A program made the translations under genes and the position numbers. A DNA stretch of 64,000 bases, from contig JAJRZD010000014.1 of the NCBI GenBank assembly GCA_024275415.1, forward strand, positions 1 to 64,000, written 5' to 3'. The notes beneath the pieces were generated by a model that made no database searches, was not told the DNA's origin, and saw nothing but the letters and a program-made list of their open reading frames with translations. Positions 1 to 64,000 of the stretch are shown in pieces. The first letter of the stretch is position 1; every line of letters begins with the position of its first letter. Source of the DNA: an archaeon. GTDB lineage: Archaea > Asgardarchaeota > Thorarchaeia > Thorarchaeales > Thorarchaeaceae.

Positions 1-186
1 ATGAGTACTACAATTCAATGCCAGACTGCCCTAGAGATATTGGCTATAGAAACCTGTGCAATCGCTGGCACATGGGAAAATGCTACGGTGATATTTCTCG
101 CTGGCGCAGATTCCTGTGCAGATTCAAACGGCGGATTGTTTCGAATGAGCGAGTCGATGCTTGAGCACGAAGGCATTTGTCATTAA
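1..186 (+). CDS. C-terminal part of an unidentified gene, or a small ORF
   Basis: An open frame runs from the first base of the window to a TAA at 184-186. It has an ATG at base 1, but this may be an internal codon of a gene that starts before the window. The roughly 60 visible residues contain four cysteines and no motif I recognise. A strong GCGGAGGTGG ribosome site for the next gene follows directly after its stop, so the two may be co-transcribed. It could also be a spurious frame; confidence is low. Confidence 0.3.
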   Translation: MSTTIQCQTALEILAIETCAIAGTWENATVIFLAGADSCADSNGGLFRMSESMLEHEGICH

Positions 187-204
187 TTACGCGGAGGTGG
201 TACA

Positions 205-624
205 GTGAAAAAATATAGGAAGCAACTTATCAATATGCGTATTTTGTTTCTCGTAACTATCGCCTACGTCATATCTATCTATGTGATCTTTAGCGCAGAT
301 CCACTGATGTTTGTATTTTCAATGCTCTATTTGTCGATTACATTGTTTTTCATCTATGTCGAGTTCAATCAGAGATTGTCGTTCAGAATTCACAAATTGT
401 TGAACAGTCACAAAATGAAGTTCGATACTGCATTTTCGTCTGATTCGTCTGATATTTGCAATATTTGTGGATCAGAATATGTGGATTTCAATGAATGGCA
501 CCTCATTGAGCCACTGAACAAAATAGTACACTCTTTCCATGTGTGCATGACATGTGATGAATCAGGGATGTGGGAGGAATTCATTAACGAGAAACTAGGA
601 ATAGCGGAGGACCCGTCAAAATGA
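205..624 (+). CDS. Small two-TM membrane protein with a C-terminal zinc-binding Cys motif
   Basis: A 139-residue protein of no family I can name. It begins with GTG, preceded by GCGGAGGTGG. Residues about 10-30 and 35-55 form two hydrophobic helices. The soluble C-terminal half has two Cys pairs, CNIC (about residue 91) and CMTC (about residue 117), spaced as in a treble-clef or zinc-ribbon fold, with an acidic end. The stop codon overlaps the ATG of the next small ORF (ATGA at 621-624), which suggests translational coupling. The stretch is AT-richer than most of the window and lies beside a recombinase gene, so it may be part of an acquired element. Confidence 0.6.
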   Translation: MKKYRKQLINMRILFLVTIAYVISIYVIFSADPLMFVFSMLYLSITLFFIYVEFNQRLSFRIHKLLNSHKMKFDTAFSSDSSDICNICGSEYVDFNEWHLIEPLNKIVHSFHVCMTCDESGMWEEFINEKLGIAEDPSK

Positions 625-740
625 GTGCTGAGGTGGACTGGCAGGAGATATTCAAGAAACTGCTTGCTATAGCAAAGGAGGAACTAGAATCTGAACAAGG
701 ACGAGTTTCTGAGCGAGTTCAAGAAGAGGCTAAGGCTTGA
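621..740 (+). CDS. 39-codon ORF coupled to the upstream membrane gene and overlapping the recombinase start
   Basis: ATG at 621 overlaps the TGA of the upstream gene in the four bases ATGA, and the frame runs 39 codons to TGA at 738-740. The product would be a short, strongly charged helix (rich in Glu, Lys and Ala) beginning MSAEVDWQEI. Its second half overlaps, in another reading frame, the N-terminal coding region of the recombinase. It could be a real small protein, a device that carries ribosomes to the recombinase start, or the first part of a frameshifted recombinase. No homology is recognisable. Confidence 0.4.
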   Translation: MSAEVDWQEIFKKLLAIAKEELESEQGRVSERVQEEAKA

Positions 741-1698
741 GGGGCTGAGCAAGAAGACTATCAGCGATTATATGTTTCATGCAAAAAGAATCTATCCGAT
801 AACACAGGAGCGAGTAGAGAATGAATTACTCGGTCAAGTTAACAATTCGTCATACAATCTTGTTCTATCAATAATCAAGAAACTTGAGAAGACCATGAAT
901 TTACAGTTAGATCTTTCAAAGTTCAGATATCGCAAGACTAGTTCTCGTGTAAAGCATTACGAAGAACTTCTTACACGCGAAGAGATCTATTTGATTATTC
1001 AGAACGCACGGACAACCGAGGCCTCTGCTGCGATAGCTGTACTCTGGGACGGAGCACTTAGGGCAAGTGAACTACTTTCAATTAAATCACAAAATATACG
1101 TCAGGATGAATATGGCTATGTCGTTGTTGTTGATGGCAAAACAGGCACACGTCCGGTTCGGCTCATTGAAAGCTCAGGTTTTCTAAGTGCATATCTTCGT
1201 CAACGTGGTGATGAGCCTGGTAGAATCTTCGCGCACACAAGTGCATGGTTGCGTGGGCACATCTATCGAGCGACTTCACGTGCTAGAATCAAGAAGCGTG
1301 TATATCCACATCTTCTTCGACATACAAGGCTTACCGAGTTATCACAGAAGCTTCCTCGTCAGGCATTCACAAGTTTCGCGGGATGGGTAAATGATACTGG
1401 AATGGATACAATCTATGTGCACCTTTCGCAAAGCGACATTGATGAAGCTGTTTTGAAAGCTTCTGGAATAATCAAGGAAAAGACGGATAATGTTGTTCGT
1501 CGCTGTCCTCGTTGCCATATTCTTACACCTAGTCAAAGTCACTGCTGTAATTGTGGTTCACTATTGAAAGTCGAGGCTGATGATTTTGAGAAACTTAAAC
1601 TTGAAACGCTTATGTCGCGCGTCTTACAGGATCCAGATGTACAACGAGTAGTAATCAGCAAGTTGAAAGACATATTAGAAAAACAAAAACGGCTCTAG
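691..1698 (+). CDS. Tyrosine recombinase/integrase with a C-terminal zinc ribbon; probable CTG start
   Basis: Site-specific recombinase of the phage-integrase family. The catalytic domain shows the first Arg in GALRASELL, the HLLRHTRLT box with His and the second Arg, and the Tyr nucleophile in TIYVHLS. After it comes a zinc ribbon (CPRC, then CCNCG, about 15 residues apart) and a short helical tail. The first ATG is at 772, but the same frame upstream encodes a typical SAM-like N-terminal domain (FLSEFKKRL, GLSKKTISDY). That frame is closed by TAG at 685, so the likely start is CTG at 691, nine bases after AAGGAGG (675-681). From there the protein is about 335 residues. Its target site is not visible. 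It is convergent with hbd. Confidence 0.85.
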   Translation: MNKDEFLSEFKKRLRLEGLSKKTISDYMFHAKRIYPITQERVENELLGQVNNSSYNLVLSIIKKLEKTMNLQLDLSKFRYRKTSSRVKHYEELLTREEIYLIIQNARTTEASAAIAVLWDGALRASELLSIKSQNIRQDEYGYVVVVDGKTGTRPVRLIESSGFLSAYLRQRGDEPGRIFAHTSAWLRGHIYRATSRARIKKRVYPHLLRHTRLTELSQKLPRQAFTSFAGWVNDTGMDTIYVHLSQSDIDEAVLKASGIIKEKTDNVVRRCPRCHILTPSQSHCCNCGSLLKVEADDFEKLKLETLMSRVLQDPDVQRVVISKLKDILEKQKRL

Positions 1699-1733
1699 TA
1701 AGGATATTAGATGGAATGACAACAAAATGAAAT

Positions 1734-1759
1734 GAAAGAGAAGCCATTGCTTCCCTTTC
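1734..1759. terminator. Hairpin between convergent recombinase and hbd genes
   Basis: GAAAG-A-GAAGC, loop CATT, GCTTC-C-CTTTC forms two 5-bp stems separated by one mismatch. It lies in the 70-bp gap where the recombinase and the dehydrogenase end face to face. There is no clear T run, so a terminator role is inferred from position. Confidence 0.4.
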
Positions 1760-1768
1760 TCATGGTTC

Positions 1769-2650
1769 CTAGAACCTGTTTGGTACAGGCTTCTCTCCAG
1801 AATAATCGTAGAACCCCATTCCAGACTTCCGCCCTACCCATCCTGCGCGAACCATCTTCCTCAGAAGGGCTGGTGCGCGATACTTGCTGTCTTTGAATTC
1901 CTCTACAAAATAGTCAGAGATATAGAGCAGAGTGTCAAGTCCTACAAAATCAGCGAGTGTTAGAGGGCCCATCGGCCAGTTTAATCCTAGATGGATTGCA
2001 GTGTCCATGTCTTCTACTGTCGCGACACCTTCCTGAATCGCAAATATCGCCTCGTTGATTGCAGGGACAAGGAGGCGATTTACAGCAAATCCTGGAGCCT
2101 CGTTCACCAATACCGTCTTCTTTCCTACCTTGTGTGAAACCCTCTCAATGACCTTGACGGTTTCGTCAGTTGTTGCTTGACCTTTAATGATTTCCACAAG
2201 ACCCATGACTGGCACAGGATTAAAGAAGTGCATCCCTATGAATTTCTCTGGCCTCTTCGTCACAGCAGCCATCTGAGTTATGCTGATGCTTGAGGTGTTC
2301 GATGCAAGTATTGCGTGTTCAGGAGCCGCTTCATCTACCGCCTTCCATGTGTCTAGCTTCAGCTTGACAATCTCTGGAATGGCCTCGATGACCAGATCCG
2401 CATCTTCTACTGCTTCTTTCAGGTCAAGGACACCCTTGATTCGTCCTAGAGACGCATCTATCTCCTCTTGGGTTATCCGCCCCTTCTTGAGTCCTCTCTC
2501 AAGATTCTTCTTGATGGTAGCGAGACCCTTGTCTATGAACTTCTGGTCGATATCACGCATCTTCACTTCATAGCCCGCCTGAGCACAGACCTGAGCAATT
2601 CCATTGCCCATCTGTCCAGCACCCAGAACTGCAATCTTTCGAATATCCAA
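1769..2650 (-). CDS. hbd: 3-hydroxyacyl-CoA (3-hydroxybutyryl-CoA) dehydrogenase
   Basis: NAD(P)-dependent oxidoreductase that interconverts 3-hydroxyacyl-CoA and 3-oxoacyl-CoA in fatty-acid or butyrate-type metabolism; soluble. The N-terminal Rossmann fold carries GAGQMG; the HFFNPVPVM segment holds the catalytic His, and the C-terminal helical dimerisation domain ends in a typical GFYDYSG motif. About 293 residues, the usual single-function length. I place the start at TTG 2650, eight bases after GGAGG; another TTG lies 15 bases upstream (2665) because a 15-bp unit at 2646-2675 is exactly duplicated in tandem. No thiolase or enoyl-CoA hydratase gene lies beside it. Confidence 0.93.
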   Translation of the reverse strand: MDIRKIAVLGAGQMGNGIAQVCAQAGYEVKMRDIDQKFIDKGLATIKKNLERGLKKGRITQEEIDASLGRIKGVLDLKEAVEDADLVIEAIPEIVKLKLDTWKAVDEAAPEHAILASNTSSISITQMAAVTKRPEKFIGMHFFNPVPVMGLVEIIKGQATTDETVKVIERVSHKVGKKTVLVNEAPGFAVNRLLVPAINEAIFAIQEGVATVEDMDTAIHLGLNWPMGPLTLADFVGLDTLLYISDYFVEEFKDSKYRAPALLRKMVRAGWVGRKSGMGFYDYSGEKPVPNRF

Positions 2651-2675
2651 TATGACTTCCTCCAATATGACTTCC
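2646..2675. repeat. 15-bp perfect tandem duplication at the hbd start
   Basis: The unit TCCAATATGACTTCC occurs twice without spacer. Read on the minus strand, each copy carries a TTG start codon in the hbd frame, and the junction of the copies creates the GGAGG that precedes the downstream TTG. The duplication is a multiple of three, so both starts are in frame. Confidence 0.85.
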
Positions 2676-2782
2676 AGTTGCGTTCGCCTCCTTTCTGGGT
2701 CCGTAATATGTCTGTCGCAAGAGGTTTTTCCCTATAGTAACAAATTGTGACCCATTTCTGTGACCCTCAGTTGTGGCTCTGC

Positions 2783-2863
2783 TATATATACCAAAAGCCG
2801 AAGGCTAGTATCGTGAAACATCATGGTCATCGCCACTGCTCCCATTGACCACATAGGTGGTCA
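2783..2863. promoter_or_regulatory. TATA-like element and palindromic operator-like site upstream of the MFS unit
   Basis: CTATATATACC near 2780-2790 is a good archaeal TATA box, readable on either strand, between hbd (leftward) and the permease unit (rightward). At 2846-2863 TGACCAC-ATAG-GTGGTCA is a perfect 7-bp inverted repeat, a shape suited to a dimeric regulator. The rest of the gap before 2927 has no other gene. Regulation is inferred from position only. Confidence 0.35.
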
Positions 2864-2926
2864 CTTTCTCCCATCAGCAGCATATACAGTGACCAGCCTG
2901 TTGTGTTTCATGAGGTGATAGATATA

Positions 2927-3031
2927 ATGAAGAAAACAAAGACACACCCTGAACGAAGCGCCCCCCCACGAGGCCAAACACCTGACCTTCGCACGTTTGT
3001 TTACCGTTACCATTGGAGGTTGGACGAATGA
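2927..3031 (+). CDS. 34-residue ORF translationally coupled to the MFS permease
   Basis: ATG at 2927 follows TGAGGTGAT with a 7-base spacer, a good ribosome site. The frame encodes a basic, proline-containing 34-residue peptide beginning MKKTKTHPER, and its TGA (3029-3031) overlaps the permease ATG at 3028 as ATGA. The permease's own GGAGG lies inside the last codons of this ORF. It may be a leader peptide or just an upstream ORF feeding ribosomes to the permease. No homology is recognised; it is too short to judge by composition. Confidence 0.45.
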   Translation: MKKTKTHPERSAPPRGQTPDLRTFVYRYHWRLDE

Positions 3032-4482
3032 GTCGGCTCTCTGGATTTTTTGGTTTCCCGGATGCCAGTGGTGATATTCATCGGTTATCAGTCCTGCTGG
3101 CACTCCTTCTTCCAATCGTTGCCTTGACAATCACTCTTTCGAGCACGTTCTTCATAATATTCATTGCCGAGTGGCTTGGGAACGGCTCATACATCGAAGG
3201 GCTTGCTCTAGTTGGTGTCATGACAGTCCTGCAAATGGCAGTGCAGACCATCTTCGACTATCCGACAGCAGCGCTTGGGGACGCTCTGGGACACAAATGG
3301 ATCATCATGTCGTCCTTTCTCACATTCTCATTGGGCTTTTACATGGTGTCGCTAATTGGTCCTGGCACCTCTATAGTCTTCGTAGCAGTACTCTTTCTAC
3401 TGATGGGCTTTGGGAACTCTCAGCTAAGTGGGACGTTCATGGCATGGTTTGATAACAACTATCGAGTGGCCATGCCGGGCGACAGTGACCGCAAGCAATA
3501 TGGTGTATTCCTTGGTAAGGTAGGGATGCTCTTTCAAATAGTCGCCACGTTATCATTGATCCCTGGCAGCATCCTTGCTGTCATTTTTGGACGACCTTGG
3601 GTGTTCCAGATGCAGGCAATTCTGTGCATTATAATTGCTCTTGCCTGTTTCAAACTGATAGAGGATCTCCCTGAAGTCAAGGCAGCACGGACTAAGCGCC
3701 CATCCTTCAGCGAGTATACTGGCGTACTTTCTGACGGCATACGATTCCTGTTCAGCGACAAATATGTAACGTACCTCATTCTGGGAGGCTGTATCGTTAT
3801 GAGCACAGGAATGGTCTGGGGCAGCTTGATATTGTTCCCTATGTACTTCGCGTACCTCTTGACTGATGTGGCTGTTTCAAGCTTTAGGACGTTATTGTTT
3901 GGGATAGGTGTTGTAAATCAAGAGCGAAGTGGAGTCTGGTCCAAGCGGTTCGAGCCCAAGAAATGGATCCCTAGATTCAGATTCTTGCAGATGACAGGAG
4001 CGATGTTCTACATGGTTTTCGCGGTGGTCATGCTACTCTTTCCTCCTACATATACTGCTGTTGACATGCTCTCTCTCACTGTTCCATTCACCCAGCTTAT
4101 CATCATGCAGATCCCCTCCTCAAGTATAGTCCCTCTACTACTGATGCTGGTTACATTCACCATAAGCGGTTTCTTCGGAGGCTTCGCTGAGATTCTGACT
4201 CAGCGTGAACTGCTTGATGTCATTCCCAACAACATCAGAAACAGCATGTATTCTCTATCTCCAACCATTGCAACTCTGTTGGCAATGCCACAGATTGCAT
4301 TCTTCGGATGGCTCATCCCCGCAGGAGGGTTCCCCATCACACTTGCTCTTGCTGCCACGATATCCTTTGTGGGAGTGGTCTTGATTGCCAAAGGCCTGAG
4401 CCATCCGAAACCTATGGCTTCCGACCTTGTTCAGGTTCCTCAAGCTGAACCAAAGTCCATTAGTACAATACCGGAAGAGTAG
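3028..4482 (+). CDS. Major facilitator superfamily permease
   Basis: A 484-residue polytopic membrane protein with about twelve hydrophobic segments. After the second helix comes a segment with the MFS loop layout (DYPTAALGDALGHKW, the counterpart of the GxLaDrxGrr motif). A central charged loop (RTKRPSFSEY region) separates the six-helix halves. The start is ATG 3028, eight bases after GGAGG; a TTG at 3013 in frame is less likely because it lacks a ribosome site. The substrate cannot be told. It lies behind a 34-codon ORF and a palindromic operator-like site, and a hairpin at 4470-4495 ends the unit. Confidence 0.85.
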   Translation: MSRLSGFFGFPDASGDIHRLSVLLALLLPIVALTITLSSTFFIIFIAEWLGNGSYIEGLALVGVMTVLQMAVQTIFDYPTAALGDALGHKWIIMSSFLTFSLGFYMVSLIGPGTSIVFVAVLFLLMGFGNSQLSGTFMAWFDNNYRVAMPGDSDRKQYGVFLGKVGMLFQIVATLSLIPGSILAVIFGRPWVFQMQAILCIIIALACFKLIEDLPEVKAARTKRPSFSEYTGVLSDGIRFLFSDKYVTYLILGGCIVMSTGMVWGSLILFPMYFAYLLTDVAVSSFRTLLFGIGVVNQERSGVWSKRFEPKKWIPRFRFLQMTGAMFYMVFAVVMLLFPPTYTAVDMLSLTVPFTQLIIMQIPSSSIVPLLLMLVTFTISGFFGGFAEILTQRELLDVIPNNIRNSMYSLSPTIATLLAMPQIAFFGWLIPAGGFPITLALAATISFVGVVLIAKGLSHPKPMASDLVQVPQAEPKSISTIPEE

Positions 4483-4495
4483 AACCCCTTCCGGT
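4470..4495 (+). terminator. Hairpin terminator at the end of the MFS gene
   Basis: ACCGGAAG and CTTCCGGT form a perfect 8-bp stem around a 10-base loop that contains the permease stop codon. It is followed by the pyrimidine-rich tail CTATTTACTTTCC. Confidence 0.55.
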
Positions 4496-4569
4496 CTATT
4501 TACTTTCCAATTATTATGTGGTAGTAACATTAATACTCTTACAAGCTATCTGAACTGATGTGAAACAAT

Positions 4570-5313
4570 ATGAATGGCCGTCCAACATTTCTAACGGTTT
4601 CCTATTCGAGTGGTGGTCTTGACACCCTTGGATACGAGAAGAAAATGGTTCGCGAAAAGGATGTGAAGTTCGATGGTGAAGATGGCTCTCTGGAGCTGAC
4701 TGACATCCGCATTGTCTGGTATAAGAAACCATCCAAATGGGGTGGGCTTAAGAAGGTGGGTGCGGTTGCAGGAGCCCTTGCTGCAGCAGCAGCGGTCGAT
4801 GCGATTGGTGACTCTGTAGGCGGATATGCAGGTCGTGCAATTAGCAGGACTGGGAGAAACATGGGTTACCTTGCCGTGGGTGCAGCCATCTCAAGTTGGA
4901 CTATGGATTCCTATTATAATAGAGATAAGAACGGGAACACCGAGAGCCTGGCTGTTCCACTAGTTGCGATTGCTCAGGCTGCACAGAGCGGTGACCGATT
5001 GGTTCTCGAATTGAAATCCGGTGGCACCATGCAGTTCAAGTTCAAGCAGAAGAAAGTGATTCCGTCAATAATTGCAAACATCACATCTGCCCAAAATGAC
5101 GGCAAGTGTCCATATTGTGGGACTTCAGCAGGAAATGCGGTCAAATGTCCTAACTGTGGAGCTGCGCTTGAAGGCAGTGGAGGAGACCCATCATCAGGTA
5201 CCACAGAGTCCGTCACAATTACTATGGGTGAAGGAAACAAATTCTGTACCAATTGCGGAAATCCAGCACCCGGTGATGCACGTTTCTGCGGAAAGTGTGG
5301 GAACCCAATGTAG
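4570..5313 (+). CDS. PH-like domain protein with two C-terminal zinc ribbons
   Basis: A 247-residue protein of uncertain role. Residues 1-55 and 110-165 look like beta strands of a PH/GRAM-like fold, interrupted by a Gly/Ala-rich hydrophobic stretch (about 58-105) that could sit in or on a membrane. Two zinc ribbons follow: CPYCG...CPNCG (about 178-198) and CTNCG...CGKCG (about 222-245). Similar tails occur on many archaeal and bacterial zinc-ribbon proteins that bind partners rather than DNA. ATG at 4570 follows a weak ribosome site. It is convergent with cofE, with a hairpin between them. I cannot name its function. Confidence 0.7.
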   Translation: MNGRPTFLTVSYSSGGLDTLGYEKKMVREKDVKFDGEDGSLELTDIRIVWYKKPSKWGGLKKVGAVAGALAAAAAVDAIGDSVGGYAGRAISRTGRNMGYLAVGAAISSWTMDSYYNRDKNGNTESLAVPLVAIAQAAQSGDRLVLELKSGGTMQFKFKQKKVIPSIIANITSAQNDGKCPYCGTSAGNAVKCPNCGAALEGSGGDPSSGTTESVTITMGEGNKFCTNCGNPAPGDARFCGKCGNPM

Positions 5314-5327
5314 CATACCAGAACGAT

Positions 5328-5358
5328 TGGAATGAGAGGTGTTCTCACCTCTATTCCA
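5328..5358. terminator. Bidirectional hairpin between the zinc-ribbon gene and cofE
   Basis: TGGAAT then AGAGGTG, loop TTCT, CACCTCT then ATTCCA: 13 paired bases with one bulged G. It lies between two genes that end toward each other (5313 on plus, 5361 on minus). Confidence 0.6.
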
Positions 5359-5360
5359 TT

Positions 5361-6113
5361 CTACAGAAACAAATTCTCTTTTCTGGCACGGTGAATGTCC
5401 GATGCCGTTTCTTTTCCTTTATCATAGCGATAGCCTCGGACTATGACGGCAGGGACTGCTTCATCTGCTTGCCCCATGACAAGCTCTGCTGCTGAAGCAA
5501 TTTGATCCACCTGACATACCAAAGAGCATTGCAATGTTCTTGAATAGAGGTCTCTTTTTCCTTTGTTATGTTTGAATGCATCTATCCCCGAACACCCAAT
5601 CGCGATGTTTATTGCGCCTTTCCTCCACGGTCGCCCTTCAGTGTCAGAAATGATGACGGCAATATCTTTGTTCAATATCTTCTGCAGTCCTGTTCGGATG
5701 GATTTCGCGCTATAATCTGAATTGGTAGGCAGTAGGACATATGAATCAGGAGGAGCATTGGAATGGTCGACCCCGCTGAAGTTACAGATGTGGCCATCTC
5801 GCAATTCGGTTATGAGTGCTCGTTCTTTTCTTAGTATACTCCTACTCTCTTGGAGGGCTATCTCGACCTGATATGTATCGAAATTGTTTCGTTTGGCGAT
5901 GGCACCTGCCCTTGAAGATACCGCTATTTCGGATTTGTGTACTATTCTTCCTTCAGACTTTGAAACGATAGTATGCGCTATCACAATGACATCACCATCC
6001 TTGACATCTATCCCAGACCCGGTGATGGCATCTGTGATGATTGTTGGCAAGTCATCGTTCTCTTGAATCAATGGAATACCTTTGATGGGAATAATTTCGA
6101 TGATATCCGTCAT
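5361..6113 (-). CDS. cofE: Coenzyme F420-0:L-glutamate ligase
   Basis: GTP-dependent ligase that adds L-glutamate residues to coenzyme F420-0, late in F420 synthesis. Family features are clear: the N-terminal VIPIKGIP-type strand, a KDGDVIVIAHTIVSKSEGR segment, the SDTEGRPWRKG box and an ADEAVPAVIVRGY stretch near the C terminus. From ATG 6113 the protein has about 250 residues, the usual size; an ATG 57 bases upstream would add an atypical extension. Neither start has a convincing ribosome site. The gene implies that this organism makes F420. It faces the zinc-ribbon gene and is divergent from top6B. Confidence 0.93.
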   Translation of the reverse strand: MTDIIEIIPIKGIPLIQENDDLPTIITDAITGSGIDVKDGDVIVIAHTIVSKSEGRIVHKSEIAVSSRAGAIAKRNNFDTYQVEIALQESRSILRKERALITELRDGHICNFSGVDHSNAPPDSYVLLPTNSDYSAKSIRTGLQKILNKDIAVIISDTEGRPWRKGAINIAIGCSGIDAFKHNKGKRDLYSRTLQCSLVCQVDQIASAAELVMGQADEAVPAVIVRGYRYDKGKETASDIHRARKENLFL

Positions 6114-6354
6114 TGTGTCCAAAACCTGTATCGACAATCGCTCAATACCCAAAAAAAGGATGAGGTCCATAGAACTGGACTAGAATGCCATTCTGTGACC
6201 ATTTAAGGCATCTACAGGAAAACATTATAGGAGAAAACGTTGAGAAACACGAAGTCTTAGAAAGACGCATATATCAATTTCAAGTACTATGCGTTGTGTT
6301 TTGCGAGTTACTCCGCCAACGACACAGACAGCAATCTTGTGGTGTGATAATAAA

Positions 6355-8331
6355 ATGGGCAAGAAGGAATCTAGTGCTTACACAGATAGTGGAGGCGACA
6401 TTAGACAAGGCACCATTGCGAAATTCATGCGTAAAAGGACTCAGCTAGTTGGTTTTGAAACCGGTCTGAACAAGCATACACAGTATGCAATCGAGTTCTT
6501 GGACAATGCAATAGATGCGATTGAGAGTTGGTGGTGGAAGGCCGATAGTCATCCTCGACTTCAGGATAGTTTGGATCCAGCAATCATCGAAGAGGTCAAG
6601 GCAAAGCTCAAAGATGAACTGTACGATTCGATATCATTGAGCAAGCGTTTTGAGCGAGATGTGCGTGCCGGGAAAGAAATCAGTCTGCCCCCTCAAAAGA
6701 AGGAGTCCCTTGATGATAGGCTTACACAATTTCGGAAATTCCTTGTTCCATTCAGGTCTCTCATCAACAAAAGAGAGCCTCTGGTCGTGATCAAGCTGAC
6801 CGAGGTGTTCATGCCCGACCTCATCCCCATTGATGATGATGAGGGTTTCAAGGTGTACGAGTTCGTCTGTTTTGACAACGGTGTGGGTATGGTTCCCAGA
6901 GATTTAGAGAAATATGGGATATACCTTGCTTCTAGCAAGTCCGAGAAACTGAGGCAGACGCGAGGAAGTCAGGGATTTGGCGCTCCTTCCGCATTCAGCG
7001 ATGCGCAGAACACCACAGGAAAGCCCATCTTTACAGTATCGAAGCGTTTCACTGCGGACAAGGCAATCGCTGCTGATTTCTATACGACCACTGCGAACAC
7101 AAAAGATTACGTCAGCGGCCCCATCGAAATCGATCTGCCTTTCAAGCATGGGACCTACATCCGTTTGAATTACCTCAACATCCAATACCGAAGAGGGTAT
7201 GCTGATACCTACTGTGAAATGGCTTCACTTCTTAATCCCCATGTCACGATTGTCTTCATAGATCCTTATGGTGAGGTACATGTTCATCCAAGAAAAGTAA
7301 AGGAGTTCCCAAAGGAGCCAAAGTATGCCCAACCACATCCCGCAAGCATACGCATCGGAGAGTTTCAAGATCTCCTTCGTGAATCCGGGACTAGAGACCT
7401 CAAGAGCTTCCTGACCAAGGCATTTGTACGCCTCAGCGATAACAAGGCAAAGAAGATAATCGCCGCAGCAAACAAGGATCTCAGAAGACGGCACCTTGAT
7501 ACATTATCTCCTAGCACTCCGACTGACACTCTGGATAAGACTGAGGTCGAGCTACTTTACAAGGCGTTCTCCAATGAGGACTATATTGCTCCACCAACGG
7601 ACACGGTCGTACCAGTTGGAGAAGAGGTTCTTGAGGAAACTATCAGGAAGGCGTACAATCCTGACTTTGTAGCAGCAGTCACTAGGAAACCCACATCTGG
7701 AAAAGGACTATCATTCGCCGTAGAGGTGTGTATTGCCTATGGTGGCGAGATACGTAATGCAACTTCAGCTCCGATGGTACTCTGGAGATTCGTGAACCGA
7801 GTCCCTAAGCTGCGGGATAATAGCGACTGTGCCACATGGAAGGCAACGACCTTAGTTAACTGGAAAAACTACAAAGTCCCGACGTTTGACAATGGGATTC
7901 CTCGTGGCCCTATGATGATTCTCATTCATGTCGCCGGAGCATATGTCCATGTCATGTTCAAAGGACAAAGCAAGCAGGCGCTTGCAGAGGACGAGGTGTT
8001 GCTGAAGGAGATCAAGCTTGCATTGGAGGATGCAGGTCGGAAGTTCAGGAGATTTATCACCCGAAGAGAAACTGCACGACGAAAGGCAAAGCGTGCTGGA
8101 ATCCTTGCCATGTATGCAGACCAGTTTGCTCAAAGCCTAACGAATATCGTAAATGATGCATTAGGAAAACCAAAGTTCGATGCCGAACTCATCGCAAGTA
8201 AGCTTAGAGACTCCATTTCTGGTTTCGAAATGGAAAAGGATCAAGCTGAAACCGAAAGTGATACAGTAGGAACCGATCTGATTGCTGATATCCCGCTGGG
8301 GGATGGTTCTAAAAGCGAAACAGAGGTGTAG
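6355..8331 (+). CDS. top6B: DNA topoisomerase VI subunit B
   Basis: ATPase subunit of the type IIB topoisomerase that passes one duplex through a double-strand break made by subunit A. The GHKL fold is visible: N-box EFLDNAIDAIE (about residue 48), G1 box DNGVGM, a G2 region RGSQGFGAPSAF that departs from the usual RGQQGxGxS/G form, and the TTGKP segment. A transducer domain and a long helical C-terminal tail follow. From ATG 6355 it has about 658 residues, at the large end for the family; an in-frame start at 6289 is less likely. The downstream subunit A gene starts directly at its stop codon, so the two are translated as a unit. Confidence 0.93.
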   Translation: MGKKESSAYTDSGGDIRQGTIAKFMRKRTQLVGFETGLNKHTQYAIEFLDNAIDAIESWWWKADSHPRLQDSLDPAIIEEVKAKLKDELYDSISLSKRFERDVRAGKEISLPPQKKESLDDRLTQFRKFLVPFRSLINKREPLVVIKLTEVFMPDLIPIDDDEGFKVYEFVCFDNGVGMVPRDLEKYGIYLASSKSEKLRQTRGSQGFGAPSAFSDAQNTTGKPIFTVSKRFTADKAIAADFYTTTANTKDYVSGPIEIDLPFKHGTYIRLNYLNIQYRRGYADTYCEMASLLNPHVTIVFIDPYGEVHVHPRKVKEFPKEPKYAQPHPASIRIGEFQDLLRESGTRDLKSFLTKAFVRLSDNKAKKIIAAANKDLRRRHLDTLSPSTPTDTLDKTEVELLYKAFSNEDYIAPPTDTVVPVGEEVLEETIRKAYNPDFVAAVTRKPTSGKGLSFAVEVCIAYGGEIRNATSAPMVLWRFVNRVPKLRDNSDCATWKATTLVNWKNYKVPTFDNGIPRGPMMILIHVAGAYVHVMFKGQSKQALAEDEVLLKEIKLALEDAGRKFRRFITRRETARRKAKRAGILAMYADQFAQSLTNIVNDALGKPKFDAELIASKLRDSISGFEMEKDQAETESDTVGTDLIADIPLGDGSKSETEV

Positions 8332-10488
8332 GTGGTGCCAAAGAAAAAGAAGAGCTCGAAAAAACCTGTTCAGGCAACCCTTGGTGAACTGGTAGGCGAA
8401 AAGAAAGGCTCTCGTAAGACAAAGGCCCGTAAAACCACCGGGAAAAAAACATCTACGGAATCTGCTGCTTCCAAGACCAAGGCTAAGCAAAAGACTGTAA
8501 AGAAACCTGTTCCCAAATCTACCAAGAAAAAGGAATCTCCAAAAACAAAGAAGAAAGCCTCCTCATCAGCTACCAAGAGGAAACAGACAAAGGCGCCTCC
8601 GAAATTGGAAGGGCCTCCATTCACGACGCTTCCTGGCGTGGGTTCGAGGCTATCTGACAAACTCCTCAAAGCTGGATACACGTCTATCGAGAAACTATCC
8701 AAGGCACGGGCAAATGCATTAGCGAAGAAAATCGAGGGACTCAGTAAGGATGGTGCAATTAGGCTAATCACTGAGGCCAAACGAGCCATTGTTGATACAG
8801 CAAAGCCCCCTGAGGACGACGTTGATCAGGATCGGACACGCCCCTCTCTTACCGACCTTCCAGGAGTGGGAATGAAACTTGCCAAGGCACTAGAATCCGC
8901 AGGATATAACTCAATCTCACGGCTTTCACGCGCTCATGCTGAAGGACTTGCAGCCCGTGTTGATGGTCTGGGAAAAAACAGTGCCGTAAAGCTAATTGCC
9001 GCTGCGAAAAAATACATCAAAGAACGAGAACGCAGCATTGTGTTTAGTGAACCACCAGCCCCGACTGTGGCTACACCTGCCAAGACGGCTGGAACAAAGC
9101 CAAAGAAAGCACCAAAAAAGGTGCCAAAGAAGGAATCAGCCATTAAGACAAAAGAACCAGAGCCACCTGCGAAGCCTGCAAAGGCCAAGCTAAAAAAACC
9201 CAAGAAATCATCCAAAAAATCTGAGGAAGCGCCAGTGAAGAAGACAAAGCGCAAACCAGCTCCGAAACGAAAGAAATCGAAGATTATACGAAAGAAATCG
9301 GGTCTTAAAGTACCCAAAGCCGTGGAAACTCTTGCAAAGACAATGAAAACACGGTGGGCTGAAGTCGAGAAGATGGAAGAGGACGGTACCCTACCCAGTG
9401 GTCTTCCGGAAACCGTTGAGGTAGTCAGCCTAGGAGTACAGGATACTACAAATAGGCTCGTTGAAACCGCAATGGAAGTCTTGAATGAGGCACTGGTAAC
9501 AGGCCGACCAGCTTTCGAGATTCCGAGCAGGTCAAGCGACAATATCGTATGGGACGAGTTCAGAGACCTTCTCCTGTTAGGAATGAAGACTGTAAATCGC
9601 CCTTACCATTCTCTTGCATCCGTTGTTGATGCAACTCGAACAGCCCGGGTCATGGAGATTATCTATCAACTCTTGCGCTCCAACCTCCACGCAACGAAAC
9701 GTGAGGTATTCTATAGCGACGTGAACCTGTTTAGGGATCAGAAATACAGTGACAAGATTATCGAGGATGTTTCCTCTATGCTCAATACTACCAGAGATAG
9801 CGTACATATCGTTGCTAGTGCTCGTGGCTCTGCAATGGGGCGGGTCATAATTCGTGATGGAGGCGACATAATTGACCTCACGAAAATGGGTACTGGTGGT
9901 TGGGCAATTACTCCTTTCTTAGATCAGGTCGAAATTGTGGAAAGTGATGCAGAGTTCATCCTTGTAGCAGAGAAGGATGCTGCTGTTATGCGACTGGCTG
10001 AAGCAAAATACTGGAACCGACAGCCTTGCATTGTCCTTACTGGAAAAGGCTCTGGAGATATGGCTACGCGAGCGTTCCTCAAGCAGCTGGTGAAAGAGTT
10101 GGAGATTCCCGCCTTTGCGTTGGTCGATAGCGACCCCTATGGACATTACATCTATTCGGTATTTCTCCGAGGCAGCAAGAGGCTCAGCTATGAATCCCCA
10201 TTCATCGCGACCCCAGAGCTCAAATTGCTGGGAGTCCTCTCTCGGGATCTTGATGCATTCAATATTCCAAAAAGCGTACGTATCCCAATGGAGCCTGCCG
10301 ACATCAAGCGAGTTCGGGAGATGCTGAAGGAACCATTTGTGCAGAAGAACAAGGAATGGGTCCAAGACCTAAAACTGATGTTACAGATGAAAGAGAAGGC
10401 TGAGATCCAGGCGTTTGCCAGCCACTCATTTGAATATTTGACTGACGAGTACTTGCCCCAGAAGCTTGAAACTGGTGACTGGATTTAG
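8332..10488 (+). CDS. top6A: DNA topoisomerase VI subunit A with N-terminal HhH domains
   Basis: Spo11/Top6A family subunit that cuts both strands through a tyrosine. The C-terminal 395 residues are canonical: the catalytic Tyr in EVFYSD within the winged helix, and a Toprim fold with the Glu of LVAEKDA and the DSDPYGH motif. Unusually, about 320 residues precede this: a Lys/Thr/Ser-rich tail (1-85), a helix-hairpin-helix module starting TTLPGVGSRL (about 97-150), a second starting TDLPGVGMKL (about 168-220), and a Lys/Pro-rich linker. At 718 residues it is about twice a normal Top6A. The start is GTG 8332, touching the top6B stop, after GAGGTG. The HhH modules resemble that of RadA and probably add DNA grip. 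Confidence 0.95.
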   Translation: MVPKKKKSSKKPVQATLGELVGEKKGSRKTKARKTTGKKTSTESAASKTKAKQKTVKKPVPKSTKKKESPKTKKKASSSATKRKQTKAPPKLEGPPFTTLPGVGSRLSDKLLKAGYTSIEKLSKARANALAKKIEGLSKDGAIRLITEAKRAIVDTAKPPEDDVDQDRTRPSLTDLPGVGMKLAKALESAGYNSISRLSRAHAEGLAARVDGLGKNSAVKLIAAAKKYIKERERSIVFSEPPAPTVATPAKTAGTKPKKAPKKVPKKESAIKTKEPEPPAKPAKAKLKKPKKSSKKSEEAPVKKTKRKPAPKRKKSKIIRKKSGLKVPKAVETLAKTMKTRWAEVEKMEEDGTLPSGLPETVEVVSLGVQDTTNRLVETAMEVLNEALVTGRPAFEIPSRSSDNIVWDEFRDLLLLGMKTVNRPYHSLASVVDATRTARVMEIIYQLLRSNLHATKREVFYSDVNLFRDQKYSDKIIEDVSSMLNTTRDSVHIVASARGSAMGRVIIRDGGDIIDLTKMGTGGWAITPFLDQVEIVESDAEFILVAEKDAAVMRLAEAKYWNRQPCIVLTGKGSGDMATRAFLKQLVKELEIPAFALVDSDPYGHYIYSVFLRGSKRLSYESPFIATPELKLLGVLSRDLDAFNIPKSVRIPMEPADIKRVREMLKEPFVQKNKEWVQDLKLMLQMKEKAEIQAFASHSFEYLTDEYLPQKLETGDWI

Positions 10489-10715
10489 TCTTTTGAATAT
10501 GGCTTCTCTCGTTTGGTGCCACTTCTAGTACCAAGGGGTAAAGGCCCTTTGCTAGTTCCCATTATCGCTGGAGAATACGAGCTGTCATAGGGGTTTGGTC
10601 TTGTGTATGGACTCGGTTCTCCTCGCATTGTCTTGCTCAGTAATAGCCACAATGCAACTACGATGATGAACAGCACAACAGAAACAATTAGAACATCAGT
10701 ATACAATCCACCCAT
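10485..10715 (-). CDS. Small single-TM membrane protein
   Basis: A 76-residue ORF with one strong hydrophobic helix (about residues 6-26) near the N terminus and a polar, Pro/Ser/Arg-rich C-terminal tail that would lie in the cytoplasm. ATG at 10715 is preceded by GTGAGATG, a weak ribosome site. Its stop interlocks with that of top6A in the four bases TTAG, an arrangement repeated at other real gene pairs in this window. No family is recognised. Confidence 0.5.
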   Translation of the reverse strand: MGGLYTDVLIVSVVLFIIVVALWLLLSKTMRGEPSPYTRPNPYDSSYSPAIMGTSKGPLPLGTRSGTKREKPYSKD

Positions 10716-10857
10716 CGCATCTCACACCGCTCTGATGATTATTCTCCTTGAAGTGTTATTAATTATGTCATACTACAACAATAATATACTCGATGAACTA
10801 TTGTGAAGGAACAGGGAATTAGTCCTATTACAGAGAACTGAATTGACGAGATGAACT

Positions 10858-11808
10858 ATGATGATATCGAAGGTCGGAATTGAAGTAATCGATGCACATG
10901 CTCACTTCATGACATATAATACAGTGAAGGCAATCATTGAACGAGCAAGTCGTTCCACAGATGAAAGCCAATTCGAGAAGATTCAGAAGCGTGTTTCGTC
11001 CCTCACAGACATGAAGGAGTTCACGCTCCCCGATGAGAAATGGGATGCAGCCCAGATGTGGGTTGATGAGTTGAACAAGTATGGGATTACTGCGATTGGA
11101 ATGATGGTTGGAACAGAGTCTTGGGACGAGTTCACCGAGGCTCGCAGACGGTTCCCTGGCCGTTTTCTTGGATATGCGAACATCAATCCTGCTGATGAAA
11201 ATGCTGTAGAGTTGGTGAAACGGGCTGGAAAAGATGGCTTTCAAGGGATAAAGCTTTATCCAACATCTTGGAGCTTTCATGCTTCCGATGAGGTCGTATA
11301 TCCAATCTATGAAGAGGCTCTGCGACAGAAGCTTCTTGTGATAGCACATTTTGGCATCACGATTGGAACCCAAGCAGACCTGCGATACGGCAATCCCCTC
11401 GACTTGCAGAAACCGGCACACGATTTTCCCGAATTGAACTTCATGATAGCACATTTTGGAGCCGGATTCTTCAGAGAAGTCCTGATGCTGATGTATCAAA
11501 CAGATAACATCTTCATGGACTCGAGCGGGAGCAACTCGTGGATGAATTATCTTCCCTACGATCTCACCATTACAAAGATATTCGAGAAGGCATTGAAAGC
11601 AGGTGGTCCTGAGCGCATCATATTTGGTACAGATTCTTCATTTTTCCCGCGAGGTTTTCGCTATAATATCTTGGAGGCGCAGTACAATGCTGTACGATCA
11701 ATCTGCCCCCAGTTCTGCTATTCTGATGATGATATTGATAGGATTTTTCGTGGGAATATTCTGAGGATCACAGGATTATCGGGGCTAGATCGCACCGAAG
11801 ATGATTAG
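10858..11808 (+). CDS. Amidohydrolase-2 (ACMSD-like) metal-dependent hydrolase
   Basis: A 316-residue TIM-barrel protein of the amidohydrolase superfamily. The metal-binding HxH sits in DAHAHF near the N terminus, a GIKLYP strand lies mid-protein, His occurs in both IAHFG segments, and the catalytic Asp is in IIFGTDSSFF near the end. The layout matches decarboxylases and hydrolases of the ACMSD group; the substrate cannot be inferred. The start is one of two adjacent ATGs (10858/10861). Its stop interlocks with that of the convergent zinc-ribbon/TPR gene (TTAG). Confidence 0.85.
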   Translation: MMISKVGIEVIDAHAHFMTYNTVKAIIERASRSTDESQFEKIQKRVSSLTDMKEFTLPDEKWDAAQMWVDELNKYGITAIGMMVGTESWDEFTEARRRFPGRFLGYANINPADENAVELVKRAGKDGFQGIKLYPTSWSFHASDEVVYPIYEEALRQKLLVIAHFGITIGTQADLRYGNPLDLQKPAHDFPELNFMIAHFGAGFFREVLMLMYQTDNIFMDSSGSNSWMNYLPYDLTITKIFEKALKAGGPERIIFGTDSSFFPRGFRYNILEAQYNAVRSICPQFCYSDDDIDRIFRGNILRITGLSGLDRTEDD

Positions 11809-13010
11809 GCTGACCGTATCTTCTTTTCTAGTCCTCTCAATCTCTTTGGAGCATCTGCCTCACGATACTTCTCTGCAGCAGCAGTGTACTTCGATAAAGC
11901 AGCCCTTGTGTTCCCAGCTTTTGCTAAGCGATCCCCTTCGCTTTCGAGAGCCTTTCCCCATTCCTCGTATGCGTCCCTTATACGTTGTGAGCACTTGGCA
12001 CGTTTCTTAGAATCAGTGCTGAACATGTAAAGCTCCCTTGCTTTCTTGTATTGAACAATTCCCCACTCATATTCTCTTTGTTTTATATGATCCTCAGCTT
12101 GGATATAGTGGTGTTCAGCCATCAAATCATAGCCTTGGTCAACTTTCCGAATTGCTTCTTGCACCAGTTTCTCGTTCTTGGCGTGTTGATACAATTTCTT
12201 TGCGATCTCAAATTGCTCGATTGCCTTTTCGTGTTCATTCTCTCTTAGCAAGGCTATTCCATGTTCCATCCTTGCCCTTCCCATCGTTTCATAGACATAG
12301 GAGGGATACTCAAAGGCGTCAGTGCTCATAGCGGCACCGCATTCAGGGCAGGTGGGTGCTTCTACGATGGATGGTGATATATCCGCCCCTATCCGCTTTG
12401 GTTTTCCTACTATCGCATCGATGAAGTCTTCAGATGTGTCACCACGTCCCTTGGGGAATAGGTGGGCGACAGCTTCTATTGTTTCAGGAATCACTTCTTC
12501 CATCGCTATATCATTTATCACCGGTCCTTCTACATCTACTACCTTTGGAGGTTCTATCTCCTTGAATGGCATCCCCTCTCGAATCTCACTAGACGAAGAT
12601 TCGGGCACCTCCCATGACATTACATCAGTGGATTCTTCTTCACGTTTGGTTTCCGCTTTAGAGTCGCCCATCAAGCTCCCTTCATCTTCCAAAGTAATGT
12701 CCTCGTCACTTGAACTGGGATTCTCTTGGTCAGGTGACTCTAGAGCCGAATCTTCAAGTTCCACAAGCATGTCATTAACAAGAAGGTCTCCTTCTTCCAT
12801 TGAGCCGTCCCATTCATCCACGTCGGGTAAGGCCGATTCATCTAAGGATTCAAAATCCTCAATGCTACTATCTGGGAGCTCATCCAACGGTGATGTATCG
12901 ATTGGGGCAACTGCCATGCCACCCACAATTCTAGTACCGCATTTCAGACAGAATGTCGAGCCCTTTCTAAGACTTGTACCACAATTTGGACAGTTGATGC
13001 TATCAGACAT
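11805..13010 (-). CDS. Zinc-ribbon protein with acidic middle and TPR-like helical C-terminal half
   Basis: About 401 residues from ATG 13010; a TTG six codons upstream is the alternative. Residues 5-30 form a zinc ribbon (CPNCG...CLKCG). Residues 35-200 are highly acidic and Ser-rich, probably disordered. A single CPEC pair near 218 begins the C-terminal half, which is made of helical pairs (GIALLRENEHEKAIEQFEIA, YIQAEDHIKQREYEWGIVQY, GDRLAKAGNTRAALSKY) in TPR spacing. This looks like an adaptor that holds partner proteins. Function unknown. Confidence 0.7.
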   Translation of the reverse strand: MSDSINCPNCGTSLRKGSTFCLKCGTRIVGGMAVAPIDTSPLDELPDSSIEDFESLDESALPDVDEWDGSMEEGDLLVNDMLVELEDSALESPDQENPSSSDEDITLEDEGSLMGDSKAETKREEESTDVMSWEVPESSSSEIREGMPFKEIEPPKVVDVEGPVINDIAMEEVIPETIEAVAHLFPKGRGDTSEDFIDAIVGKPKRIGADISPSIVEAPTCPECGAAMSTDAFEYPSYVYETMGRARMEHGIALLRENEHEKAIEQFEIAKKLYQHAKNEKLVQEAIRKVDQGYDLMAEHHYIQAEDHIKQREYEWGIVQYKKARELYMFSTDSKKRAKCSQRIRDAYEEWGKALESEGDRLAKAGNTRAALSKYTAAAEKYREADAPKRLRGLEKKIRSA

Positions 13011-13110
13011 TTCTGGAAACCTAATCAAGTTGTTCTGGGATGTACGATTTTAACATCCGACAGGAGTATGATGGACGCAGAGTGTATATGAATAAAATGC
13101 GTATTGTGTC

Positions 13111-13740
13111 CTACCAGAAGACAAAGTATGTGATAATCGTGATCACAATAGCAATGGTGAGCCCTCCGACCGACTGCACGAGTGTATGCTGATGGAGTAC
13201 CTGTCTTGACCAGACAACAGCAATCCATACTGGCACGACAAGAAGACCTAGGGCACCATATACAATGATTATTGCAGTACCAGGCCCACCCACTCCAGCA
13301 CAATGTACAGAAACCTTCGTTCGGAATGTTGCCGCCATGATACCAATGGTAACAGTAGCATATGCCATCGCCAAGACTGCCATGACATGACATGCTAGGA
13401 TCCAGTAGACAAATGAAGCTACGCTATAGCAGCCTATCGCAAATATGAAGAATTTTGCTCTCATCGTTCGCTCTGAAACGTCCAAATCAACGTTTCCGCG
13501 TCGAGCATCCAGTATGATGGGAAGAGGAGGAATGATTACCATGAGTACGAGGGCTATTACAACCGAAGAAGATGGTGTCAGGATGGGGCCTAGACCAATG
13601 GGTGAGGTATAGGAAATCACGATTGTGATATATAGGTCAAACAGTGGTGCAGGTGTCAATCTTGAAATTATTCTTGCCATCAATACTTTATTGCCGGTGA
13701 GTCCAAGTTCCTCGTCTGCAAACCTCAACCTTATTCTCAC
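13111..13740 (-). CDS. PAP2-like polytopic membrane protein
   Basis: A 209-residue protein with five or six hydrophobic helices. Two segments recall the PAP2 phosphatase signatures: KVSVHCAGVGGP (for the PSGH motif) and WSRQVLHQHTLVQ (for the SRxxxxxHxxxD motif, with Gln in place of Asp). The N-terminal KxxxxxxRP motif is not clear. If active it would hydrolyse a lipid phosphate such as a polyprenyl pyrophosphate; the imperfect motifs make a non-enzymatic membrane role possible. GTG 13740 follows AGGAT; an ATG at 13680 is an alternative start. Confidence 0.6.
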   Translation of the reverse strand: MRIRLRFADEELGLTGNKVLMARIISRLTPAPLFDLYITIVISYTSPIGLGPILTPSSSVVIALVLMVIIPPLPIILDARRGNVDLDVSERTMRAKFFIFAIGCYSVASFVYWILACHVMAVLAMAYATVTIGIMAATFRTKVSVHCAGVGGPGTAIIIVYGALGLLVVPVWIAVVWSRQVLHQHTLVQSVGGLTIAIVITIITYFVFW

Positions 13741-13869
13741 GTTCAGAAATCCTATTGAACTTCAATCTTTCCCAAAACAATAAAAAGAACCGCGGAATCC
13801 ACCACGAAAAGCCTTATGTTGGATTTTATCCACGTACTTCATACCTAAGGGACCACAGAAACTTCCCAA

Positions 13870-14193
13870 ATGGATGTGCAACCTATGCCTGCGATGCCAA
13901 AACGAGAGATATTCGAGCGTATCATTCAAAACATTACCAGCAAATTCCCAGATGTCTATGCTGCGCTGTTTATTAGCCCTGAAGGCTTTCCAATCAACAC
14001 TTGGGGAGTCACTCTTGAGCGGGCTGAGGAGATTTCTGCCCTACTTAGTGCCCTTATCGGAAAAACAAAAGAAGTCATCTGCCAAGTCGAGGAAGGAACC
14101 GAGCTTCAATTTATCCAGATCCAGACTAACAAAGGTGGCATTCGTGTTGCTCCACAAGAGGAATTTATTCTGGTCACCCTGACTGGAATCTGA
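13870..14193 (+). CDS. Roadblock/LC7-domain protein
   Basis: A 107-residue single-domain protein of the roadblock/LC7 (longin-like) family, which in eukaryotes and bacteria form dimers that act on small Ras-like GTPases. The predicted order is helix, two strands (AALFISPEGFPI), long helix (LERAEEISALLSALIGKTKEV), then three strands (ELQFIQIQT, GGIRVAPQ, EFILVTLTGI). No ribosome site is visible before ATG 13870, so the mRNA may be nearly leaderless. It lies just upstream of radA, and small GTPases occur 5-7 kb away. Confidence 0.8.
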   Translation: MDVQPMPAMPKREIFERIIQNITSKFPDVYAALFISPEGFPINTWGVTLERAEEISALLSALIGKTKEVICQVEEGTELQFIQIQTNKGGIRVAPQEEFILVTLTGI

Positions 14194-14374
14194 TGGTGTG
14201 CGGTCACGATAGCTTCTATGCAAGAACCACCAGTTGCTTTCCATATGATGTTTTCACTCGGAAAGGCAACTAGTGCAATTTTTATACTCTCACACAACAA
14301 CTAGAAGATGGCAGGATGTTTGATATCCCATATTGACATAATCATTCAAACATTCAAAGGGAGGCCTATGAACA

Positions 14375-15391
14375 ATGGACGAAGAAATCGATTATGAGAA
14401 GTTCGATGAGAAAGAAGCCGATGATGGTGAGATTGACGTTAGTGGTGATGTTACAGGTCTAGAAGTTACCGATTTACCAGGGGTCGGTCCTGCGATTGGA
14501 AAACGACTTTCTGAGGCGGGATACAAGAGTGTTGAGGCAATTGCGGTCGCATCTCCTAGTGAACTCGCTGCAGCAGGTTCTATAGGTGAAACAACAGCAA
14601 CAAAGATTATCAAAGCTGCACGAGAGATGCTTGACATTGGCTTTGAAACCGCTGACGAGCTGTTGGTCAGGCGACAGAATGCCGGTCGTATTTCCACAGG
14701 ATCCACCGCACTTGACGAACTCTTCGGTGGTGGGATCGAAACTCAGAGCATTACCGAGATGTACGGTTCGTTCAGATCCGGCAAGACACAGATGGCACAT
14801 CAACTATCTGTCAATGTTCAATTGCCCGAAGGTGAAGGTGGGCTTGGTGCAACGGCAATCTATGTTGATACAGAAGGAACTTTCAGGCCAGAACGATTAG
14901 TCGATATGGCTGAAGCTGTCGGGCTTGATCCTGCAAAGGTGCTAAAGAACGTGGTTTGGGCGCGAGCGTACAATTCAGACCATCAGATTCTTCTATGTGA
15001 TCAGGCAATGGAAATGGCACCTGAGAAGAACGCAAAGCTGTTAGTTGTGGACTCGGTCACAAGTCACTTCAGAGCCGAATATACTGGAAGGGGAACCCTT
15101 GCTGCACGACAACAGAAGTTGAACAAGCACCTTCATCATTTACAAAGAGGTGCTGAGATCAACAATATGGCTGTCTATATCACCAATCAGGTCATGTCGC
15201 GACCCGATGCATTCTTCGGAGACCCAACCGCACCTGTTGGCGGCCATGTACTAGCACACGTTCCCCAGACACGGTGTTACTTGCGTAAATCCAAGGGCGA
15301 GCGTCGTATCTGTCGACTTGTTGACTCTCCGAACCTTCCAGAGGGTGAAGCTGTATTTGCAGTCCTAAAGGACGGCATACGTGACGTATAG
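14375..15391 (+). CDS. radA: DNA repair and recombination protein RadA
   Basis: Archaeal RecA/Rad51 recombinase that forms ATP-bound filaments on single-stranded DNA and drives strand exchange. An N-terminal HhH domain ([14 protein letters not shown], about residues 30-85) is followed by the polymerisation linker and the ATPase core: Walker [10 protein letters not shown] (about 129), Walker B LLVVDSVT, and the C-terminal PVGGHVLAH segment. The acidic N-terminal extension and the 338-residue length are normal for archaea. ATG 14375 lies behind AAGGGAGG. The upstream roadblock gene is about 180 bp away, so it may have its own promoter. Confidence 0.97.
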
Positions 15392-15427
15392 TCGAATCAT
15401 CAAAATGAGGTGGTCATTTGGCCACGC

Positions 15428-16786
15428 TCATTGACTTGTGAACACAGCAGAGTCGATTATCGCCTGCACTAACTTTTTCCATTTTTCCAAGCCGTCTGGG
15501 CTTGAGGGATAGTTTCTGTATGCCTTGTCAATTTTCTTCATCAATGAGGCTGCTTTCTGTAGATTGCGTAAGAGGCCTGGTTTTCCAATACCTCTCTTGG
15601 CTCGAACGAGTTTGCTACCGATTCCCATCGAGAAGCCATCGCCTCGATTTGCGGCCATCAGATCTCCTGCCTCTAGCACACGCTTTGCGAACCCAAAATT
15701 CATGTCGTCGTCAGAAACATCTGAAAGCAATCTTTTGAATATCTCGAGTGATGCCAGTCTTCTTCCGAAATTGCATAGGAACCTTGTGTTGAAATGCCAA
15801 AGTCCCTTTGTGCTTGTGTTTCTCCGTGCAATGGCCTCTTTTGCGACTTCTCCAAGGATAATGCCGGCTCGCATCCCAGCACCGATTCCACCGCCATGTA
15901 TCGGATTCACCATCCATGCAGCATCCCCAACAAATGCAACACCATCTGCAACAAGACTCCAAATTGGTCTTCGAACCGGAACTGCGCCTCCTCCAGATTG
16001 AATCGCTTTACTTCTAAAGAGCAAGGGATACTCTTCCTTGAACTTGGCATACAGCGACTTTGGTGACCCTCTTCCGCCTCCTCCAGTTATCCCAACTCCC
16101 ACATTTGCACTTTTAGGTCCTTTCGGAAAGATCCAAGCATATCCATTTGGGGCGTATTCACCACCGAGGAATACTCGGGCCACCTCTGGTTCAGCAAACG
16201 GCATCTTCAGGTTCAGGATTTCGCGGTAGCATAAAGCAATATCCTTCTTATCAATCTCTGTTTCGACATATGGGCTGTCAATCTTCTTTCGAATTACTGA
16301 TGCGAACCCACTGGCATCAATGACAATCTTTGCCTGCACAGTGGATTTCTCACCTGTGTGAAGGTCTTTGTAATGTATGCCATTTACAGTTGCACCCTTG
16401 AATGTGGGTCCCCCGACATGCACCTCGGTCTTCAAGACTGCTCCTGCACGTAGAGCTTCACGCAGGAGCCGTTGCCCAAAGGCCCACCTATCTACAGTCC
16501 ATCCATCAAAATCACTCCAACCTCGAACCTTGAGTTCATTGACCATGTTTGGAGGGAATACATCTGCGCCAGCAATCACACTTGATATCTCTTCTCCTTT
16601 TGGATATTCTATTCCAGTCGCGTCAAAATGCGACTTACTGATTTCGTCACCGCAGACTTTTTGTCCAATCGATTCTTTGTCTTTCCTTTCGACTAGGAGC
16701 GTCCTTAATCCTAGCTCGGCACATCTTCTAGCCGTCACACACCCAGCAGAGCCTGCACCAATAATGACAACATCTACTTTTCTCAA
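15428..16786 (-). CDS. Geranylgeranyl reductase family flavoprotein
   Basis: FAD-dependent reductase of the group that saturates the isoprenoid chains of archaeal membrane lipids (digeranylgeranylglycerophospholipid reductase). The protein starts with the dinucleotide-binding VVIIGAGSAGCVTARR, carries the group's KVCGDEIS box, and has a second FAD motif GVAFVGDAAWMVNPIHGGGI. At 452 residues it is longer than the usual 390-410, with the extra length in the C-terminal helical part. The start is TTG 16786. A TATA-like element about 29 bases upstream suggests a leaderless transcript. Plant-type chlorophyll reductases share the fold, but in an archaeon a lipid role is more likely. Confidence 0.88.
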   Translation of the reverse strand: MRKVDVVIIGAGSAGCVTARRCAELGLRTLLVERKDKESIGQKVCGDEISKSHFDATGIEYPKGEEISSVIAGADVFPPNMVNELKVRGWSDFDGWTVDRWAFGQRLLREALRAGAVLKTEVHVGGPTFKGATVNGIHYKDLHTGEKSTVQAKIVIDASGFASVIRKKIDSPYVETEIDKKDIALCYREILNLKMPFAEPEVARVFLGGEYAPNGYAWIFPKGPKSANVGVGITGGGGRGSPKSLYAKFKEEYPLLFRSKAIQSGGGAVPVRRPIWSLVADGVAFVGDAAWMVNPIHGGGIGAGMRAGIILGEVAKEAIARRNTSTKGLWHFNTRFLCNFGRRLASLEIFKRLLSDVSDDDMNFGFAKRVLEAGDLMAANRGDGFSMGIGSKLVRAKRGIGKPGLLRNLQKAASLMKKIDKAYRNYPSSPDGLEKWKKLVQAIIDSAVFTSQ

Positions 16787-16814
16787 GGTTGGTCAGCATT
16801 CTGATTGCGCTGTC

Positions 16815-16825
16815 GGTTATAAATC
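16815..16825 (-). promoter_or_regulatory. TATA-like element for the geranylgeranyl reductase gene
   Basis: On the minus strand GGATTTATAACC lies about 29 bases before the TTG start of the reductase gene, the spacing expected if transcription begins at or next to the start codon. Confidence 0.4.
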
Positions 16826-16897
16826 CAGCCTCAATAAGCCTATGTTACCATCCACAATCATTATCAATAACCCTCTTTCCCGCAAGAACGAACGGTC

Positions 16898-18205
16898 ATG
16901 AGAAACCTTGTAGTTGTTGGCATGCAGTGGGGCGATGAGGGAAAAGGGAAGGTCGTGGACTTTCTAGCAGAACATTTTGATGTGGTCGCGCGTTTTCAGG
17001 GTGGTAGCAATGCAGGCCATACCGTCATTGACGGGAATCGTATATTCAAGTTCCGGATAATGCCCACAGGTGCAGTCCGTGGCAAGAAGGTGGTGATAGG
17101 CAACGGAGTCGTGCTTGATCCCTTTGTGCTTGAGGAAGAAATACAGAGCCTAGAAAGTGCAGGAATCACCATTGACCTTCTGATAAGCGAACGGGCTCAC
17201 ATCATAACACCCTATCATATCCAGATTGATTCGCTCCAAGAGAAGATGAAGTCTGATATGAAGGTGGGCACCACAAAACGAGGAATCGGTCCTACTTACT
17301 CTGATAAGGTCTCTAGGATTGGCATACGCGTCTGTGATATCCTCTCTAATGAGTCCTCCCAATGGGAACAACTTAGCGAAGCTAGCAAGTTAAGAATTGG
17401 GAACCTGTACTCTTCTCAAATCGACATACCAGTTACAGAGATATTCAATCGACTTCGAGATGTCCTCCTTAAGCTCAGGGATTACGTTGGTGATACGGGA
17501 GAGTTTCTCCTTGGCGCGATTCATACCGGCAAGAGGATACTCTTCGAGGGGGCTCAGGGAGCCCTACTTGATATCGACCACGGCACGTACCCCTATGTGA
17601 CTAGTTCGAACTGTGTTTCTTCTGCAGCAGCGACTGGGAGTGGGATTTCATTCAAGCATCTTGATGCCGTTCTAGGGATTGCCAAGGCATACACCACAAG
17701 GGTTGGACAGGGCCCCTTCCCCACTGAGATACAGGATACAATGGCCGAACACCTCCTTAAGACCGGCAAAGAGTACGGGACAATCACAGGGAGGGCAAGA
17801 CGCTGTGGTTGGCTTGATCTTGTTGCTTTACGATATGCGGCTCGAATAAATGGGACTGAGTTTCTTGCTTTGACAAAGGCTGATGTCCTTTGTGATATTG
17901 ACCCTGTGCAGGTGTGTGTAGCGTACGAGTTGGATGGCGAAGAACTCTGCTCTATCCCTGCTAATACAAGTGTGCTGGACTCGGTGAATCCTGTCTATGA
18001 GGAAATGCCGGGTTGGCACTCCATACAATCAGATGAGTATGAGAACCTTCCAGGGACTCTGCGAGAGTACATCTCTACCATTGAGAAGCTTGTGGACTCG
18101 AAAGTAGTCATAGTATCAGTAGGACCCGACAGGAATGACACAATCATCGTGCCAGGATCCCACTCAGATATGCTTGAACTCAACGATAACAATCGAGATG
18201 ATTAG
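16898..18205 (+). CDS. purA: Adenylosuccinate synthetase
   Basis: GTP-dependent enzyme joining IMP and aspartate in AMP synthesis; cytosolic. Hallmarks are QWGDEGKGK (P-loop and catalytic Asp) at the N terminus, GGSNAGHT, TTKRGIGPTYSDK for IMP binding, FEGAQGALLDIDHGTYPYVTSS, and the guanine-binding TKAD motif. At 435 residues it has normal length. ATG 16898 opens the gene, which is divergent from the reductase. Its last 42 bases overlap the end of the convergent membrane-protein gene, so both C termini are encoded by the same DNA. Confidence 0.97.
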   Translation: MRNLVVVGMQWGDEGKGKVVDFLAEHFDVVARFQGGSNAGHTVIDGNRIFKFRIMPTGAVRGKKVVIGNGVVLDPFVLEEEIQSLESAGITIDLLISERAHIITPYHIQIDSLQEKMKSDMKVGTTKRGIGPTYSDKVSRIGIRVCDILSNESSQWEQLSEASKLRIGNLYSSQIDIPVTEIFNRLRDVLLKLRDYVGDTGEFLLGAIHTGKRILFEGAQGALLDIDHGTYPYVTSSNCVSSAAATGSGISFKHLDAVLGIAKAYTTRVGQGPFPTEIQDTMAEHLLKTGKEYGTITGRARRCGWLDLVALRYAARINGTEFLALTKADVLCDIDPVQVCVAYELDGEELCSIPANTSVLDSVNPVYEEMPGWHSIQSDEYENLPGTLREYISTIEKLVDSKVVIVSVGPDRNDTIIVPGSHSDMLELNDNNRDD

Positions 18206-18709
18206 GATTCCCACCACTAGTGCCATGATAGGTGGCATGAAGTTCAGGAATGCCTCGAAATAGGTCAGAATCGCATCTGGTAGTGGTGGTACGGCTAGAA
18301 TGAATGCGTAGGTAAGCAAGAATCCATAGATTGCAAAGATTGGATACAGGACTGGCCCTCCACTTATCACTAAGAGAAGCGCAAGCACGGCAAGTTTGCT
18401 CTTTGTAGGATCTAAGAGCCTTATCGGGATTGTTTCAGAGTCATCAAATTGGAAATAATAGCCGATGAGCAAGGTGGGCATTCGAACCCTGATTAATTCT
18501 AATATCTGAAGTGCCAGCTGGACTGATAGTAGGAGAATGGTGTGAACGATCATGTACGCCAATAGGACTGCATTCAGGAACGGTAACTCACCTGAGAACA
18601 GCTGAAAGCTCTCAATGACGCCCACTAATACAAAGAAGTTCAAGACCAATAAGGCAAAGTGTCCGAACACACCACTGAGAACCTTTTTGCTTCTCTCCAT
18701 TTGAATCAC
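18164..18709 (-). CDS. Polytopic membrane protein of unknown function
   Basis: A 181-residue hydrophobic protein with about five membrane helices and a polar loop between helices 2 and 3 (FDDSETIPIRLLDPTKSK). The start MIQMERSKK leaves a short basic cytoplasmic end. A TATA-like CTTTATAC lies upstream on the minus strand near 18733. Its C-terminal codons overlap the purA end by 42 bp. No family is recognised. The small-GTPase gene just upstream is on the same strand, but about 50 bp with this TATA element separates the two, so it may be transcribed alone. Confidence 0.7.
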   Translation of the reverse strand: MIQMERSKKVLSGVFGHFALLVLNFFVLVGVIESFQLFSGELPFLNAVLLAYMIVHTILLLSVQLALQILELIRVRMPTLLIGYYFQFDDSETIPIRLLDPTKSKLAVLALLLVISGGPVLYPIFAIYGFLLTYAFILAVPPLPDAILTYFEAFLNFMPPIMALVVGILIISIVIVEFKHI

Positions 18710-18761
18710 TACCAGTCAATGAAAAACGGTGTATAAAGGATTCTGTACGCAAGCATCAAGT

Positions 18762-19355
18762 TCATATTATCTTGTGAAGCCGTGACCCCATTGAGGATGG
18801 GTCAGATGCACGGATTTCCTTCTGCTTCTCGATGGCCTTCTCAACTAGGGTTGTAAAGAGGCCATCAATGTTCTCGCCTGTCTTGGCGGAGGTCTCATAA
18901 TGGTCAACATTCAACCAGTTGCTAATCATCTCTCCAGCCTCTGGGGGAACAAGTCTATCTGACCTGTCGATTTTGTTTGCGACCACTGCAACGACAGCGT
19001 TCGGACAGACATTGATGAACTTCGTGTACCACTCTCCCACATCCAAGAACGTCTGCGGACGTGTTACATCATACACTATGATTGCCATGGATGCGCCTGC
19101 CATGTAACGCCGTCTCAGTTCGTTATAGGTGGGTTGTCCTGCAAGATCCCATAAGACCACTCGCGCAGTCAGCACCTCCTTGTCTTGCTGAGTGAACTGG
19201 ACCGTCTTTAGTGCAAAGGTGGTGCCAATAGTCATAATATACCGGTCACTGAAACTACCCTCTGTGTATCGTTTGATACAGCTAGTCTTTCCCACCGCAC
19301 CATCGCCGAGAGCGACCAGCTTGAACATATGCGAGATAGCTTCAGTGGACACCAT
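18762..19355 (-). CDS. Ras/Rab-like small GTPase
   Basis: A 197-residue small GTPase of the eukaryote-like group common in Asgard archaea. All G motifs are present: G1 GDGAVGKTS, G2 Thr in TIGTTF, G3 WDLAGQP with the catalytic Gln, G4 NKID and G5 TSAK. The Rab-family marker RRRYMAGA follows G3. The C terminus (SRLHKII) has no Cys, so no prenyl anchor is possible and membrane attachment, if any, must use a partner. Roadblock proteins encoded nearby are possible regulators. ATG 19355 follows an AAGGGGTT ribosome site. Confidence 0.95.
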   Translation of the reverse strand: MVSTEAISHMFKLVALGDGAVGKTSCIKRYTEGSFSDRYIMTIGTTFALKTVQFTQQDKEVLTARVVLWDLAGQPTYNELRRRYMAGASMAIIVYDVTRPQTFLDVGEWYTKFINVCPNAVVAVVANKIDRSDRLVPPEAGEMISNWLNVDHYETSAKTGENIDGLFTTLVEKAIEKQKEIRASDPSSMGSRLHKII

Positions 19356-19542
19356 TCTAACCCCTTACAACAAACCCGTCAAGGTCTTCACTTGAGATGA
19401 TTTAAGGAATCTGGATACTTCCTTGTAATATACTTCTGTATGATGTATTCTACAAATGAAACAGTTTTATTCTTTGCTTGGACTCATGTATCAGCCAAAC
19501 CTTTTTTGGTGTGTTTTCCTTGTGTCTGGATGACACTTTGGA

Positions 19543-20283
19543 GTGAGCGCAATGGCTGAAGAATTCCTTAATCGATTGAACAAGCTGGAAGAAAAGATTG
19601 ACGGGCTTGGTGAAACATTGATGCGAATGATAACAATCCTCGGCAATGTCACCGAAGTCAAAAGCGACCTGAGAATGGCAAAAGAAGAGATTCTCGAGGA
19701 ATTCAAGAAGATGCCAGCACCCTCCCAGCCTGGTGTGACCAAGGACGAGATTTCCCAACTGCTCGCCTCTATCCCAACGGCAGAAGGGAGTTCAGGTTTG
19801 TCGGCTGAAGAGGTTTCTCAAATCGTCAAGGGAGAACTTGCTGCAATCTTGGATCCGATTCTGGCGTCAATCGAAGAGCTCCGTGAAGGACTGACAACAA
19901 AGATTGATGCAATTGAACTGCCTGAACCAGTTGTTGTGACGGCAGGGACTACTGCACCAGCCCCAGCGACCGAAACCGCAGCACCTCCCATCCCCACTGG
20001 AGGTTCTATTTCCCCCGACAAGGGCATGAAAGTCGCCGACCAGCTTGACAGGATTCTTGCCTCTCTCAGAATGGGGTGCAAAGCCGGTGATGTACTGGAG
20101 ATCATGAACGACTCGAAAGCAGAGATACTCAAGATAGTGCCCTCAGACCCGATAATGGTCAAGATTGATAAATGGGTAGGTGTCGTGAACACATATTCTC
20201 GTAGACATGAACTTCAAGCAAAAGACATACTGAAACTGAAGAAAGACCTGAAGGCAGAGATCCCGAAGTATCGTCCAGCGTAG
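19543..20283 (+). CDS. Coiled-coil protein between two small-GTPase genes
   Basis: A 246-residue protein without a recognised family. Residues 5-65 form heptad-rich helix (LNRLNKLEEKIDGLGETL); residues 70-125 are predicted helices with acidic turns; an Ala/Pro/Thr-rich linker (about 135-165) leads to a globular helical C-terminal domain (about 168-246). The start is GTG 19543 or ATG 19552. Lying between two Ras-like GTPase genes, it is a candidate partner or effector, but that is inference from position only. Confidence 0.65.
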   Translation: MSAMAEEFLNRLNKLEEKIDGLGETLMRMITILGNVTEVKSDLRMAKEEILEEFKKMPAPSQPGVTKDEISQLLASIPTAEGSSGLSAEEVSQIVKGELAAILDPILASIEELREGLTTKIDAIELPEPVVVTAGTTAPAPATETAAPPIPTGGSISPDKGMKVADQLDRILASLRMGCKAGDVLEIMNDSKAEILKIVPSDPIMVKIDKWVGVVNTYSRRHELQAKDILKLKKDLKAEIPKYRPA

Positions 20284-20286
20284 GAC

Positions 20287-20715
20287 TCACTCTTGATCTC
20301 CCATCGACATCAGTCTGAGTGTTGCCAGAGCACGGATAATATCAGATGCAGATATTACTCCGGTAATTGCATCACCCTCCATCACAGGCAAGTGTGTTCT
20401 ATCTGACTGATTCATAAGTGAAACTGCCTGCCCAATTTCTGCATCGGGATTTATTGTCACGACTGGTGTTGTCATGATTTCACCGAGGGTCACAGTATGA
20501 TACGCCTCATCAGAGAGCAATTGTGCTGCGATGACATCTCTGCGTGTGACCATCCCAACAAGGATGTCGTTCTGGGTCACGATCAGACTTCCGACATTCT
20601 CTACTGCCATGAGCTTGGCAGCATCGACTACTAATGCGTCTGATTCAGCCGTTATGATCATCGATGTCATGAAATCCTTCACTTGCAGATCCAATTCCAC
20701 TCCTATGAGTTTCAT
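20287..20715 (-). CDS. Tandem CBS-domain protein
   Basis: A 142-residue protein consisting of one CBS pair, a module that binds adenine nucleotides and reports energy state. CBS1 runs from VKDFMTSMIITAES to about residue 70 (VTRRDVIAAQ), and CBS2 starts at the EIMTTPVVTINPDAEI segment and ends ITGVISASDIIRAL. No enzyme domain is attached. It starts 18 bp after the second small-GTPase gene on the same strand, so the two probably form an operon and the CBS protein may sense nucleotides for that GTPase system. ATG 20715 lacks a clear ribosome site. Confidence 0.88.
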   Translation of the reverse strand: MKLIGVELDLQVKDFMTSMIITAESDALVVDAAKLMAVENVGSLIVTQNDILVGMVTRRDVIAAQLLSDEAYHTVTLGEIMTTPVVTINPDAEIGQAVSLMNQSDRTHLPVMEGDAITGVISASDIIRALATLRLMSMGDQE

Positions 20716-20733
20716 ATTATCAGATGACCATGA

Positions 20734-21339
20734 TCACATCTGTGGCTGGGACATGTCATTTCGATTCTTAAAAACCCCTTGTGCCACTGTCAGGAATACT
20801 TCTTGTACCCTATCTCCAGTCTTTGCTGACGTTTCATAATATGGTGCCTGATACCAATCTCTAAGCATCTCCCCGGGTTGCTGTGGAACCATGCGTTGCC
20901 CTTCTAGGTCAATCTTGTTAGCGCATATGACCACGAGTGCATCAGGGCTTACCTCACGTAGTGATTCGTACCAATTGTTCATCGCCATGAATGTTTCTGG
21001 TTGGGTCACATCATACACTATTATAGCTGCAGAAGCTCCTTTCATGTATTGCCTTCTGAGCTCCTTATATGTGGCTTGTCCTCCCATATCCCAGATCACA
21101 AGCCTGACCAATCGGACTTCACCATCATCATCCACGAACTCCACATCCTTTGTCGAGAACGTGGTCCCGATAGTCTGTTTGTATTCCTCATCAAAAACGT
21201 TGTCTGTAAATCTCCGCAGTAGTGAGGTCTTTCCAACTGTGGCTTCTCCAAGAAGGACTATTCGGAACTTAAAGCCGTCAAATCCGTCTGGTGCAGCCCC
21301 GACTGATGGGTCTAGAACTTCGTTTGTCCTTTCAGCCAT
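20734..21339 (-). CDS. Ras/Rab-like small GTPase
   Basis: A 201-residue Ras-superfamily protein, clearly related to the GTPase encoded 1.4 kb away. G1 is GEATVGKTS, G2 TIGTTF, G3 WDMGGQA with the catalytic Gln, G4 NKID, G5 TSAK; the RRQYMKGA stretch matches the other copy. The N terminus has a 20-residue polar extension and the C terminus (NDMSQPQM) lacks Cys, so it is not prenylated. It heads a two-gene unit with the CBS protein. It is convergent with nothing and lies 110 bp beyond the end of pheT. Confidence 0.95.
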   Translation of the reverse strand: MAERTNEVLDPSVGAAPDGFDGFKFRIVLLGEATVGKTSLLRRFTDNVFDEEYKQTIGTTFSTKDVEFVDDDGEVRLVRLVIWDMGGQATYKELRRQYMKGASAAIIVYDVTQPETFMAMNNWYESLREVSPDALVVICANKIDLEGQRMVPQQPGEMLRDWYQAPYYETSAKTGDRVQEVFLTVAQGVFKNRNDMSQPQM

Positions 21340-21451
21340 TTATAGAAAACCCCACTGGCAAGAACAATCTAATCATCCTTTATGAGTCTTATATGTTTTC
21401 TTCGCAGGGAACATGATGGCTGAGTCTGATAACGTCAAGTCTGTTTGACAT

Positions 21452-23116
21452 CTACCACTGTCCATCTCTAGGCAGATGAATCTCGAATCCCACTGCCGGG
21501 TTACCGATGGCAAAGTTCTCCAACACTTCTGGATTAATCTCTCCAAACAGACCGCAAGGCTCATCATCGATCGTTATTACGGCTGACCTTCCGTTGATAA
21601 AAGTGGGGTTATCGGACGGAACGAATTTGAAGCGACCGTCCAATCCCATTCCTCTGAGAAGGAATCCTATTTCGTTCATGAGGTCTGTCAGGTTGACGCT
21701 TACATCCGTCGTCAGTCCGCTCACGGAAGGTATCTGGTTGATTCGAGTTTCTGCGGTTTCAGAAGGAACCACAATGTCTCCCACCTCAAAGACCTTCTGA
21801 GGAAGATCCACATGTTGATTCTGGGCAATGAAATCGAGAAGAATTGGTAGTAGTGCATTCCTCAGCACAGAGTAATCGCTGCTTTTCGGATTTCCCGTTT
21901 TAACAAGGGCATCGCGTCTGTTTGCATTGACCTGCATCATTTCAGGCGAACTCAGAATATAACTCATGATCTCCTGATACTTCATGCCCACTAGCAAGTC
22001 CCTGACCCTGTTCTTCAAGCGAGTCAACGGTTGAAGTCTGCCTACAGTCATTGTCGCTGGCAGTGTTGGTTCAATCCTATCAAACCCATATCCCACTGCA
22101 ACATCCTCGATAATATCCACAGGATGGAGGATATCAGTCCTATATTGTGGCACTTGAATGGTCAGAATCCCTTTCGAGGACATTCGTGCGTTATAACACA
22201 TCTTTGTTAGGCTTTCAATGATTTCCTCGTCAGTCAACTCGAGACCCGTGAGGGCAATAATATCTTTCCGGCTGACCTTCATGACTAATGGTTTCAGGTC
22301 AGGGGTTTCCATGAGCGAGCCATCTGGATACTGTATCGTCACTGATTCGATTGCCCCGCCCCTTTCACCCAACGAGGTCACCATGATATTGAGTGCCTGA
22401 TTGACCGTTGGAAGGTGCGTCCCTGTTACCTCGACAAAAACGTTCTTTGTTTCTGTTGTCAGTCTTCCCAAATCATTGCTATTTATTATGGGTGGCAAAC
22501 TCAGGAACTGTCCAGCTGAATCAGCAAGAGCAGGCCATTTTTTGAACGATGATATAATCGAACCGAACTCGATTCCCTTCTCATGGCTTTTCAGAATTGA
22601 CGGGCCGTCCATTTCTTCGTCATATCCCAATGGTGCGAAGACGATCTTTGATGGTGTTTCTGGGTAGTATCTCACAGGGTATTTGATATCGTCATGCACA
22701 TACAACCCGATGCTGGCCTTCCTTCTATTTCTTCCATGTGTGGCTGTCAGTGCCTCCTGAAGATGCATATAGTCAACAAGAAGCTCCTCATTAATTTCAA
22801 CACCTTTTACTATTGCACAGGAGATGAACTTTCTAATTTTGGCGAGTCCTTTCTCGACAATGACCTTCTTTCCGGACTTCTTCACAGGGAACGAAGGCAG
22901 TCCTTTTTGAATGCCTAGAAATGCCTTGATTGCCCGAGCGATACCTTCAGCTGATAGCATGTCCTGTCTATCAGGGTTAATCTCGATTTCTATCTCATTT
23001 CCCTCGACCCTTTCCACCTCTGCTTTAAGGAGGAAGAGGATGTCTTCAAGTTCTTTGATTGCGAGCTTCTTTCCAATCAGACCTACAAGTGAATCAATTC
23101 TGCAACTGACAATCAT
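21452..23116 (-). CDS. pheT: Phenylalanyl-tRNA synthetase beta subunit
   Basis: Beta chain of the (alpha-beta)2 PheRS, needed for tRNA binding and editing. About 554 residues, the shorter archaeal/eukaryotic type. Visible are the B1-like start VGLIGKKLAIKELEDILF, the B3/B4 editing region in the middle, and the B5-type segment near residue 270-330. I start it at ATG 23116, with a GAGGTGA ribosome site that overlaps the pheS stop codon; the longer frame to 23152 would run into pheS. It is thus translationally coupled to pheS, five bases after its stop. Confidence 0.95.
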   Translation of the reverse strand: MIVSCRIDSLVGLIGKKLAIKELEDILFLLKAEVERVEGNEIEIEINPDRQDMLSAEGIARAIKAFLGIQKGLPSFPVKKSGKKVIVEKGLAKIRKFISCAIVKGVEINEELLVDYMHLQEALTATHGRNRRKASIGLYVHDDIKYPVRYYPETPSKIVFAPLGYDEEMDGPSILKSHEKGIEFGSIISSFKKWPALADSAGQFLSLPPIINSNDLGRLTTETKNVFVEVTGTHLPTVNQALNIMVTSLGERGGAIESVTIQYPDGSLMETPDLKPLVMKVSRKDIIALTGLELTDEEIIESLTKMCYNARMSSKGILTIQVPQYRTDILHPVDIIEDVAVGYGFDRIEPTLPATMTVGRLQPLTRLKNRVRDLLVGMKYQEIMSYILSSPEMMQVNANRRDALVKTGNPKSSDYSVLRNALLPILLDFIAQNQHVDLPQKVFEVGDIVVPSETAETRINQIPSVSGLTTDVSVNLTDLMNEIGFLLRGMGLDGRFKFVPSDNPTFINGRSAVITIDDEPCGLFGEINPEVLENFAIGNPAVGFEIHLPRDGQW

Positions 23117-23121
23117 CTCTC

Positions 23122-24633
23122 TCACCTCAAGAAGTACTTCCTGCGCAACCATGCTAGGTCACGTGAATACAGCTCGCGAATGTCGTTGATGCCCATGGAC
23201 GCCATATACAGTCGTCCCGATCCTATTCCCCATGCTAGGACTGTATCCTTGATTCCGTGGGGATGTGTGACCTCGGGTCGGAATATCCCTCCGGGGGCAA
23301 CCTCAATCCATCCGAGAACATCATGCTTTGCAAAACACTCAACACTTGGTTCAGTGAAGGGGAATTGTCCGGGTTTGAATTTCATCTTCTTAATGCCAAC
23401 ACTCCTAACAATCTCTGCAAGATACCCCATGAGGTCTCGCAAGGTCAGGCCCTTGTCCATGATAATGCCTTCGCACTGGTTGAATTCCATTGCATGCCTG
23501 GCACTCAGGTTCTCTGCTCGGAAGTTCCTATCAATGATGAACATTTTTTGTGGTGGCTCTTGATGTTCTGACAGGTATCGCATCGACACTGGTGTGGTGT
23601 GAGACCTCAGAACGAGCCTCTGGGCGACCTCTTTGCTGAAGGGCGCTTGCCATCCGGTCGAACCTGTATCACCTCCGTTCTCGTGGACTGCCTTCACGGC
23701 CTTGTAATAACGCGTATTGAGAATGTCCCCGTGGTCATAGGGACTCACCACCCTGAACTGATCCTGTACTTCTCTTGCGACATGATCTTGGGGCACAAAG
23801 AGTGTGTCATTATTCCAGAACTCGGTTTCCACATAAGGTCCGAACCACTCTGTGAATCCTAAGCCCACAAGTATCTCCTTGAGCCAATCATTGAACTCTG
23901 CATATGGATGCTTCTTTCCATAATTGACATATGGTGGGTCTATGGTCACGTTGAACGGCCTGAATGGTGCCCCTCTCCAAGAGCCCGATGCTATCATCTC
24001 AGGAGTAAGGTTGACAATTCCCTCTGTTGTGGATGTCAATAATGTGTCAATAGTATCCTTTCTATCTTCAATGACTTGCGCTTCAAACTTTTTTGTAACG
24101 ACTCTCTCTACAAGATTCCTAGAGATGCTAACCTCTAACCCTTCATCCAGATGTTGTGGGACGGTATCGTTGCCTTCATTCAGTTTCTTTAGCACTCTCA
24201 TCACTGGAGAGTCTGCCTCGTCCATTTTGGCCTCAAGGACGGTCTTCCCCTCTACCTTCGTAATCCCTAGCCATCCATTTCTCTTCGCCCAGTTGATGGC
24301 AATTCCCTTTTCCTTGTTATTCAGGGATGCCTTTTCTACAGCCTGATCGACAGAGATATTGTTTCCGAGTTCCTTCACAGCCGCAAAGAGCCGGACTTCA
24401 GGAAGCCAGTTCATAGCATATTGTTTTCCTTCGTCAGTTAGGCGATACGAAACACTTTCTCGGACATCTAATCGTATCAGATTCCTCTCTGCGAGTGCAT
24501 TCAGTATCGACACAATCCGATCTGTTCTCTCTCCTAGGTTCTCTGCAATGGCTTCTGCGGGGACTGTCCCGTCCACTTCGACTAAAGCTTTGAGGACTTT
24601 CCTTTCTCCTGCTGTTAGATGTTGTTCATTCAT
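23122..24633 (-). CDS. pheS: Phenylalanyl-tRNA synthetase alpha subunit
   Basis: Catalytic class II subunit that charges tRNA-Phe. The 503-residue archaeal form begins with winged-helix-like modules (about 1-90: LTAGERKVLKALVEVDG, RNLIRLDVRESVSYRLTDEG) and ends with the class II core: motif 2 around DRNFRAENLSARHAMEFNQCEG and motif 3 in WGIGSGRLYMASMGIND. It is the first gene of a pheS-pheT unit. It is divergent from the aRF1 gene, with about 280 bp between them that should hold both promoters. Confidence 0.95.
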   Translation of the reverse strand: MNEQHLTAGERKVLKALVEVDGTVPAEAIAENLGERTDRIVSILNALAERNLIRLDVRESVSYRLTDEGKQYAMNWLPEVRLFAAVKELGNNISVDQAVEKASLNNKEKGIAINWAKRNGWLGITKVEGKTVLEAKMDEADSPVMRVLKKLNEGNDTVPQHLDEGLEVSISRNLVERVVTKKFEAQVIEDRKDTIDTLLTSTTEGIVNLTPEMIASGSWRGAPFRPFNVTIDPPYVNYGKKHPYAEFNDWLKEILVGLGFTEWFGPYVETEFWNNDTLFVPQDHVAREVQDQFRVVSPYDHGDILNTRYYKAVKAVHENGGDTGSTGWQAPFSKEVAQRLVLRSHTTPVSMRYLSEHQEPPQKMFIIDRNFRAENLSARHAMEFNQCEGIIMDKGLTLRDLMGYLAEIVRSVGIKKMKFKPGQFPFTEPSVECFAKHDVLGWIEVAPGGIFRPEVTHPHGIKDTVLAWGIGSGRLYMASMGINDIRELYSRDLAWLRRKYFLR

Positions 24634-24912
24634 TGTGGAATCAGAGCTCCTTTGCTGGAATGGATGGTTGGAATGTCATACATAACGAGGACTGATCCAG
24701 TCATAGAAGAAGGCCCTATCGGGCGTGACAAAATTGGCATGACCACATTCCAATACACCTGCTTTCGGGGTATCTAGATTTCACATTTTAAGGTTGCCGT
24801 TGAGTGAAAGTTGGATGTGTCGCAATGTTCAAATATGCTCAACAAGGTTGAACTCTCAGGTAGTTGCCAAACAGCCTCTTGTTCTTGGTAACCTTATGTC
24901 CATTTCTACGGA

Positions 24913-26004
24913 ATGGTGAACAATATGTCTGCCGAACGTCAAAAACTAAAGAAGAAGATACAGCAGCTGAAAGCATACAAAGGTAGACATAGTTCCTTTA
25001 CAACGCTCTACGTACCCCCGACCAAGAACCTAACTGAAGTCATCAACTTTGTGAAGACCGAACTTGCTGGTGCCGACAATATCAAGAGCAAGGCAAATCG
25101 AAAGAACGTACAAGACAATCTTGCCGCTATACTCAATGAATTGACTCTAATAGGCAAGCTGCCTGAGAATGGCATCGCATTCTTCTTTGGGATTGAAGAG
25201 GAAGGGGGCACCAATCGAGAGATACGAGAGATAATCGTTCCTCCTGCTCCAATCTCGCAATTCATCTATCTTTGTGGGCGTGAGTTCGTCACAGAAGAGC
25301 TAGAGAACATGACCCATCCAAAAAGCCTGATTGTCATCGTACTAATCGAAGGTGGAAAAGTCACTGTAGGCTATCTTCGTGGTAAGCATATCGAAATGGT
25401 TCTGGACGAGGATTTCTATATCATTGGCAAGACTCGTGCTGGTGGGCAAAGTGCAAAACGGTACTTGAGGATCCGCGAAGAGAAGATGCAGGAGTTCTTC
25501 AAGTACGTAGGCCAGAAACTCAAAGAGTTGCTACTGGACAACATCGACAACGTAGATGCTATCGTACTGGGTGGAAACACCATCCGTTGCCAAGAGTTCA
25601 TAGATAAGGGCGACCTTGATTATCGGATTCGTGAGAAGATTGCTGATACGATAATCTCCGTGAGTATGATTGACGAAACAGGTCTTTTTCAAGCGGTAAA
25701 GGAAGCATCTCGAGTCTTGAAAGAAACCGAGATCTACAAGGAGCGTCAAGCATGGGAGAATTTCATGCAGGATCTCATGAAGGGTTCCAATATCGTCACT
25801 TATGGGACTGCAGAAGTTCTTGAGGCTCTTAAACAGGGGAGGGTCGAAACGCTCATGGTCGTTGAGGACGAAGCTGATTTAATTGACGAACTCTACGACG
25901 AAATATCGGCTTATGGGACGGAACTCATGGTCTTTTCGACCCAGACCGAGTCAGGGGCACAGCTCAAGTCATTTGGAGGAATTGCCGCTCGATTAAGGTA
26001 CTAG
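24913..26004 (+). CDS. prf1: Peptide chain release factor aRF1
   Basis: Archaeal/eukaryotic class 1 release factor that reads all three stop codons and triggers peptide release. The NIKS motif that contacts the stop codon is in DNIKSKANRKNVQD (about residue 55), and the catalytic GGQ is in KTRAGGQSAKRY (about 178). An eL30-like C-terminal domain follows. At 363 residues it is shorter than the usual 400-420 because the C-terminal domain lacks the minidomain insertion. The start is ATG 24913 or, four codons on, 24925. It faces a small helical gene with a 5-bp gap. Confidence 0.95.
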   Translation: MVNNMSAERQKLKKKIQQLKAYKGRHSSFTTLYVPPTKNLTEVINFVKTELAGADNIKSKANRKNVQDNLAAILNELTLIGKLPENGIAFFFGIEEEGGTNREIREIIVPPAPISQFIYLCGREFVTEELENMTHPKSLIVIVLIEGGKVTVGYLRGKHIEMVLDEDFYIIGKTRAGGQSAKRYLRIREEKMQEFFKYVGQKLKELLLDNIDNVDAIVLGGNTIRCQEFIDKGDLDYRIREKIADTIISVSMIDETGLFQAVKEASRVLKETEIYKERQAWENFMQDLMKGSNIVTYGTAEVLEALKQGRVETLMVVEDEADLIDELYDEISAYGTELMVFSTQTESGAQLKSFGGIAARLRY

Positions 26005-26009
26005 TGCTT

Positions 26010-26420
26010 CTAGCCCGGTGGCTTTGGAAGGTCTGCCATTGTATCAATATCGATAATCCAATCATTCAGGGCGTTCAGAATCTCATCAATGTACTTTGTA
26101 AGCATGTCTTTGAACCGTTCAAGATGCTCCTGACGTAGCTTTCCCTTCTTCTTCCTAAAGTCCTTGACGCGTCTTGTGAGACCCGTTGACCATTTTCTCA
26201 AATTCATCTTCGCCTTGCGGTCCGTGAACACGATCTTTGCTGCTTTCGTTGTCCTTTGTAGTTCAATCAGTCGTTCAATCGACTTCTGAACCGATATGAG
26301 ACTGGCCACAAGTGTTTTCGCATCGGATTTCGTGTCAGGATTCCGGGTCGTATAATAAACCTCTTTTAACTCCCTCTTCGCGATTCTCACCTGTGCTTCA
26401 AATTCCCTTAACTCTTGCAT
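26010..26420 (-). CDS. Small helical, basic protein of unknown function
   Basis: A 136-residue protein that seems to be all helix: residues 1-20 heptad-like, 40-65 helix with basic ends, 80-125 a long helix with a KKKGKLRQEHLERF core. It is strongly basic in the middle, so nucleic-acid or ribosome binding is possible, but nothing identifies it. It ends 5 bp from the aRF1 stop. ATG 26420 is preceded by a weak GGTAACC site. Its stop is TAG. Confidence 0.55.
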   Translation of the reverse strand: MQELREFEAQVRIAKRELKEVYYTTRNPDTKSDAKTLVASLISVQKSIERLIELQRTTKAAKIVFTDRKAKMNLRKWSTGLTRRVKDFRKKKGKLRQEHLERFKDMLTKYIDEILNALNDWIIDIDTMADLPKPPG

Positions 26421-26457
26421 GGTAACCTGAATCCCCCGAACTCAGATTATTCTTTTG

Positions 26458-27102
26458 CTATACTGCAGAATGATTGCACACTCCTTGTTTGCTGAAGGGA
26501 CATAACCGGCATTTCCGTGGTGATGGCTTCGGACGCGCTTCTCTTTCTCTGTACCATATCTCATCCAGTTTCTTGATTGATTTAACGGTTCTTGGCTCAT
26601 TGAACCGTTGAGAAAACCTGACGCCCGCATTACATCTCCAACAGGATGAATGTTCATTGTTATGCAAGCAGTCATCCGCAACAGTCTGAAGGCAATACAC
26701 CGTTGTGATCATTGTCGAGCGAATTGAAAACCCTTTTTCTTTCAGTCCCAAGACATAAAGGGACGCTTGAAACATATCTTCCTCTATCGGTTTCTTGGGC
26801 AAGACACTTCGAGGAAACTTCCTCTCGATTACCTCCTCCAATACCGGACCTGAACCACAGCGGACTATGATGCTGTCGAATCGCCCTCTGAATCTATAGG
26901 TCAGCGAAACAACGTTCTTTTCTGAGAGGATTATCTTTCTCATCGACGTTCCTTTATCGCATTGTTCTAGGAACTCATTGAGTGACCAATTCGACTTCAC
27001 AGGCGACCTAAAACCAAGTCCTCCGCTGAAGGAGCTTGGCCCCCTCAGATAGATGAGCAGGAGAATTATCGCTATGAAACTCACCAGAAAGAACCAGCTC
27101 AA
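26458..27102 (-). CDS. Cas4-like PD-(D/E)XK nuclease, C-terminal part, with one TM helix
   Basis: A 214-residue protein with a TM helix at about residues 4-20 followed by a PD-(D/E)XK core: FRGRFDSI (Asp), then VLEEVIERK (Glu-x-Lys), the QASLYVLG helix, and a C-terminal CRLCPFSKQGVC that matches three of the four Cys ligands of the Cas4/AddB iron-sulphur cluster. The fourth Cys and the motif-I His lie in the ORF just upstream (27107-27364). The start is TTG 27102, 4 bases after GGGGTGA that overlaps that ORF's stop; an in-frame TTG at 27150 is possible. No CRISPR genes are near, so this is a free-standing membrane nuclease of the Cas4/Dna2 type. Confidence 0.75.
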   Translation of the reverse strand: MSWFFLVSFIAIILLLIYLRGPSSFSGGLGFRSPVKSNWSLNEFLEQCDKGTSMRKIILSEKNVVSLTYRFRGRFDSIIVRCGSGPVLEEVIERKFPRSVLPKKPIEEDMFQASLYVLGLKEKGFSIRSTMITTVYCLQTVADDCLHNNEHSSCWRCNAGVRFSQRFNEPRTVKSIKKLDEIWYREREARPKPSPRKCRLCPFSKQGVCNHSAV

Positions 27103-27106
27103 GATG

Positions 27107-27364
27107 TCACCCCAATATCCACAATACCGCCATGATCGTTGCCAGAGCAAACAGGAGTGCCTTTATTGTCCATGGCTTGTTGTCTGCTCTATGATGCTCT
27201 CCCACTGCCATCTGATTGTGCAACTCTGTCCCCCTCGAAGTCCATTCATTCATGTGTGTCCCGTGAATCCTTTGCAGGTGATACCTGTATTCACAAATGA
27301 ACTGGGTTCGGAGATCTGATACTGAACGGAACCGTTCAACAGGTTTCGACCGGTCTGTTCTCAT
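27107..27364 (-). CDS. Cas4-like nuclease, N-terminal part, with one TM helix
   Basis: An 85-residue ORF whose first half is the N-terminal part of a Cas4-type nuclease: SVSDLRTQFICEYRYHLQ has the first cluster Cys, and SRGTELHNQM holds the motif-I His. A TM helix (about 70-85) ends the ORF. The nuclease core and remaining Cys are in the following ORF in another frame, 5 bases after this stop. Members of this family with two TM helices inserted after the His motif are known in archaea, so the two ORFs together equal one protein. They may be two coupled genes, or one gene with a frameshift (natural or an assembly error). Confidence 0.7.
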   Translation of the reverse strand: MRTDRSKPVERFRSVSDLRTQFICEYRYHLQRIHGTHMNEWTSRGTELHNQMAVGEHHRADNKPWTIKALLFALATIMAVLWILG

Positions 27365-27479
27365 TGTACTCGAACTGATGTTTCGATATAACCTGAAAAA
27401 CTCCTATCAGATCTGACTCGGTCATAGGTACGAAAATGCCATCATTGCTTATCAAAAAGTGGAGTACAAACAGGAGAGG

Positions 27480-27490
27480 TTTATTTATAT
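27480..27490 (+). promoter_or_regulatory. TATA-like element upstream of a small possible regulator
   Basis: TTTATTTATAT lies about 70 bases before the ATG pair at 27558/27561, at a suitable distance for a short leader. Confidence 0.3.
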
Positions 27491-27557
27491 TCTTCAATCA
27501 ACATGTCGTAGGACACGGATTAGCACAGCAATCCGAGGGAATCAATGCTTGGGTGAT

Positions 27558-27986
27558 ATGATGTCTGGTGATGACGGTTACGATGGTGCCACCGCAGGTA
27601 GAGTTTTGACATTTGATGAGAGTGAGTCTGTCACTTTTCCAAAATCCTTTCGAGATGCAATGGGGACGGATCAAGGTCTGATGGTGCTTGTCTATAAAGA
27701 CAGGCTGATTAAGATATTCCCCCTAGAAACTGAGGATGTCACATATTTGAGCCTTGAAATCGGAAAGCTTACAAATGATTTCCTGACCAAGCTATCGCAG
27801 ATTTTCAAAGACTGCGGACTTGTGGATCTACTATTTTCAACTGGGGTTTGCTTACGTGGGACGCGATGCTTCTATGAATGCTATTTCAACCCAAGTCAGC
27901 TGAATACCACCGTAGATGAGCTTCGTTCTGCACTCTCAAAATTAGACGGAGTCAAACAGGTCGTAGTGGAGAGAGTCTTATCCTAG
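27558..27986 (+). CDS. Small two-domain protein, possible AbrB-like regulator
   Basis: About 142 residues from ATG 27558 (or the next codon, 27561), after a GGTGAT ribosome site; a longer frame to 27459 is unlikely. The N-terminal half (GRVLTFDESESVTFPKSFRD, LMVLVYKDRLIKIFPL) has the layout of a SpoVT/AbrB swapped-hairpin DNA-binding domain, which would be the first of its kind here. The C-terminal half (about 90-142) alternates helix and strand like an ACT or ferredoxin-like fold, with four Cys (CGL, CLRGTRCFYEC). I would treat the regulator call as tentative. Confidence 0.5.
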   Translation: MMSGDDGYDGATAGRVLTFDESESVTFPKSFRDAMGTDQGLMVLVYKDRLIKIFPLETEDVTYLSLEIGKLTNDFLTKLSQIFKDCGLVDLLFSTGVCLRGTRCFYECYFNPSQLNTTVDELRSALSKLDGVKQVVVERVLS

Positions 27987-28049
27987 GACAAGAATCTCAC
28001 CATCACGTTTTTTGAATGAGAATGTGTTAGGATACGGAGCACTCCCTTT

Positions 28050-28649
28050 ATGCAAGAACTAGCAGGGTTCCTGACAGGTCTTATTGTACAAGGGTACCTA
28101 GGACTCTTCATCGCCTGTTTTCTGATCAACATGTTGCCTTTTGCCCCCTCGAATATGGTACTTGCTGGGGTCGCAAAGGTTCTTCTTCCCTACATGGGCT
28201 GGGTGGAGATTGGCATTATTGTTGCAGCGGCAGCCACTCTCGCGAAGGTCGTTCACTACTATCTTGTAAGAACCTCTCGTGTGGTTCTCTCTGAGGAGAA
28301 TCTCTCAAAACTGGATCGTGAACGCGAGCGTGTTGAGAAATGGGGCCCTCTTGCCATGTTTTTTGCTGCGGGATCCCCGTTTCCTGATGACCCAATAATC
28401 GTATACGTTGCCCTGACAAAGTATAATGTCGTCAAGTCCTTTGTCAGTTATTACTTGGGCAAGGTTCTTGTCACTCTTGCAGGAGCATTCATCGGAGGGG
28501 CTCTTGGTGAACTCTTCGGTTCAATTCCAATGATAATCGCATCCCTTGCACTGACTCTCCTCATTACCGCCTACCTGTTCACTCGGGAGCGCGAGGAAAC
28601 TCCGGTTATCATGGAAACCGACAATGCCATCTCTGATGTACACGCTTAG
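28050..28649 (+). CDS. VTT/DedA-family membrane protein
   Basis: A 199-residue membrane protein with about five hydrophobic segments. The layout matches the VTT (SNARE-associated, DedA, TVP38/TMEM41) family, which are lipid scramblase-like transporters: a re-entrant NMLPFAPSNMVLAG segment after the first helix, a soluble cytoplasmic loop with SEENLSKLDRERERVEKWG, and the GSPFPDDPIIVYVAL re-entrant motif in the second half. The C terminus is short and acidic. The start ATG 28050 has no strong ribosome site. Confidence 0.75.
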   Translation: MQELAGFLTGLIVQGYLGLFIACFLINMLPFAPSNMVLAGVAKVLLPYMGWVEIGIIVAAAATLAKVVHYYLVRTSRVVLSEENLSKLDRERERVEKWGPLAMFFAAGSPFPDDPIIVYVALTKYNVVKSFVSYYLGKVLVTLAGAFIGGALGELFGSIPMIIASLALTLLITAYLFTREREETPVIMETDNAISDVHA

Positions 28650-28717
28650 TCTGTATTTGCTTTGGCACAAGTCTTAAGTGTCAAGGTTTCCGCTAAGTTC
28701 ACTTGCAGGTCTTCAAG

Positions 28718-29116
28718 ATGCCCGGTACAAGTACTATCGACGTTAAGTGTGTGAAGTGCAAGAATGTCTTCGAAGCAGTGGTGATTGACCACATAGACCT
28801 GTCCGAGGATGCTGATTTGATACGAAATCTGAAGGCGGGTAAGGCAAACAGGGTGCAATGTCCCAAGTGTCGAAAGGTCATGTATCTGGACCGTAGCCTG
28901 GTAATCAATTTTGAGCCTCAAAGCCTGATTGTGGTTTACGATAGCAAGGCCAAGTCCAAGGCGAAAAAAGAAGTCCACAGAAGGGAGTTTGAGTCTGTCA
29001 CAGCTTTCAATGAAACCCTTTCTGAATTGGCTGGAGAAACAGAGTTTCAGGTGGTCAGCGACCTGCCCACCCTCAAGAAACTCATCGATGAATATGCGAA
29101 GATGTATGTTATCTAG
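28718..29116 (+). CDS. CpXC-domain zinc-binding protein
   Basis: About 132 residues. Two Cys pairs, VKCVKCKNVFE near the N terminus and VQCPKCRKVMYLDRS about 35 residues later, match the CpXC family, a probable zinc-binding fold of unknown function. The second half is a helical and strand tail with a KSKAKKEVHRREF basic patch. ATG 28718 is chosen over TTG 28703. Its stop interlocks with that of the convergent inositol-phosphate synthase gene (CTAG). Confidence 0.65.
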   Translation: MPGTSTIDVKCVKCKNVFEAVVIDHIDLSEDADLIRNLKAGKANRVQCPKCRKVMYLDRSLVINFEPQSLIVVYDSKAKSKAKKEVHRREFESVTAFNETLSELAGETEFQVVSDLPTLKKLIDEYAKMYVI

Positions 29117-30183
29117 GATTGTCGTTTCCCAAGCAGAAACTCCTCGACCCACCTTTCTGCCCTGTACATGGTTGTAGGGGCAGGTGGCATTTTGAACCCG
29201 TAAGCCGAGAGTGACTCGAGAGCTCCACCAACGCCTCTGCGGATTGCAAGCTTTGTCCCGCGGACTGCGTCAAAGAGTATTGGTGCGGCATTTGGTCCAT
29301 CTGTTACTTCCATCCTGATATCTATCTTGATGGGTGCACCACCGAACTGTCTTCCAAGGATATAGAAGTACGAGTCCCTGCTGTTATCCATGAAATTGAC
29401 ATAGTCTGACGAGCCTGCGACCAACGGGGCATCATATGGGAGATCCTGACTAATGGCAGAGCTTTTGACTCCTCGCTTTCGCATCCGTCCACGATAATGG
29501 GAATCCAGCGACTCTGCCCCGCCTCCGACATCTAACTGATAACTCTTGTCAACTCTCACCCCGCGGGCGACCAACAGTTGTAAGATGTTTCTGTGGAGCA
29601 CGGTGGATCCAAGTTGGTCTTGGATGTCGTCCCCAACCAAGGGGATCTTTTTCTCTTCGAATTTCTTGCTCCATTCGATATCAGATGCTATCGGTATTGG
29701 TGTCCCGTTGATGAAGGCACACCCCGCATCAAGGGCCGCCTGTGCGTAGAATTGAGAGGCATTCTCAGCAGAGCCAGGAAGGAGGTTCACTACTATCTCA
29801 GTGCCTGCCTCTTTCAACGCCTTGACAACATCTACTTCTGGTTTGGTCGATATGGTGACAAGGGACATCAGCATATCATCCACACCATCGTGGAGCTCTC
29901 CCTTCTGGACTTTCACTCCTGTCTTGGGAACCTCTGCGAATCGCATGACATTATTGGGCGAGGCAAATATGGCATCTGCCAGATCCAAGCCAACTTTGCT
30001 ATCCACAACATCGAATGCCGCAACGACCTTGATGTCATTGACATGGAAACCTGCGAAATCGGCGTATCCTAGCCCTACAAGTTCCTCACTGTTGCTCTTT
30101 ACGTTCTTGTAGTACTCAAGACCTTGCACGAATGCGCTTGCAACATTGCCAATGCCTACAAGTGCCACTTTAATCCCGTTCAT
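29113..30183 (-). CDS. myo-Inositol-1-phosphate synthase
   Basis: NAD-dependent lyase-isomerase turning glucose-6-phosphate into 1L-myo-inositol-1-phosphate for archaeal inositol lipids. The protein begins VALVGIGNVASAFVQGLEYY (NAD fold) and shows NLLPGSAENASQFY, GTPIPIASDIEW, GDDIQDQLGSTVLHRN and the SLDSHYRGRMR box typical of archaeal and mycobacterial forms. From ATG 30183, eight bases after GAGG, it has 356 residues; ATG 30219 is an alternative. The frame continues to 30375, but that extension is decayed transposase sequence. Confidence 0.95.
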   Translation of the reverse strand: MNGIKVALVGIGNVASAFVQGLEYYKNVKSNSEELVGLGYADFAGFHVNDIKVVAAFDVVDSKVGLDLADAIFASPNNVMRFAEVPKTGVKVQKGELHDGVDDMLMSLVTISTKPEVDVVKALKEAGTEIVVNLLPGSAENASQFYAQAALDAGCAFINGTPIPIASDIEWSKKFEEKKIPLVGDDIQDQLGSTVLHRNILQLLVARGVRVDKSYQLDVGGGAESLDSHYRGRMRKRGVKSSAISQDLPYDAPLVAGSSDYVNFMDNSRDSYFYILGRQFGGAPIKIDIRMEVTDGPNAAPILFDAVRGTKLAIRRGVGGALESLSAYGFKMPPAPTTMYRAERWVEEFLLGKRQS

Positions 30184-30329
30184 CTTGATTGCCTCTCTTG
30201 CAATTGGTTCTTCGAGCATCCGTTCCCCTTTAAGTTTTATGACCATAGAATAGTTGAGCTGCCAGCTTTGACATATTAGCACTTTTCCCAACTTCTGGCT
30301 CTGTGAAAAGTCACACTCCACGAAGTTCA

Positions 30330-30772
30330 GGCGTCCTATGTTATGGAGGACTACCTTTCCTCTCCCAAAGGTCACTCATCCACACGAGATCCCAAGACTC
30401 TTTAGTGTACACCTGTACATGATCCTCCATCTACAAGAACCATCAGACGACTCTCGCATTTCCTCAACACCTTCCGGATGAATGTCCTTGCGTCAAGACC
30501 TGACCTACCTCTGGTGACCCGGACTGCAAGGAACTCTCAGGAACCAACGTCTATGGCGGTTCAGAGGTATCTCCATCGACCTCCCATCTTGACCTTGAAC
30601 TCGTCGATGGTCACAGCTCGTCGAAGTGCTTTTTGTACAGTGAAGAGGGAGGGATCATGAGGGACAGACCTACAAGGTAGAGGAGGATTCCAAGGGCATG
30701 TGTTTCGACATATGTCCTGTCCCGTTTGAAAATACCACTGGCTTTCAGGGATTCTCTCATGAGTGTTAACAT
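30330..30772 (-). pseudogene. Decayed DDE transposase
   Basis: Read on the minus strand from about 30772, pieces of an archaeal DDE transposase appear: ESLKASGIFKRDRTYVETHA, then after a frame change TIDEFKVKMGGRWRYL (first Asp), TAIDVGS with FLAVRVTRGRSGLDARTFI (second Asp in TAIDV), and SRLMVLVDGG, before VTFGRGKVV. Two stops (TGA where Trp and Arg codons are expected) and at least two frame changes break the frame, and the middle is shortened, so the gene is dead. The family looks like IS6/ISH-type transposases. The 3' remnant runs into the 5' extension of the inositol-phosphate synthase frame. Confidence 0.75.
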
Positions 30773-31161
30773 ACTTTCCTAGGAGTCAGTGGATTCTTTG
30801 CTTCCTTCCTCCAACCTTAAGTTGACACCCCTCCCATGTGAATACGTAGACTTAATTGGGTATGATGCACATAGAGTAATGGACGTAAGGTCAATACACA
30901 ATGCAGCTCGAGAAATGTGATCCTGACAATAGTAGGATGACATCTCCTCATGTCGTAGCTGAGTGGAATGTTCATCAAATTTGAAGATTCCATCCTCACA
31001 TGATGTTCAGAGGAAGGCTACGTATGAAGGGAATCTGAGCGTATTATGTTCATCAGAAAATGGGGTGGACCTTGTGTTGCCTACTGGCAAATATTAGGAA
31101 ATGTATTGACCTTCGTCCACTTCTTCTCTGTGGAGATTGCTAGGATGGTTTACGTCCTACG
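30773..31161. other. Gene-free stretch beside the transposase remnant
   Basis: No frame in either strand of these 389 bases looks like a gene. A GGGAGGGGTGTCAACTTAAGG-like sequence near 30815-30840 (minus strand) could be the outer end of the old insertion element, but I could not find a matching inverted copy at the other end. Confidence 0.4.
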
Positions 31162-32346
31162 TCACTCCTGTGCCTTAATCGATCCTGCCAAAAGATCCAC
31201 TATATCCACGGTTCTGACACTGCTATTGATTAGGTCTGCACCAGAGTTAAGATTGGTCTCACAGAACGGGCAAGCTGTAATGATTATCTCTGCACCAGTT
31301 CCTTCTGCTACCTTGACCCTATCAGCAGCTATCCTCTTTGACAGGTCTGGGTCATAGGAGCGTAAGCCCCCGCCTGCACCACAGCATATTGCTGCACTTC
31401 TGTTAGGGTTCATCTCTACGAGTTCCAGCCCCGGAATGCCGTCTATCACTTTCCTTGGCTCATCATAGATTCCCAACTCTCGCCCGATATGACAGGGGTC
31501 GTGATAGGTCACCTTCTTGGTTTCAATGTTCTTGAGAGGAATTTTCTGTTCCTCGATTAACTGGGCTGCGTATTGAACGATATGAACGATTTCAGGAAGG
31601 TCTAGATCAAACAATTCTGCGAAGTCCTTCTTCAGGGTCTTCATACATCCGGCACATGAAACAATAATCTTCTTCGCCCCAGATTCCTTGATCGCTTTAG
31701 CCGCTCGCTCTGCGTTTGTTCGGGCAACTTCCTGTTTCCCTGTCCTTAGTAGGACTGAACCGCAACATGGTTCATTCTCCATGACAAAGAAATCTTCCCC
31801 GACCGCGTGAAGGATTCGTGCAGTATTCTTCGCTGTTTCCTGCATCCTGAGGCTTGCGGTACATCCTGTAAAGTACAGTGTATCACCTTCAGTCGGGATG
31901 TCAAATTCCATCTCTTTGACCCACTCCCGTTTGACTGATGCCTCTTCTTGGTATGGGTTGTCATTAGTACTGATGCTTGCAGCTAGTCGGTCTCTTGCCT
32001 CGTTAGGAATCTCCTCAAGTATGCCTCTTACTGTTTCAATGACATGTGCAGGATGGAATTCAGCACCGCAGATCTGGGTGCAGTTCCCGCACAGAGTACA
32101 CTGGTACAATGCTTCTGCGTTCTCTGAAGTCCTTTCTAAAACACCATCAAGCAATGCAATGGCAATCTGGATCTTCCCTCTCATGAAGCTTGGCTCGAAC
32201 CCGCTGGTGTTCCGCCAGATGGGACAGATTCCCTCGAATCCTTTTAGGTCATATACTGCTTCCCTGCAAATCCCACATCGACGGCACTGTAATAGCTCTT
32301 CCCTCAAGTCGTCTAGGTCTACTTCATTCAATTCAAATACCTCCAA
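31162..32346 (-). CDS. (Fe-S)-binding CCG-domain oxidoreductase subunit
   Basis: A 394-residue protein of the HdrD/GlpC/LutA type. Two [4Fe-4S] clusters are encoded near the N terminus (CRRCGICREAVY...CP and CTLCGNCTQICG). Two CCG domains follow (FTGCTASLRM...CCGSVLLRTG and HDPCHIG...CCGAGGG), which in relatives bind a special [4Fe-4S] cluster for thiol/disulphide or electron-transfer chemistry. It overlaps the 3' end of the FAD oxidase gene by 14 bp, so the two form a D-lactate dehydrogenase-like pair. The electron acceptor is unknown. Confidence 0.9.
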   Translation of the reverse strand: MEVFELNEVDLDDLREELLQCRRCGICREAVYDLKGFEGICPIWRNTSGFEPSFMRGKIQIAIALLDGVLERTSENAEALYQCTLCGNCTQICGAEFHPAHVIETVRGILEEIPNEARDRLAASISTNDNPYQEEASVKREWVKEMEFDIPTEGDTLYFTGCTASLRMQETAKNTARILHAVGEDFFVMENEPCCGSVLLRTGKQEVARTNAERAAKAIKESGAKKIIVSCAGCMKTLKKDFAELFDLDLPEIVHIVQYAAQLIEEQKIPLKNIETKKVTYHDPCHIGRELGIYDEPRKVIDGIPGLELVEMNPNRSAAICCGAGGGLRSYDPDLSKRIAADRVKVAEGTGAEIIITACPFCETNLNSGADLINSSVRTVDIVDLLAGSIKAQE

Positions 32347-33739
32347 GTACGCCTCTGTTCATGATGCCATTTGGGTCGATTGTGTCTTTGATCTTCTTGA
32401 GAAACTCCATGTACTTCTCTGTACCCTCCATCTTGTCTTTCCAGAACGGTGCCAGCTTGAACGGGACTGCCCCTGTCTTGTAGAGGGTGACAGCCAGCTC
32501 GTCATGTGCATCAACAATCTTCTGTTCGTCTTCTTGGTCAGTAGGATCGAAATACAGATGTGGATACATGTTAGCTGAAGCATGATCTGTGAAGAAACCA
32601 GCAGTATGCCCGAGGAAGCCGTATTTGTCCATGACCTTTGTTATCTCCTCTACCGACCGATGGATGTTGACAGGGGTCTGATGATGGTAGAGCGTCCTCC
32701 AGTGCCACCCATGAACATAGCTAGCGCGCACGAATGTCCAAAGTCGTTCATTCCATTCTCCCCTCGGGAGCTCTTTTACTCCGAGCACCCATCCTCCGCA
32801 TTCCTTGCAGAGCTCCTGCGCTTTCTTTGCGTCGCTTTCTAACATATCTTTCCTTACTCTGCCAATCGTCATCGAAACCGTGCGATGCGGCCACTCCATC
32901 GGGGGAATCCCATATTCATCACCAAGCATCTCCATGAACAACTCAAGAACCGGCCCTTCGTAGATTGAGGCAAAAACTGCGTTCACATCCCACTGTCGTA
33001 TCTCGATTAGGAACCTCTCTGCTTGCTCGGGAGTATCGAAACCGTATGTGTTGTAGTCAAAATACTCCATCCTCTTGAACACCTTGAGTGATACACTTGT
33101 AATAACACCCAGTGAGCCTAATGAACCAATGAACAACCCCGTGAGGTCAGGGCCAAACGCATAGCGGAGGAACGGCCCCGGTGCGTTAGGATTGGTTTCA
33201 GAACCAGTCTGGATTATCTCCGAATTTGGCAATACGACCTCTACACCGAGGATAAGGTCTCCAGTGCATCCAAAAAGGCTTGAGCCTGGACCTGCTCCAT
33301 TGACAGCTGTATTCCCTGCAATAGTACATGCCAGTGCCGATTCAGGCGTGATTGGTACCCACAATCCATGCTCACTTAGGAACTTGTCCAACTCACCATA
33401 GGTCACACCAGCACCAACTCTGACACTACGTAGGTCTTTGAAGAGTTTGATATCTTTGAGGCGCATCAGCTCGACCACGAGCCCGTCAGGCTTTGGGATG
33501 ACCTCTCCTTGCAGGCTTGTTCCCCCAGACCGTACGGTAGTGTCAATCTTGTATTCATTTGCAATCTTTAGAATCTCGCTAATCTCTGTCGCATTAGCAG
33601 GTCTTACCACTGCTCCTGGCATCACCGGTTCTTTTGCCATCGATGCCGAAGAAGCATAAGTCAGCAGGACATCCTTTCTTGTCGAGATATATTCCTCGCC
33701 AACGATCGCAGATATTCGTTCGATAATTTCCTTTTTCAC
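32333..33739 (-). CDS. FAD-linked oxidase (GlcD/D-lactate dehydrogenase-like)
   Basis: A 468-residue FAD-binding protein of the PCMH/vanillyl-alcohol-oxidase family. The FAD domain shows GAVVRPANATEISEILKIAN, TTVRSGGTSLQGEV and GNTAVNGAGPGSSLFGCTGD. The C-terminal cap region holds TAGFFTDHASANMYPHLYFD, with His residues like those in glycolate and lactate oxidases. A GTG at 33739, seven bases after AGGAGG, is the best start; an ATG eight codons earlier lies before that site. It shares 14 bp with the Fe-S subunit gene, pointing to an enzyme that oxidises a 2-hydroxy acid and passes electrons to the Fe-S protein. Confidence 0.9.
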   Translation of the reverse strand: MKKEIIERISAIVGEEYISTRKDVLLTYASSASMAKEPVMPGAVVRPANATEISEILKIANEYKIDTTVRSGGTSLQGEVIPKPDGLVVELMRLKDIKLFKDLRSVRVGAGVTYGELDKFLSEHGLWVPITPESALACTIAGNTAVNGAGPGSSLFGCTGDLILGVEVVLPNSEIIQTGSETNPNAPGPFLRYAFGPDLTGLFIGSLGSLGVITSVSLKVFKRMEYFDYNTYGFDTPEQAERFLIEIRQWDVNAVFASIYEGPVLELFMEMLGDEYGIPPMEWPHRTVSMTIGRVRKDMLESDAKKAQELCKECGGWVLGVKELPRGEWNERLWTFVRASYVHGWHWRTLYHHQTPVNIHRSVEEITKVMDKYGFLGHTAGFFTDHASANMYPHLYFDPTDQEDEQKIVDAHDELAVTLYKTGAVPFKLAPFWKDKMEGTEKYMEFLKKIKDTIDPNGIMNRGVLGGI

Positions 33740-33775
33740 GCTATTTCCTCCTGGATCCTTCAAGAGTTACTGGGA

Positions 33776-34105
33776 TCAGAAGATATGCCGAATTTTCATC
33801 AGGTCGCTTGTTGCACCTTTGATTTTTAGTTTCCGTTTCAGCAAAGCGGCGGCTGCACTCATCTCCTCAAGGAAAAGCTTCCTTATCGTTTTCTCGTCGC
33901 TTTGTATTTTCATATCTGGGTTCTCGATACCCCCCTCATGTACTGTTATTGTGTTATCTTTCACAATGAAGTGATATACTCCACCTTCCTTCAACTGAAG
34001 AAGCGCAGTTCGTTCCCAGTCCTTGATTGCCTCGATGGTCTTTTCTCTTTCAAGTCCAATGGCAATTCGTTCTTTCATCAGTTCGAGTAATGGTTGGTCA
34101 TCCAT
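33776..34105 (-). CDS. SCP2-like sterol-carrier-fold protein
   Basis: A 109-residue protein of SCP2 type: a five-stranded sheet with helices that enclose a lipid or hydrophobic ligand. Residues 30-108 follow the family pattern, KEGGVYHFIVKDNTITVHEG, then NPDMKIQSDEKTIRKLFLEE and ALLKRKLKIKGATSDLMKI. It starts the unit that goes on with the FAD oxidase and Fe-S genes (gap 36 bp). Such proteins often occur with acyl-CoA or lipid metabolism genes. ATG 34105 follows a weak GGTGAAACCC site. Confidence 0.75.
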   Translation of the reverse strand: MDDQPLLELMKERIAIGLEREKTIEAIKDWERTALLQLKEGGVYHFIVKDNTITVHEGGIENPDMKIQSDEKTIRKLFLEEMSAAAALLKRKLKIKGATSDLMKIRHIF

Positions 34106-34371
34106 GGGGTTTCACCCTATCATTGTAATCACCCTGCTCGTCCATTTAGAGGTTTCTTTTTCTCCCTGCTTGGGATTGAAATCATCATGAACCCGGGGAC
34201 AATCCATCTCCTTGTAATACTCATTTCTTTATCTTAGAGATGAATGCTGTTGACACATGGACAGAGGCAGAACAGTCGACTTACTTCTAACTCCCTATAC
34301 AAACTAACAACTCCCCTTTTCCGATGATACTGTTTTGCCTACTGTTCCTCTTTCTTATCAAAAATAGAAAG
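34106..34371. other. Intergenic stretch between SCP2-like gene and the rubrerythrin terminator
   Basis: No convincing gene in about 265 bases on either strand. It should hold the promoter of the SCP2/FAD-oxidase/Fe-S unit (leftward); I see no clear TATA element. Confidence 0.4.
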
Positions 34372-34400
34372 CGAGGTAGTAGTCTTGAACCACTACCTCG
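34372..34400 (-). terminator. Terminator hairpin of the rubrerythrin gene
   Basis: CGAGGTAGT and ACTACCTCG form a perfect 9-bp stem with an 11-base loop, 14 bases after the rubrerythrin stop. On the minus strand it is followed by the T-rich CTTTCTATTTTTG. Confidence 0.75.
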
Positions 34401-34413
34401 AAAATTGCAGGAA

Positions 34414-34998
34414 TTAGAAGTTCACAAAATGCAGCATGAAGTGAGCCTTTGGATGGTCACAAGCTGGGCATTTCTCAGGGGCCTCGTCACCTTCATGTAC
34501 ATAGCCACAGTTCTGACACACCCATTTGGTCTTCTGTTCGCTTTTGAAGACCTTGCCGCTAGCGACGTTTTCAGCCAGCTTGATGTATCGTTCATGGTGC
34601 CATGTTTCTGCCTTAGCCACCATTCGAAAGACATGTGCGATGTTCTTGAACCCTTCTTCCTCAGCGATATCAGCATATTGTGGGTACATCTCAGAGAACT
34701 CGTACTTCTCACCAGCTGCCGAAGCTCGTAGGTTCTCTTCAGTGTTGCCTAGAGGTCCTGTAGGAAAGTTCCATTTGACTTCCACTTCGGTGGGCGCCCC
34801 AGCCTCCTGAAGGAACTTGAAGAACCTCTTTGCATGTTCCTTCTCGTGACCTGCTGTTTCTTCAAAGATATTTGCGATCTGAACATAACCCTCCTTCTTG
34901 GCTACCTTGGCATAGTACGTATACCTGTTCCTAGCCTGAGACTCGCCTGCAAACGCTGTAAGGAGGTTCTTTTCAGTTCGTGATCCTCTTAAATCCAT
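34414..34998 (-). CDS. Rubrerythrin
   Basis: Peroxide-reducing iron protein, 194 residues. The N-terminal ferritin-like diiron domain has the paired ExxH motifs AGESQARNRYTYY, EETAGHEKEHAKRF and, in the second half, EGFKNIAHVFRMVAKAETWHHERY. The C-terminal rubredoxin domain has CQNCGYVHEGDEAPEKCPACDHPK (two CxxC pairs). The ATG 34998 follows AGGAGAAGTG. A TATA element lies about 60 bases upstream, and a hairpin terminator follows, so it is probably a single-gene transcript that defends against peroxide. Confidence 0.97.
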   Translation of the reverse strand: MDLRGSRTEKNLLTAFAGESQARNRYTYYAKVAKKEGYVQIANIFEETAGHEKEHAKRFFKFLQEAGAPTEVEVKWNFPTGPLGNTEENLRASAAGEKYEFSEMYPQYADIAEEEGFKNIAHVFRMVAKAETWHHERYIKLAENVASGKVFKSEQKTKWVCQNCGYVHEGDEAPEKCPACDHPKAHFMLHFVNF

Positions 34999-35056
34999 CT
35001 TTCACTTCTCCTGTTCATGTCAGAAAGACACGAATCACATTCAGATTCTATTTTAG

Positions 35057-35065
35057 TTTATTAAA
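35057..35065 (-). promoter_or_regulatory. TATA-like element of the rubrerythrin gene
   Basis: On the minus strand TTTAATAAA lies about 60 bases before the ATG of rubrerythrin, giving an expected leader of about 35 bases that contains an AGGAG ribosome site. Confidence 0.5.
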
Positions 35066-35170
35066 CATGCGACATGACACTTTTTTGCGACCAGTTGATT
35101 CATATATTCATTTTATCTACTATCAATGTGAGGGAACATCAACATCACGATTAAAGGAGCATGAGGGTCG

Positions 35171-36241
35171 ATGGTACGAATTGCTCATATCTCGGATTCC
35201 CATTTGGGTTCATCAATGTTCCAGTTGATAGAACGACGGGAGGATGCGCGGGCGTGCCTGAAGAAGGCGGTTGACATGGCACTCCGTCACTCTCCAGACA
35301 TCCTCGTTCACACTGGAGACCTCTTTGATTCTCCTGAGCCACATCCTGACGATATCAATCATGTGCTAAAGATATTCAAGGATATAGAAGACACTAAAGT
35401 CATTGTACTTCACGGGAACCATGACATCCCCTACGGATACAAATATCACCACAGTCCGATTCGCTATCTTGAAACTGTCGAGTTTGTTATGACGACCGGG
35501 GACAATCCCAGTAGTGTTCACCAGTACGATATTGACGGAAAGCAGGTTGATATCCATCTGATATCTTGGACGAGAAAGAAACAATTCCAGAAAATACTAG
35601 GTGACATGGAACCTGAGTCCGACATTGCCGTTCTCTTTGCCCATGATATTCCAGTTGAAATTGATGAGCTACCTATACACTATGATTATATCGGGCACGG
35701 ACACTCGCACAATTTCAAACTGGATGAGGATATGGCGATTGGTTGCCCTGGTTCCACACATATCATCGATTGGAAAAGGGAGCTTGGCAAAAAACGGAAA
35801 CTGATTGTTGCTGATATTGACAAGAATGGAACTGAATTCACCACTGAAACATTGAACGATATCCGAGAATTCAAGTTTCATCCTGGTTTAGATATCACTG
35901 GACTGGATGCTCAGTCAGCCAATATCAAGATGAAGGACTGGCTGAAGAATCTCTCACCAAAGAAAAAAGACCCCCCTATTGTCATCGTGCGAGTGAATGG
36001 TATGATATTCGCAGAAACTGAGAAAGGGATTGAACGTAACTCGTTGATTGAATTTGGCGAGAAGCACCTGAATCCCTTGTTTCTGCACATCGAACCGAAC
36101 TGGAATGTCGTTGGTCCTCCCGAACTGGATTTATCGCGCCCTTTGGATGTGAAACGCTCGTTGGAAGAATACATGGAGTTCAAAAAGGATCCCAAGAAAG
36201 AACTTGTAATAGAGGAGCTTCAGAAGATACTCGGAGAGTAG
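35171..36241 (+). CDS. mre11: Mre11-type DNA double-strand-break nuclease
   Basis: Mn-dependent nuclease of the Mre11 family, which with Rad50 processes DNA ends. The calcineurin-like phosphoesterase motifs are all there: ISDSHLG (motif I), HTGDLFD (II), LHGNHD (III), AHDIP (IV) and GHGHSH (V). A cap and a C-terminal Rad50-binding tail complete 356 residues, at the low end for archaea. ATG 35171 opens the gene, which is 4 bases from rad50. The usual herA and nurA neighbours are absent. Confidence 0.95.
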   Translation: MVRIAHISDSHLGSSMFQLIERREDARACLKKAVDMALRHSPDILVHTGDLFDSPEPHPDDINHVLKIFKDIEDTKVIVLHGNHDIPYGYKYHHSPIRYLETVEFVMTTGDNPSSVHQYDIDGKQVDIHLISWTRKKQFQKILGDMEPESDIAVLFAHDIPVEIDELPIHYDYIGHGHSHNFKLDEDMAIGCPGSTHIIDWKRELGKKRKLIVADIDKNGTEFTTETLNDIREFKFHPGLDITGLDAQSANIKMKDWLKNLSPKKKDPPIVIVRVNGMIFAETEKGIERNSLIEFGEKHLNPLFLHIEPNWNVVGPPELDLSRPLDVKRSLEEYMEFKKDPKKELVIEELQKILGE

Positions 36242-36245
36242 CAGG

Positions 36246-37538
36246 ATGCTTAGACAGTTACGTATGACAGATTTCAAAGTGTTCAATGAAATCGACTTTC
36301 AGTTCTCGCAGGGCATAACCGCTATAGTAGGACCTAACGGGTCTGGAAAGACCACCATCCTAGAGGCAATCGAGTTTGCACTCTTTCGTCAGGTGACAAG
36401 AAAGGAGAAGACTGTTCGCAATTTTGAGGACTTCATTAGACATGGAAGAAAACGGGCCATTGTCGAGCTTGAGTTCAGGGCTCCAGTAAACAGGCGGTTC
36501 TATCGAGTAACAAGGTCAATTCATCCTGGGAAGACGAATGCTGATCTGTATGATGATGCTGGTTCAGACCCTATTGTGTCAGGTCCTACAAAGGTCGACG
36601 ATGAGATTGTTCGACTGATTGGCATGGATCGTCATGCTTTCTCCACCCTCACATACGTTCGCCAAGGGGAGATTGATCGCCTCTCACGGCTTCCACCTAA
36701 GAAGCGCAGGGCAGACCTCTATAGTATGATGGGTCTTGGCATTTATGATAAGACCGAGGATCGCGTTCAGAAACAGATCCGTGAGTTGAAGAAACGGATG
36801 TCATCTGTAGAGGACACAAAGCAAAGGCTTGAATCTATCAAGTCACATCTGCCAGCGCCAGATGAGATAGCGTCGTCAAGGGAATCGCTTGAACGTATTA
36901 AGGACAAGCTTGGCGAGAGTGATGACATCGTCCAGATATTGGGAGTCATAGAAAAAGTAGAAACATCTCTCCAACGTGTCATTGACCATCTCAATTCGCC
37001 AGAGCTGACCAATGAATACGAGGAGATGAAGGAGGAACGTGAAGCCGCAAGTTACCTTAAAGAGATACTCGGGGTTCTTCCAGAAGTGGCAGAGAGCCAA
37101 CTGAAACCTGAGATTAGATCAGAGGCACGAGAGATCTTTAGAGGTATATTTGGTGACCGATACAGTGACCTTGTCATAGATGAGGACTATAATGTATCCC
37201 TGTATGATCTCAGAGGTCACAGGGTTAGCCTTACTGCTGCATCAGGAGGAGAGGATGTCTGTGTGAATTTCGCCCTTCGTGTCGCAGTGAACACAGCACT
37301 CCAGAAGCAAGCAGCTCATAGAATACCTCCTCCGGGTATCATCATACTTGATGAGCCTGGGGCGGGGTTGGACACTCAAAGAAGAAAATGGCTGCCTATG
37401 GCAATAGCTGGTCTGAAAACAGTTGATCAGGTTCTCGTGGTCACACACATGGAGGAGCTGAGGGAGTCTGCAGACCGGATTGTCCTTTTGACCCCTCAAG
37501 GAAAACAGAGGCAACCCATGGTCGATGTCATCGAGTAA
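36246..37538 (+). CDS. rad50: Short Rad50-like SMC ATPase without zinc hook
   Basis: ABC/SMC-type ATPase paired with Mre11. The head domain is complete: Walker A GPNGSGKTT at about residue 31, Q-loop YVRQGEID, signature ASGGEDV, Walker B IIILDEPGAGLD, and the switch His in VVTHMEEL. However, the whole protein has 430 residues against about 850-900 for other archaeal Rad50. Only about 125 residues, with two short coiled-coil stretches (about 168-215 and 235-285), separate the two head halves. There is no CxxC hook; the only Cys is in EDVCVN. It cannot tether DNA ends over distance as normal Rad50 does. Confidence 0.92.
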   Translation: MLRQLRMTDFKVFNEIDFQFSQGITAIVGPNGSGKTTILEAIEFALFRQVTRKEKTVRNFEDFIRHGRKRAIVELEFRAPVNRRFYRVTRSIHPGKTNADLYDDAGSDPIVSGPTKVDDEIVRLIGMDRHAFSTLTYVRQGEIDRLSRLPPKKRRADLYSMMGLGIYDKTEDRVQKQIRELKKRMSSVEDTKQRLESIKSHLPAPDEIASSRESLERIKDKLGESDDIVQILGVIEKVETSLQRVIDHLNSPELTNEYEEMKEEREAASYLKEILGVLPEVAESQLKPEIRSEAREIFRGIFGDRYSDLVIDEDYNVSLYDLRGHRVSLTAASGGEDVCVNFALRVAVNTALQKQAAHRIPPPGIIILDEPGAGLDTQRRKWLPMAIAGLKTVDQVLVVTHMEELRESADRIVLLTPQGKQRQPMVDVIE

Positions 37539-37631
37539 TCACAGGTCTGTTGTTTGCATTGATGAACATGTCTGTTGACATTTTCACAAGAGAGATCTGA
37601 GAGCCACCGCTCGTGTAGACTTGCTCACTTT

Positions 37632-38822
37632 CTAATCGAAAATCTCCTTTCGAATATCTGACACATCAGTCTTGTCGCGGATCAATCTGCGCAGTTTCAT
37701 CGCGACCTTCTTGTTACCGAGGGCTATTCCCCCCACGACAACGTAGTCCTTCATGACCGCTTTGTAGTATGTGCCAGCTTCGTGGTCTGCCATTACGATC
37801 GATTCGAACTCTGTTGACTGCGGGTTGAAGTTCCCGACCGAAGTCAAATCGATGCCAGCCACTTTTAATGTGTTGCTTGGGGTAGTGCCCTCATAGGTTG
37901 CACTTCCAAGGTCGACGATGTTCCTAGCAGCTATTTTTGCGGTATCCATGGCAACGGGAATGATTCCCCAGCATACACCCTTCCATTCTGTGCAATCACC
38001 TGCCGCAAAGACGGTAGGGCTTGAGGTCTGCATGTGCTCATTGACGAGAATTCCTCGGGCTTTCCCAGTTTCAAGGCCTGCACTGGTGGCTATTTTGGTA
38101 TTGGGTCTGATGCCTGTGGAGATTACAACGAGGTCTCCTTTGACCTTGTCCCCCTTGTCTGAAACAACCCCCGTTGCAACCTCATGTCCTAGGACTTGGC
38201 TGCACGAGAAGCCCAGTAGCACTGTGATTCCCATCCTTTGAAGGTGTTCCATCAAGATTTGACTTGCACCTTGGTCGAGTTGGGCTGGGAGAAGTGTGCC
38301 AATATTTGAGATGACGATTGGCTCTCCTCCGCTCTTTCGGATAGCAGCAGCCAACTCTATTCCCAAGATACCTCCTCCTACGATGATCTCCCTCCCCGAG
38401 CCCTTCACAGCTTCTTTGATTGCGGTCGCATCGTCCAACGACTTCAGGGTATGTACGTTCTTCTTTTCTGTACCATGTATGGGTGGGACAAACGGATGAC
38501 TACCAATTGCCAGTAAGATGTTCTCATAGCCAAAGTATGTGCCTGCATTTGTGAGGACACTTCCTGATGACGGGACAATATCCACAACCGGTTCGGAAAG
38601 GTGTAAAGTGACATCCTGTTTTTCATACCACGCCGCGTTATATTGTACAACATTCTCCTTTGGGATATCCCCACGGATGTAATCGACCAACCGTGGCTTT
38701 GGGTAGTACCCATAGGCTTCTTCAGTGAACACATCAATCTCCATGTCTGCGCCCAGACCACGGATCTCCCGAATCGCAGTGACCGCGGCGATACCATTCC
38801 CGAGAATCGCAATTTTCTTCAT
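37632..38822 (-). CDS. NAD(P)H-dependent FAD oxidoreductase
   Basis: A 396-residue pyridine-nucleotide-disulphide oxidoreductase family member. The FAD motif is IAILGNGIAAVTAIREI, the NAD motif IVGGGILGIELAAAI, and the second FAD stretch TVFAAGDCTEW. The C-terminal domain (about 310-396) has the small dimerisation fold found in rubredoxin reductases, nitrite reductase large subunits and NADH oxidases. No redox-active CxxxxC is present. With rubrerythrin 3 kb away on the same strand it could supply electrons to it, but this is inference. ATG 38822 is chosen over an upstream frame start at 38960. Confidence 0.85.
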   Translation of the reverse strand: MKKIAILGNGIAAVTAIREIRGLGADMEIDVFTEEAYGYYPKPRLVDYIRGDIPKENVVQYNAAWYEKQDVTLHLSEPVVDIVPSSGSVLTNAGTYFGYENILLAIGSHPFVPPIHGTEKKNVHTLKSLDDATAIKEAVKGSGREIIVGGGILGIELAAAIRKSGGEPIVISNIGTLLPAQLDQGASQILMEHLQRMGITVLLGFSCSQVLGHEVATGVVSDKGDKVKGDLVVISTGIRPNTKIATSAGLETGKARGILVNEHMQTSSPTVFAAGDCTEWKGVCWGIIPVAMDTAKIAARNIVDLGSATYEGTTPSNTLKVAGIDLTSVGNFNPQSTEFESIVMADHEAGTYYKAVMKDYVVVGGIALGNKKVAMKLRRLIRDKTDVSDIRKEIFD

Positions 38823-38920
38823 CCAATCGCCCTTCTTTTCTCTTGTATCATTCCCAAAGGTAAACATTCTTGAAGGTATCGAATTGGTTGACCTATCATA
38901 CTCTGGAGATGTGGATTGGC

Positions 38921-39682
38921 ATGGAAATACGAGCGATTCTCCTTGATCTGCACCATACATTGACCACTACAAAATCATCTGTCATCGATGTGGTACGCCA
39001 AATCATGAATAATCACGGACTGGACACATCACATCTTAGTGATGCCCTGTTCGTCGCTGCCTTAGATAAGGCAGACCAAGTAATGGCGTCCTATCAGGTA
39101 TCGAACAATGTTGGTCCTCACTGGGGAGCGGATCCTGAGGATTGGTTGATGTTCGACAGGATTTTCCTTGAGGAGTTGGGTTTTCATGGTTTCACGGATG
39201 ATGATATTCTCACTATTGAGAATGAGTTCAAAGCTATTACCCGTGACAGTGATTGGGAATACTTTACTGAGGACGCATTGTCAGCGATCAGGACACTTCA
39301 TGCTATGGGTTTCACTCTTGGGATATGTACGAAACGGAACGACAACCCTCAGGGGTTCCTATCACGAAGCAAAGTAGCAGACCTCTTCGAAACAGTTCAG
39401 TGGTCTGGGGTGGCGGGCTATGCCAAGCCAAGTCCCTATACCTTGCTTGAGGCGGTGAAGGAGATTGGAGTGAATCCCCGTCGCTGTCTTTTTGTGGGTA
39501 ATTATGTCGGGGTTGATGTCGAAGCTGCACTCAGATGTGAGATGATTCCTGTGTTGCTCTCATGGGCAAACCCTCGTGAAGCCGACAAAGCCCCGCCAGA
39601 ATGCATTGTATTGGACAAGCCTACTGATCTTGTAGAATGGATTCGTTCACAGTCCCCTCATCTCCGACAGGATTCGGAGTAG
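38921..39682 (+). CDS. HAD-superfamily hydrolase
   Basis: A 253-residue HAD protein. Motif I is LLDLHHTLT, with the nucleophile Asp but His where most phosphatases have the second Asp; motif II is the Thr/Ser region GICTKRN; motif III Lys in GYAKPSPYTLLEA; motif IV GNYVGVDVEAA. A cap of about 90 residues lies after motif I. The substitution at the second Asp is common in dehalogenase/phosphonatase-like branches, so the reaction is open. ATG 38921 is the best start. Its last 62 bp overlap the convergent unknown gene. Confidence 0.85.
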   Translation: MEIRAILLDLHHTLTTTKSSVIDVVRQIMNNHGLDTSHLSDALFVAALDKADQVMASYQVSNNVGPHWGADPEDWLMFDRIFLEELGFHGFTDDDILTIENEFKAITRDSDWEYFTEDALSAIRTLHAMGFTLGICTKRNDNPQGFLSRSKVADLFETVQWSGVAGYAKPSPYTLLEAVKEIGVNPRRCLFVGNYVGVDVEAALRCEMIPVLLSWANPREADKAPPECIVLDKPTDLVEWIRSQSPHLRQDSE

Positions 39683-40955
39683 GTTTCTCCTGTTTGGCGA
39701 AAAGTCGATTCCTCAGGTTTCTGAATCGGATACCTATGGATTTCGTGAATGCCATTACCAGCCGTGCCGGGAGTACGGCGAATCCAAGAACGATCCTCAT
39801 CGCCTTGGATTTCATAGTACCTTTCTCTGGGTATCCGATGTAGGCGAGTGTATGTTCCTGTAGAATATCCTGCAAAGCGACTGCAAAGGCCTGTGTCACG
39901 ACATTTGAGAGACCCAGCCCTTTGAAGACATCGTTCTCGCTGAACTCTTTCCTATCGATTACGCTTTTCCATTTGATGTACTTGGCTTTCTCGATGATGT
40001 CATTGAGGGCATAGACAAGTTCTCCTAGATACGGTGCTAGTGTTTGTTCAACAACTGTCGGCTCAGGACTTGAATTGAATTCGTGATATATCTGTTTGGC
40101 GGGCTCAAGTCCTCGTACAGGTGGCTTGAACCAGAGGATGTGCAAAAGCCCTTCAACCTCACGTAGTTTCCCATTCATCCGCCTTTCGAGTTCTGCTGGT
40201 ATCTTGTCTTGCACGACTTCCTTTGCCTTGGAGAAGGCGTTCATATGGAGTTCTTTCCATGTCCTCTCCAGATCGATTACCGCCTTTGCGTATCTATAGA
40301 ACTTGAAGTCAAGAGCGTGTTCGATATCCTCAGTTGTGAGCACGATGATTTCATTGGTACTGTATGTAAGTCCTCCTGACGCCATCTCCCATAGTCGCTG
40401 GTTCATGTCAAGTGGGTGCCTTTTATCCCGCGGGATTTCTAAGCGCATGGCATGGTCGCCAGGCTGAGCTACAATGTAACAGTGGTTCAGGACATCTTCT
40501 ACCGAATCGAACATCGTCAGTTCGGTGGGGAGCAGATCCATTGCACCATGACCGGTCGTTGACCAGCAGATCATTCTCCCAGTTTCGTTATCTCTTTCGA
40601 TGATGACCCTCTCTTTATCTCCCAGATGGTCAAACTGGTCTGTGAGGCCCTTACTGTATGCCATAATCCCATAGAGCACGAACCTCTCCTTGTTTGGCAA
40701 GAGTCCTGGCATTTTGAGGATGAACCCAATCGTATCAAGCGGCTTTCCAGAGGACAACCATGCACCAGTTGCTTGATTCCATTCCCAGCGGTCTCCAAGC
40801 TTGTAAAATATCTCTCTGAGGGTTTCCAGATCCTTCGCCTCTTTTGCCTTTTGCAGTGTCTGAGCTTCCCATTGTTCATACTCCCTCTTCATTTTGAGCA
40901 TGCTTTTGCGCTCGATTTCGAGCCAGCTAGATTCAATCTTGAGACTTACTTTCAT
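39621..40955 (-). CDS. Unknown 444-residue protein
   Basis: A long, mostly helical protein of no family I recognise. It starts with a charged helix region (about 1-60), has a central alpha/beta part (DNETGRMICWSTTGHGAMDLL, then IVAQPGDHAMRLEIPRDKRH), and ends with helices and a basic stretch RIRFRNLRNRLF (about 415-430). A hydrophobic segment (ALPARLVMAFTKSIGI region) may touch a membrane. Its end overlaps the HAD gene end by 62 bp, so both C termini share the same DNA. I propose no function. Confidence 0.65.
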   Translation of the reverse strand: MKVSLKIESSWLEIERKSMLKMKREYEQWEAQTLQKAKEAKDLETLREIFYKLGDRWEWNQATGAWLSSGKPLDTIGFILKMPGLLPNKERFVLYGIMAYSKGLTDQFDHLGDKERVIIERDNETGRMICWSTTGHGAMDLLPTELTMFDSVEDVLNHCYIVAQPGDHAMRLEIPRDKRHPLDMNQRLWEMASGGLTYSTNEIIVLTTEDIEHALDFKFYRYAKAVIDLERTWKELHMNAFSKAKEVVQDKIPAELERRMNGKLREVEGLLHILWFKPPVRGLEPAKQIYHEFNSSPEPTVVEQTLAPYLGELVYALNDIIEKAKYIKWKSVIDRKEFSENDVFKGLGLSNVVTQAFAVALQDILQEHTLAYIGYPEKGTMKSKAMRIVLGFAVLPARLVMAFTKSIGIRFRNLRNRLFAKQEKPTPNPVGDEGTVNESILQDQ

Positions 40956-41049
40956 CAGGGCTTCACACTGGGCTTTTTTCTGTAATCATCGAGGTCTTCA
41001 ATTTCACATCAGCTTAGAACCACATATGCATATCGTTGTTAGTACTACA

Positions 41050-42024
41050 TTAAGAACCGGGAATGACCGATAATATCTCTTCGATAACGTCTCGCAAGTA
41101 CTCCAATCTATCTGGAGTTTCAATGAATGTACTCGTATTTCTGAGATTTACATTCCTATGTATATATGTCAGTTCCATAGTCCGTTCATTGTGGTTCGCT
41201 ATCACCCAGTCCGAAATCTCTCTCTGAAACAACCTGTTTTTGATAGATTCAATTATTCTGGTATCAGCCTCAATAACGAGCCTCTCATTATCTTTGGATG
41301 AAATCCCTATATAATATCGGATACTGACACCGTCCACCTCTGTAGCGACAAAGAAATCATGGATTGCTCTTTTTCCATTTCTGACTTTCCAAACCACACT
41401 TTGGAGTAAGTCCATAGTCATATTGGCGAAGAGAGCCATCCTTGATGTAACAAAATACTCAAGATGTGAAAGGTCATCCTCAAAGTATCTGTACGATGGG
41501 AAGTAATTCTTTCCGTAATAATAGGATAAACTGCTAAGGACACCTAGCACTATTCCGGAACTCAGACTCGTAATTTCACAGTAACCATTGAAGAGGACAA
41601 AAGCTGTACTGAACACAGTCCAGATTATTATAGAGAACCAGACAAGATCCATTATGTCGTCTATTTCTGCATCATCTGCCTTCATGGCCTGATAATGGAA
41701 CCCCTCGAAGATTCTTTGGATATCTGAATTATGGGTTTCTTGAATCTCATCTTCCCATCCTTCACCGAGTAACGCGGGATCCTGAAGATACAATGCTGTC
41801 CTTGCGTTTTCGCCCAGCTGATTAGAATAGCGTGTGTAGAACAGTCCCGTAAGTAACTGAATTGCGGCGAAGAGAATTGCAGCGAGCAGCGGGATCTCGG
41901 TAGTACAAACGATTGCTACTATTATACTATAGACTGCGACTACTGGCACATTAAGAATGATGAACCTCCGGTCATGCCAACTCACTTCCGACGAGTCTAT
42001 TATGACCTGCTCATGGGTTGACAT
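41050..42024 (-). CDS. Four-TM membrane protein with a soluble C-terminal domain
   Basis: A 324-residue protein. Two hydrophobic helices lie at about residues 20-65 and two more at about 125-170, with a polar loop between; residues 200-324 form a soluble alpha/beta domain (VDGVSIRYYIGISSKDNERLVIEADTR) inside the cell. No family is recognised. It shares a strand with the gene upstream, 33 bp away, so the two may be one unit. This stretch looks slightly AT-richer than the housekeeping genes around it. Confidence 0.65.
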   Translation of the reverse strand: MSTHEQVIIDSSEVSWHDRRFIILNVPVVAVYSIIVAIVCTTEIPLLAAILFAAIQLLTGLFYTRYSNQLGENARTALYLQDPALLGEGWEDEIQETHNSDIQRIFEGFHYQAMKADDAEIDDIMDLVWFSIIIWTVFSTAFVLFNGYCEITSLSSGIVLGVLSSLSYYYGKNYFPSYRYFEDDLSHLEYFVTSRMALFANMTMDLLQSVVWKVRNGKRAIHDFFVATEVDGVSIRYYIGISSKDNERLVIEADTRIIESIKNRLFQREISDWVIANHNERTMELTYIHRNVNLRNTSTFIETPDRLEYLRDVIEEILSVIPGS

Positions 42025-42057
42025 GTCCCTCCCTTCCAGTGGGCACCTTCAACTGTT

Positions 42058-42588
42058 CTAATCGATGAAGAACACATCACCTTGATTCTCATATGCAAAT
42101 ACGCGAACATGCATATTATTCTCTAAGACATGACATGCATCTTTCACTTTGACTATTGCTATGTTCATCCTGTGATATGCAGCTGCAGCGAACTCGCTAA
42201 CAGAATCACCAAATTCGGATATCACGGCCGAAACATTGCTCATCAGAATGTCGAGGTCGCCAGGATTATCGATGAAATGCTGTTCCATGTCGTGATGTAA
42301 TACGGCAATCTCATCAGATGCCCATTCCCGTTCGAGATCCTTCTTCTCGCAGATCAATACTACTCTTCCACTAAACTCGCCACTCTCTCCCACAGACTCT
42401 CCTCTCAGAATAGGAAATGTCGGAGCACTCTGGGTATTTGAATCACCTGGTGACATTTGATGCACCTCATCTTCATATGCTTTTGTGAATACCTGCCTAT
42501 AATGTTTCGGGCACTCCCTATATTGCTTTTTTTCATATAGGTACAGTATGAACTCGCCCGATATATCCCACCTAATCAATCCAAACAT
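42058..42588 (-). CDS. Unknown small protein upstream of the four-TM protein
   Basis: About 176 residues from ATG 42588, which is preceded by AGGTAGTGACA. It has an N-terminal strand-rich part (MFGLIRWDISGEFILYLYE), a central polar Ser/Gly-rich loop (about 45-75) and a C-terminal helix-and-strand part (VVLICEKKDLE, AVISEFGDSVSEFAAAAYHR, HVRVFAYENQGDVFFI). The pattern might be a longin/roadblock-like fold but I cannot confirm it. It probably shares a transcript with the membrane protein after it. Confidence 0.5.
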   Translation of the reverse strand: MFGLIRWDISGEFILYLYEKKQYRECPKHYRQVFTKAYEDEVHQMSPGDSNTQSAPTFPILRGESVGESGEFSGRVVLICEKKDLEREWASDEIAVLHHDMEQHFIDNPGDLDILMSNVSAVISEFGDSVSEFAAAAYHRMNIAIVKVKDACHVLENNMHVRVFAYENQGDVFFID

Positions 42589-42658
42589 TGTCACTACCTG
42601 CTTTTGGATATACATGTACGAAATCTAATATTGGAATTCATCTCTTGGTGTCGTGGTG

Positions 42659-43192
42659 ATGTCCATGGTCATCTTTGAATTCGAAGGTAGGATACCGTGT
42701 ATCGGAGAGAACTCGTATATCAGTCACGATGCAACAGTGATTGGCAAGGTCACGATTGGAACAAACTGCTACGTTGCTCCAGGTGCTGTCATCAAGGGGG
42801 ATTACGGAGAAATTAGAATCGGTGATGGATGCAGTGTTCAAGATAACGTGGTAATCCATGCAAGACCTGATGAGTCCACGACCATTGGCAACAACGTGAC
42901 TCTTGGTCATGGTTGCATCGTACACAATGCGACAATCGAGGATGATGCCGTGATCGGTATGGGCGCGATAGTGTCCGATTATGTCACTATTAGGAGGTGG
43001 GCTGTTGTGGGGGAGGGCGCAGTCGTAAAGGCGCGTTTTGAGGTGCCTGAAGAAAAGATAGTGGTAGGCGTACCTGCAAAGATCATCGGTGATGTTCAAG
43101 AACACCACAAGGAGGAACTCCTCCGCTTCAAGAGGATATATCGTGGTCTTGCAAGAAGGTATCCTACAGGTTTGAGAAAAATATCCGACTAG
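42659..43192 (+). CDS. Gamma-class carbonic-anhydrase-like hexapeptide protein
   Basis: A left-handed beta-helix protein of about 177 residues built of hexapeptide repeats (VIGKVTIGTNCYVAPGAVIKGD, IGNNVTLGHGCIVHN, VIGMGAIVSDYVTI). Three His positions expected for zinc (VVIHAR, LGHGCIVHN) fit gamma carbonic anhydrase, but the family also includes acyltransferase-like and cobalamin proteins of unknown role. ATG 42659 follows a GTGGTG site. A strong hairpin ends the gene. Confidence 0.82.
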   Translation: MSMVIFEFEGRIPCIGENSYISHDATVIGKVTIGTNCYVAPGAVIKGDYGEIRIGDGCSVQDNVVIHARPDESTTIGNNVTLGHGCIVHNATIEDDAVIGMGAIVSDYVTIRRWAVVGEGAVVKARFEVPEEKIVVGVPAKIIGDVQEHHKEELLRFKRIYRGLARRYPTGLRKISD

Positions 43193-43198
43193 GTTTGG

Positions 43199-43218
43199 GA
43201 AGGGACTTTCGTCCCTTC
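43199..43218. terminator. Bidirectional terminator hairpin
   Basis: GAAGGGAC-TTTC-GTCCCTTC is a perfect 8-bp stem with a tetraloop, between the plus-strand hexapeptide gene and the minus-strand ABC permease gene, which end toward each other within 30 bases. Confidence 0.75.
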
Positions 43219-43222
43219 TTGT

Positions 43223-43978
43223 TCATACGAGTGAGATGAGTCTGTCTCTGTTGAATCTGGTTATGGCTAATGTCCATGAAATCGCAAAGAGAATGATTGC
43301 GATGACCAATGTCAGAACATTGGCAAACCAAATCATACCAACATCAACGATACCTGAATCATCCATTCCAGCTAAAGGCAATATCATTGGTATGATGAAA
43401 GTCATGACGACTGCACCAGTTGTCTGGTAAGCCTCGTATACCCTTGTGACCCTTCCACTGATTAGGATCATAACTGCGACAATTGCGAAAATCGTTAAGG
43501 GAACCGCTGTTGATAGAAGGAATAGTCCAGGAAGGTCTGGTACCAGAATCAGCGGGTACCCAAGGATTGCTAGGAATAGGTTGGTGACCACCTCTGCTAT
43601 AACAACACTGCTGACAAGGATTATCAGACTTGGGAGCGCTGAGCCTAAGACCTTTCCCCATAGCAGTTCTCTATCCGTAAGCGGTGTGCACAATAGGGGT
43701 TCCAATGTGTTCTGTTCTCTTTCACCAACTAGAGCATTTGCAGCAAGCATCGTTGTAGGAATGACGGCGAAGATTGCCAGCATCGAACTCATATACGGCA
43801 ATATGAGCTGGATGACCTCGTTGAATACAGTTGGTGTAGTGACCAGTGCCATGCCAACTACTGTGAGGATAACCAATGCAGGACCAAAAACTGCTGCGAG
43901 CACTATCCCATATTTTACGAATTTGACAGTGAGAGCATTCCTGATATCCCACATTGCAACTACCATAGACTTGTTCAT
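43223..43978 (-). CDS. ABC-2 type permease subunit
   Basis: A 251-residue membrane protein with about six helices. The first cytoplasmic loop after the second helix carries the ABC-2 family signature LVGEREQNTLEPLLCTPLTDRELLWGK that couples to the ATPase. It follows the ATPase gene directly (1 base overlap at 43978), so both form one exporter. The cargo is unknown; similar pairs export antibiotics, lipids or polysaccharides. Confidence 0.88.
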   Translation of the reverse strand: MNKSMVVAMWDIRNALTVKFVKYGIVLAAVFGPALVILTVVGMALVTTPTVFNEVIQLILPYMSSMLAIFAVIPTTMLAANALVGEREQNTLEPLLCTPLTDRELLWGKVLGSALPSLIILVSSVVIAEVVTNLFLAILGYPLILVPDLPGLFLLSTAVPLTIFAIVAVMILISGRVTRVYEAYQTTGAVVMTFIIPMILPLAGMDDSGIVDVGMIWFANVLTLVIAIILFAISWTLAITRFNRDRLISLV

Positions 43979-44928
43979 TACTGGGCACCTCCCTTGATGA
44001 CCTTGAGGTATAGGTCCTCCAGTGTTGCTTCTTCTTCACTGAACTCAACAACATTCACGCCAGCATCTATCATCGCCTTGAGGAGTTTCACATTATTCTG
44101 TACTGGATTCTCTATCTCGACTACAATACTGTCTATTTCGGTTTTGCTTGACTTGACAAACTCTTGGGATTTTGCAATCCTCTCCGCCGCATTGACATCT
44201 CCGTGCACAAGGATTCTGTAACGCTGTTGTGAGTAGAGAGTCGACCGTAATTCCTCCATCTTGCCATGTAAGAGAACCTTTCCTTCATCAATGATAGCAA
44301 TCTGATCACACATCCTTTGTACCTCCGGTAGATTGTGCGAGTTGATGAATACAGTCTGATTGTACTCGCTTGCCAGATTCAATATCAGCTCTCGTACCCT
44401 CTTTGCTGCAATCGGATCCAACGCGCTTGTAGGTTCATCCAGTAGAAGAATGGATGGGTTATGCAATAGTGCTCTACAAAGTGCTAATCTTTGCCGGTTG
44501 CCAGTACTGAGCTCTCCTGCCTTGTCATCCTTCCGTTGCCACAGTTCCATGAATTCAAGCAGGGTTCGAACCCGTTCTTCTATCTCCTCTTCAGGCACGC
44601 CATATAATTTTGCAAAATAGACAAGATTGTCGTATGTAGACCTCGATGGATAATGGGTGTGATTCGATTCCTCGGGTAGCACGCCCGTTTTCTCACGCAC
44701 GGCCACAGGTTCTCTCAACACATCATGTCCCGCCAACTCTGCTGTTCCTTTGGTTGGTTTTAGCAGAGTGGAAAGGAGTCTAGTTGTTGTACTCTTGCCT
44801 GCCCCGTTAGGTCCTAACAATCCAAAAATAGTACCTTCGGGAATCTCCAGTGTCATATCATTAACAGCGACAAGTTCGCCAAAGTTCTTGGTTAGGTGAA
44901 TTATTCTTACAGCTCCCAATTTGACCAC
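43978..44928 (-). CDS. ABC transporter ATP-binding protein
   Basis: A 316-residue ABC ATPase of the drug/lipid exporter type. Walker A is GPNGAGKSTT, Q-loop near VLPEESNHTHYP, signature LSTGNRQRLAL (Thr and Asn where LSGGQ is standard), Walker B ILLLDEPTSALD and the H-loop INSHNLPEV. A C-terminal regulatory domain (about 215-316) follows, as in this branch of exporters. GTG 44928 is the annotated start; a TTG three codons on is possible. Coupled with the permease gene after it. Confidence 0.92.
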   Translation of the reverse strand: MVKLGAVRIIHLTKNFGELVAVNDMTLEIPEGTIFGLLGPNGAGKSTTTRLLSTLLKPTKGTAELAGHDVLREPVAVREKTGVLPEESNHTHYPSRSTYDNLVYFAKLYGVPEEEIEERVRTLLEFMELWQRKDDKAGELSTGNRQRLALCRALLHNPSILLLDEPTSALDPIAAKRVRELILNLASEYNQTVFINSHNLPEVQRMCDQIAIIDEGKVLLHGKMEELRSTLYSQQRYRILVHGDVNAAERIAKSQEFVKSSKTEIDSIVVEIENPVQNNVKLLKAMIDAGVNVVEFSEEEATLEDLYLKVIKGGAQ

Positions 44929-45024
44929 CTTCTTTCGAAACTGGACTTTTCAGGACTAAACTAGTCCAACCTTGCTGGTATTGCGTACGCAAAAAAGGCA
45001 ATCGGCTACTGCATAATCTTTGGT

Positions 45025-45276
45025 CTAAGTTGAGATCATCTTCTCAACCACTGCCGTGGTCGTTTCTTCGATTCCTTCGATTTTATGGATTCGATTCACG
45101 GTGATGTCATACAATGCTTCAAGATTTCTGACCTCTAGAAGTATCACCACATCATATTCACCTGTCGTCACCGCGATTCTGACCGCCTCATCAATCTCTC
45201 TTAACCTCTCTAAGACCTGATCAGTGAATCCCAGCTTGATTCTCATCAGTACATATGCCAATACGTCATCTGTCAT
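45025..45276 (-). CDS. Stand-alone Lrp/AsnC ligand-binding (RAM) domain protein
   Basis: An 83-residue protein of one RAM domain, the amino-acid-binding part of Lrp/AsnC regulators, with no DNA-binding helix-turn-helix. The pattern is typical: AYVLMRIKLGFTDQVLERL strand-helix, then AVTTGEYDVVILLEVRNLEAL and the final IEETTTAVVEKM strand. It starts 16 bp after the transporter-RAM fusion gene on the same strand, so both probably act together. Stand-alone RAM proteins sense amino acids by ring-shaped oligomers. Confidence 0.85.
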   Translation of the reverse strand: MTDDVLAYVLMRIKLGFTDQVLERLREIDEAVRIAVTTGEYDVVILLEVRNLEALYDITVNRIHKIEGIEETTTAVVEKMIST

Positions 45277-45292
45277 TGTTCATACCTCATTA

Positions 45293-46555
45293 TCACCGAT
45301 AATCTTTCAGAACTATCATCGTTTCGACACTTGCGACCTCAGGAATCCTCTGAATCTTCTTTAAGATTCTCTCCCTTGTTTTCCCTAGGCTCCTGCTCTT
45401 TATGGAAAGGATATAATCATATGTTCCCGCAACGGCTGCTGCTGATTCGACGCCTTTGATGTCGAACAGTTCCGGCAGAATATCTCCAGTCAGCTGTTTG
45501 ACCCTTACCGTGACCAATGACCTGACCTCGGAAGCTTGCAGTGCAATCACTCCGATCATGACCAATGAGATGCCCATTATCTTCAGGATCCACAGGAATG
45601 CATCCGACTCGATCATGCCAAAGGCCCCAGGAATTAACAAATTTCCAATAAGCATCATAGGAATCCCCAGTACAACAGAGATTGACGAGAGGGAGTTCAC
45701 AATGGACATAGACCCTCGCCCCAATGCTCTGACGTAGAATATCAACGAAAGGAAGATGGTAATCGATGACCCAATGATTAGACCCGAGAACGGGCCTATG
45801 TAGAGGGACATCATCTCAAACGCATTTGGCGGAAGCAAGGGTAGCATCATGACACTCATAATGAGATTGAGCACCAGCAGGCTCCACACTCGCATATTCA
45901 ACGAGTCCACCCTCAAACCAGGCTCTATCTCATATCTCTTGGTCTTCCTCTGATAATATGTACTGAACGCCGATGAGATGTTCATAGGGACTAGCACGAT
46001 GAGAAGGGTTACAACATCAAATCCGCCTGGCTCAACGCCAACTAGCAAGACACCTATTAGTATCGAGATGATGCATTGCAATTCGATGATAGTTGGTGTA
46101 TCCTTCTCAGCCCACAGATCGCCCATCAAAAGGTAAATTATCAACAGTTGCCCGTAGGGCAGAACTGAAGACGCGTCCGTGTTGCTGATGATGAAATAGT
46201 AGAAGAAAGTAGCAATCCCTGCAAAGAGTCCTGATGCTAGAAGATACATCATCGGCTTTCGTGGAAGCATCCTAAGCCTTCCAAAGTCCGGATCCAATCT
46301 TTGACCGATTGGATATCTCCTCTGACCCTTGGTTCCTATTCGAATGCTCAAAATAACAACTGCTAAGACCGTGACCATGAAACTGATCCATTGCGCGAGG
46401 AAACCATAGATCAATGGTTCGCTCAGCACTGTATTCAATGCCACAACATCGAACCCGACAGAAACAGTCCTGAACACACCAGATCCTAGGGCAAGGATGT
46501 AAAAGACCGTGGACGCTGAGCGCTTCGCTACAGGTCTCTCGCTCTTACTACTCAT
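45293..46555 (-). CDS. DMT/EamA-like transporter fused to a C-terminal RAM domain
   Basis: A 420-residue fusion. Residues about 15-345 hold ten hydrophobic helices in the two-times-five layout of the drug/metabolite transporter family (EamA type). The last about 75 residues, from VRSLVTVRVKQLTGDIL to VASVETMIVLKDYR, have the beta-alpha-beta pattern of the Lrp/AsnC amino-acid-binding domain (GTYDYILSIKSRSLGKT). That joins a small-molecule carrier to an amino-acid sensor. The downstream gene encodes a free RAM protein that could pair with the tail. ATG 46555 follows GGGGAGC. The substrate is unknown, with an amino acid the natural guess. Confidence 0.82.
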   Translation of the reverse strand: MSSKSERPVAKRSASTVFYILALGSGVFRTVSVGFDVVALNTVLSEPLIYGFLAQWISFMVTVLAVVILSIRIGTKGQRRYPIGQRLDPDFGRLRMLPRKPMMYLLASGLFAGIATFFYYFIISNTDASSVLPYGQLLIIYLLMGDLWAEKDTPTIIELQCIISILIGVLLVGVEPGGFDVVTLLIVLVPMNISSAFSTYYQRKTKRYEIEPGLRVDSLNMRVWSLLVLNLIMSVMMLPLLPPNAFEMMSLYIGPFSGLIIGSSITIFLSLIFYVRALGRGSMSIVNSLSSISVVLGIPMMLIGNLLIPGAFGMIESDAFLWILKIMGISLVMIGVIALQASEVRSLVTVRVKQLTGDILPELFDIKGVESAAAVAGTYDYILSIKSRSLGKTRERILKKIQRIPEVASVETMIVLKDYR

Positions 46556-46621
46556 TCTGCTCCCCTGTCCGAGTTACATTGAGAGGGAATACCGTCCCCC
46601 TCGATACAAGTTCGGAAACTC

Positions 46622-47611
46622 TCATTCTTCCGAAGTCGATTGTTCTTCGTCAGAAGTGTTTTCTTCACTCTCATTCTTTTTTGCTGCTGCTCTGCGTGCT
46701 TCTTTTTCTTCATCTGTTATCGCACGCCGTGCAAGAATGAACTCGTCGAATGTCATCCGCTTCCCAGCTTTCAGCTTACCGACTGCGACATCTGCACGTT
46801 CTTGCTCGTGCTCTCGTCGTTTGATTAGCCTGTCAGAACGCTCGGAAGTCCTATGTTCTGACACATGCTTTCGGATTTTGCCTTGAATTTCGTCAATCTG
46901 ACTTCGAAGTGTTTTGAGGTTTGCTTCTCCGTCCTTTACTTTTTTCAGCCACTCAACGAAGTTCTGATGGGCAGTATCGGCATTTTTCTTATATTCTTCA
47001 AGCTGAGGCCTTATCCTGACGACTTCTTGGTGGTGAATCTGTGATTGCTCGGACAATTCCAAGACTTTTTTGTGAATTTCGGAAGCTTCCGCTTTCAGTT
47101 TTCTGGCCAACCTTCTGAGTTCCATGATACGGTCTTGTTTCTCTTTTTCTTGTCCTATCTTGACAAGCTTTTCTTCAATCCTCGCAATCTCCTCAACAAT
47201 GCTCATCTCCTCTTCACGGGAAAGCAGCTCTGTCTGTTGCCTCCATTCAAGCTCCTCTACTCTTCGTAGCATCCTGCGTTGATCACTTGATGGACTACCA
47301 ACAACAGTCCCTCGAAGATCACGGATTTCGTCATAGATGCTTTTCAGTTGAGCGTGAAGTGCTGTGCGCCTATCCTTTGCTTCAGAGATTTCTTTATTGA
47401 TGCTATCACGAGCTTCTCTCTCGGCCTTCACCGACTCGATCAGAGCTCGAACCTCTTTGTTATGCTCATCTCTGATTCTTTTGTACTCGCGCATTTGATC
47501 GCGATTTCGTCTCAAATCTTCTAGATCTTGCCTCGCCTGGGTTTTTAGCTCCCTGAGCTTGGTGCGAAGATATTCTACATTTTCTACTGTTGTTTCAGTG
47601 GCCTCTGTCAA
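46622..47611 (-). CDS. Long coiled-coil protein (COG1340-like)
   Basis: A 329-residue protein that is nearly all heptad helix: residues 10-110 (LRTKLRELKTQARQDLEDLR onward), 120-260 (IVEEIARIEEKLVKIGQEKE region), with an acidic Glu/Ser C-terminal tail (about 305-329). The pattern resembles archaeal COG1340 coiled-coil proteins of unknown function. TTG 47611 follows GAGGT by eight bases. The tail and the repeated Arg/Glu heptads suggest a structural or chromosome-linked role; no partner is visible. Confidence 0.78.
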   Translation of the reverse strand: MTEATETTVENVEYLRTKLRELKTQARQDLEDLRRNRDQMREYKRIRDEHNKEVRALIESVKAEREARDSINKEISEAKDRRTALHAQLKSIYDEIRDLRGTVVGSPSSDQRRMLRRVEELEWRQQTELLSREEEMSIVEEIARIEEKLVKIGQEKEKQDRIMELRRLARKLKAEASEIHKKVLELSEQSQIHHQEVVRIRPQLEEYKKNADTAHQNFVEWLKKVKDGEANLKTLRSQIDEIQGKIRKHVSEHRTSERSDRLIKRREHEQERADVAVGKLKAGKRMTFDEFILARRAITDEEKEARRAAAKKNESEENTSDEEQSTSEE

Positions 47612-47757
47612 CCATACGACCTCAGAATTTCGTTTTACGAGCCCTGGGTTTCAGGACGGATTCCATATGCGGCGTATCAGGGAGAGGTAAATCTCCCGAC
47701 ATTTCTTTCCCTCAGGAGCTGTCTTAAAAACATTCTCATTCAGCAATTTAAAATCGG

Positions 47758-48648
47758 TCAATCGATGAAAGAAGATACGATTTTTTCGGCGATATCAAAC
47801 TCAGTGACCTTTTGTAACCCTGTCCAACCCGGTGTTGCATTTACTTCGATGACCCAGATATTCCCATTGTTATCAGGTATGAGGTCAACTCCTACAATTC
47901 TTCCTTTTACAGACGATGCGGCTCGTATTGCTAGGTCGTCGACATCGATGTTGTTCTTCTTGGGTGTTCCTCCTGCATGGATGTTATGGAGTATCCCTTC
48001 ACCTCCTACTCTCTGCATGGTGGATATTACTTCGCCATCCAGTACTAGAGCCCTGATGTCATACCCTGGGTTATCAACGTATTCTTGAAGCAGATATGCC
48101 CCTTTCCCGAAGATCTGGCTGTGGAATTTCAAATAGTCATAGACATGATCAAGATCGAACTGCCTGTTTATCAGCTGGACGCCTTCGCCTCCAAATCCCG
48201 TGATTGGCTTCAAGACACAGGGGAAGTTTTGACGAATGAATTCTGCAGCATCACCGATGGACTCCGTAATAAGCGTCTTTGGGACTGGTAGACCTGCTGA
48301 AATAAGCTTCCTCATCGTTTCTGCTTTGTTCCTCATCTGAAGTATCGAGTTCAAGGAATTGACAATCTCAATGCCCATCTCTGTCATAGCTGAGAGCAAC
48401 CCGACCCTGTTGAAGAAGGCTCCAATATCATTTGCTCCAAGATCCATGACCAACAGCATATCCAGCTGCGAGAGGTCTTTCCCCTCTATCGAGATTCTAT
48501 GGTAGCTTGTGAACCCCTCTCGTGATACCTTCCATGGAATTACTCTTGTCACATCAACACGATGTTTCGAGAATTCCGCTGCAAGTTTGTCCATCCTATT
48601 GGACCAAGGGTCTGATGAGAAAATTCCCACGTGAGATAGCTTCTTCAT
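47758..48648 (-). CDS. RimK/MptN-like ATP-grasp ligase
   Basis: A 296-residue ATP-grasp enzyme that joins an amino group to a carboxylate with ATP. Visible are NSLNSILQMRNKAETMRKL (pre-ATP helix), the lid VLKPITGFGGEGVQLI, LLQEYVDNPGYDIRALVLDGE, and the Mg-binding C-terminal DLIPDNNGNIWVIEVNATPGW. Relatives add Glu to ribosomal protein S6 (RimK), tetrahydromethanopterin (MptN), F420 (CofF) or amino-adipate (LysX). In an F420-making archaeon, MptN or CofF roles are plausible. Confidence 0.88.
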   Translation of the reverse strand: MKKLSHVGIFSSDPWSNRMDKLAAEFSKHRVDVTRVIPWKVSREGFTSYHRISIEGKDLSQLDMLLVMDLGANDIGAFFNRVGLLSAMTEMGIEIVNSLNSILQMRNKAETMRKLISAGLPVPKTLITESIGDAAEFIRQNFPCVLKPITGFGGEGVQLINRQFDLDHVYDYLKFHSQIFGKGAYLLQEYVDNPGYDIRALVLDGEVISTMQRVGGEGILHNIHAGGTPKKNNIDVDDLAIRAASSVKGRIVGVDLIPDNNGNIWVIEVNATPGWTGLQKVTEFDIAEKIVSSFID

Positions 48649-48729
48649 CGCACGACTACTCAGGTCAATATATGCTCAGTTGCTTTTATCCATAACGAGT
48701 GCCTTTTATTGACCCGAATCCCTTGCAAG

Positions 48730-49128
48730 ATGTTGACGATGACGCTCTTCACTGACAACGAGGTTGATGAGATACGTGAAACTCTCTCTAATGCGAAAGA
48801 AAACGTAATGATTACCTTTAGACATCGGTTCGGGCCCACTGAGCTAAAGAACGAATGGGAGTCGCTTCTTCTGACATTGGGTATCCGTGCTCACTGTGTA
48901 AGCTGGTGGTCAGGGTCGAGTTCTGTTGGACTGCTTGAATGTGAATCTTCAGAGGGCGTCAGTGTTTACGGACAGTGGGTCCTCGCGGACTCTAACCAAT
49001 TGTTAGGCGTATTTGAGATTGCAAATGAGGAGCTGGTGGACATCCGCAATGGGTATGATGCTCAAAGCGTGACCGACCCTGCTATGAGGGCAATCAGAAT
49101 TGGGGAGAGCGGTGGTGAACTCGAGTAG
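48730..49128 (+). CDS. Small protein of unknown function
   Basis: About 132 residues, divergent from the ATP-grasp gene and convergent with glmS (6 bp gap). The protein begins MLTMTLFTDNEVDEIRETLS and has alternating strands and helices with two Trp in VSWWSGSSSVG. No family comes to mind. The start could be ATG 48730 or 48739, both without strong ribosome sites. It may be a regulator of a neighbour or a lineage-specific protein; no function is proposed. Confidence 0.5.
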   Translation: MLTMTLFTDNEVDEIRETLSNAKENVMITFRHRFGPTELKNEWESLLLTLGIRAHCVSWWSGSSSVGLLECESSEGVSVYGQWVLADSNQLLGVFEIANEELVDIRNGYDAQSVTDPAMRAIRIGESGGELE

Positions 49129-49133
49129 GAGTT

Positions 49134-50966
49134 TCAATCCACTGTGAGCGTCTTCGAAAGGTTCCTTGGCAGGTCTGGGTTGATTCCCTTGTCAACAGAT
49201 AGGTAATAGCTCAGCAACTGAAGCGGAATCACGTCGACCAGTGGATTCAGGAGGACATTGGACTTTGGCACTTCTAGGTAATCAAACTTACCTTGGACAT
49301 ATGGTTGCAGCTTGTCTTCTTTTTCGCCAACGACGATTGTCCTTCCCCCTCTACATGCGACCTCATTGATATGATTGATTACCATCCATGAATCTTCAGT
49401 GGTTGTCACGAATATCACAGGATAGTCCTCAGTCACAATGCTGAGGGGTCCGTGTTTAAACTCAGAGCTGTACATTCCTTCGCAATGGTTGTAACAGATT
49501 TCCTTTATCTTCAGAGCTCCCTCACGTGCCACTCCATCTGTAAAACCGTATCCCAAGCAGTACAAATCGGGAGCGTCCATTAAGGTTGTTGCTAGATTCT
49601 TGGCAAGAATACCCGTCTTGTCAATCGTCTGTTGTGCAAGATATGGCAATTGCTCTTTCAACATCTTGATGACTGATTTCGCCTCGCTGGGATCAAGATT
49701 TCCATTGCGTTCTCCCAGTTTTGTTGCAAGGTATGCAAATATAATCGTCTGAGAGAAATACGTCTTGGTTGCAGGCACACTGACTTCGTAACCACATGCC
49801 ATTGGGATGAACGAGTTGGCATTGAACATCAGGGTGCTGCCTATCACGTTCAGGATGCCCAGCGTCTTTCCACGACCCGTTTCTTGCACATGATTGAGCA
49901 CATTGAGAATGTCCTTCGTTTCTCCGCTCTGGGATACTAATATGCACAGACTTTCCTCGGTGAGGGTGTTGGCATACATTGACCCGAACTGTCCGCCTAA
50001 TGTGGGAATCAAAGGAACTCCAGCCAGCTTGTTGAAGTAATACGTCCCCACAATTCCTGCATTATAGGATGAACCGCATGCCACCAGATAGTGCTTTTCT
50101 GCGTCTTCAAGGAGCCTGAGCCAGTCCTCTGATTTCGCGTCTTGCAAGACTCCTAAGACATCTCTGGCAACCTGTGGCTGCTCACTTATCTCCTTCAACA
50201 TGAAATGAGGATAGCCGCCTTTTTCTGCTGCATGAGCATCAACATTCGAAACTTCTGGCTTTCTATCAAGAAGCTTTCCGTCTTCTACCCTGTACACCTT
50301 TATACTGTCGGGAGTGAGTACGATCATCTCTCCGTCTTGGAGATATATCACCCGATTTGTGAGAGGAAGGATTGACGGGAGATCACTGGACACGATCGTA
50401 TCTGTATCAGCGACACCCGCAACGAGCGAGGAACCCATCTTTACTGCGTATATCTCAGGTTCGTCTGCCCTTCCCACTGCATAGGCAAATGCACCTTTCA
50501 GGTCACGCGTTGACTTTCGCACCGCCTCGAACATGTTTCCTGTTTCTTCATAATATTTGTCAACAGCATGTACACATAGCTCGCCATCGTTTTCAGACCG
50601 CACGATGTGACCGGTTTCAATGAGATGTTCTCTGTATTCGTAATAGTTGTGGAGATTGCCGTTGTGTGCACCGAAGAAAACCTCCGTACAACCAAAGTGG
50701 GGCTGGGCATTTATCCGAGTCGGAGCCCCATATGTTGCCCATCGCAGCTGTGCAATCCCCCGATCTCCTTTCATCTTCGATAGACCGAGCTGCTGGTCAA
50801 CCATGTCAATTGTCCCGACATCCTTCCTTAGATCCACAGTTCCATTATGGACGGCTGCAACGCCCACTGAGTCATATCCACGGTATGTCAGCTTGCTGCT
50901 GCATTCGACAAGGATCTTTCCAATGTCCGTTCGAACCCTACTAACTATGCCCGTAATCCCGCACAA
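49134..50966 (-). CDS. glmS: Glutamine-fructose-6-phosphate aminotransferase (isomerising)
   Basis: Makes glucosamine-6-phosphate from fructose-6-phosphate and glutamine, the first step to UDP-GlcNAc for glycans and N-glycosylation. The N-terminal glutaminase domain starts with the nucleophile Cys2 in MCGITGIV and has LRWATYG, NGNLHNY and the ENDGELCVHAVD stretch. Two SIS domains follow (VACGSSYNAG, LVSQSGETKD and GYGFTDGVAREGALKIKE). The C terminus ends NLSKTLTVD, as in most family members. 610 residues is standard length. It is divergent from the winged-helix regulator gene. Confidence 0.96.
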   Translation of the reverse strand: MCGITGIVSRVRTDIGKILVECSSKLTYRGYDSVGVAAVHNGTVDLRKDVGTIDMVDQQLGLSKMKGDRGIAQLRWATYGAPTRINAQPHFGCTEVFFGAHNGNLHNYYEYREHLIETGHIVRSENDGELCVHAVDKYYEETGNMFEAVRKSTRDLKGAFAYAVGRADEPEIYAVKMGSSLVAGVADTDTIVSSDLPSILPLTNRVIYLQDGEMIVLTPDSIKVYRVEDGKLLDRKPEVSNVDAHAAEKGGYPHFMLKEISEQPQVARDVLGVLQDAKSEDWLRLLEDAEKHYLVACGSSYNAGIVGTYYFNKLAGVPLIPTLGGQFGSMYANTLTEESLCILVSQSGETKDILNVLNHVQETGRGKTLGILNVIGSTLMFNANSFIPMACGYEVSVPATKTYFSQTIIFAYLATKLGERNGNLDPSEAKSVIKMLKEQLPYLAQQTIDKTGILAKNLATTLMDAPDLYCLGYGFTDGVAREGALKIKEICYNHCEGMYSSEFKHGPLSIVTEDYPVIFVTTTEDSWMVINHINEVACRGGRTIVVGEKEDKLQPYVQGKFDYLEVPKSNVLLNPLVDVIPLQLLSYYLSVDKGINPDLPRNLSKTLTVD

Positions 50967-51123
50967 TGTCGTACCTCATTCCCATCTGTTACTACCATCA
51001 TCTGAATTTGATACTGTAATAAGAATTCTGCATGGTTCGTCCATTTCGCTTGCAATATCCCGCTATCCAAAGCTCTTTTATCGCCCAATTGTATCTCTCT
51101 TTCGCTATCAGGAGGATCTCAAC

Positions 51124-51813
51124 ATGGGCCGCCAGAAACGACTTGCACTTCTTCTGCATCCGTTCCGACGAGAACTCTATCAGGTCCTATGTGAGAATCC
51201 TGGAACATACCTGTTGGAGCTAGTTGATATTCTTGAGAGCCCCCTAGGGACGTTGACATGGCACCTCAGGATCCTTGAACGTGAGGTACTGGTGAAATCT
51301 CTTAAATTCGCAGGTAAGCGGATTTTCTATCCCAAGATGCTCCGCTCAGAAGAAGCCGAGATGGCCTACGTGACCATGAGGAGCGAAACAGCACAGAAGA
51401 TTTTTGCATTCATCGTGAATAATTCTGGATGCTATCAAGAGCAGATGGCTGAGAACCTTGGTGTGCATCATGATACGGTCAGGTGGCACATCTCAAGAAT
51501 GGAAGAGGTAGGTCTTGTTCGTGTCGAACGTGTTGGTCGAAAGAAGAAACATTATCTTGCAGAGCTCGGGCAGCACCTTCTTCAAGGCTCACTTAATACA
51601 ATCTCTGAGGCATATATCATGTTCATAATGGAAAAACTGGAGGAGGGCTGTCTTAATCCAGTGATACGTGAAAGAACTCCCGAGCAGATTCTTATCCGGA
51701 TAGATTGTCCAGATAAAGGAAAGGACTGCTATATCAGAGTGAACCTCAGAGAGTGGCAATTTGACTTTCTGGATGAGGACGATACGTTGGAAATTGATGA
51801 TAAAGACGACTAA
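51124..51813 (+). CDS. Double winged-helix transcriptional regulator
   Basis: About 229 residues from ATG 51124, seven to ten bases after AGGAGG; the open frame before it runs antisense through glmS and is not real. Two winged-helix domains in tandem: about 3-70 (HPFRRELYQVLCENPG, then GTLTWHLRILEREVL) and 80-150 (SGCYQEQMAENLGVHHDTVRWHISRMEEVGLVRV). A helical and acidic C-terminal part follows (FDFLDEDDTLEIDDK). Two-domain ArsR-like regulators of this form are frequent in archaea. Its stop interlocks with that of the tandem roadblock gene (CTAA). Confidence 0.82.
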   Translation: MGRQKRLALLLHPFRRELYQVLCENPGTYLLELVDILESPLGTLTWHLRILEREVLVKSLKFAGKRIFYPKMLRSEEAEMAYVTMRSETAQKIFAFIVNNSGCYQEQMAENLGVHHDTVRWHISRMEEVGLVRVERVGRKKKHYLAELGQHLLQGSLNTISEAYIMFIMEKLEEGCLNPVIRERTPEQILIRIDCPDKGKDCYIRVNLREWQFDFLDEDDTLEIDDKDD

Positions 51814-52535
51814 ATTCCAGCTTGGATTATCTCATTAATCCGTTTGCAGACGCTTTTGGAGTCTTCGTCTTTCACTATCACAACAAGCAACCGTTTCTCG
51901 TCAAGCTTTTGAATTATCATATCTATGTCTTCAGAACCAATGATGATACTGTCCGTTAGTTCTGAATATGTAAGCCCATTGGCAAATATTGATCCAATCA
52001 ACGCTGCAATTTCGATGTCATTCTTCAACCCTATAGAACTGATGGGCATTCCTTCGATGGTGAGCACCATTCCTTGATCCACTGTTGGGATTGCCTCGAC
52101 CACTCTGCCAAGAATTGTCCCTGACCCGAAGTCCTCAGCTGACCGCATAAGGATCTCGATTCGGGTCCCAATCGATTGGAGTTCCGTTATGATGGAGTAT
52201 ATCTCATCATCTTGCGAATCCGAGAAGACACAAACCAATTGGTATTGGTGCTGAAGCACTATGAGGACTGTTTCACTTCCCGCGTAATGAATCAGATGAG
52301 ATGGCTTAGGGCGTGAGATATTGCTCATTGTAGTGATGCTAGACCATACAAGCGCTGCAGAAACTGTGGACAGCACGGTTGGCTCTATCGTTTCCTCTCG
52401 TAAGACAGATGCGACCACTACCCCTTCTCTAGTGCTCAGAACGACACCTATCAATGCAGGATGTAGGTTCAAGGCGTTTTCCAAGAGATCAGCCACTTCT
52501 GCCAAGATGCTATCGCTCATCATCGTAACCTGCAT
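51810..52535 (-). CDS. Tandem roadblock/LC7 protein
   Basis: A 241-residue protein with two roadblock/LC7-like domains in a row. The first (about 5-115) has the pattern ALIGVVLSTREGVVVA, a long helix and the strand HLIHYAGSETVLIVLQ. The second (about 125-241) begins RVVEAIPTVDQGMVLTI and continues with ELTDSIIIGSEDIDMII and RLLVVIVKDEDSK. Two domains in one chain would make a ready-made roadblock dimer. Such proteins regulate Ras-like GTPases in other organisms; two are encoded about 32 kb away. The start is MQVTMM at 52535, or ATG at 52523. Confidence 0.65.
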   Translation of the reverse strand: MQVTMMSDSILAEVADLLENALNLHPALIGVVLSTREGVVVASVLREETIEPTVLSTVSAALVWSSITTMSNISRPKPSHLIHYAGSETVLIVLQHQYQLVCVFSDSQDDEIYSIITELQSIGTRIEILMRSAEDFGSGTILGRVVEAIPTVDQGMVLTIEGMPISSIGLKNDIEIAALIGSIFANGLTYSELTDSIIIGSEDIDMIIQKLDEKRLLVVIVKDEDSKSVCKRINEIIQAGI

Positions 52536-52622
52536 TATCCTTTTCCTCTCTAATATATTGCCCGTATTTATACATCACTCTACCGTTCCTGATTGAACGG
52601 AAACCGATACCAAAGCCAACAA

Positions 52623-52630
52623 GTTTAAAT
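52623..52630 (+). promoter_or_regulatory. TATA-like element for the BMP-family gene
   Basis: GTTTAAAT at 52623-52630, preceded by a purine-rich BRE-like stretch (CCAAAGCC). It lies about 45 bases before the GTG start, giving a short leader with a GGAGG ribosome site. Confidence 0.5.
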
Positions 52631-52674
52631 CCGAGCCGTTGTGAGGAGGGGCCAATGACCATGGAGGAAGTAAA

Positions 52675-53790
52675 GTGAGCTCAAGGTCTAACTATGTGAT
52701 ATCTTTCGTTATTGTGGCCATTATCTTTGGCGGTGTGGGCGCAGCAATCTATGTTGCTGCTCCGTATGAGCCATCTCGAATCGCAGTGGTTATGATGGCC
52801 CCTGGTTTTGGCGATATGAGCAAAGCCGATACCATATATGCCGGAATGAAGATGGTTCTTGGAGATATAGCCGTACAGTACATAACTCCAGATCCTTTGC
52901 CCACTACCGTTTCAGAGGCGCAAGCTGATTTGGAAGGATACGCCTCTACTGAGAACTTTTATGATTTGATTGTCGCTGTGGGCGAAGATCTTGTATCTGC
53001 TCTGAGAACTGTGGCATCAAACTTCCCCGAACAAAAATTCGCAATGATTGGTGGGAATGTGAATCTTGATAATGTTGCATCAGCCACATTCGAGAGCCAA
53101 GAAGGTGCTTTTCTCGCAGGTGTGGTAGCCGCCTTCATGGCAAATGAACAACGTGATACGATTAACTCGCCCAATAATGCTCAGATTGGGATTCTTGGAG
53201 CAATGGACGATTCAGAAATCAACGTTCTGATCAATGGATTCATCCAAGGTGTGACAGCAGCAAATGAAACCTATAATCTGAATGTGACTCTTGCCGAACC
53301 TGAATACGTTGGCAGTTGGAATGACTCTGCTAGGGCTCAGATTCAGATTTCTTCGATGTTTATTACGCAGAAAATCTCCGTGATTTTTGCTCCTGTTCGA
53401 GCCAGCTATCCGGGTGTCCGACAAGGAATGATTGATGCAGAATCTCTCTTCACAGCACAGGAAGCAGGACGAATGCCCCTTGTGATTGCTGCAGAAGGCA
53501 ACCTTGATTGGTATGGAACTGCGAATCCTGACACCCCTGTCGATCCGAGCTGGATTACTACTAGCGCCCTCGATCGTACTGACTGGGCATTCTATGAGAT
53601 TGTCAATCTTACATTGTGGGATATGTTTCCAGGTGGTAATCTCTTCGAGTATGACATTGCAAACGGCGGGTCAAACATCACCACTTTCGAATACAGCTCA
53701 ACCTACATTCCTGACGAACTCATACTGGCTCTGGATTACTTCCGTGAACAAATTGGCAATGGAAACATTGTTGTGACTCGTGATCTCTAA
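52675..53790 (+). CDS. Membrane-anchored BMP-type substrate-binding protein
   Basis: A 371-residue protein of the BMP/PnrA family, which bind nucleosides or purines for uptake. An N-terminal helix (about residues 8-30) anchors it; there is no lipobox Cys. The binding fold follows, with signatures AVVMMAPGFGDMSKAD, YDLIVAVGEDLV, FAMIGGNV, TFESQEGAFLAGVVAAFMA and the ATP-independent closing segments to RDL. Family members normally sit beside ABC ATPase and permease genes, but none is present here. GTG 52675 follows ATGGAGGA. A hairpin terminator follows at 53816. Confidence 0.82.
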   Translation: MSSRSNYVISFVIVAIIFGGVGAAIYVAAPYEPSRIAVVMMAPGFGDMSKADTIYAGMKMVLGDIAVQYITPDPLPTTVSEAQADLEGYASTENFYDLIVAVGEDLVSALRTVASNFPEQKFAMIGGNVNLDNVASATFESQEGAFLAGVVAAFMANEQRDTINSPNNAQIGILGAMDDSEINVLINGFIQGVTAANETYNLNVTLAEPEYVGSWNDSARAQIQISSMFITQKISVIFAPVRASYPGVRQGMIDAESLFTAQEAGRMPLVIAAEGNLDWYGTANPDTPVDPSWITTSALDRTDWAFYEIVNLTLWDMFPGGNLFEYDIANGGSNITTFEYSSTYIPDELILALDYFREQIGNGNIVVTRDL

Positions 53791-53815
53791 CTTTCTCCGT
53801 GGGTATCCGAGTATT

Positions 53816-53836
53816 GAGGGGGCAGACACCCCCCTC
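53816..53836 (+). terminator. Terminator of the BMP-family gene
   Basis: GAGGGGG and CCCCCTC form a 7-bp GC-rich stem, followed by the T-rich CTAACTTTTTGG. It lies 26 bases after the BMP stop and before the HD-domain gene. Confidence 0.75.
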
Positions 53837-53861
53837 CTCTAACTTTTTGGACGCTGTTAAT

Positions 53862-54476
53862 ATGGACGTATCACGAATAGTTGAACTATGTATGCAATCT
53901 GAAGTTTTGAAGCAGTTGGAACGAACAGGTTGGAGCATTGCCGGGGTTACAACCGGTCGGAAGGAGTCCATAGCAGAACATAGTTGGGGAGTTTCATTCA
54001 TCTCTTGGATGCTTAGCATGGAACAACTGCAGCAGGATGTATCATTTGATTTGTCTGTGGCCCTGGCCATGTCAATCTTACATGATCTCCCTGAATCCAT
54101 CATGTCTGATATTCCCCATTCTGCTGTTTCTCTAGGTGTTTCTGAACTGCAAGCAGGAAAGTCCAAGGCAGAACTAGCTGCAATGGATTTGATATTCACC
54201 CATTTTGAGTTCCTAGGAATTGAGGCAAAGTCTCTCCTCAATCGGTTACAGAAAGCAGAGTGTCAGGAAAGCCGTGTGGTTCTATCCGCTGACATTCTCG
54301 ATATGCTTATGCATGCATCACGACTGGAAATGAACGGAGTGAGTCCTATATTTCTTGAGCCTTTTTTCAAGATTGGTGTGAGAAGGATAACCGGATATGG
54401 CATTCCCTCGGCAGCCGAGATAGCATCATTTCTTAATGCTGAGCATGACAGGCGAAAAGATGGCATTATACTTTGA
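53862..54476 (+). CDS. HD-domain phosphohydrolase (HDDC2/YfbR-like)
   Basis: About 204 residues from ATG 53862, an 'M' shortly after the preceding terminator. The HD superfamily residues are in order: IAEHSWGVSF (first His), ILHDLPESIMSD (His-Asp) and ADILDMLMHA (last Asp). The arrangement matches 5'-deoxynucleotidases such as YfbR and human HDDC2, which remove the phosphate from dNMP. It is probably a nucleotide-pool enzyme. Its last 11 bases overlap the end of the convergent DUF99 gene. Confidence 0.85.
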   Translation: MDVSRIVELCMQSEVLKQLERTGWSIAGVTTGRKESIAEHSWGVSFISWMLSMEQLQQDVSFDLSVALAMSILHDLPESIMSDIPHSAVSLGVSELQAGKSKAELAAMDLIFTHFEFLGIEAKSLLNRLQKAECQESRVVLSADILDMLMHASRLEMNGVSPIFLEPFFKIGVRRITGYGIPSAAEIASFLNAEHDRRKDGIIL

Positions 54477-55080
54477 AGTGCTTTCTTGTTTCTGCTGCAA
54501 GTGTCCTTGCGACCCTAATGGGTTCTGGTACCCTTCCACTACAGGTGAACAAATTCACCAAGTCTTTAGCAGACCGAATGTCAATGTTTCTACAAACTAT
54601 GAACGCCTCATACCCTGAATCCAGCTTGAACTTCTCACGGTCGCCTATCCGCTTAATCATGTCCATCCTGCTTTTCCAATTGTCCGGAAAATACTCCTTC
54701 ACATATTGTTCTAATCCCAATGAAGGCTCATATGAAACGCAAATGACAGGTATCTCAGATTCGTGGGATAGCCGGTGAATGTCTACTGGGTTGAACCAGG
54801 ATATGATACACCCTCCCAACATCCAAGCGTGCAAGTCTTTCCGATTAATTGAACGGTACATCTCGAGCAACTTCTCTGTAGAATCCATCCCTCCTACAAG
54901 TGGATTACAGAATCCAAACCCATCAATCTTGAAATCGCCACGCATTATCACACCTGCAAGATAGCTATACCTGTTACTCTTTTCGAAGCTCTCTGCCACT
55001 CCCAAAACCCTTACCCCCTCTTTCCACTGTCTTCGAATTTGGTTTGTATCATCTTTTGGAAACGTAAAGGAGTCACCCAA
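54466..55080 (-). CDS. DUF99 (UPF0215) protein
   Basis: A 204-residue protein of the archaeal DUF99 family, whose fold is related to endonuclease V. Family blocks are clear: RVLGVAESFEK, YLAGVIMRGD, IDGFGF, ISWFNPVDIHRL, PVICVSYEPSLGLE, LFTCSGRVPEPIRVAR. Conserved Asp and Glu occur but the endonuclease V catalytic set is not fully evident, so a nucleic-acid role is only suggested. Its end overlaps the HD gene by 11 bp. ATG 55080 is the start. Confidence 0.85.
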   Translation of the reverse strand: MGDSFTFPKDDTNQIRRQWKEGVRVLGVAESFEKSNRYSYLAGVIMRGDFKIDGFGFCNPLVGGMDSTEKLLEMYRSINRKDLHAWMLGGCIISWFNPVDIHRLSHESEIPVICVSYEPSLGLEQYVKEYFPDNWKSRMDMIKRIGDREKFKLDSGYEAFIVCRNIDIRSAKDLVNLFTCSGRVPEPIRVARTLAAETRKHFKV

Positions 55081-55182
55081 ACATCAATACCTCCGAGAAC
55101 TAATGCCACTATCAGTCAATAGTCTTTTCACCATGAATTGCCGATACAATATGAGATGCTTGCTGACAGTGAAGCAACGTAA

Positions 55183-55190
55183 GTTTATTA
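55183..55190 (+). promoter_or_regulatory. TATA-like element for the roadblock gene at 55246
   Basis: GTTTATTA lies 56 bases before the ATG of the roadblock gene, a normal archaeal position with a leader of about 30 bases. Confidence 0.4.
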
Positions 55191-55245
55191 ATGCGCATCA
55201 CAACACACAATAACAGCAAGTGCGGAATTAGTGAGAGTATGAATT

Positions 55246-55629
55246 ATGTTTGATCCTGGGTTCGAAGAGCTACAGGGGAATATCCGAGAGATTATGGAAG
55301 AAGCTCTCGCGTTATCAACTGGTGTTCGCGCTTGGTTGTTATTATCGAAGGAAGGACTTCCTATCGCTTCTGCGGTTCCCCAAGGGCTGGAGGAAGCGGA
55401 GATTGCAGCCATGTCCGCTTCAATTCTGGGTGTTGCTGACCTGGCCGCTGAACGGTTGGAGCAAGGAACACTAGAGGAAATCCTGATCACTAATGAACAG
55501 GGTCTTATCATCATGAAAGGGGCCGGCGAGAAGGCAATTCTCGTCTTAGCAGCTCGAAAAGACATGAAAACAGGGTTGCTCGTCTATGCCGCAAAGACTG
55601 CTGTCGAGAAAATTGTCCCATTGCTTTGA
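55246..55629 (+). CDS. Roadblock/LC7-domain protein
   Basis: A 127-residue single roadblock protein. The order is helix (FEELQGNIREIMEEALAL), strand pair ARAWLLLSKEGLPIAS, long helix EEAEIAAMSASILGVADLAAERL, strand ILITNEQGLIIMKGAG and strand ILVLAARKDMKTGLLVYA. The pattern is closer to MglB and eukaryotic LC7/LAMTOR proteins than to the other roadblock proteins of this window. It should act on a Ras-like GTPase; two are encoded in this window. It faces the subtilase gene with a 2-bp gap. Confidence 0.9.
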   Translation: MFDPGFEELQGNIREIMEEALALSTGVRAWLLLSKEGLPIASAVPQGLEEAEIAAMSASILGVADLAAERLEQGTLEEILITNEQGLIIMKGAGEKAILVLAARKDMKTGLLVYAAKTAVEKIVPLL

Positions 55630-55631
55630 TA

Positions 55632-57632
55632 TTAGAAGTATCCAGTTATCCAGTATATGCTTCTTCGCACCAATAACCAATCATCTTCTGCCCCATAATA
55701 ATTATTCAAGCCAAAATTATCCAGAAAGGAATTCGTTCCTGTGACAATCATCCTTGCCGAAGAGCGCCCTTCTGATGCAGCTAGAACCGGTTTTAATGCT
55801 GTATGAGATGCCCCATTCTTATCTATCCAGCTGAACACCTCATATGCAAGGACTGTTGCATTGCCGCTAACATTCAGCGACGCTCCATAATAATCGAACG
55901 ATTGGACACCTGATGTTATCTCGTGTTCACGGACATTAACAACTTGTACGGCATTTGGAAGTCCTTCGTGCATAACGACAGAGGTTGGAACCCTATCGAA
56001 GTTCAAACTGAAGTTAAAAGCAGAAAACAGACGATTAGCATTGGAAACATCGATGCTCCGGTTATCTCCGCCAGTGATAAGAAGATTGCCGCCTTTCTCC
56101 CAATACGTTCGGTATACCTCAATCTCTTCTTGTGAATATGGGATGGAGCCCGACTGGACTAACTTTCCTTCGCGTTCTACGAATTCCCACCTACTCGGAT
56201 TGAGTACGATTATTGCATCAAACTGCCTAAACCTATTCAAAGTGATTTCAGACCTGTCGCGTAGTTCCTCAACTGCAAACCCAATCTCTGCGAGTTTGGA
56301 GTAAAAGCTTCTAAACTGACCATAGACTGAATCAGTCCATGACGATGAATGTGTAAAATCAAAGCCCACTTTCTTCACATATGGTGTCGCATCAAAGGCG
56401 ATAGAAGTATCAATAGCTCGATACCTATCCGAAATCAGGAATATCCTTCCCCTAAGACTTGTCCATGGAATCATTGAGTTCACCCTGATTTTGGCGTCGA
56501 ATTGCCCACTTTGATTGACTTCGATGTGCGTAGGGGCATCAATCCAAGGGCTTGCAGTCCCAGTGGTTCTTACGACGAATGATGCGTTGGTACTTGAAAA
56601 AACATTGATTCGAATTGTATATGTGGTATTCAAAAACCACCTTTCAAATTCAAAGATGCCTTGGTTTGGAGAAATCCATGCTATGAGAGGCAATCCATCA
56701 ATTTTGTCCGCACTTTTAATGAATCCTTTTGCCAGATCGACATTGACCACACCAGCCCCTACCGCCCATGGTTCACTTCCCAAGAATCTTGCACTTGATA
56801 GCAGAACCGCCTTTATCATCCCAGGGGTCCAGCGCCATCCATTGTCCTGACAGAATCGGATCAATTCTACAACAGCTGATGTTACGATTGGAGTTGATGC
56901 ACTGGTTCCTACAAACATGATTGAGTTCTCATCGTAGTATCCAGTTGCAGAGATGTCGGGTTTCAGTGACCTATCAAATGAAGGTCCGTGCCCGGAATAG
57001 GAATATGCTTTCCCATCACCGTCAATTGCTCCAACTGCAATAACCTCTGGATATACAGCAGGAGACTGTACTGAACTTCCCGCGAGTCCCTCTTTCCCAT
57101 TGTTCCCTGCTGCTGCAACAATAACAACCCCTTGCTGAAATGCCCACCTGACAACTTCTTTCATCCCATCGTTGTTTCGAGGTGAGTTACCGATGGACAG
57201 GTTGATCACATCACTGTCCTGCTCTTCCACCGCCCACCGGATTGCAGCTATTATTGCCTGAGTGGTAGCTTTATCACGCGAGTCCACGACCTTCGCGTTG
57301 ATGATTCCTGCATTAGGCGACTCGTGGATAATGATTTGGGCTACATTGGTTCCATGTAATGAACCAAATGGCTCCGAGTCCGTGGTGGAGTTGTCAGTGG
57401 TCGCATAACCATAGGTTTCATTGATGAAACTTGCCTCTGCTATGATATAAGATGAAAGCCGTTCATCAGGAGTGATTCCAGAATCAATTACCGCCACCCT
57501 GACTGAGATATCCGGAGGACCAAACACCTTGGGCAAGATAAGGAATCCGAAAGTGAATGCTACGAAGATGATTGCGATGACCAAGAGGGCGGTTCCTCTT
57601 TTCGGGTCGTAGTCATCTATCTCATCATCCAT
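55632..57632 (-). CDS. Membrane-anchored subtilisin-like protease (site-1-protease-like layout)
   Basis: A 666-residue S8 protease. A TM helix (about residues 15-35) is followed by the protease domain with the catalytic triad: Asp in VAVIDSGITP, His in LHGTNVAQI and Ser in GTSASTPIV; the oxyanion Asn is in AAAGNNG. The last about 250 residues form a Rossmann-like domain (DAIIVLNPS, GGNLLITGGDNRS, MIVTGTNSFLDN) that matches the order in eukaryotic site-1 protease. The protease domain would lie outside the cell. It has no prodomain that I can see. It is divergent from the CPBP gene. Confidence 0.9.
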   Translation of the reverse strand: MDDEIDDYDPKRGTALLVIAIIFVAFTFGFLILPKVFGPPDISVRVAVIDSGITPDERLSSYIIAEASFINETYGYATTDNSTTDSEPFGSLHGTNVAQIIIHESPNAGIINAKVVDSRDKATTQAIIAAIRWAVEEQDSDVINLSIGNSPRNNDGMKEVVRWAFQQGVVIVAAAGNNGKEGLAGSSVQSPAVYPEVIAVGAIDGDGKAYSYSGHGPSFDRSLKPDISATGYYDENSIMFVGTSASTPIVTSAVVELIRFCQDNGWRWTPGMIKAVLLSSARFLGSEPWAVGAGVVNVDLAKGFIKSADKIDGLPLIAWISPNQGIFEFERWFLNTTYTIRINVFSSTNASFVVRTTGTASPWIDAPTHIEVNQSGQFDAKIRVNSMIPWTSLRGRIFLISDRYRAIDTSIAFDATPYVKKVGFDFTHSSSWTDSVYGQFRSFYSKLAEIGFAVEELRDRSEITLNRFRQFDAIIVLNPSRWEFVEREGKLVQSGSIPYSQEEIEVYRTYWEKGGNLLITGGDNRSIDVSNANRLFSAFNFSLNFDRVPTSVVMHEGLPNAVQVVNVREHEITSGVQSFDYYGASLNVSGNATVLAYEVFSWIDKNGASHTALKPVLAASEGRSSARMIVTGTNSFLDNFGLNNYYGAEDDWLLVRRSIYWITGYF

Positions 57633-57766
57633 CTCACAGCAATCCTTGTCTTTGTCTGCATGGACTATGGTGTTGTAAATAAAGAATAATGCGAAACAAG
57701 CAACTCCCTCACATGAATGTAAATCCTTATCTTCTCACCGGGCTCAAAACAGGTGGTGGACACAAC

Positions 57767-58570
57767 ATGGTGATGGCAGACCCTGACACCTTTGAGATGC
57801 AAGAGTACGAGGGTATCGGAATCTTTGTCCCAGGTCAGAACTATGAACGAGAACTTGATGGTAGGGGAATGTTCAAAATCCTGCTTCTGACATTGGCTTC
57901 TTTTGGCACTACCCTTGGGCTCGCTTTTTTGCTGTTGATTCCTTTAATGGTCGCCAATCTGATATACTTCGACATGTACGGGGTTGTTTCTTTTGGCCCT
58001 TGGGCATACGTCCTGTTGACAACCACTGAATTTGGTTTCATCATCCCTCCCATCTGGTATGTCCGCAAGAGAGGTTTCTCTCTAAGATCCGTTGGTATTT
58101 TGATGAATCAACCTCTCAAGGAGATTGTGCTCGGCCTCGTCTTTGGTGTGGCCATGATATCTGTCAACATAGCTATAACTTGGGTCATTGCCGAGTACTC
58201 GGGGATTGGACATGACAGCTCAGAATCCCCGTTTATCGCAAGCGATTGGGTCGAGGTCATTGGCTGGATCGTGGTGATGTTCGTAGCGGTAGGATTCAGC
58301 GAAGAATTGCTATTCCGAGGGTTCCTGCAAAAACGTATGGAGATTTATTTTAGGGCCAAGTCCGGACGCTACAAGCTCCTAGCTCTGGTCATCACATCTG
58401 CACTTTTCGCAGCAATGCACTTCGAATTGATTGGGCTACTAACCCGTTTCATACTCGGGCTGTTCTTAGGCTATCTCTGCCAGAAAAGGAAGTATTCTAT
58501 CTTGGGGCCTTCAATCGCACACGGGTTCAACAATTCCATGGTTATCATACTCGTCTTTCTAGGCTTCTAA
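57767..58570 (+). CDS. CPBP-family intramembrane protease
   Basis: A CAAX-protease/bacteriocin-processing type membrane protease. The three motifs are all present: SEELLFRG (Glu-Glu), FAAMHF (His) and HGFNN (His and Asn) within eight or so hydrophobic helices. The start is uncertain: ATG 57767 is preceded by GGTGG and gives 267 residues; in-frame ATGs at 57713 and 57689 give longer forms. The cytoplasmic N terminus is polar and acidic. Related proteins cleave prenylated tails in eukaryotes; here the substrate is unknown. Confidence 0.85.
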   Translation: MVMADPDTFEMQEYEGIGIFVPGQNYERELDGRGMFKILLLTLASFGTTLGLAFLLLIPLMVANLIYFDMYGVVSFGPWAYVLLTTTEFGFIIPPIWYVRKRGFSLRSVGILMNQPLKEIVLGLVFGVAMISVNIAITWVIAEYSGIGHDSSESPFIASDWVEVIGWIVVMFVAVGFSEELLFRGFLQKRMEIYFRAKSGRYKLLALVITSALFAAMHFELIGLLTRFILGLFLGYLCQKRKYSILGPSIAHGFNNSMVIILVFLGF

Positions 58571-58579
58571 GAAAACTGG

Positions 58580-58600
58580 AGAGCGGGGTGAACCCGCTCT
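58580..58600. terminator. Bidirectional terminator hairpin
   Basis: AGAGCGGG and CCCGCTCT form a perfect 8-bp stem with a 5-base loop between the convergent CPBP and dodecin genes. Confidence 0.75.
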
Positions 58601-58615
58601 ACTACTATGTCCGCA

Positions 58616-58819
58616 CTATGCCTCGTATTTGAAGGCAACCTTGATGTTTGCCCTGAATGCGACGATTTTGTTATCCTCGACCTTTGCCGTGAAATGATCA
58701 ATATCGATTCCGACAATGCCACGGATGCTCTTTGCTGCCACTTCAAGGGCATTCTTGGTTGCCTCTTCCCAGCTGTTTGGACTTTCACCTATTAGTTCGA
58801 TTACCTTTACTACACCCAT
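58616..58819 (-). CDS. Dodecin
   Basis: A 67-residue dodecin, the small flavin-binding protein that stores or shields riboflavin/FMN as a dodecamer. The pattern VIELIGESPNSWEEATKNAL, then SIRGIVGIDIDHFTAKVEDNK matches the family closely. ATG 58819 gives the normal length; the longer ORF adds 12 residues with no match. A GAGGAG ribosome site lies upstream. It may store flavin for the several flavoproteins in the window. Confidence 0.92.
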   Translation of the reverse strand: MGVVKVIELIGESPNSWEEATKNALEVAAKSIRGIVGIDIDHFTAKVEDNKIVAFRANIKVAFKYEA

Positions 58820-58896
58820 CGATTGTATCAACTCCTCGATTTGGTAAAATACCATAAGGTTTCTTTCCTTATTGGTGTTGCCCGCCTATTATTCGG

Positions 58897-60057
58897 TCAC
58901 GCTAGTGTCGTCCGCTTTACGAAAATCATCCATGCAAGAAGGAAGAGAACGAGTGATACCACGCCAAGCGTCATTATCTCTCCTGTGAACTCGACTAAGG
59001 GAATTCCCTTGAAGGCGGTATCCACCATCATAATCCTCCCAAGGTTAAGAGGGTAGACCTCATCGACTACACCCACGTCCATATAGCCAGTCCCAAAGAT
59101 CATCGACCCGAACAACAGGAAAAGAAAGGATTGATTTGCTTGGAGGCGCGTGGTCACAACTGTGGATATCAGGACCCCGAGTGCCGAACCAGATATTGAC
59201 ATCAGCCATAGGATGATATTCAGTGTCAGAAGATCGGTATTGGGCACGATTTGGAATAGACCCATCCACAAAAGCAGCAAGAAGAACCCCTGTACAACGC
59301 CGATGAAGAAATATGCCAGCGTCTTTGCAATGACCGTTTCGAATTTAGTCGCAGGTGTGAGGAGCATCCGATTCAAGGGAATGTCCCCTACAATTGCTTG
59401 TGCTGCTGTGGCTGAAACAGCGATGAACACTGAAAAGACAAGCATGAACACCCCAAAAGATGCGGCGGCCTGATTACCCTGCGGTGCAAACTCTCGGATC
59501 CGCTCAATCGCAATTTCTCCTTTCACCCACCCATGGTCATACCTGAATTCATTGACTGCATCTGAAAATATCCCATAAATTGTTCCCTGAAGCGCGAAAT
59601 CGGTGCTGCTGATATGGATGTCCACGATTGCAGGGATATCCCCTGTTATGTTTCCCTCAAACCCGTAGGGAATAACACAATATGCTTGCACAATATTCTG
59701 ATAGAGTGCCTCAAGAGCATCCTCTTCGTTTTCATATAATAGCACAATTAAGTCTGGGCTTTTTGAGAGATACCATGTGAAGTTCTCGGAAAGATCCTGT
59801 CCTGGAAATGTATCAGTAGGATCGCTATCGACCACACCGACTACTATGGCATCCTCATTCTTACCTGTGGAATCGACAGCTTTACCAATTGTGTTCTGGT
59901 TTATTGCAAAGTACATCGTTCCCATGATCATCAGTGGAAGTGCAAATACGAGGAGAAGTGCGAATTTGTCTTTCTGAATCAGCTTCAGTTCTTTCACGAA
60001 CATCGACCTGATTCTCCAGATTTTGGAGTTCTTCAACTTCTTCCCGCCCGATGACAC
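58897..60057 (-). CDS. ABC-2 type permease with large extracellular domain
   Basis: A 386-residue membrane protein. One helix near residues 30-50 is followed by an extracellular domain of about 130 residues (EDAIVVGVVDSDPTDTFPG to HGWVKGEIAI), then five helices with the ABC-2 family core (GDIPLNRMLLTPATKFETVIAKTLAYF). This is the form of YhgE/Pip-type and NatB-type exporters. No ATPase gene lies beside it, so it must pair with one elsewhere. The start GTG 60057 may be replaced by the ATG 18 codons on. Confidence 0.82.
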   Translation of the reverse strand: MSSGGKKLKNSKIWRIRSMFVKELKLIQKDKFALLLVFALPLMIMGTMYFAINQNTIGKAVDSTGKNEDAIVVGVVDSDPTDTFPGQDLSENFTWYLSKSPDLIVLLYENEEDALEALYQNIVQAYCVIPYGFEGNITGDIPAIVDIHISSTDFALQGTIYGIFSDAVNEFRYDHGWVKGEIAIERIREFAPQGNQAAASFGVFMLVFSVFIAVSATAAQAIVGDIPLNRMLLTPATKFETVIAKTLAYFFIGVVQGFFLLLLWMGLFQIVPNTDLLTLNIILWLMSISGSALGVLISTVVTTRLQANQSFLFLLFGSMIFGTGYMDVGVVDEVYPLNLGRIMMVDTAFKGIPLVEFTGEIMTLGVVSLVLFLLAWMIFVKRTTLA

Positions 60058-60130
60058 AGTTCCTCACCTATCTGTCCTTGGTGCAGGGTGAGCAATCCTA
60101 TCCTTTTATCAGTTTCCTGACGCTTATTCT

Positions 60131-61018
60131 CTAAAGATATCCAAGGACTCCTGCACACATGAGAAGATATAGAATCATGGGGCCCTCTTTGCCCCATTGA
60201 TCTGAGATTGATTTCACTTCCTTCGTTTTGAGCCTGTTTCCATCGTTGCAGAGGTTCCCTAGGATGTTCTGTATTCCCAAATCCCCGTACGGGAATACTG
60301 AGAACTCTCCAAGTCCTGCAATTGCAAGAACATCTACAGTCCATTCTCCTATCCCTTTGAATGGGATAAGCTCCTCTCTGGCGTTCTGGTATCCCTTCCC
60401 TCGGAGCTCTTCTAGGTGTAGTTGTCCTATGACCACTGATTTACATACCCCAAGGATATAGGGCGACTTGTATCCAATTCCTAGTTTCCTCAGTCCATCA
60501 TCGCCCAATGATATCAACTCATGTGGAGTGGGGAATGCGTATGTATCAGCTTCAGCCTGTCTAGGAGAGGCAGTCTTATGGATTAACCTCTTTGTGATGA
60601 CATTGGCTGCACGATATGATATCTGCTGTTGGATTATTGTCTTAATGAGCGCCTCAAATACGGTGTCTGCAAGATATGGTCTGATGCCCTTGACTTTTTC
60701 TGCGATGGATGCAATGCTTTCTATCTCTGCAAATTTCATTAGGATGGGTTTCATGTCCATCTTCAGGTTCAAGACTATTTCGATCTTTGCTTTAATCTCC
60801 CTTGACGACAGGGACTCGTTGTCCCATTCAGTGCGTAGTTCTTGCCCGGCTTTCTGTTGGGTGACCTTCACTGGCGTAGATATGTCGTCGAAAGTGTAGA
60901 CCCTCCAGAACGAGGTGGATGAGCTCCTCTCAGGCACTGGTTGGACATCAGGGAATATCCATGAATGCACCGAGGAAATCATATCGTAGTCATCAGGAGA
61001 TTTAATGGTGAGTTCCAA
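60131..61018 (-). CDS. AlkA-like HhH-GPD DNA glycosylase
   Basis: A 295-residue base-excision repair glycosylase that removes alkylated or damaged purines. The HhH-GPD core has QQQISYRAANVITKRL, the hairpin LIPFKGIGEWTVDVLAI and the catalytic Asp in VFPYGDLGIQ. The N-terminal alpha/beta part is as in AlkA/OGG. No C-terminal FeS Cys set is present. It stands alone, facing the ABC-2 permease gene with a 70-bp gap. The exact lesion it removes cannot be told. Confidence 0.9.
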   Translation of the reverse strand: MELTIKSPDDYDMISSVHSWIFPDVQPVPERSSSTSFWRVYTFDDISTPVKVTQQKAGQELRTEWDNESLSSREIKAKIEIVLNLKMDMKPILMKFAEIESIASIAEKVKGIRPYLADTVFEALIKTIIQQQISYRAANVITKRLIHKTASPRQAEADTYAFPTPHELISLGDDGLRKLGIGYKSPYILGVCKSVVIGQLHLEELRGKGYQNAREELIPFKGIGEWTVDVLAIAGLGEFSVFPYGDLGIQNILGNLCNDGNRLKTKEVKSISDQWGKEGPMILYLLMCAGVLGYL

Positions 61019-61233
61019 GGCATATCACATCCTTTCTGGTATGACGAATCATCACTCATGTCTATTGAACTTGTCCGAAGTTATGATTCATTCCAGATAT
61101 TAGATTGCTTGACAATGCCATTGGATTCTAACTTACTGCCTACTGCAGTTCCAGTCGATTTGAAGAATAAAAAAGGAATACGGCAGACCCGAAGGTCTCC
61201 CGTTGTTTTGTGTATTGGAATGCTACAATGGTT

Positions 61234-61767
61234 CTAGTATCTGCGACCACCGCTGCGTCGGTCTCGGCCACCATAACCGCGGCTGCCACCACCGTAACCG
61301 CCACTGCCACCCCTTCTGCCGCCATAACCGCCACCACCGCCGCCATAGCCACCACCACGGCCACCACCGCCGCCACCATAGCGTCTACGGGTGTCTTCGT
61401 GCTCCTCAGCAGACATATCATTCTCCGTGTTGACTTCCTCAATCGGTTCGTCAGCCTCAGAGAGCTTTCCATATCGACCAATGTTCAGCCGAAGGTTGCC
61501 TCTGAACAACCCAGTGTAGCCGTTCTCAAGCTTGTAGGTCGTTCCGACCTCGACCTCATCGATCGTATCATCCCAACACGGGACAGCAACTGTGCCGCTT
61601 GCATCTCCGACAACAAGGTCAAGTACTCGGTGTGTAGTTCCATCATTTCGTGAAGAAACCTCACGCTCTTCGCCCTTCTCAATAACCTTGAATGTGACGG
61701 TGAGATTCTTCTGACGTGGCTTTAGTTCAGCCACTGTAGCCTCAACAGGCTCTTGTTCGTAACTCAT
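61234..61767 (-). CDS. OB-fold single-strand-DNA/RNA-binding protein with RGG tail
   Basis: About 177 residues from ATG 61767. Residues 8-105 form an RPA-like OB fold (LTVTFKVIEKGEEREVSS, HRVLDLVVGDASGTVAVPCWD, RLNIGRYGKLSEA). An acidic linker (VNTENDMSAEEHED) is followed by a Gly/Arg/Tyr-rich tail of about 45 residues (RGG and GGYGG repeats). Archaeal RPA1/SSB-like proteins of this shape bind single-stranded DNA or RNA; the RGG tail may drive RNA binding or condensation. The long antisense frame on the plus strand is a mirror of the Gly-rich tail. Confidence 0.85.
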   Translation of the reverse strand: MSYEQEPVEATVAELKPRQKNLTVTFKVIEKGEEREVSSRNDGTTHRVLDLVVGDASGTVAVPCWDDTIDEVEVGTTYKLENGYTGLFRGNLRLNIGRYGKLSEADEPIEEVNTENDMSAEEHEDTRRRYGGGGGGRGGGYGGGGGGYGGRRGGSGGYGGGSRGYGGRDRRSGGRRY

Positions 61768-62242
61768 GTGTATCACTCACTTATGCTTCCGCATAATTGA
61801 TTGCAGGTCGTTCAAAACTAGCGTGTTCATGGGAGGTGCGAAACGGTTGATACCAATAACGAAACTCTTTCTGACTTGTCGCATCCTGCTTGATGTTCCT
61901 GCAATCTATATGGCAACCTTGTTCCCTTATGAGCTTATGCATTGGGATGGCGCTGTAGAATAAACCACAGTTCTAGGCATTAAGTATCAGGACTTCGTCT
62001 TTATGGATGAATCCATTACTCGTTGATATTGCTTCTATGAACTAGTGCATTATTTTACAGAGCCCATTAGGATTGTCATAGGTTGTACTTGGGACTTCTT
62101 CCCTCTTTCTGTCAAGTGTGAAATAGGTTGACCGATGTGATCCGATTCTTCTTGAAATTCTAATCTATGATCGGTTAAAGTCGCATGTGATCTCATTAGC
62201 ACATACGATGTATATTTCTGTTTGACTGGAGTGCTTCTCTCA
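61768..62242. other. Gene-poor stretch
   Basis: I see no well-supported gene here. A minus-strand frame at 62050-62280 encodes a short basic peptide ending SHLTERGKKSQ, whose end recalls a winged-helix domain, but it is too short and overlaps the next gene. It should hold the promoter of the OB-fold gene. Confidence 0.35.
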
Positions 62243-62704
62243 TCAAGTCTGAGCTGAAGGAACGATAAAGATGTGTCCAATCAGATCTCCTTTGAACATA
62301 TTACCTTTGATCCTTGAATGGAACATTGCTTTGTCTGCCAGTCGTTCCTCATCAAAATGCTGGAAATAGGTGGAACCGATGCACACTAGGTTGCCCATCC
62401 CATTTGACACATAGAACGAACGTAGCACTGCTGATTTTGGTGCAACAGTGATAGGCTTGATCTTCACAATGCGAGTTTCCCCTGCCTCGAATGCAGCATC
62501 TTCTAGTGAGATGACAGGCACCGCTCTCACATTGCTCCAGTCAAGTGAAATTGTGGATTCCTCAATTCCTTCGACCGCAGTCCTGACATAACCAAAGCCC
62601 ATTGATGAAAGGCTCTGGTCACAGAGGATCGCATATATCTTATCCAGCTTGGGTTCTGAAGAAGCACCTCCACCGCTTGTTGGTGTAGCAGTGTTCTCTA
62701 CCAT
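62243..62704 (-). CDS. Unknown protein with a possible beta-rich fold
   Basis: About 153 residues from ATG 62704, which follows GAGG. After a Gly/Ser-rich N-terminal end (TPTSGGGASS), the protein has many alternating strands (YAILCDQSLSSMGFGYVRTA, VPVISLEDAAFEAGETRIVK, VLRSFYVSNGMGNLVCIGST, GDLIGHIFIVP). This pattern looks like a beta-sandwich. No family is recognised. It stands alone with gene-poor flanks on both sides. Confidence 0.6.
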   Translation of the reverse strand: MVENTATPTSGGGASSEPKLDKIYAILCDQSLSSMGFGYVRTAVEGIEESTISLDWSNVRAVPVISLEDAAFEAGETRIVKIKPITVAPKSAVLRSFYVSNGMGNLVCIGSTYFQHFDEERLADKAMFHSRIKGNMFKGDLIGHIFIVPSAQT

Positions 62705-63213
62705 TTTTGAGACCTCATTGCATCCCGCTTTTGAACTGGGACACATTCTGTGATTGCATTGTGTGATACGCATACATCATTAGAACGTAGGCTCACATAT
62801 GTTAAATATGTTTTATCGTTATTTAGTATTGTCATCTCATGGACTTGTTACCAGTGTGATCAAGCCACGACGCGCAAAAGCTATTATTCATGTCTGGTAC
62901 GAAGTTAATTTGGTGACTGGTTTCCTATCCGAATCTCCAAGAACAAAATCAGCCTAGTTGTCAGCTCCAGTGAGATGTTCTTCTATTGCTTCAGCCAAGT
63001 GATTGGCTTTAGGTCATATTGTAAGTTATATCATATCTCTCTTTGAACATTTCGTAAAATCCAATCTCTTCTTGCGAAATACGATATTAATTGATGAAAT
63101 GCTTGTTATATAAATAAAGTTACTGTTTTTTTGTTTTTCACCTCGAATAGACTTATTAAATGAAAACTTGAAAATAATTATGGTTTTGCCCCAAATATTT
63201 CGGTTGTGATTGG
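62705..63213. other. AT-rich intergenic stretch with promoter elements
   Basis: No convincing gene in 509 bases. The right half (about 63050-63190) is strongly AT-rich and carries GTTATATAAATAAAG at 63105-63118, a good TATA element for the gene at 63214. The left half should hold the promoter of the unknown gene that runs left from 62704. Confidence 0.5.
63105..63118 (+). promoter_or_regulatory. TATA-like element for the CxxCH surface protein
   Basis: GTTATATAAATAAAG in an AT-rich stretch, about 100 bases before the ATG at 63214. Confidence 0.45.
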
Positions 63214-64000
63214 ATGAGAATGAAAAGAGCCTTTGTAACTACAATATCTATAGCGTTCATATTCCTGTTAATCATTGGTGCGTCTATGGTGATTGCTGAA
63301 CCTGATTTCCCTACTGAATGTGGTGCATGTCATCCACCAACCTCGCAAATCACTATAACCTCCAATGCAACAGGAACTGTTGATGCCTACGTTGACACTC
63401 CTATTACACTTACTATTAATGCAATCAAAGCCTTCCAAGGCGGAAAATTCTACCTTTCTGCAAAATACGGTTGGGCGAACAACGATAACTTCACTTTCAC
63501 AGAATTCAATATCAGGGACAACAAGGCTGGTGATCTTAATTCCACAACAGACATAATCACAGTGACAACCACTCTTACTCCGACTGGTGTTGGACTTTTC
63601 ACTTTCAGGGTATGGGCGACATATTTCGTGAGTTCTGCTGATAATGGATCCACCAGCTTGGATGTACAATTCTCTGTCACTGACCCAATACCTCCAACCA
63701 TCGATACTCCCTTAGACCGGATAATCAATGAGGGCAATTCGAGTGAGGTACTCCAATGGAACCCAACTGACAACTATCCCCATTCCTACAAGATTTTTCT
63801 TGACAGCGCGCTTAACGAAACTGGCGTTTGGGATGGGTCGCCGATATCAGTCAATCTTGGCGGATTAGGTCTTGGAACGCATAATCTTACTACAGTTGTT
63901 TATGATGTGTCGGCCAATACTGCAAGCGACCAGGTGATGATAACAGTGGTCGATGGAACGAACCCGTACATCGAGCCTCTGAATGATACCGTGATAAATG
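63214..64000 (+). CDS. Secreted protein with a CxxCH motif and Ig-like domains (3' end outside the window)
   Basis: An open frame from ATG 63214 to the window edge; the 262 visible codons have no stop. The first 30 residues form a signal peptide (MRMKRAFVTTISIAFIFLLI, ending near MVIAEP). Directly after it lies CGACHPP, a c-type haem attachment motif CxxCH. Then come two beta-sandwich domains: about 45-155 (TITSNATGTVDAYVDTPITL, then TVTTTLTPTGVGLFTFRVW) and an Ig/cadherin-like domain (from PPTIDTPLDRIINEG). It looks like an extracellular haem or electron-transfer surface protein. Whether haem is attached cannot be told, and more CxxCH may follow. Confidence 0.8.
   Translation, partial: MRMKRAFVTTISIAFIFLLIIGASMVIAEPDFPTECGACHPPTSQITITSNATGTVDAYVDTPITLTINAIKAFQGGKFYLSAKYGWANNDNFTFTEFNIRDNKAGDLNSTTDIITVTTTLTPTGVGLFTFRVWATYFVSSADNGSTSLDVQFSVTDPIPPTIDTPLDRIINEGNSSEVLQWNPTDNYPHSYKIFLDSALNETGVWDGSPISVNLGGLGLGTHNLTTVVYDVSANTASDQVMITVVDGTNPYIEPLNDTVIN

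Follow-up and report, generated by a model that had tools for sequence, protein, structure and literature searches.

The window analysed here, a 64,000-nucleotide stretch of Thorarchaeial DNA, contains an mre11 and a rad50 gene lying on the same strand with a gap of 4 nucleotides between them (Table 1). The rad50 product is an ATPase head of the SMC type, split by a short stalk that bears no zinc hook. The AAA_23 and SMC_N profiles cover both halves of the head, a sequence search matched solved Rad50 structures, and all six head motifs show little or no variation among 22 compact homologues, in agreement with a preliminary description of this DNA which had reported an intact SMC-type head within 430 residues. 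An AlphaFold model computed with the family alignment as input (pLDDT 86.6) leads from the head through helices 165–201, 205–222, 226–249 and 256–302 and back into the head, such that a four-helix stalk of about 135 residues separates the two head halves. The preliminary description had placed about 125 residues between them; the stalk is indeed short, but that figure is slightly low relative to the modelled boundaries of 165–302. The best structural match for the model is 3auy_A, a short Rad50 crystal construct (TM 0.89 by target length).

Table 1. Features of the compact mre11-rad50 locus and of the loci compared with it. Positions refer to the window unless a genome (G), contig (C) or locus (L) handle is given.
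Feature	Position	Strand	Basis or detail
Compact mre11, 356 aa	35171..36241	+	ORF; Metallophos PF00149, 49.9 bits; AlphaFold; Foldseek
Mre11 domains	residues 1–205 (phosphoesterase), 209–314 (capping), 327–354 (C-terminal two-helix putative Rad50-binding region)		
Mre11 motif I, D9 and H11 (metal ligands)	35195..35203	+	invariant
Mre11 motif II, D50	35318..35320	+	invariant
Mre11 motif III, N83-H84-D85	35417..35425	+	invariant
Mre11 motif IV, H158	35642..35644	+	invariant
Mre11 motif V, H178 and H180	35702..35710	+	invariant
Putative Rad50-binding helix-loop-helix, Mre11 residues 327–354	36149..36232	+	AlphaFold helices 327–337 and 343–354
Compact rad50, 430 aa	36246..37538	+	ORF; PF13476, 97.9 bits; NCBIfam Rad50, 155 bits; AlphaFold; 3auy_A match
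Rad50 Walker A GPNGSGKT, residues 29–36	36330..36353	+	conserved in 22 homologues
Rad50 Q-loop YVRQGEI, residues 137–143	36654..36674	+	conserved in 22 homologues
Rad50 short stalk, residues 165–302	36738..37151	+	AlphaFold; conservation and Cys scan; hydropathy
Rad50 ABC signature ASGGE, residues 332–336 (AASGGE)	37239..37253	+	conserved in 22 homologues
Rad50 Walker B (IIILDEP) and D-loop (GAGLD), ILDEPGAGLD, residues 367–376	37344..37373	+	conserved in 22 homologues
Rad50 switch histidine H401 (VVTHMEE)	37446..37448	+	invariant in homologues
Rubrerythrin, flanking the compact pair	34414-34998		
Rubredoxin-NAD reductase, flanking the compact pair	37632-38960		
ORF, 444 aa	39621-40955		no Pfam match
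ORF, 324 aa	41050-42024		no Pfam match
rad50 relic in G010	G010:C75:26938-27105 (L171:9938-10105)		same spot as the compact pair
Core nurA-herA-mre11-rad50	G000:C20 (L053:3708-10234)		Mre11 436 aa; Rad50 694 aa, CPTC
Accessory nurA-herA-mre11-rad50	G000:C9 (L052:4105-9998) and G000:C37 (L192:1113-2060)		CPRC
Hairpin Rad50, G069	L196:1311-3686	-	
Hairpin Rad50, G086	L201:443-2866	-	
Hairpin Rad50, G050	L204:1379-3706	-	
Hairpin Rad50, G066	L208:3074-5464	+	
Further Mre11-Rad50 type	L211:2917-5103, L210:3024-4904 (G002:C42, G007:C5)		Rad50 about 729 aa, CPIC
Dnd-like island	G000:C12 (L056:3014-13738)		

The absence of a CxxC motif, also recognised in the preliminary description, extends to all 22 complete copies of the compact Rad50. 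A Cys scan found no cysteine pair in the stalk and hydropathy revealed no hydrophobic (membrane) segment there (maximum mean 0.95); the sole invariant cysteine of the 22 copies, C339, sits in the signature helix. Across the same copies the mean majority fraction is 0.72–0.80 in the heads and 0.64–0.77 at the stalk base, falling to 0.41–0.43 in the tip helices, where the protein is least conserved. On known Rad50s the stalk base is the docking site for Mre11, and the high conservation of heads and stalk base as opposed to the tip favours retention of the contact between the two proteins and speaks against a conserved interface at the tip. The extra tip helices (205–249) could nevertheless be a dimer or partner site despite their low conservation.

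In the compact Mre11, the eight metal ligands (D9, H11, D50, N83, H84, H158, H178 and H180) are unchanged in 21 homologues. Its AlphaFold model (pLDDT 87.1) shows the nuclease domain, the capping domain and, at the C-terminal end, a helix-loop-helix resembling that of known Rad50-binding Mre11s. Solved Mre11 was also matched by sequence search, and the top Foldseek match of the model is 3av0_A, the Mre11 from an Mre11-Rad50 crystal. The pair therefore belongs to the Mre11-Rad50/SbcCD superfamily in the broad sense, having a full split ABC head and an adjacent Mre11 with all metal ligands, the C-terminal Rad50-binding helices of Mre11 being present as AlphaFold predictions. A further trait of that superfamily is ATP-regulated, Mn-dependent nuclease activity. 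The pair does not conform to canonical archaeal Rad50, which has a long coiled coil, a CxxC zinc hook and herA/nurA in its cluster, and it scores below the curated NCBIfam archaeal Rad50 equivalog cut-offs (155.2 bits versus 1000; 146.7 versus 700). Scores also lie below the cut-offs of the RecF profile TIGR00611 (60 bits versus 172) and of the ASRP profile NF045487 (50 bits versus 300). Overall, the motifs, metal ligands and predicted folds fit the build of a compact Mre11 clamp gated by ATP, as was originally proposed.

We searched 99 relatives first and then 228 genomes of the Asgard phylum; the relatives with names are Candidatus Thorarchaeota MAGs. In the 228-genome search the compact Rad50 was present in 24 of the 47 genomes of one Thorarchaeia family, while full-length copies were absent from the approximately 180 other Asgard genomes searched, and no other Asgard family among the 228 genomes yielded one. 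Two of the 24 copies are interrupted by contig ends and 22 are complete. Compact Rad50s are 424–434 residues long (one has 458), the complete copies are 51–68% identical to the window copy, and wherever a contig spans both genes the compact mre11 adjoins the rad50. The spacing between Q-loop and signature is 192–196 residues in every complete copy, which excludes the loss of a coiled-coil insert in assembly. The compact hookless pair is a real, conserved Mre11-Rad50 variant and not an artefact. A search of open papers with narrow terms found no earlier description of a natural hookless Rad50, and because the search was confined in this way we claim no priority.

The compact complex cannot be taken for the organism's Mre11-Rad50, since the same genome contains two nurA-herA-mre11-rad50 clusters with zinc hooks, each hooked Rad50 having its own Mre11, and the compact rad50 is therefore not the sole Rad50 of the genome. 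A hooked Rad50 paired with another Mre11 was what the preliminary description had named as refuting its reading, and it occurs here twice. The herA and nurA genes, correctly said to be missing beside the compact pair, are yet present in both of these clusters. The cluster on contig C20 is the core system, because its Mre11 was found in 47 of 47 family genomes and CPTC occurs in all 11 family copies of its Rad50 that were read; this Rad50 passes the Pfam zinc-hook cut-off and is unusually short for a hooked form (about 695 aa). In the accessory cluster, rad50 leaves C9 at the contig end and resumes on C37 with an identical overlap, the joined product being 930 aa. This type occurs in only five of the 47 family genomes (G000, G009, G019, G012 and G022), and its Rad50 groups with Thorarchaeial copies in the tree, which is unlike foreign contamination. 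The compact pair is an extra system beside normal hooked ones and no replacement for them, and it is less surprising than had been claimed because hooked complexes coexist with it. Other SMC-like matches in the genome are SMC proteins on C120 and C71 and a Dnd-type island on C12, which encodes a cysteine desulfurase, a PAPS-reductase-like protein, a DndD-like ATPase, a helicase and a further ATPase and is adjoined by a transposase-like ORF. Two Thorarchaeia genomes carry the further CPIC type listed in Table 1, which sits on very long branches.

In trees of both the Rad50 heads and Mre11, the compact proteins group together with full support at the end of a long stem, apart from both hooked Thorarchaeial types, leaving an internal deletion from either hooked paralogue unsupported. 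Besides the two hooked lineages, the compact pair constitutes a genuine third one in Thorarchaeia. The group nearest to its Mre11 consists of the Mre11s of four other Asgard genomes (G069, G086, G050 and G066; tree support 92/80). The Rad50s of these genomes, of 776–808 aa, have no CxxC, are adjoined by their own Mre11 (372–390 aa) and display, in mid-arm at the expected position of the hook, a strongly hydrophobic double segment; their maximum mean hydropathy is 2.3–2.8, compared with less than 1 in 37 other proteins measured. To judge from their sequences, these four complexes are apparently membrane-anchored via a putative transmembrane hairpin. On the Rad50 side, grouping of the compact with the hairpin type is neither shown nor rejected (p-AU 0.448). 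A speculative and rather doubtful extension of these observations is that the tip of the arm in Asgard Rad50s is interchangeable, carrying a zinc hook in some, a membrane hairpin in others and neither in the compact type, and that the compact pair arose from the hairpin lineage by loss of the outer arm to become a natural tether-free complex with its own job beside hooked complexes in one cell.

The compact pair sits in a conserved block with rubredoxin-NAD reductase, a HAD hydrolase and further genes, its neighbours being redox, HAD and uncharacterised genes. The reductase is found in 18 of the 21 neighbourhoods holding the pair (one genome counted twice). It is convergent to the pair, however, and rubrerythrin occurs in just three neighbourhoods, so that there is no operon and a functional link with either gene was rejected. 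In 14 of 22 neighbourhoods the block also includes the two ORFs of 444 and 324 aa. Nine genomes keep the block with the compact pair missing, and the G010 relic, a 55-codon remnant of the rad50 C-terminus with two stops, is loss caught in progress. On the core-Mre11 tree, which served as a stand-in for the species tree, the presence and absence of the pair takes 12 changes, at least seven of them forced by well-supported branches; the number falls to 8 when just locus-confirmed absences are counted, and some unconfirmed absences may be MAG gaps. Because the locus is fixed, this pattern is most simply read as that of an ancestral, vertically inherited gene pair that was lost many times. As it is missing from about half of the family, the pair is dispensable, and its role may be narrower than general end repair. 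A viral or plasmid origin has no support: no relatives were found in viral contigs, and phage and plasmid records gave no relative covering 80% of the query among the matches listed.

In the established Mre11-Rad50 cycle, the Rad50 heads shut with ATP, masking Mre11, and open again upon hydrolysis (PMC7049730). The P. furiosus MR-NBD complex, from which most of the coil and the hook are gone, hydrolyses ATP and cuts circular ssDNA; without ATP its nucleotide removal extends at least as far as the second position, the eleventh not being reached, and its end-tethering is reduced with some left (PMC7049730). As a natural counterpart of this truncated complex, the compact pair would be expected to trim or nick ends locally and non-processively and to tether only weakly. 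The preliminary claim that it cannot tether ends through a hook stands for the hook alone, given the residual tethering of the truncated complex. We infer that the pair is most likely an ATP-gated Mre11 nuclease that works locally, trimming or nicking DNA ends with no hook to tether them. The usual head complex would be assembled from two copies each of Mre11 and Rad50; on binding ATP the two heads would close over DNA with the Mre11 sites hidden, and hydrolysis would open them, allowing Mre11 to trim or nick the end. An armless, hookless complex of this kind would be confined to local action at one end, gap or hairpin, its long-range tethering being weak or nil, and the hooked complexes of the same cell would provide tethering and HerA-NurA resection. 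In this scheme the assembly of the two proteins, their gating by ATP, their substrate and the split of tasks with the hooked complexes are proposals, while the genes, motifs, conservation, predicted folds, joint inheritance of the two genes, coexisting hooked complexes and repeated losses are observed. Taken as a whole, we consider it probable that the pair is a third Thorarchaeial lineage in which Rad50 is a head with a stubby four-helix stalk and Mre11 is complete, acting as an ATP-gated local end nuclease beside hooked complexes. The invariant motifs, the adjacency of the genes, the fixed spacing, the conservation pattern, the predicted folds and the coexisting hooked complexes all argue for such a compact clamp.

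It is unlikely, in our judgement, that the pair is instead a defence nuclease in which a MAD3-type short Rad50-like ATPase licenses the cutting of invading DNA. Among full-length matches in the defence library, the top profile is MAD3 of MADS (374 positions, 126 bits, query 2–424; the PADLOC output gives no curated cut-off for this match), all 22 compact homologues match it (best E 2.4e-42), and the pair's scattered distribution among the family genomes would fit a defence gene. Against this, the pair has been passed on vertically at a syntenic site surrounded by metabolic genes rather than in a moving island, the MADS profiles do not match the compact Mre11, and the viral, phage and plasmid searches were negative within the scope given above. 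The eight neighbouring proteins include no other MADS or defence component, and a defence island was rejected on the same ground.

Very short-range tethering, with the stalk tip helices substituting for the zinc hook in pairing two complexes, would accord with the modelled tip of two extra helices (205–222 and 226–249) in place of a simple turn, with the conserved L202-P203 turn and with the tethering left in truncated P. furiosus MR (PMC7049730), but the poor conservation of those helices and their lack of a Cys pair make it improbable. A role away from breaks, at replication forks or in chromosome structure in the manner of ASRP/coalescin, appears highly unlikely: the compact Rad50 does match the profile of the ASRPs, an archaeal SMC-related family, yet far below its cut-off, and a catalytically complete Mre11 is always attached here. 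Most ASRPs keep the zinc hook (PMC9389158). Lastly, the broken relic that stands alone at this locus in G010 and the several genomes without the pair might suggest a decaying or misassembled, non-working protein. The conservation of the compact copies excludes decay, and this reading is scarcely credible when 22 complete copies retain intact motifs, constant length and a co-conserved Mre11.

Most organisms retain the hook and long arms of Rad50, which are regarded as necessary for DNA-end tethering, and their contribution to nuclease activity has been studied mostly via artificial truncations. An armless, hookless complex kept beside hooked ones in one cell offers a natural comparison of arm-dependent functions. 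Thorarchaeial genomes carry from one to three Mre11-Rad50 systems in parallel, and this bears on how DNA repair is reconstructed for the archaea related to eukaryotes.

The compact pair shares its head motifs, nuclease and capping domains, C-terminal helices and mre11-rad50 gene order with the canonical, HerA-NurA-linked archaeal complex, but differs from hooked copies in the size of Rad50 (430 versus about 695–930 aa), in lacking CxxC and adjoining herA/nurA, and in its separate clade. The heads and nuclease are likewise homologous to those of E. coli SbcCD and T4-type gp46/gp47 (phrog_77 and phrog_100). The earlier likening to bacterial SbcC as a minimal form was mistaken, since the solved E. 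coli SbcC chain has 1048 aa, and the best viral structural matches (at least 548 aa) also have longer arms. MAD3 is a short Rad50-like ATPase that aligns over nearly the whole compact Rad50, which differs in being paired with Mre11 and in having no MADS partners nearby. The Asgard hairpin Rad50s share the absence of CxxC and have the Mre11s closest in the tree, but possess long arms and a hydrophobic hairpin. The closest structural likeness is to the engineered short Rad50s (P. furiosus Rad50-NBD; 3auy, 3av0 and 5dny), which similarly consist of head and coil base only; the compact form is natural and evolutionarily maintained, and carries two extra tip helices where those constructs have an artificial linker.
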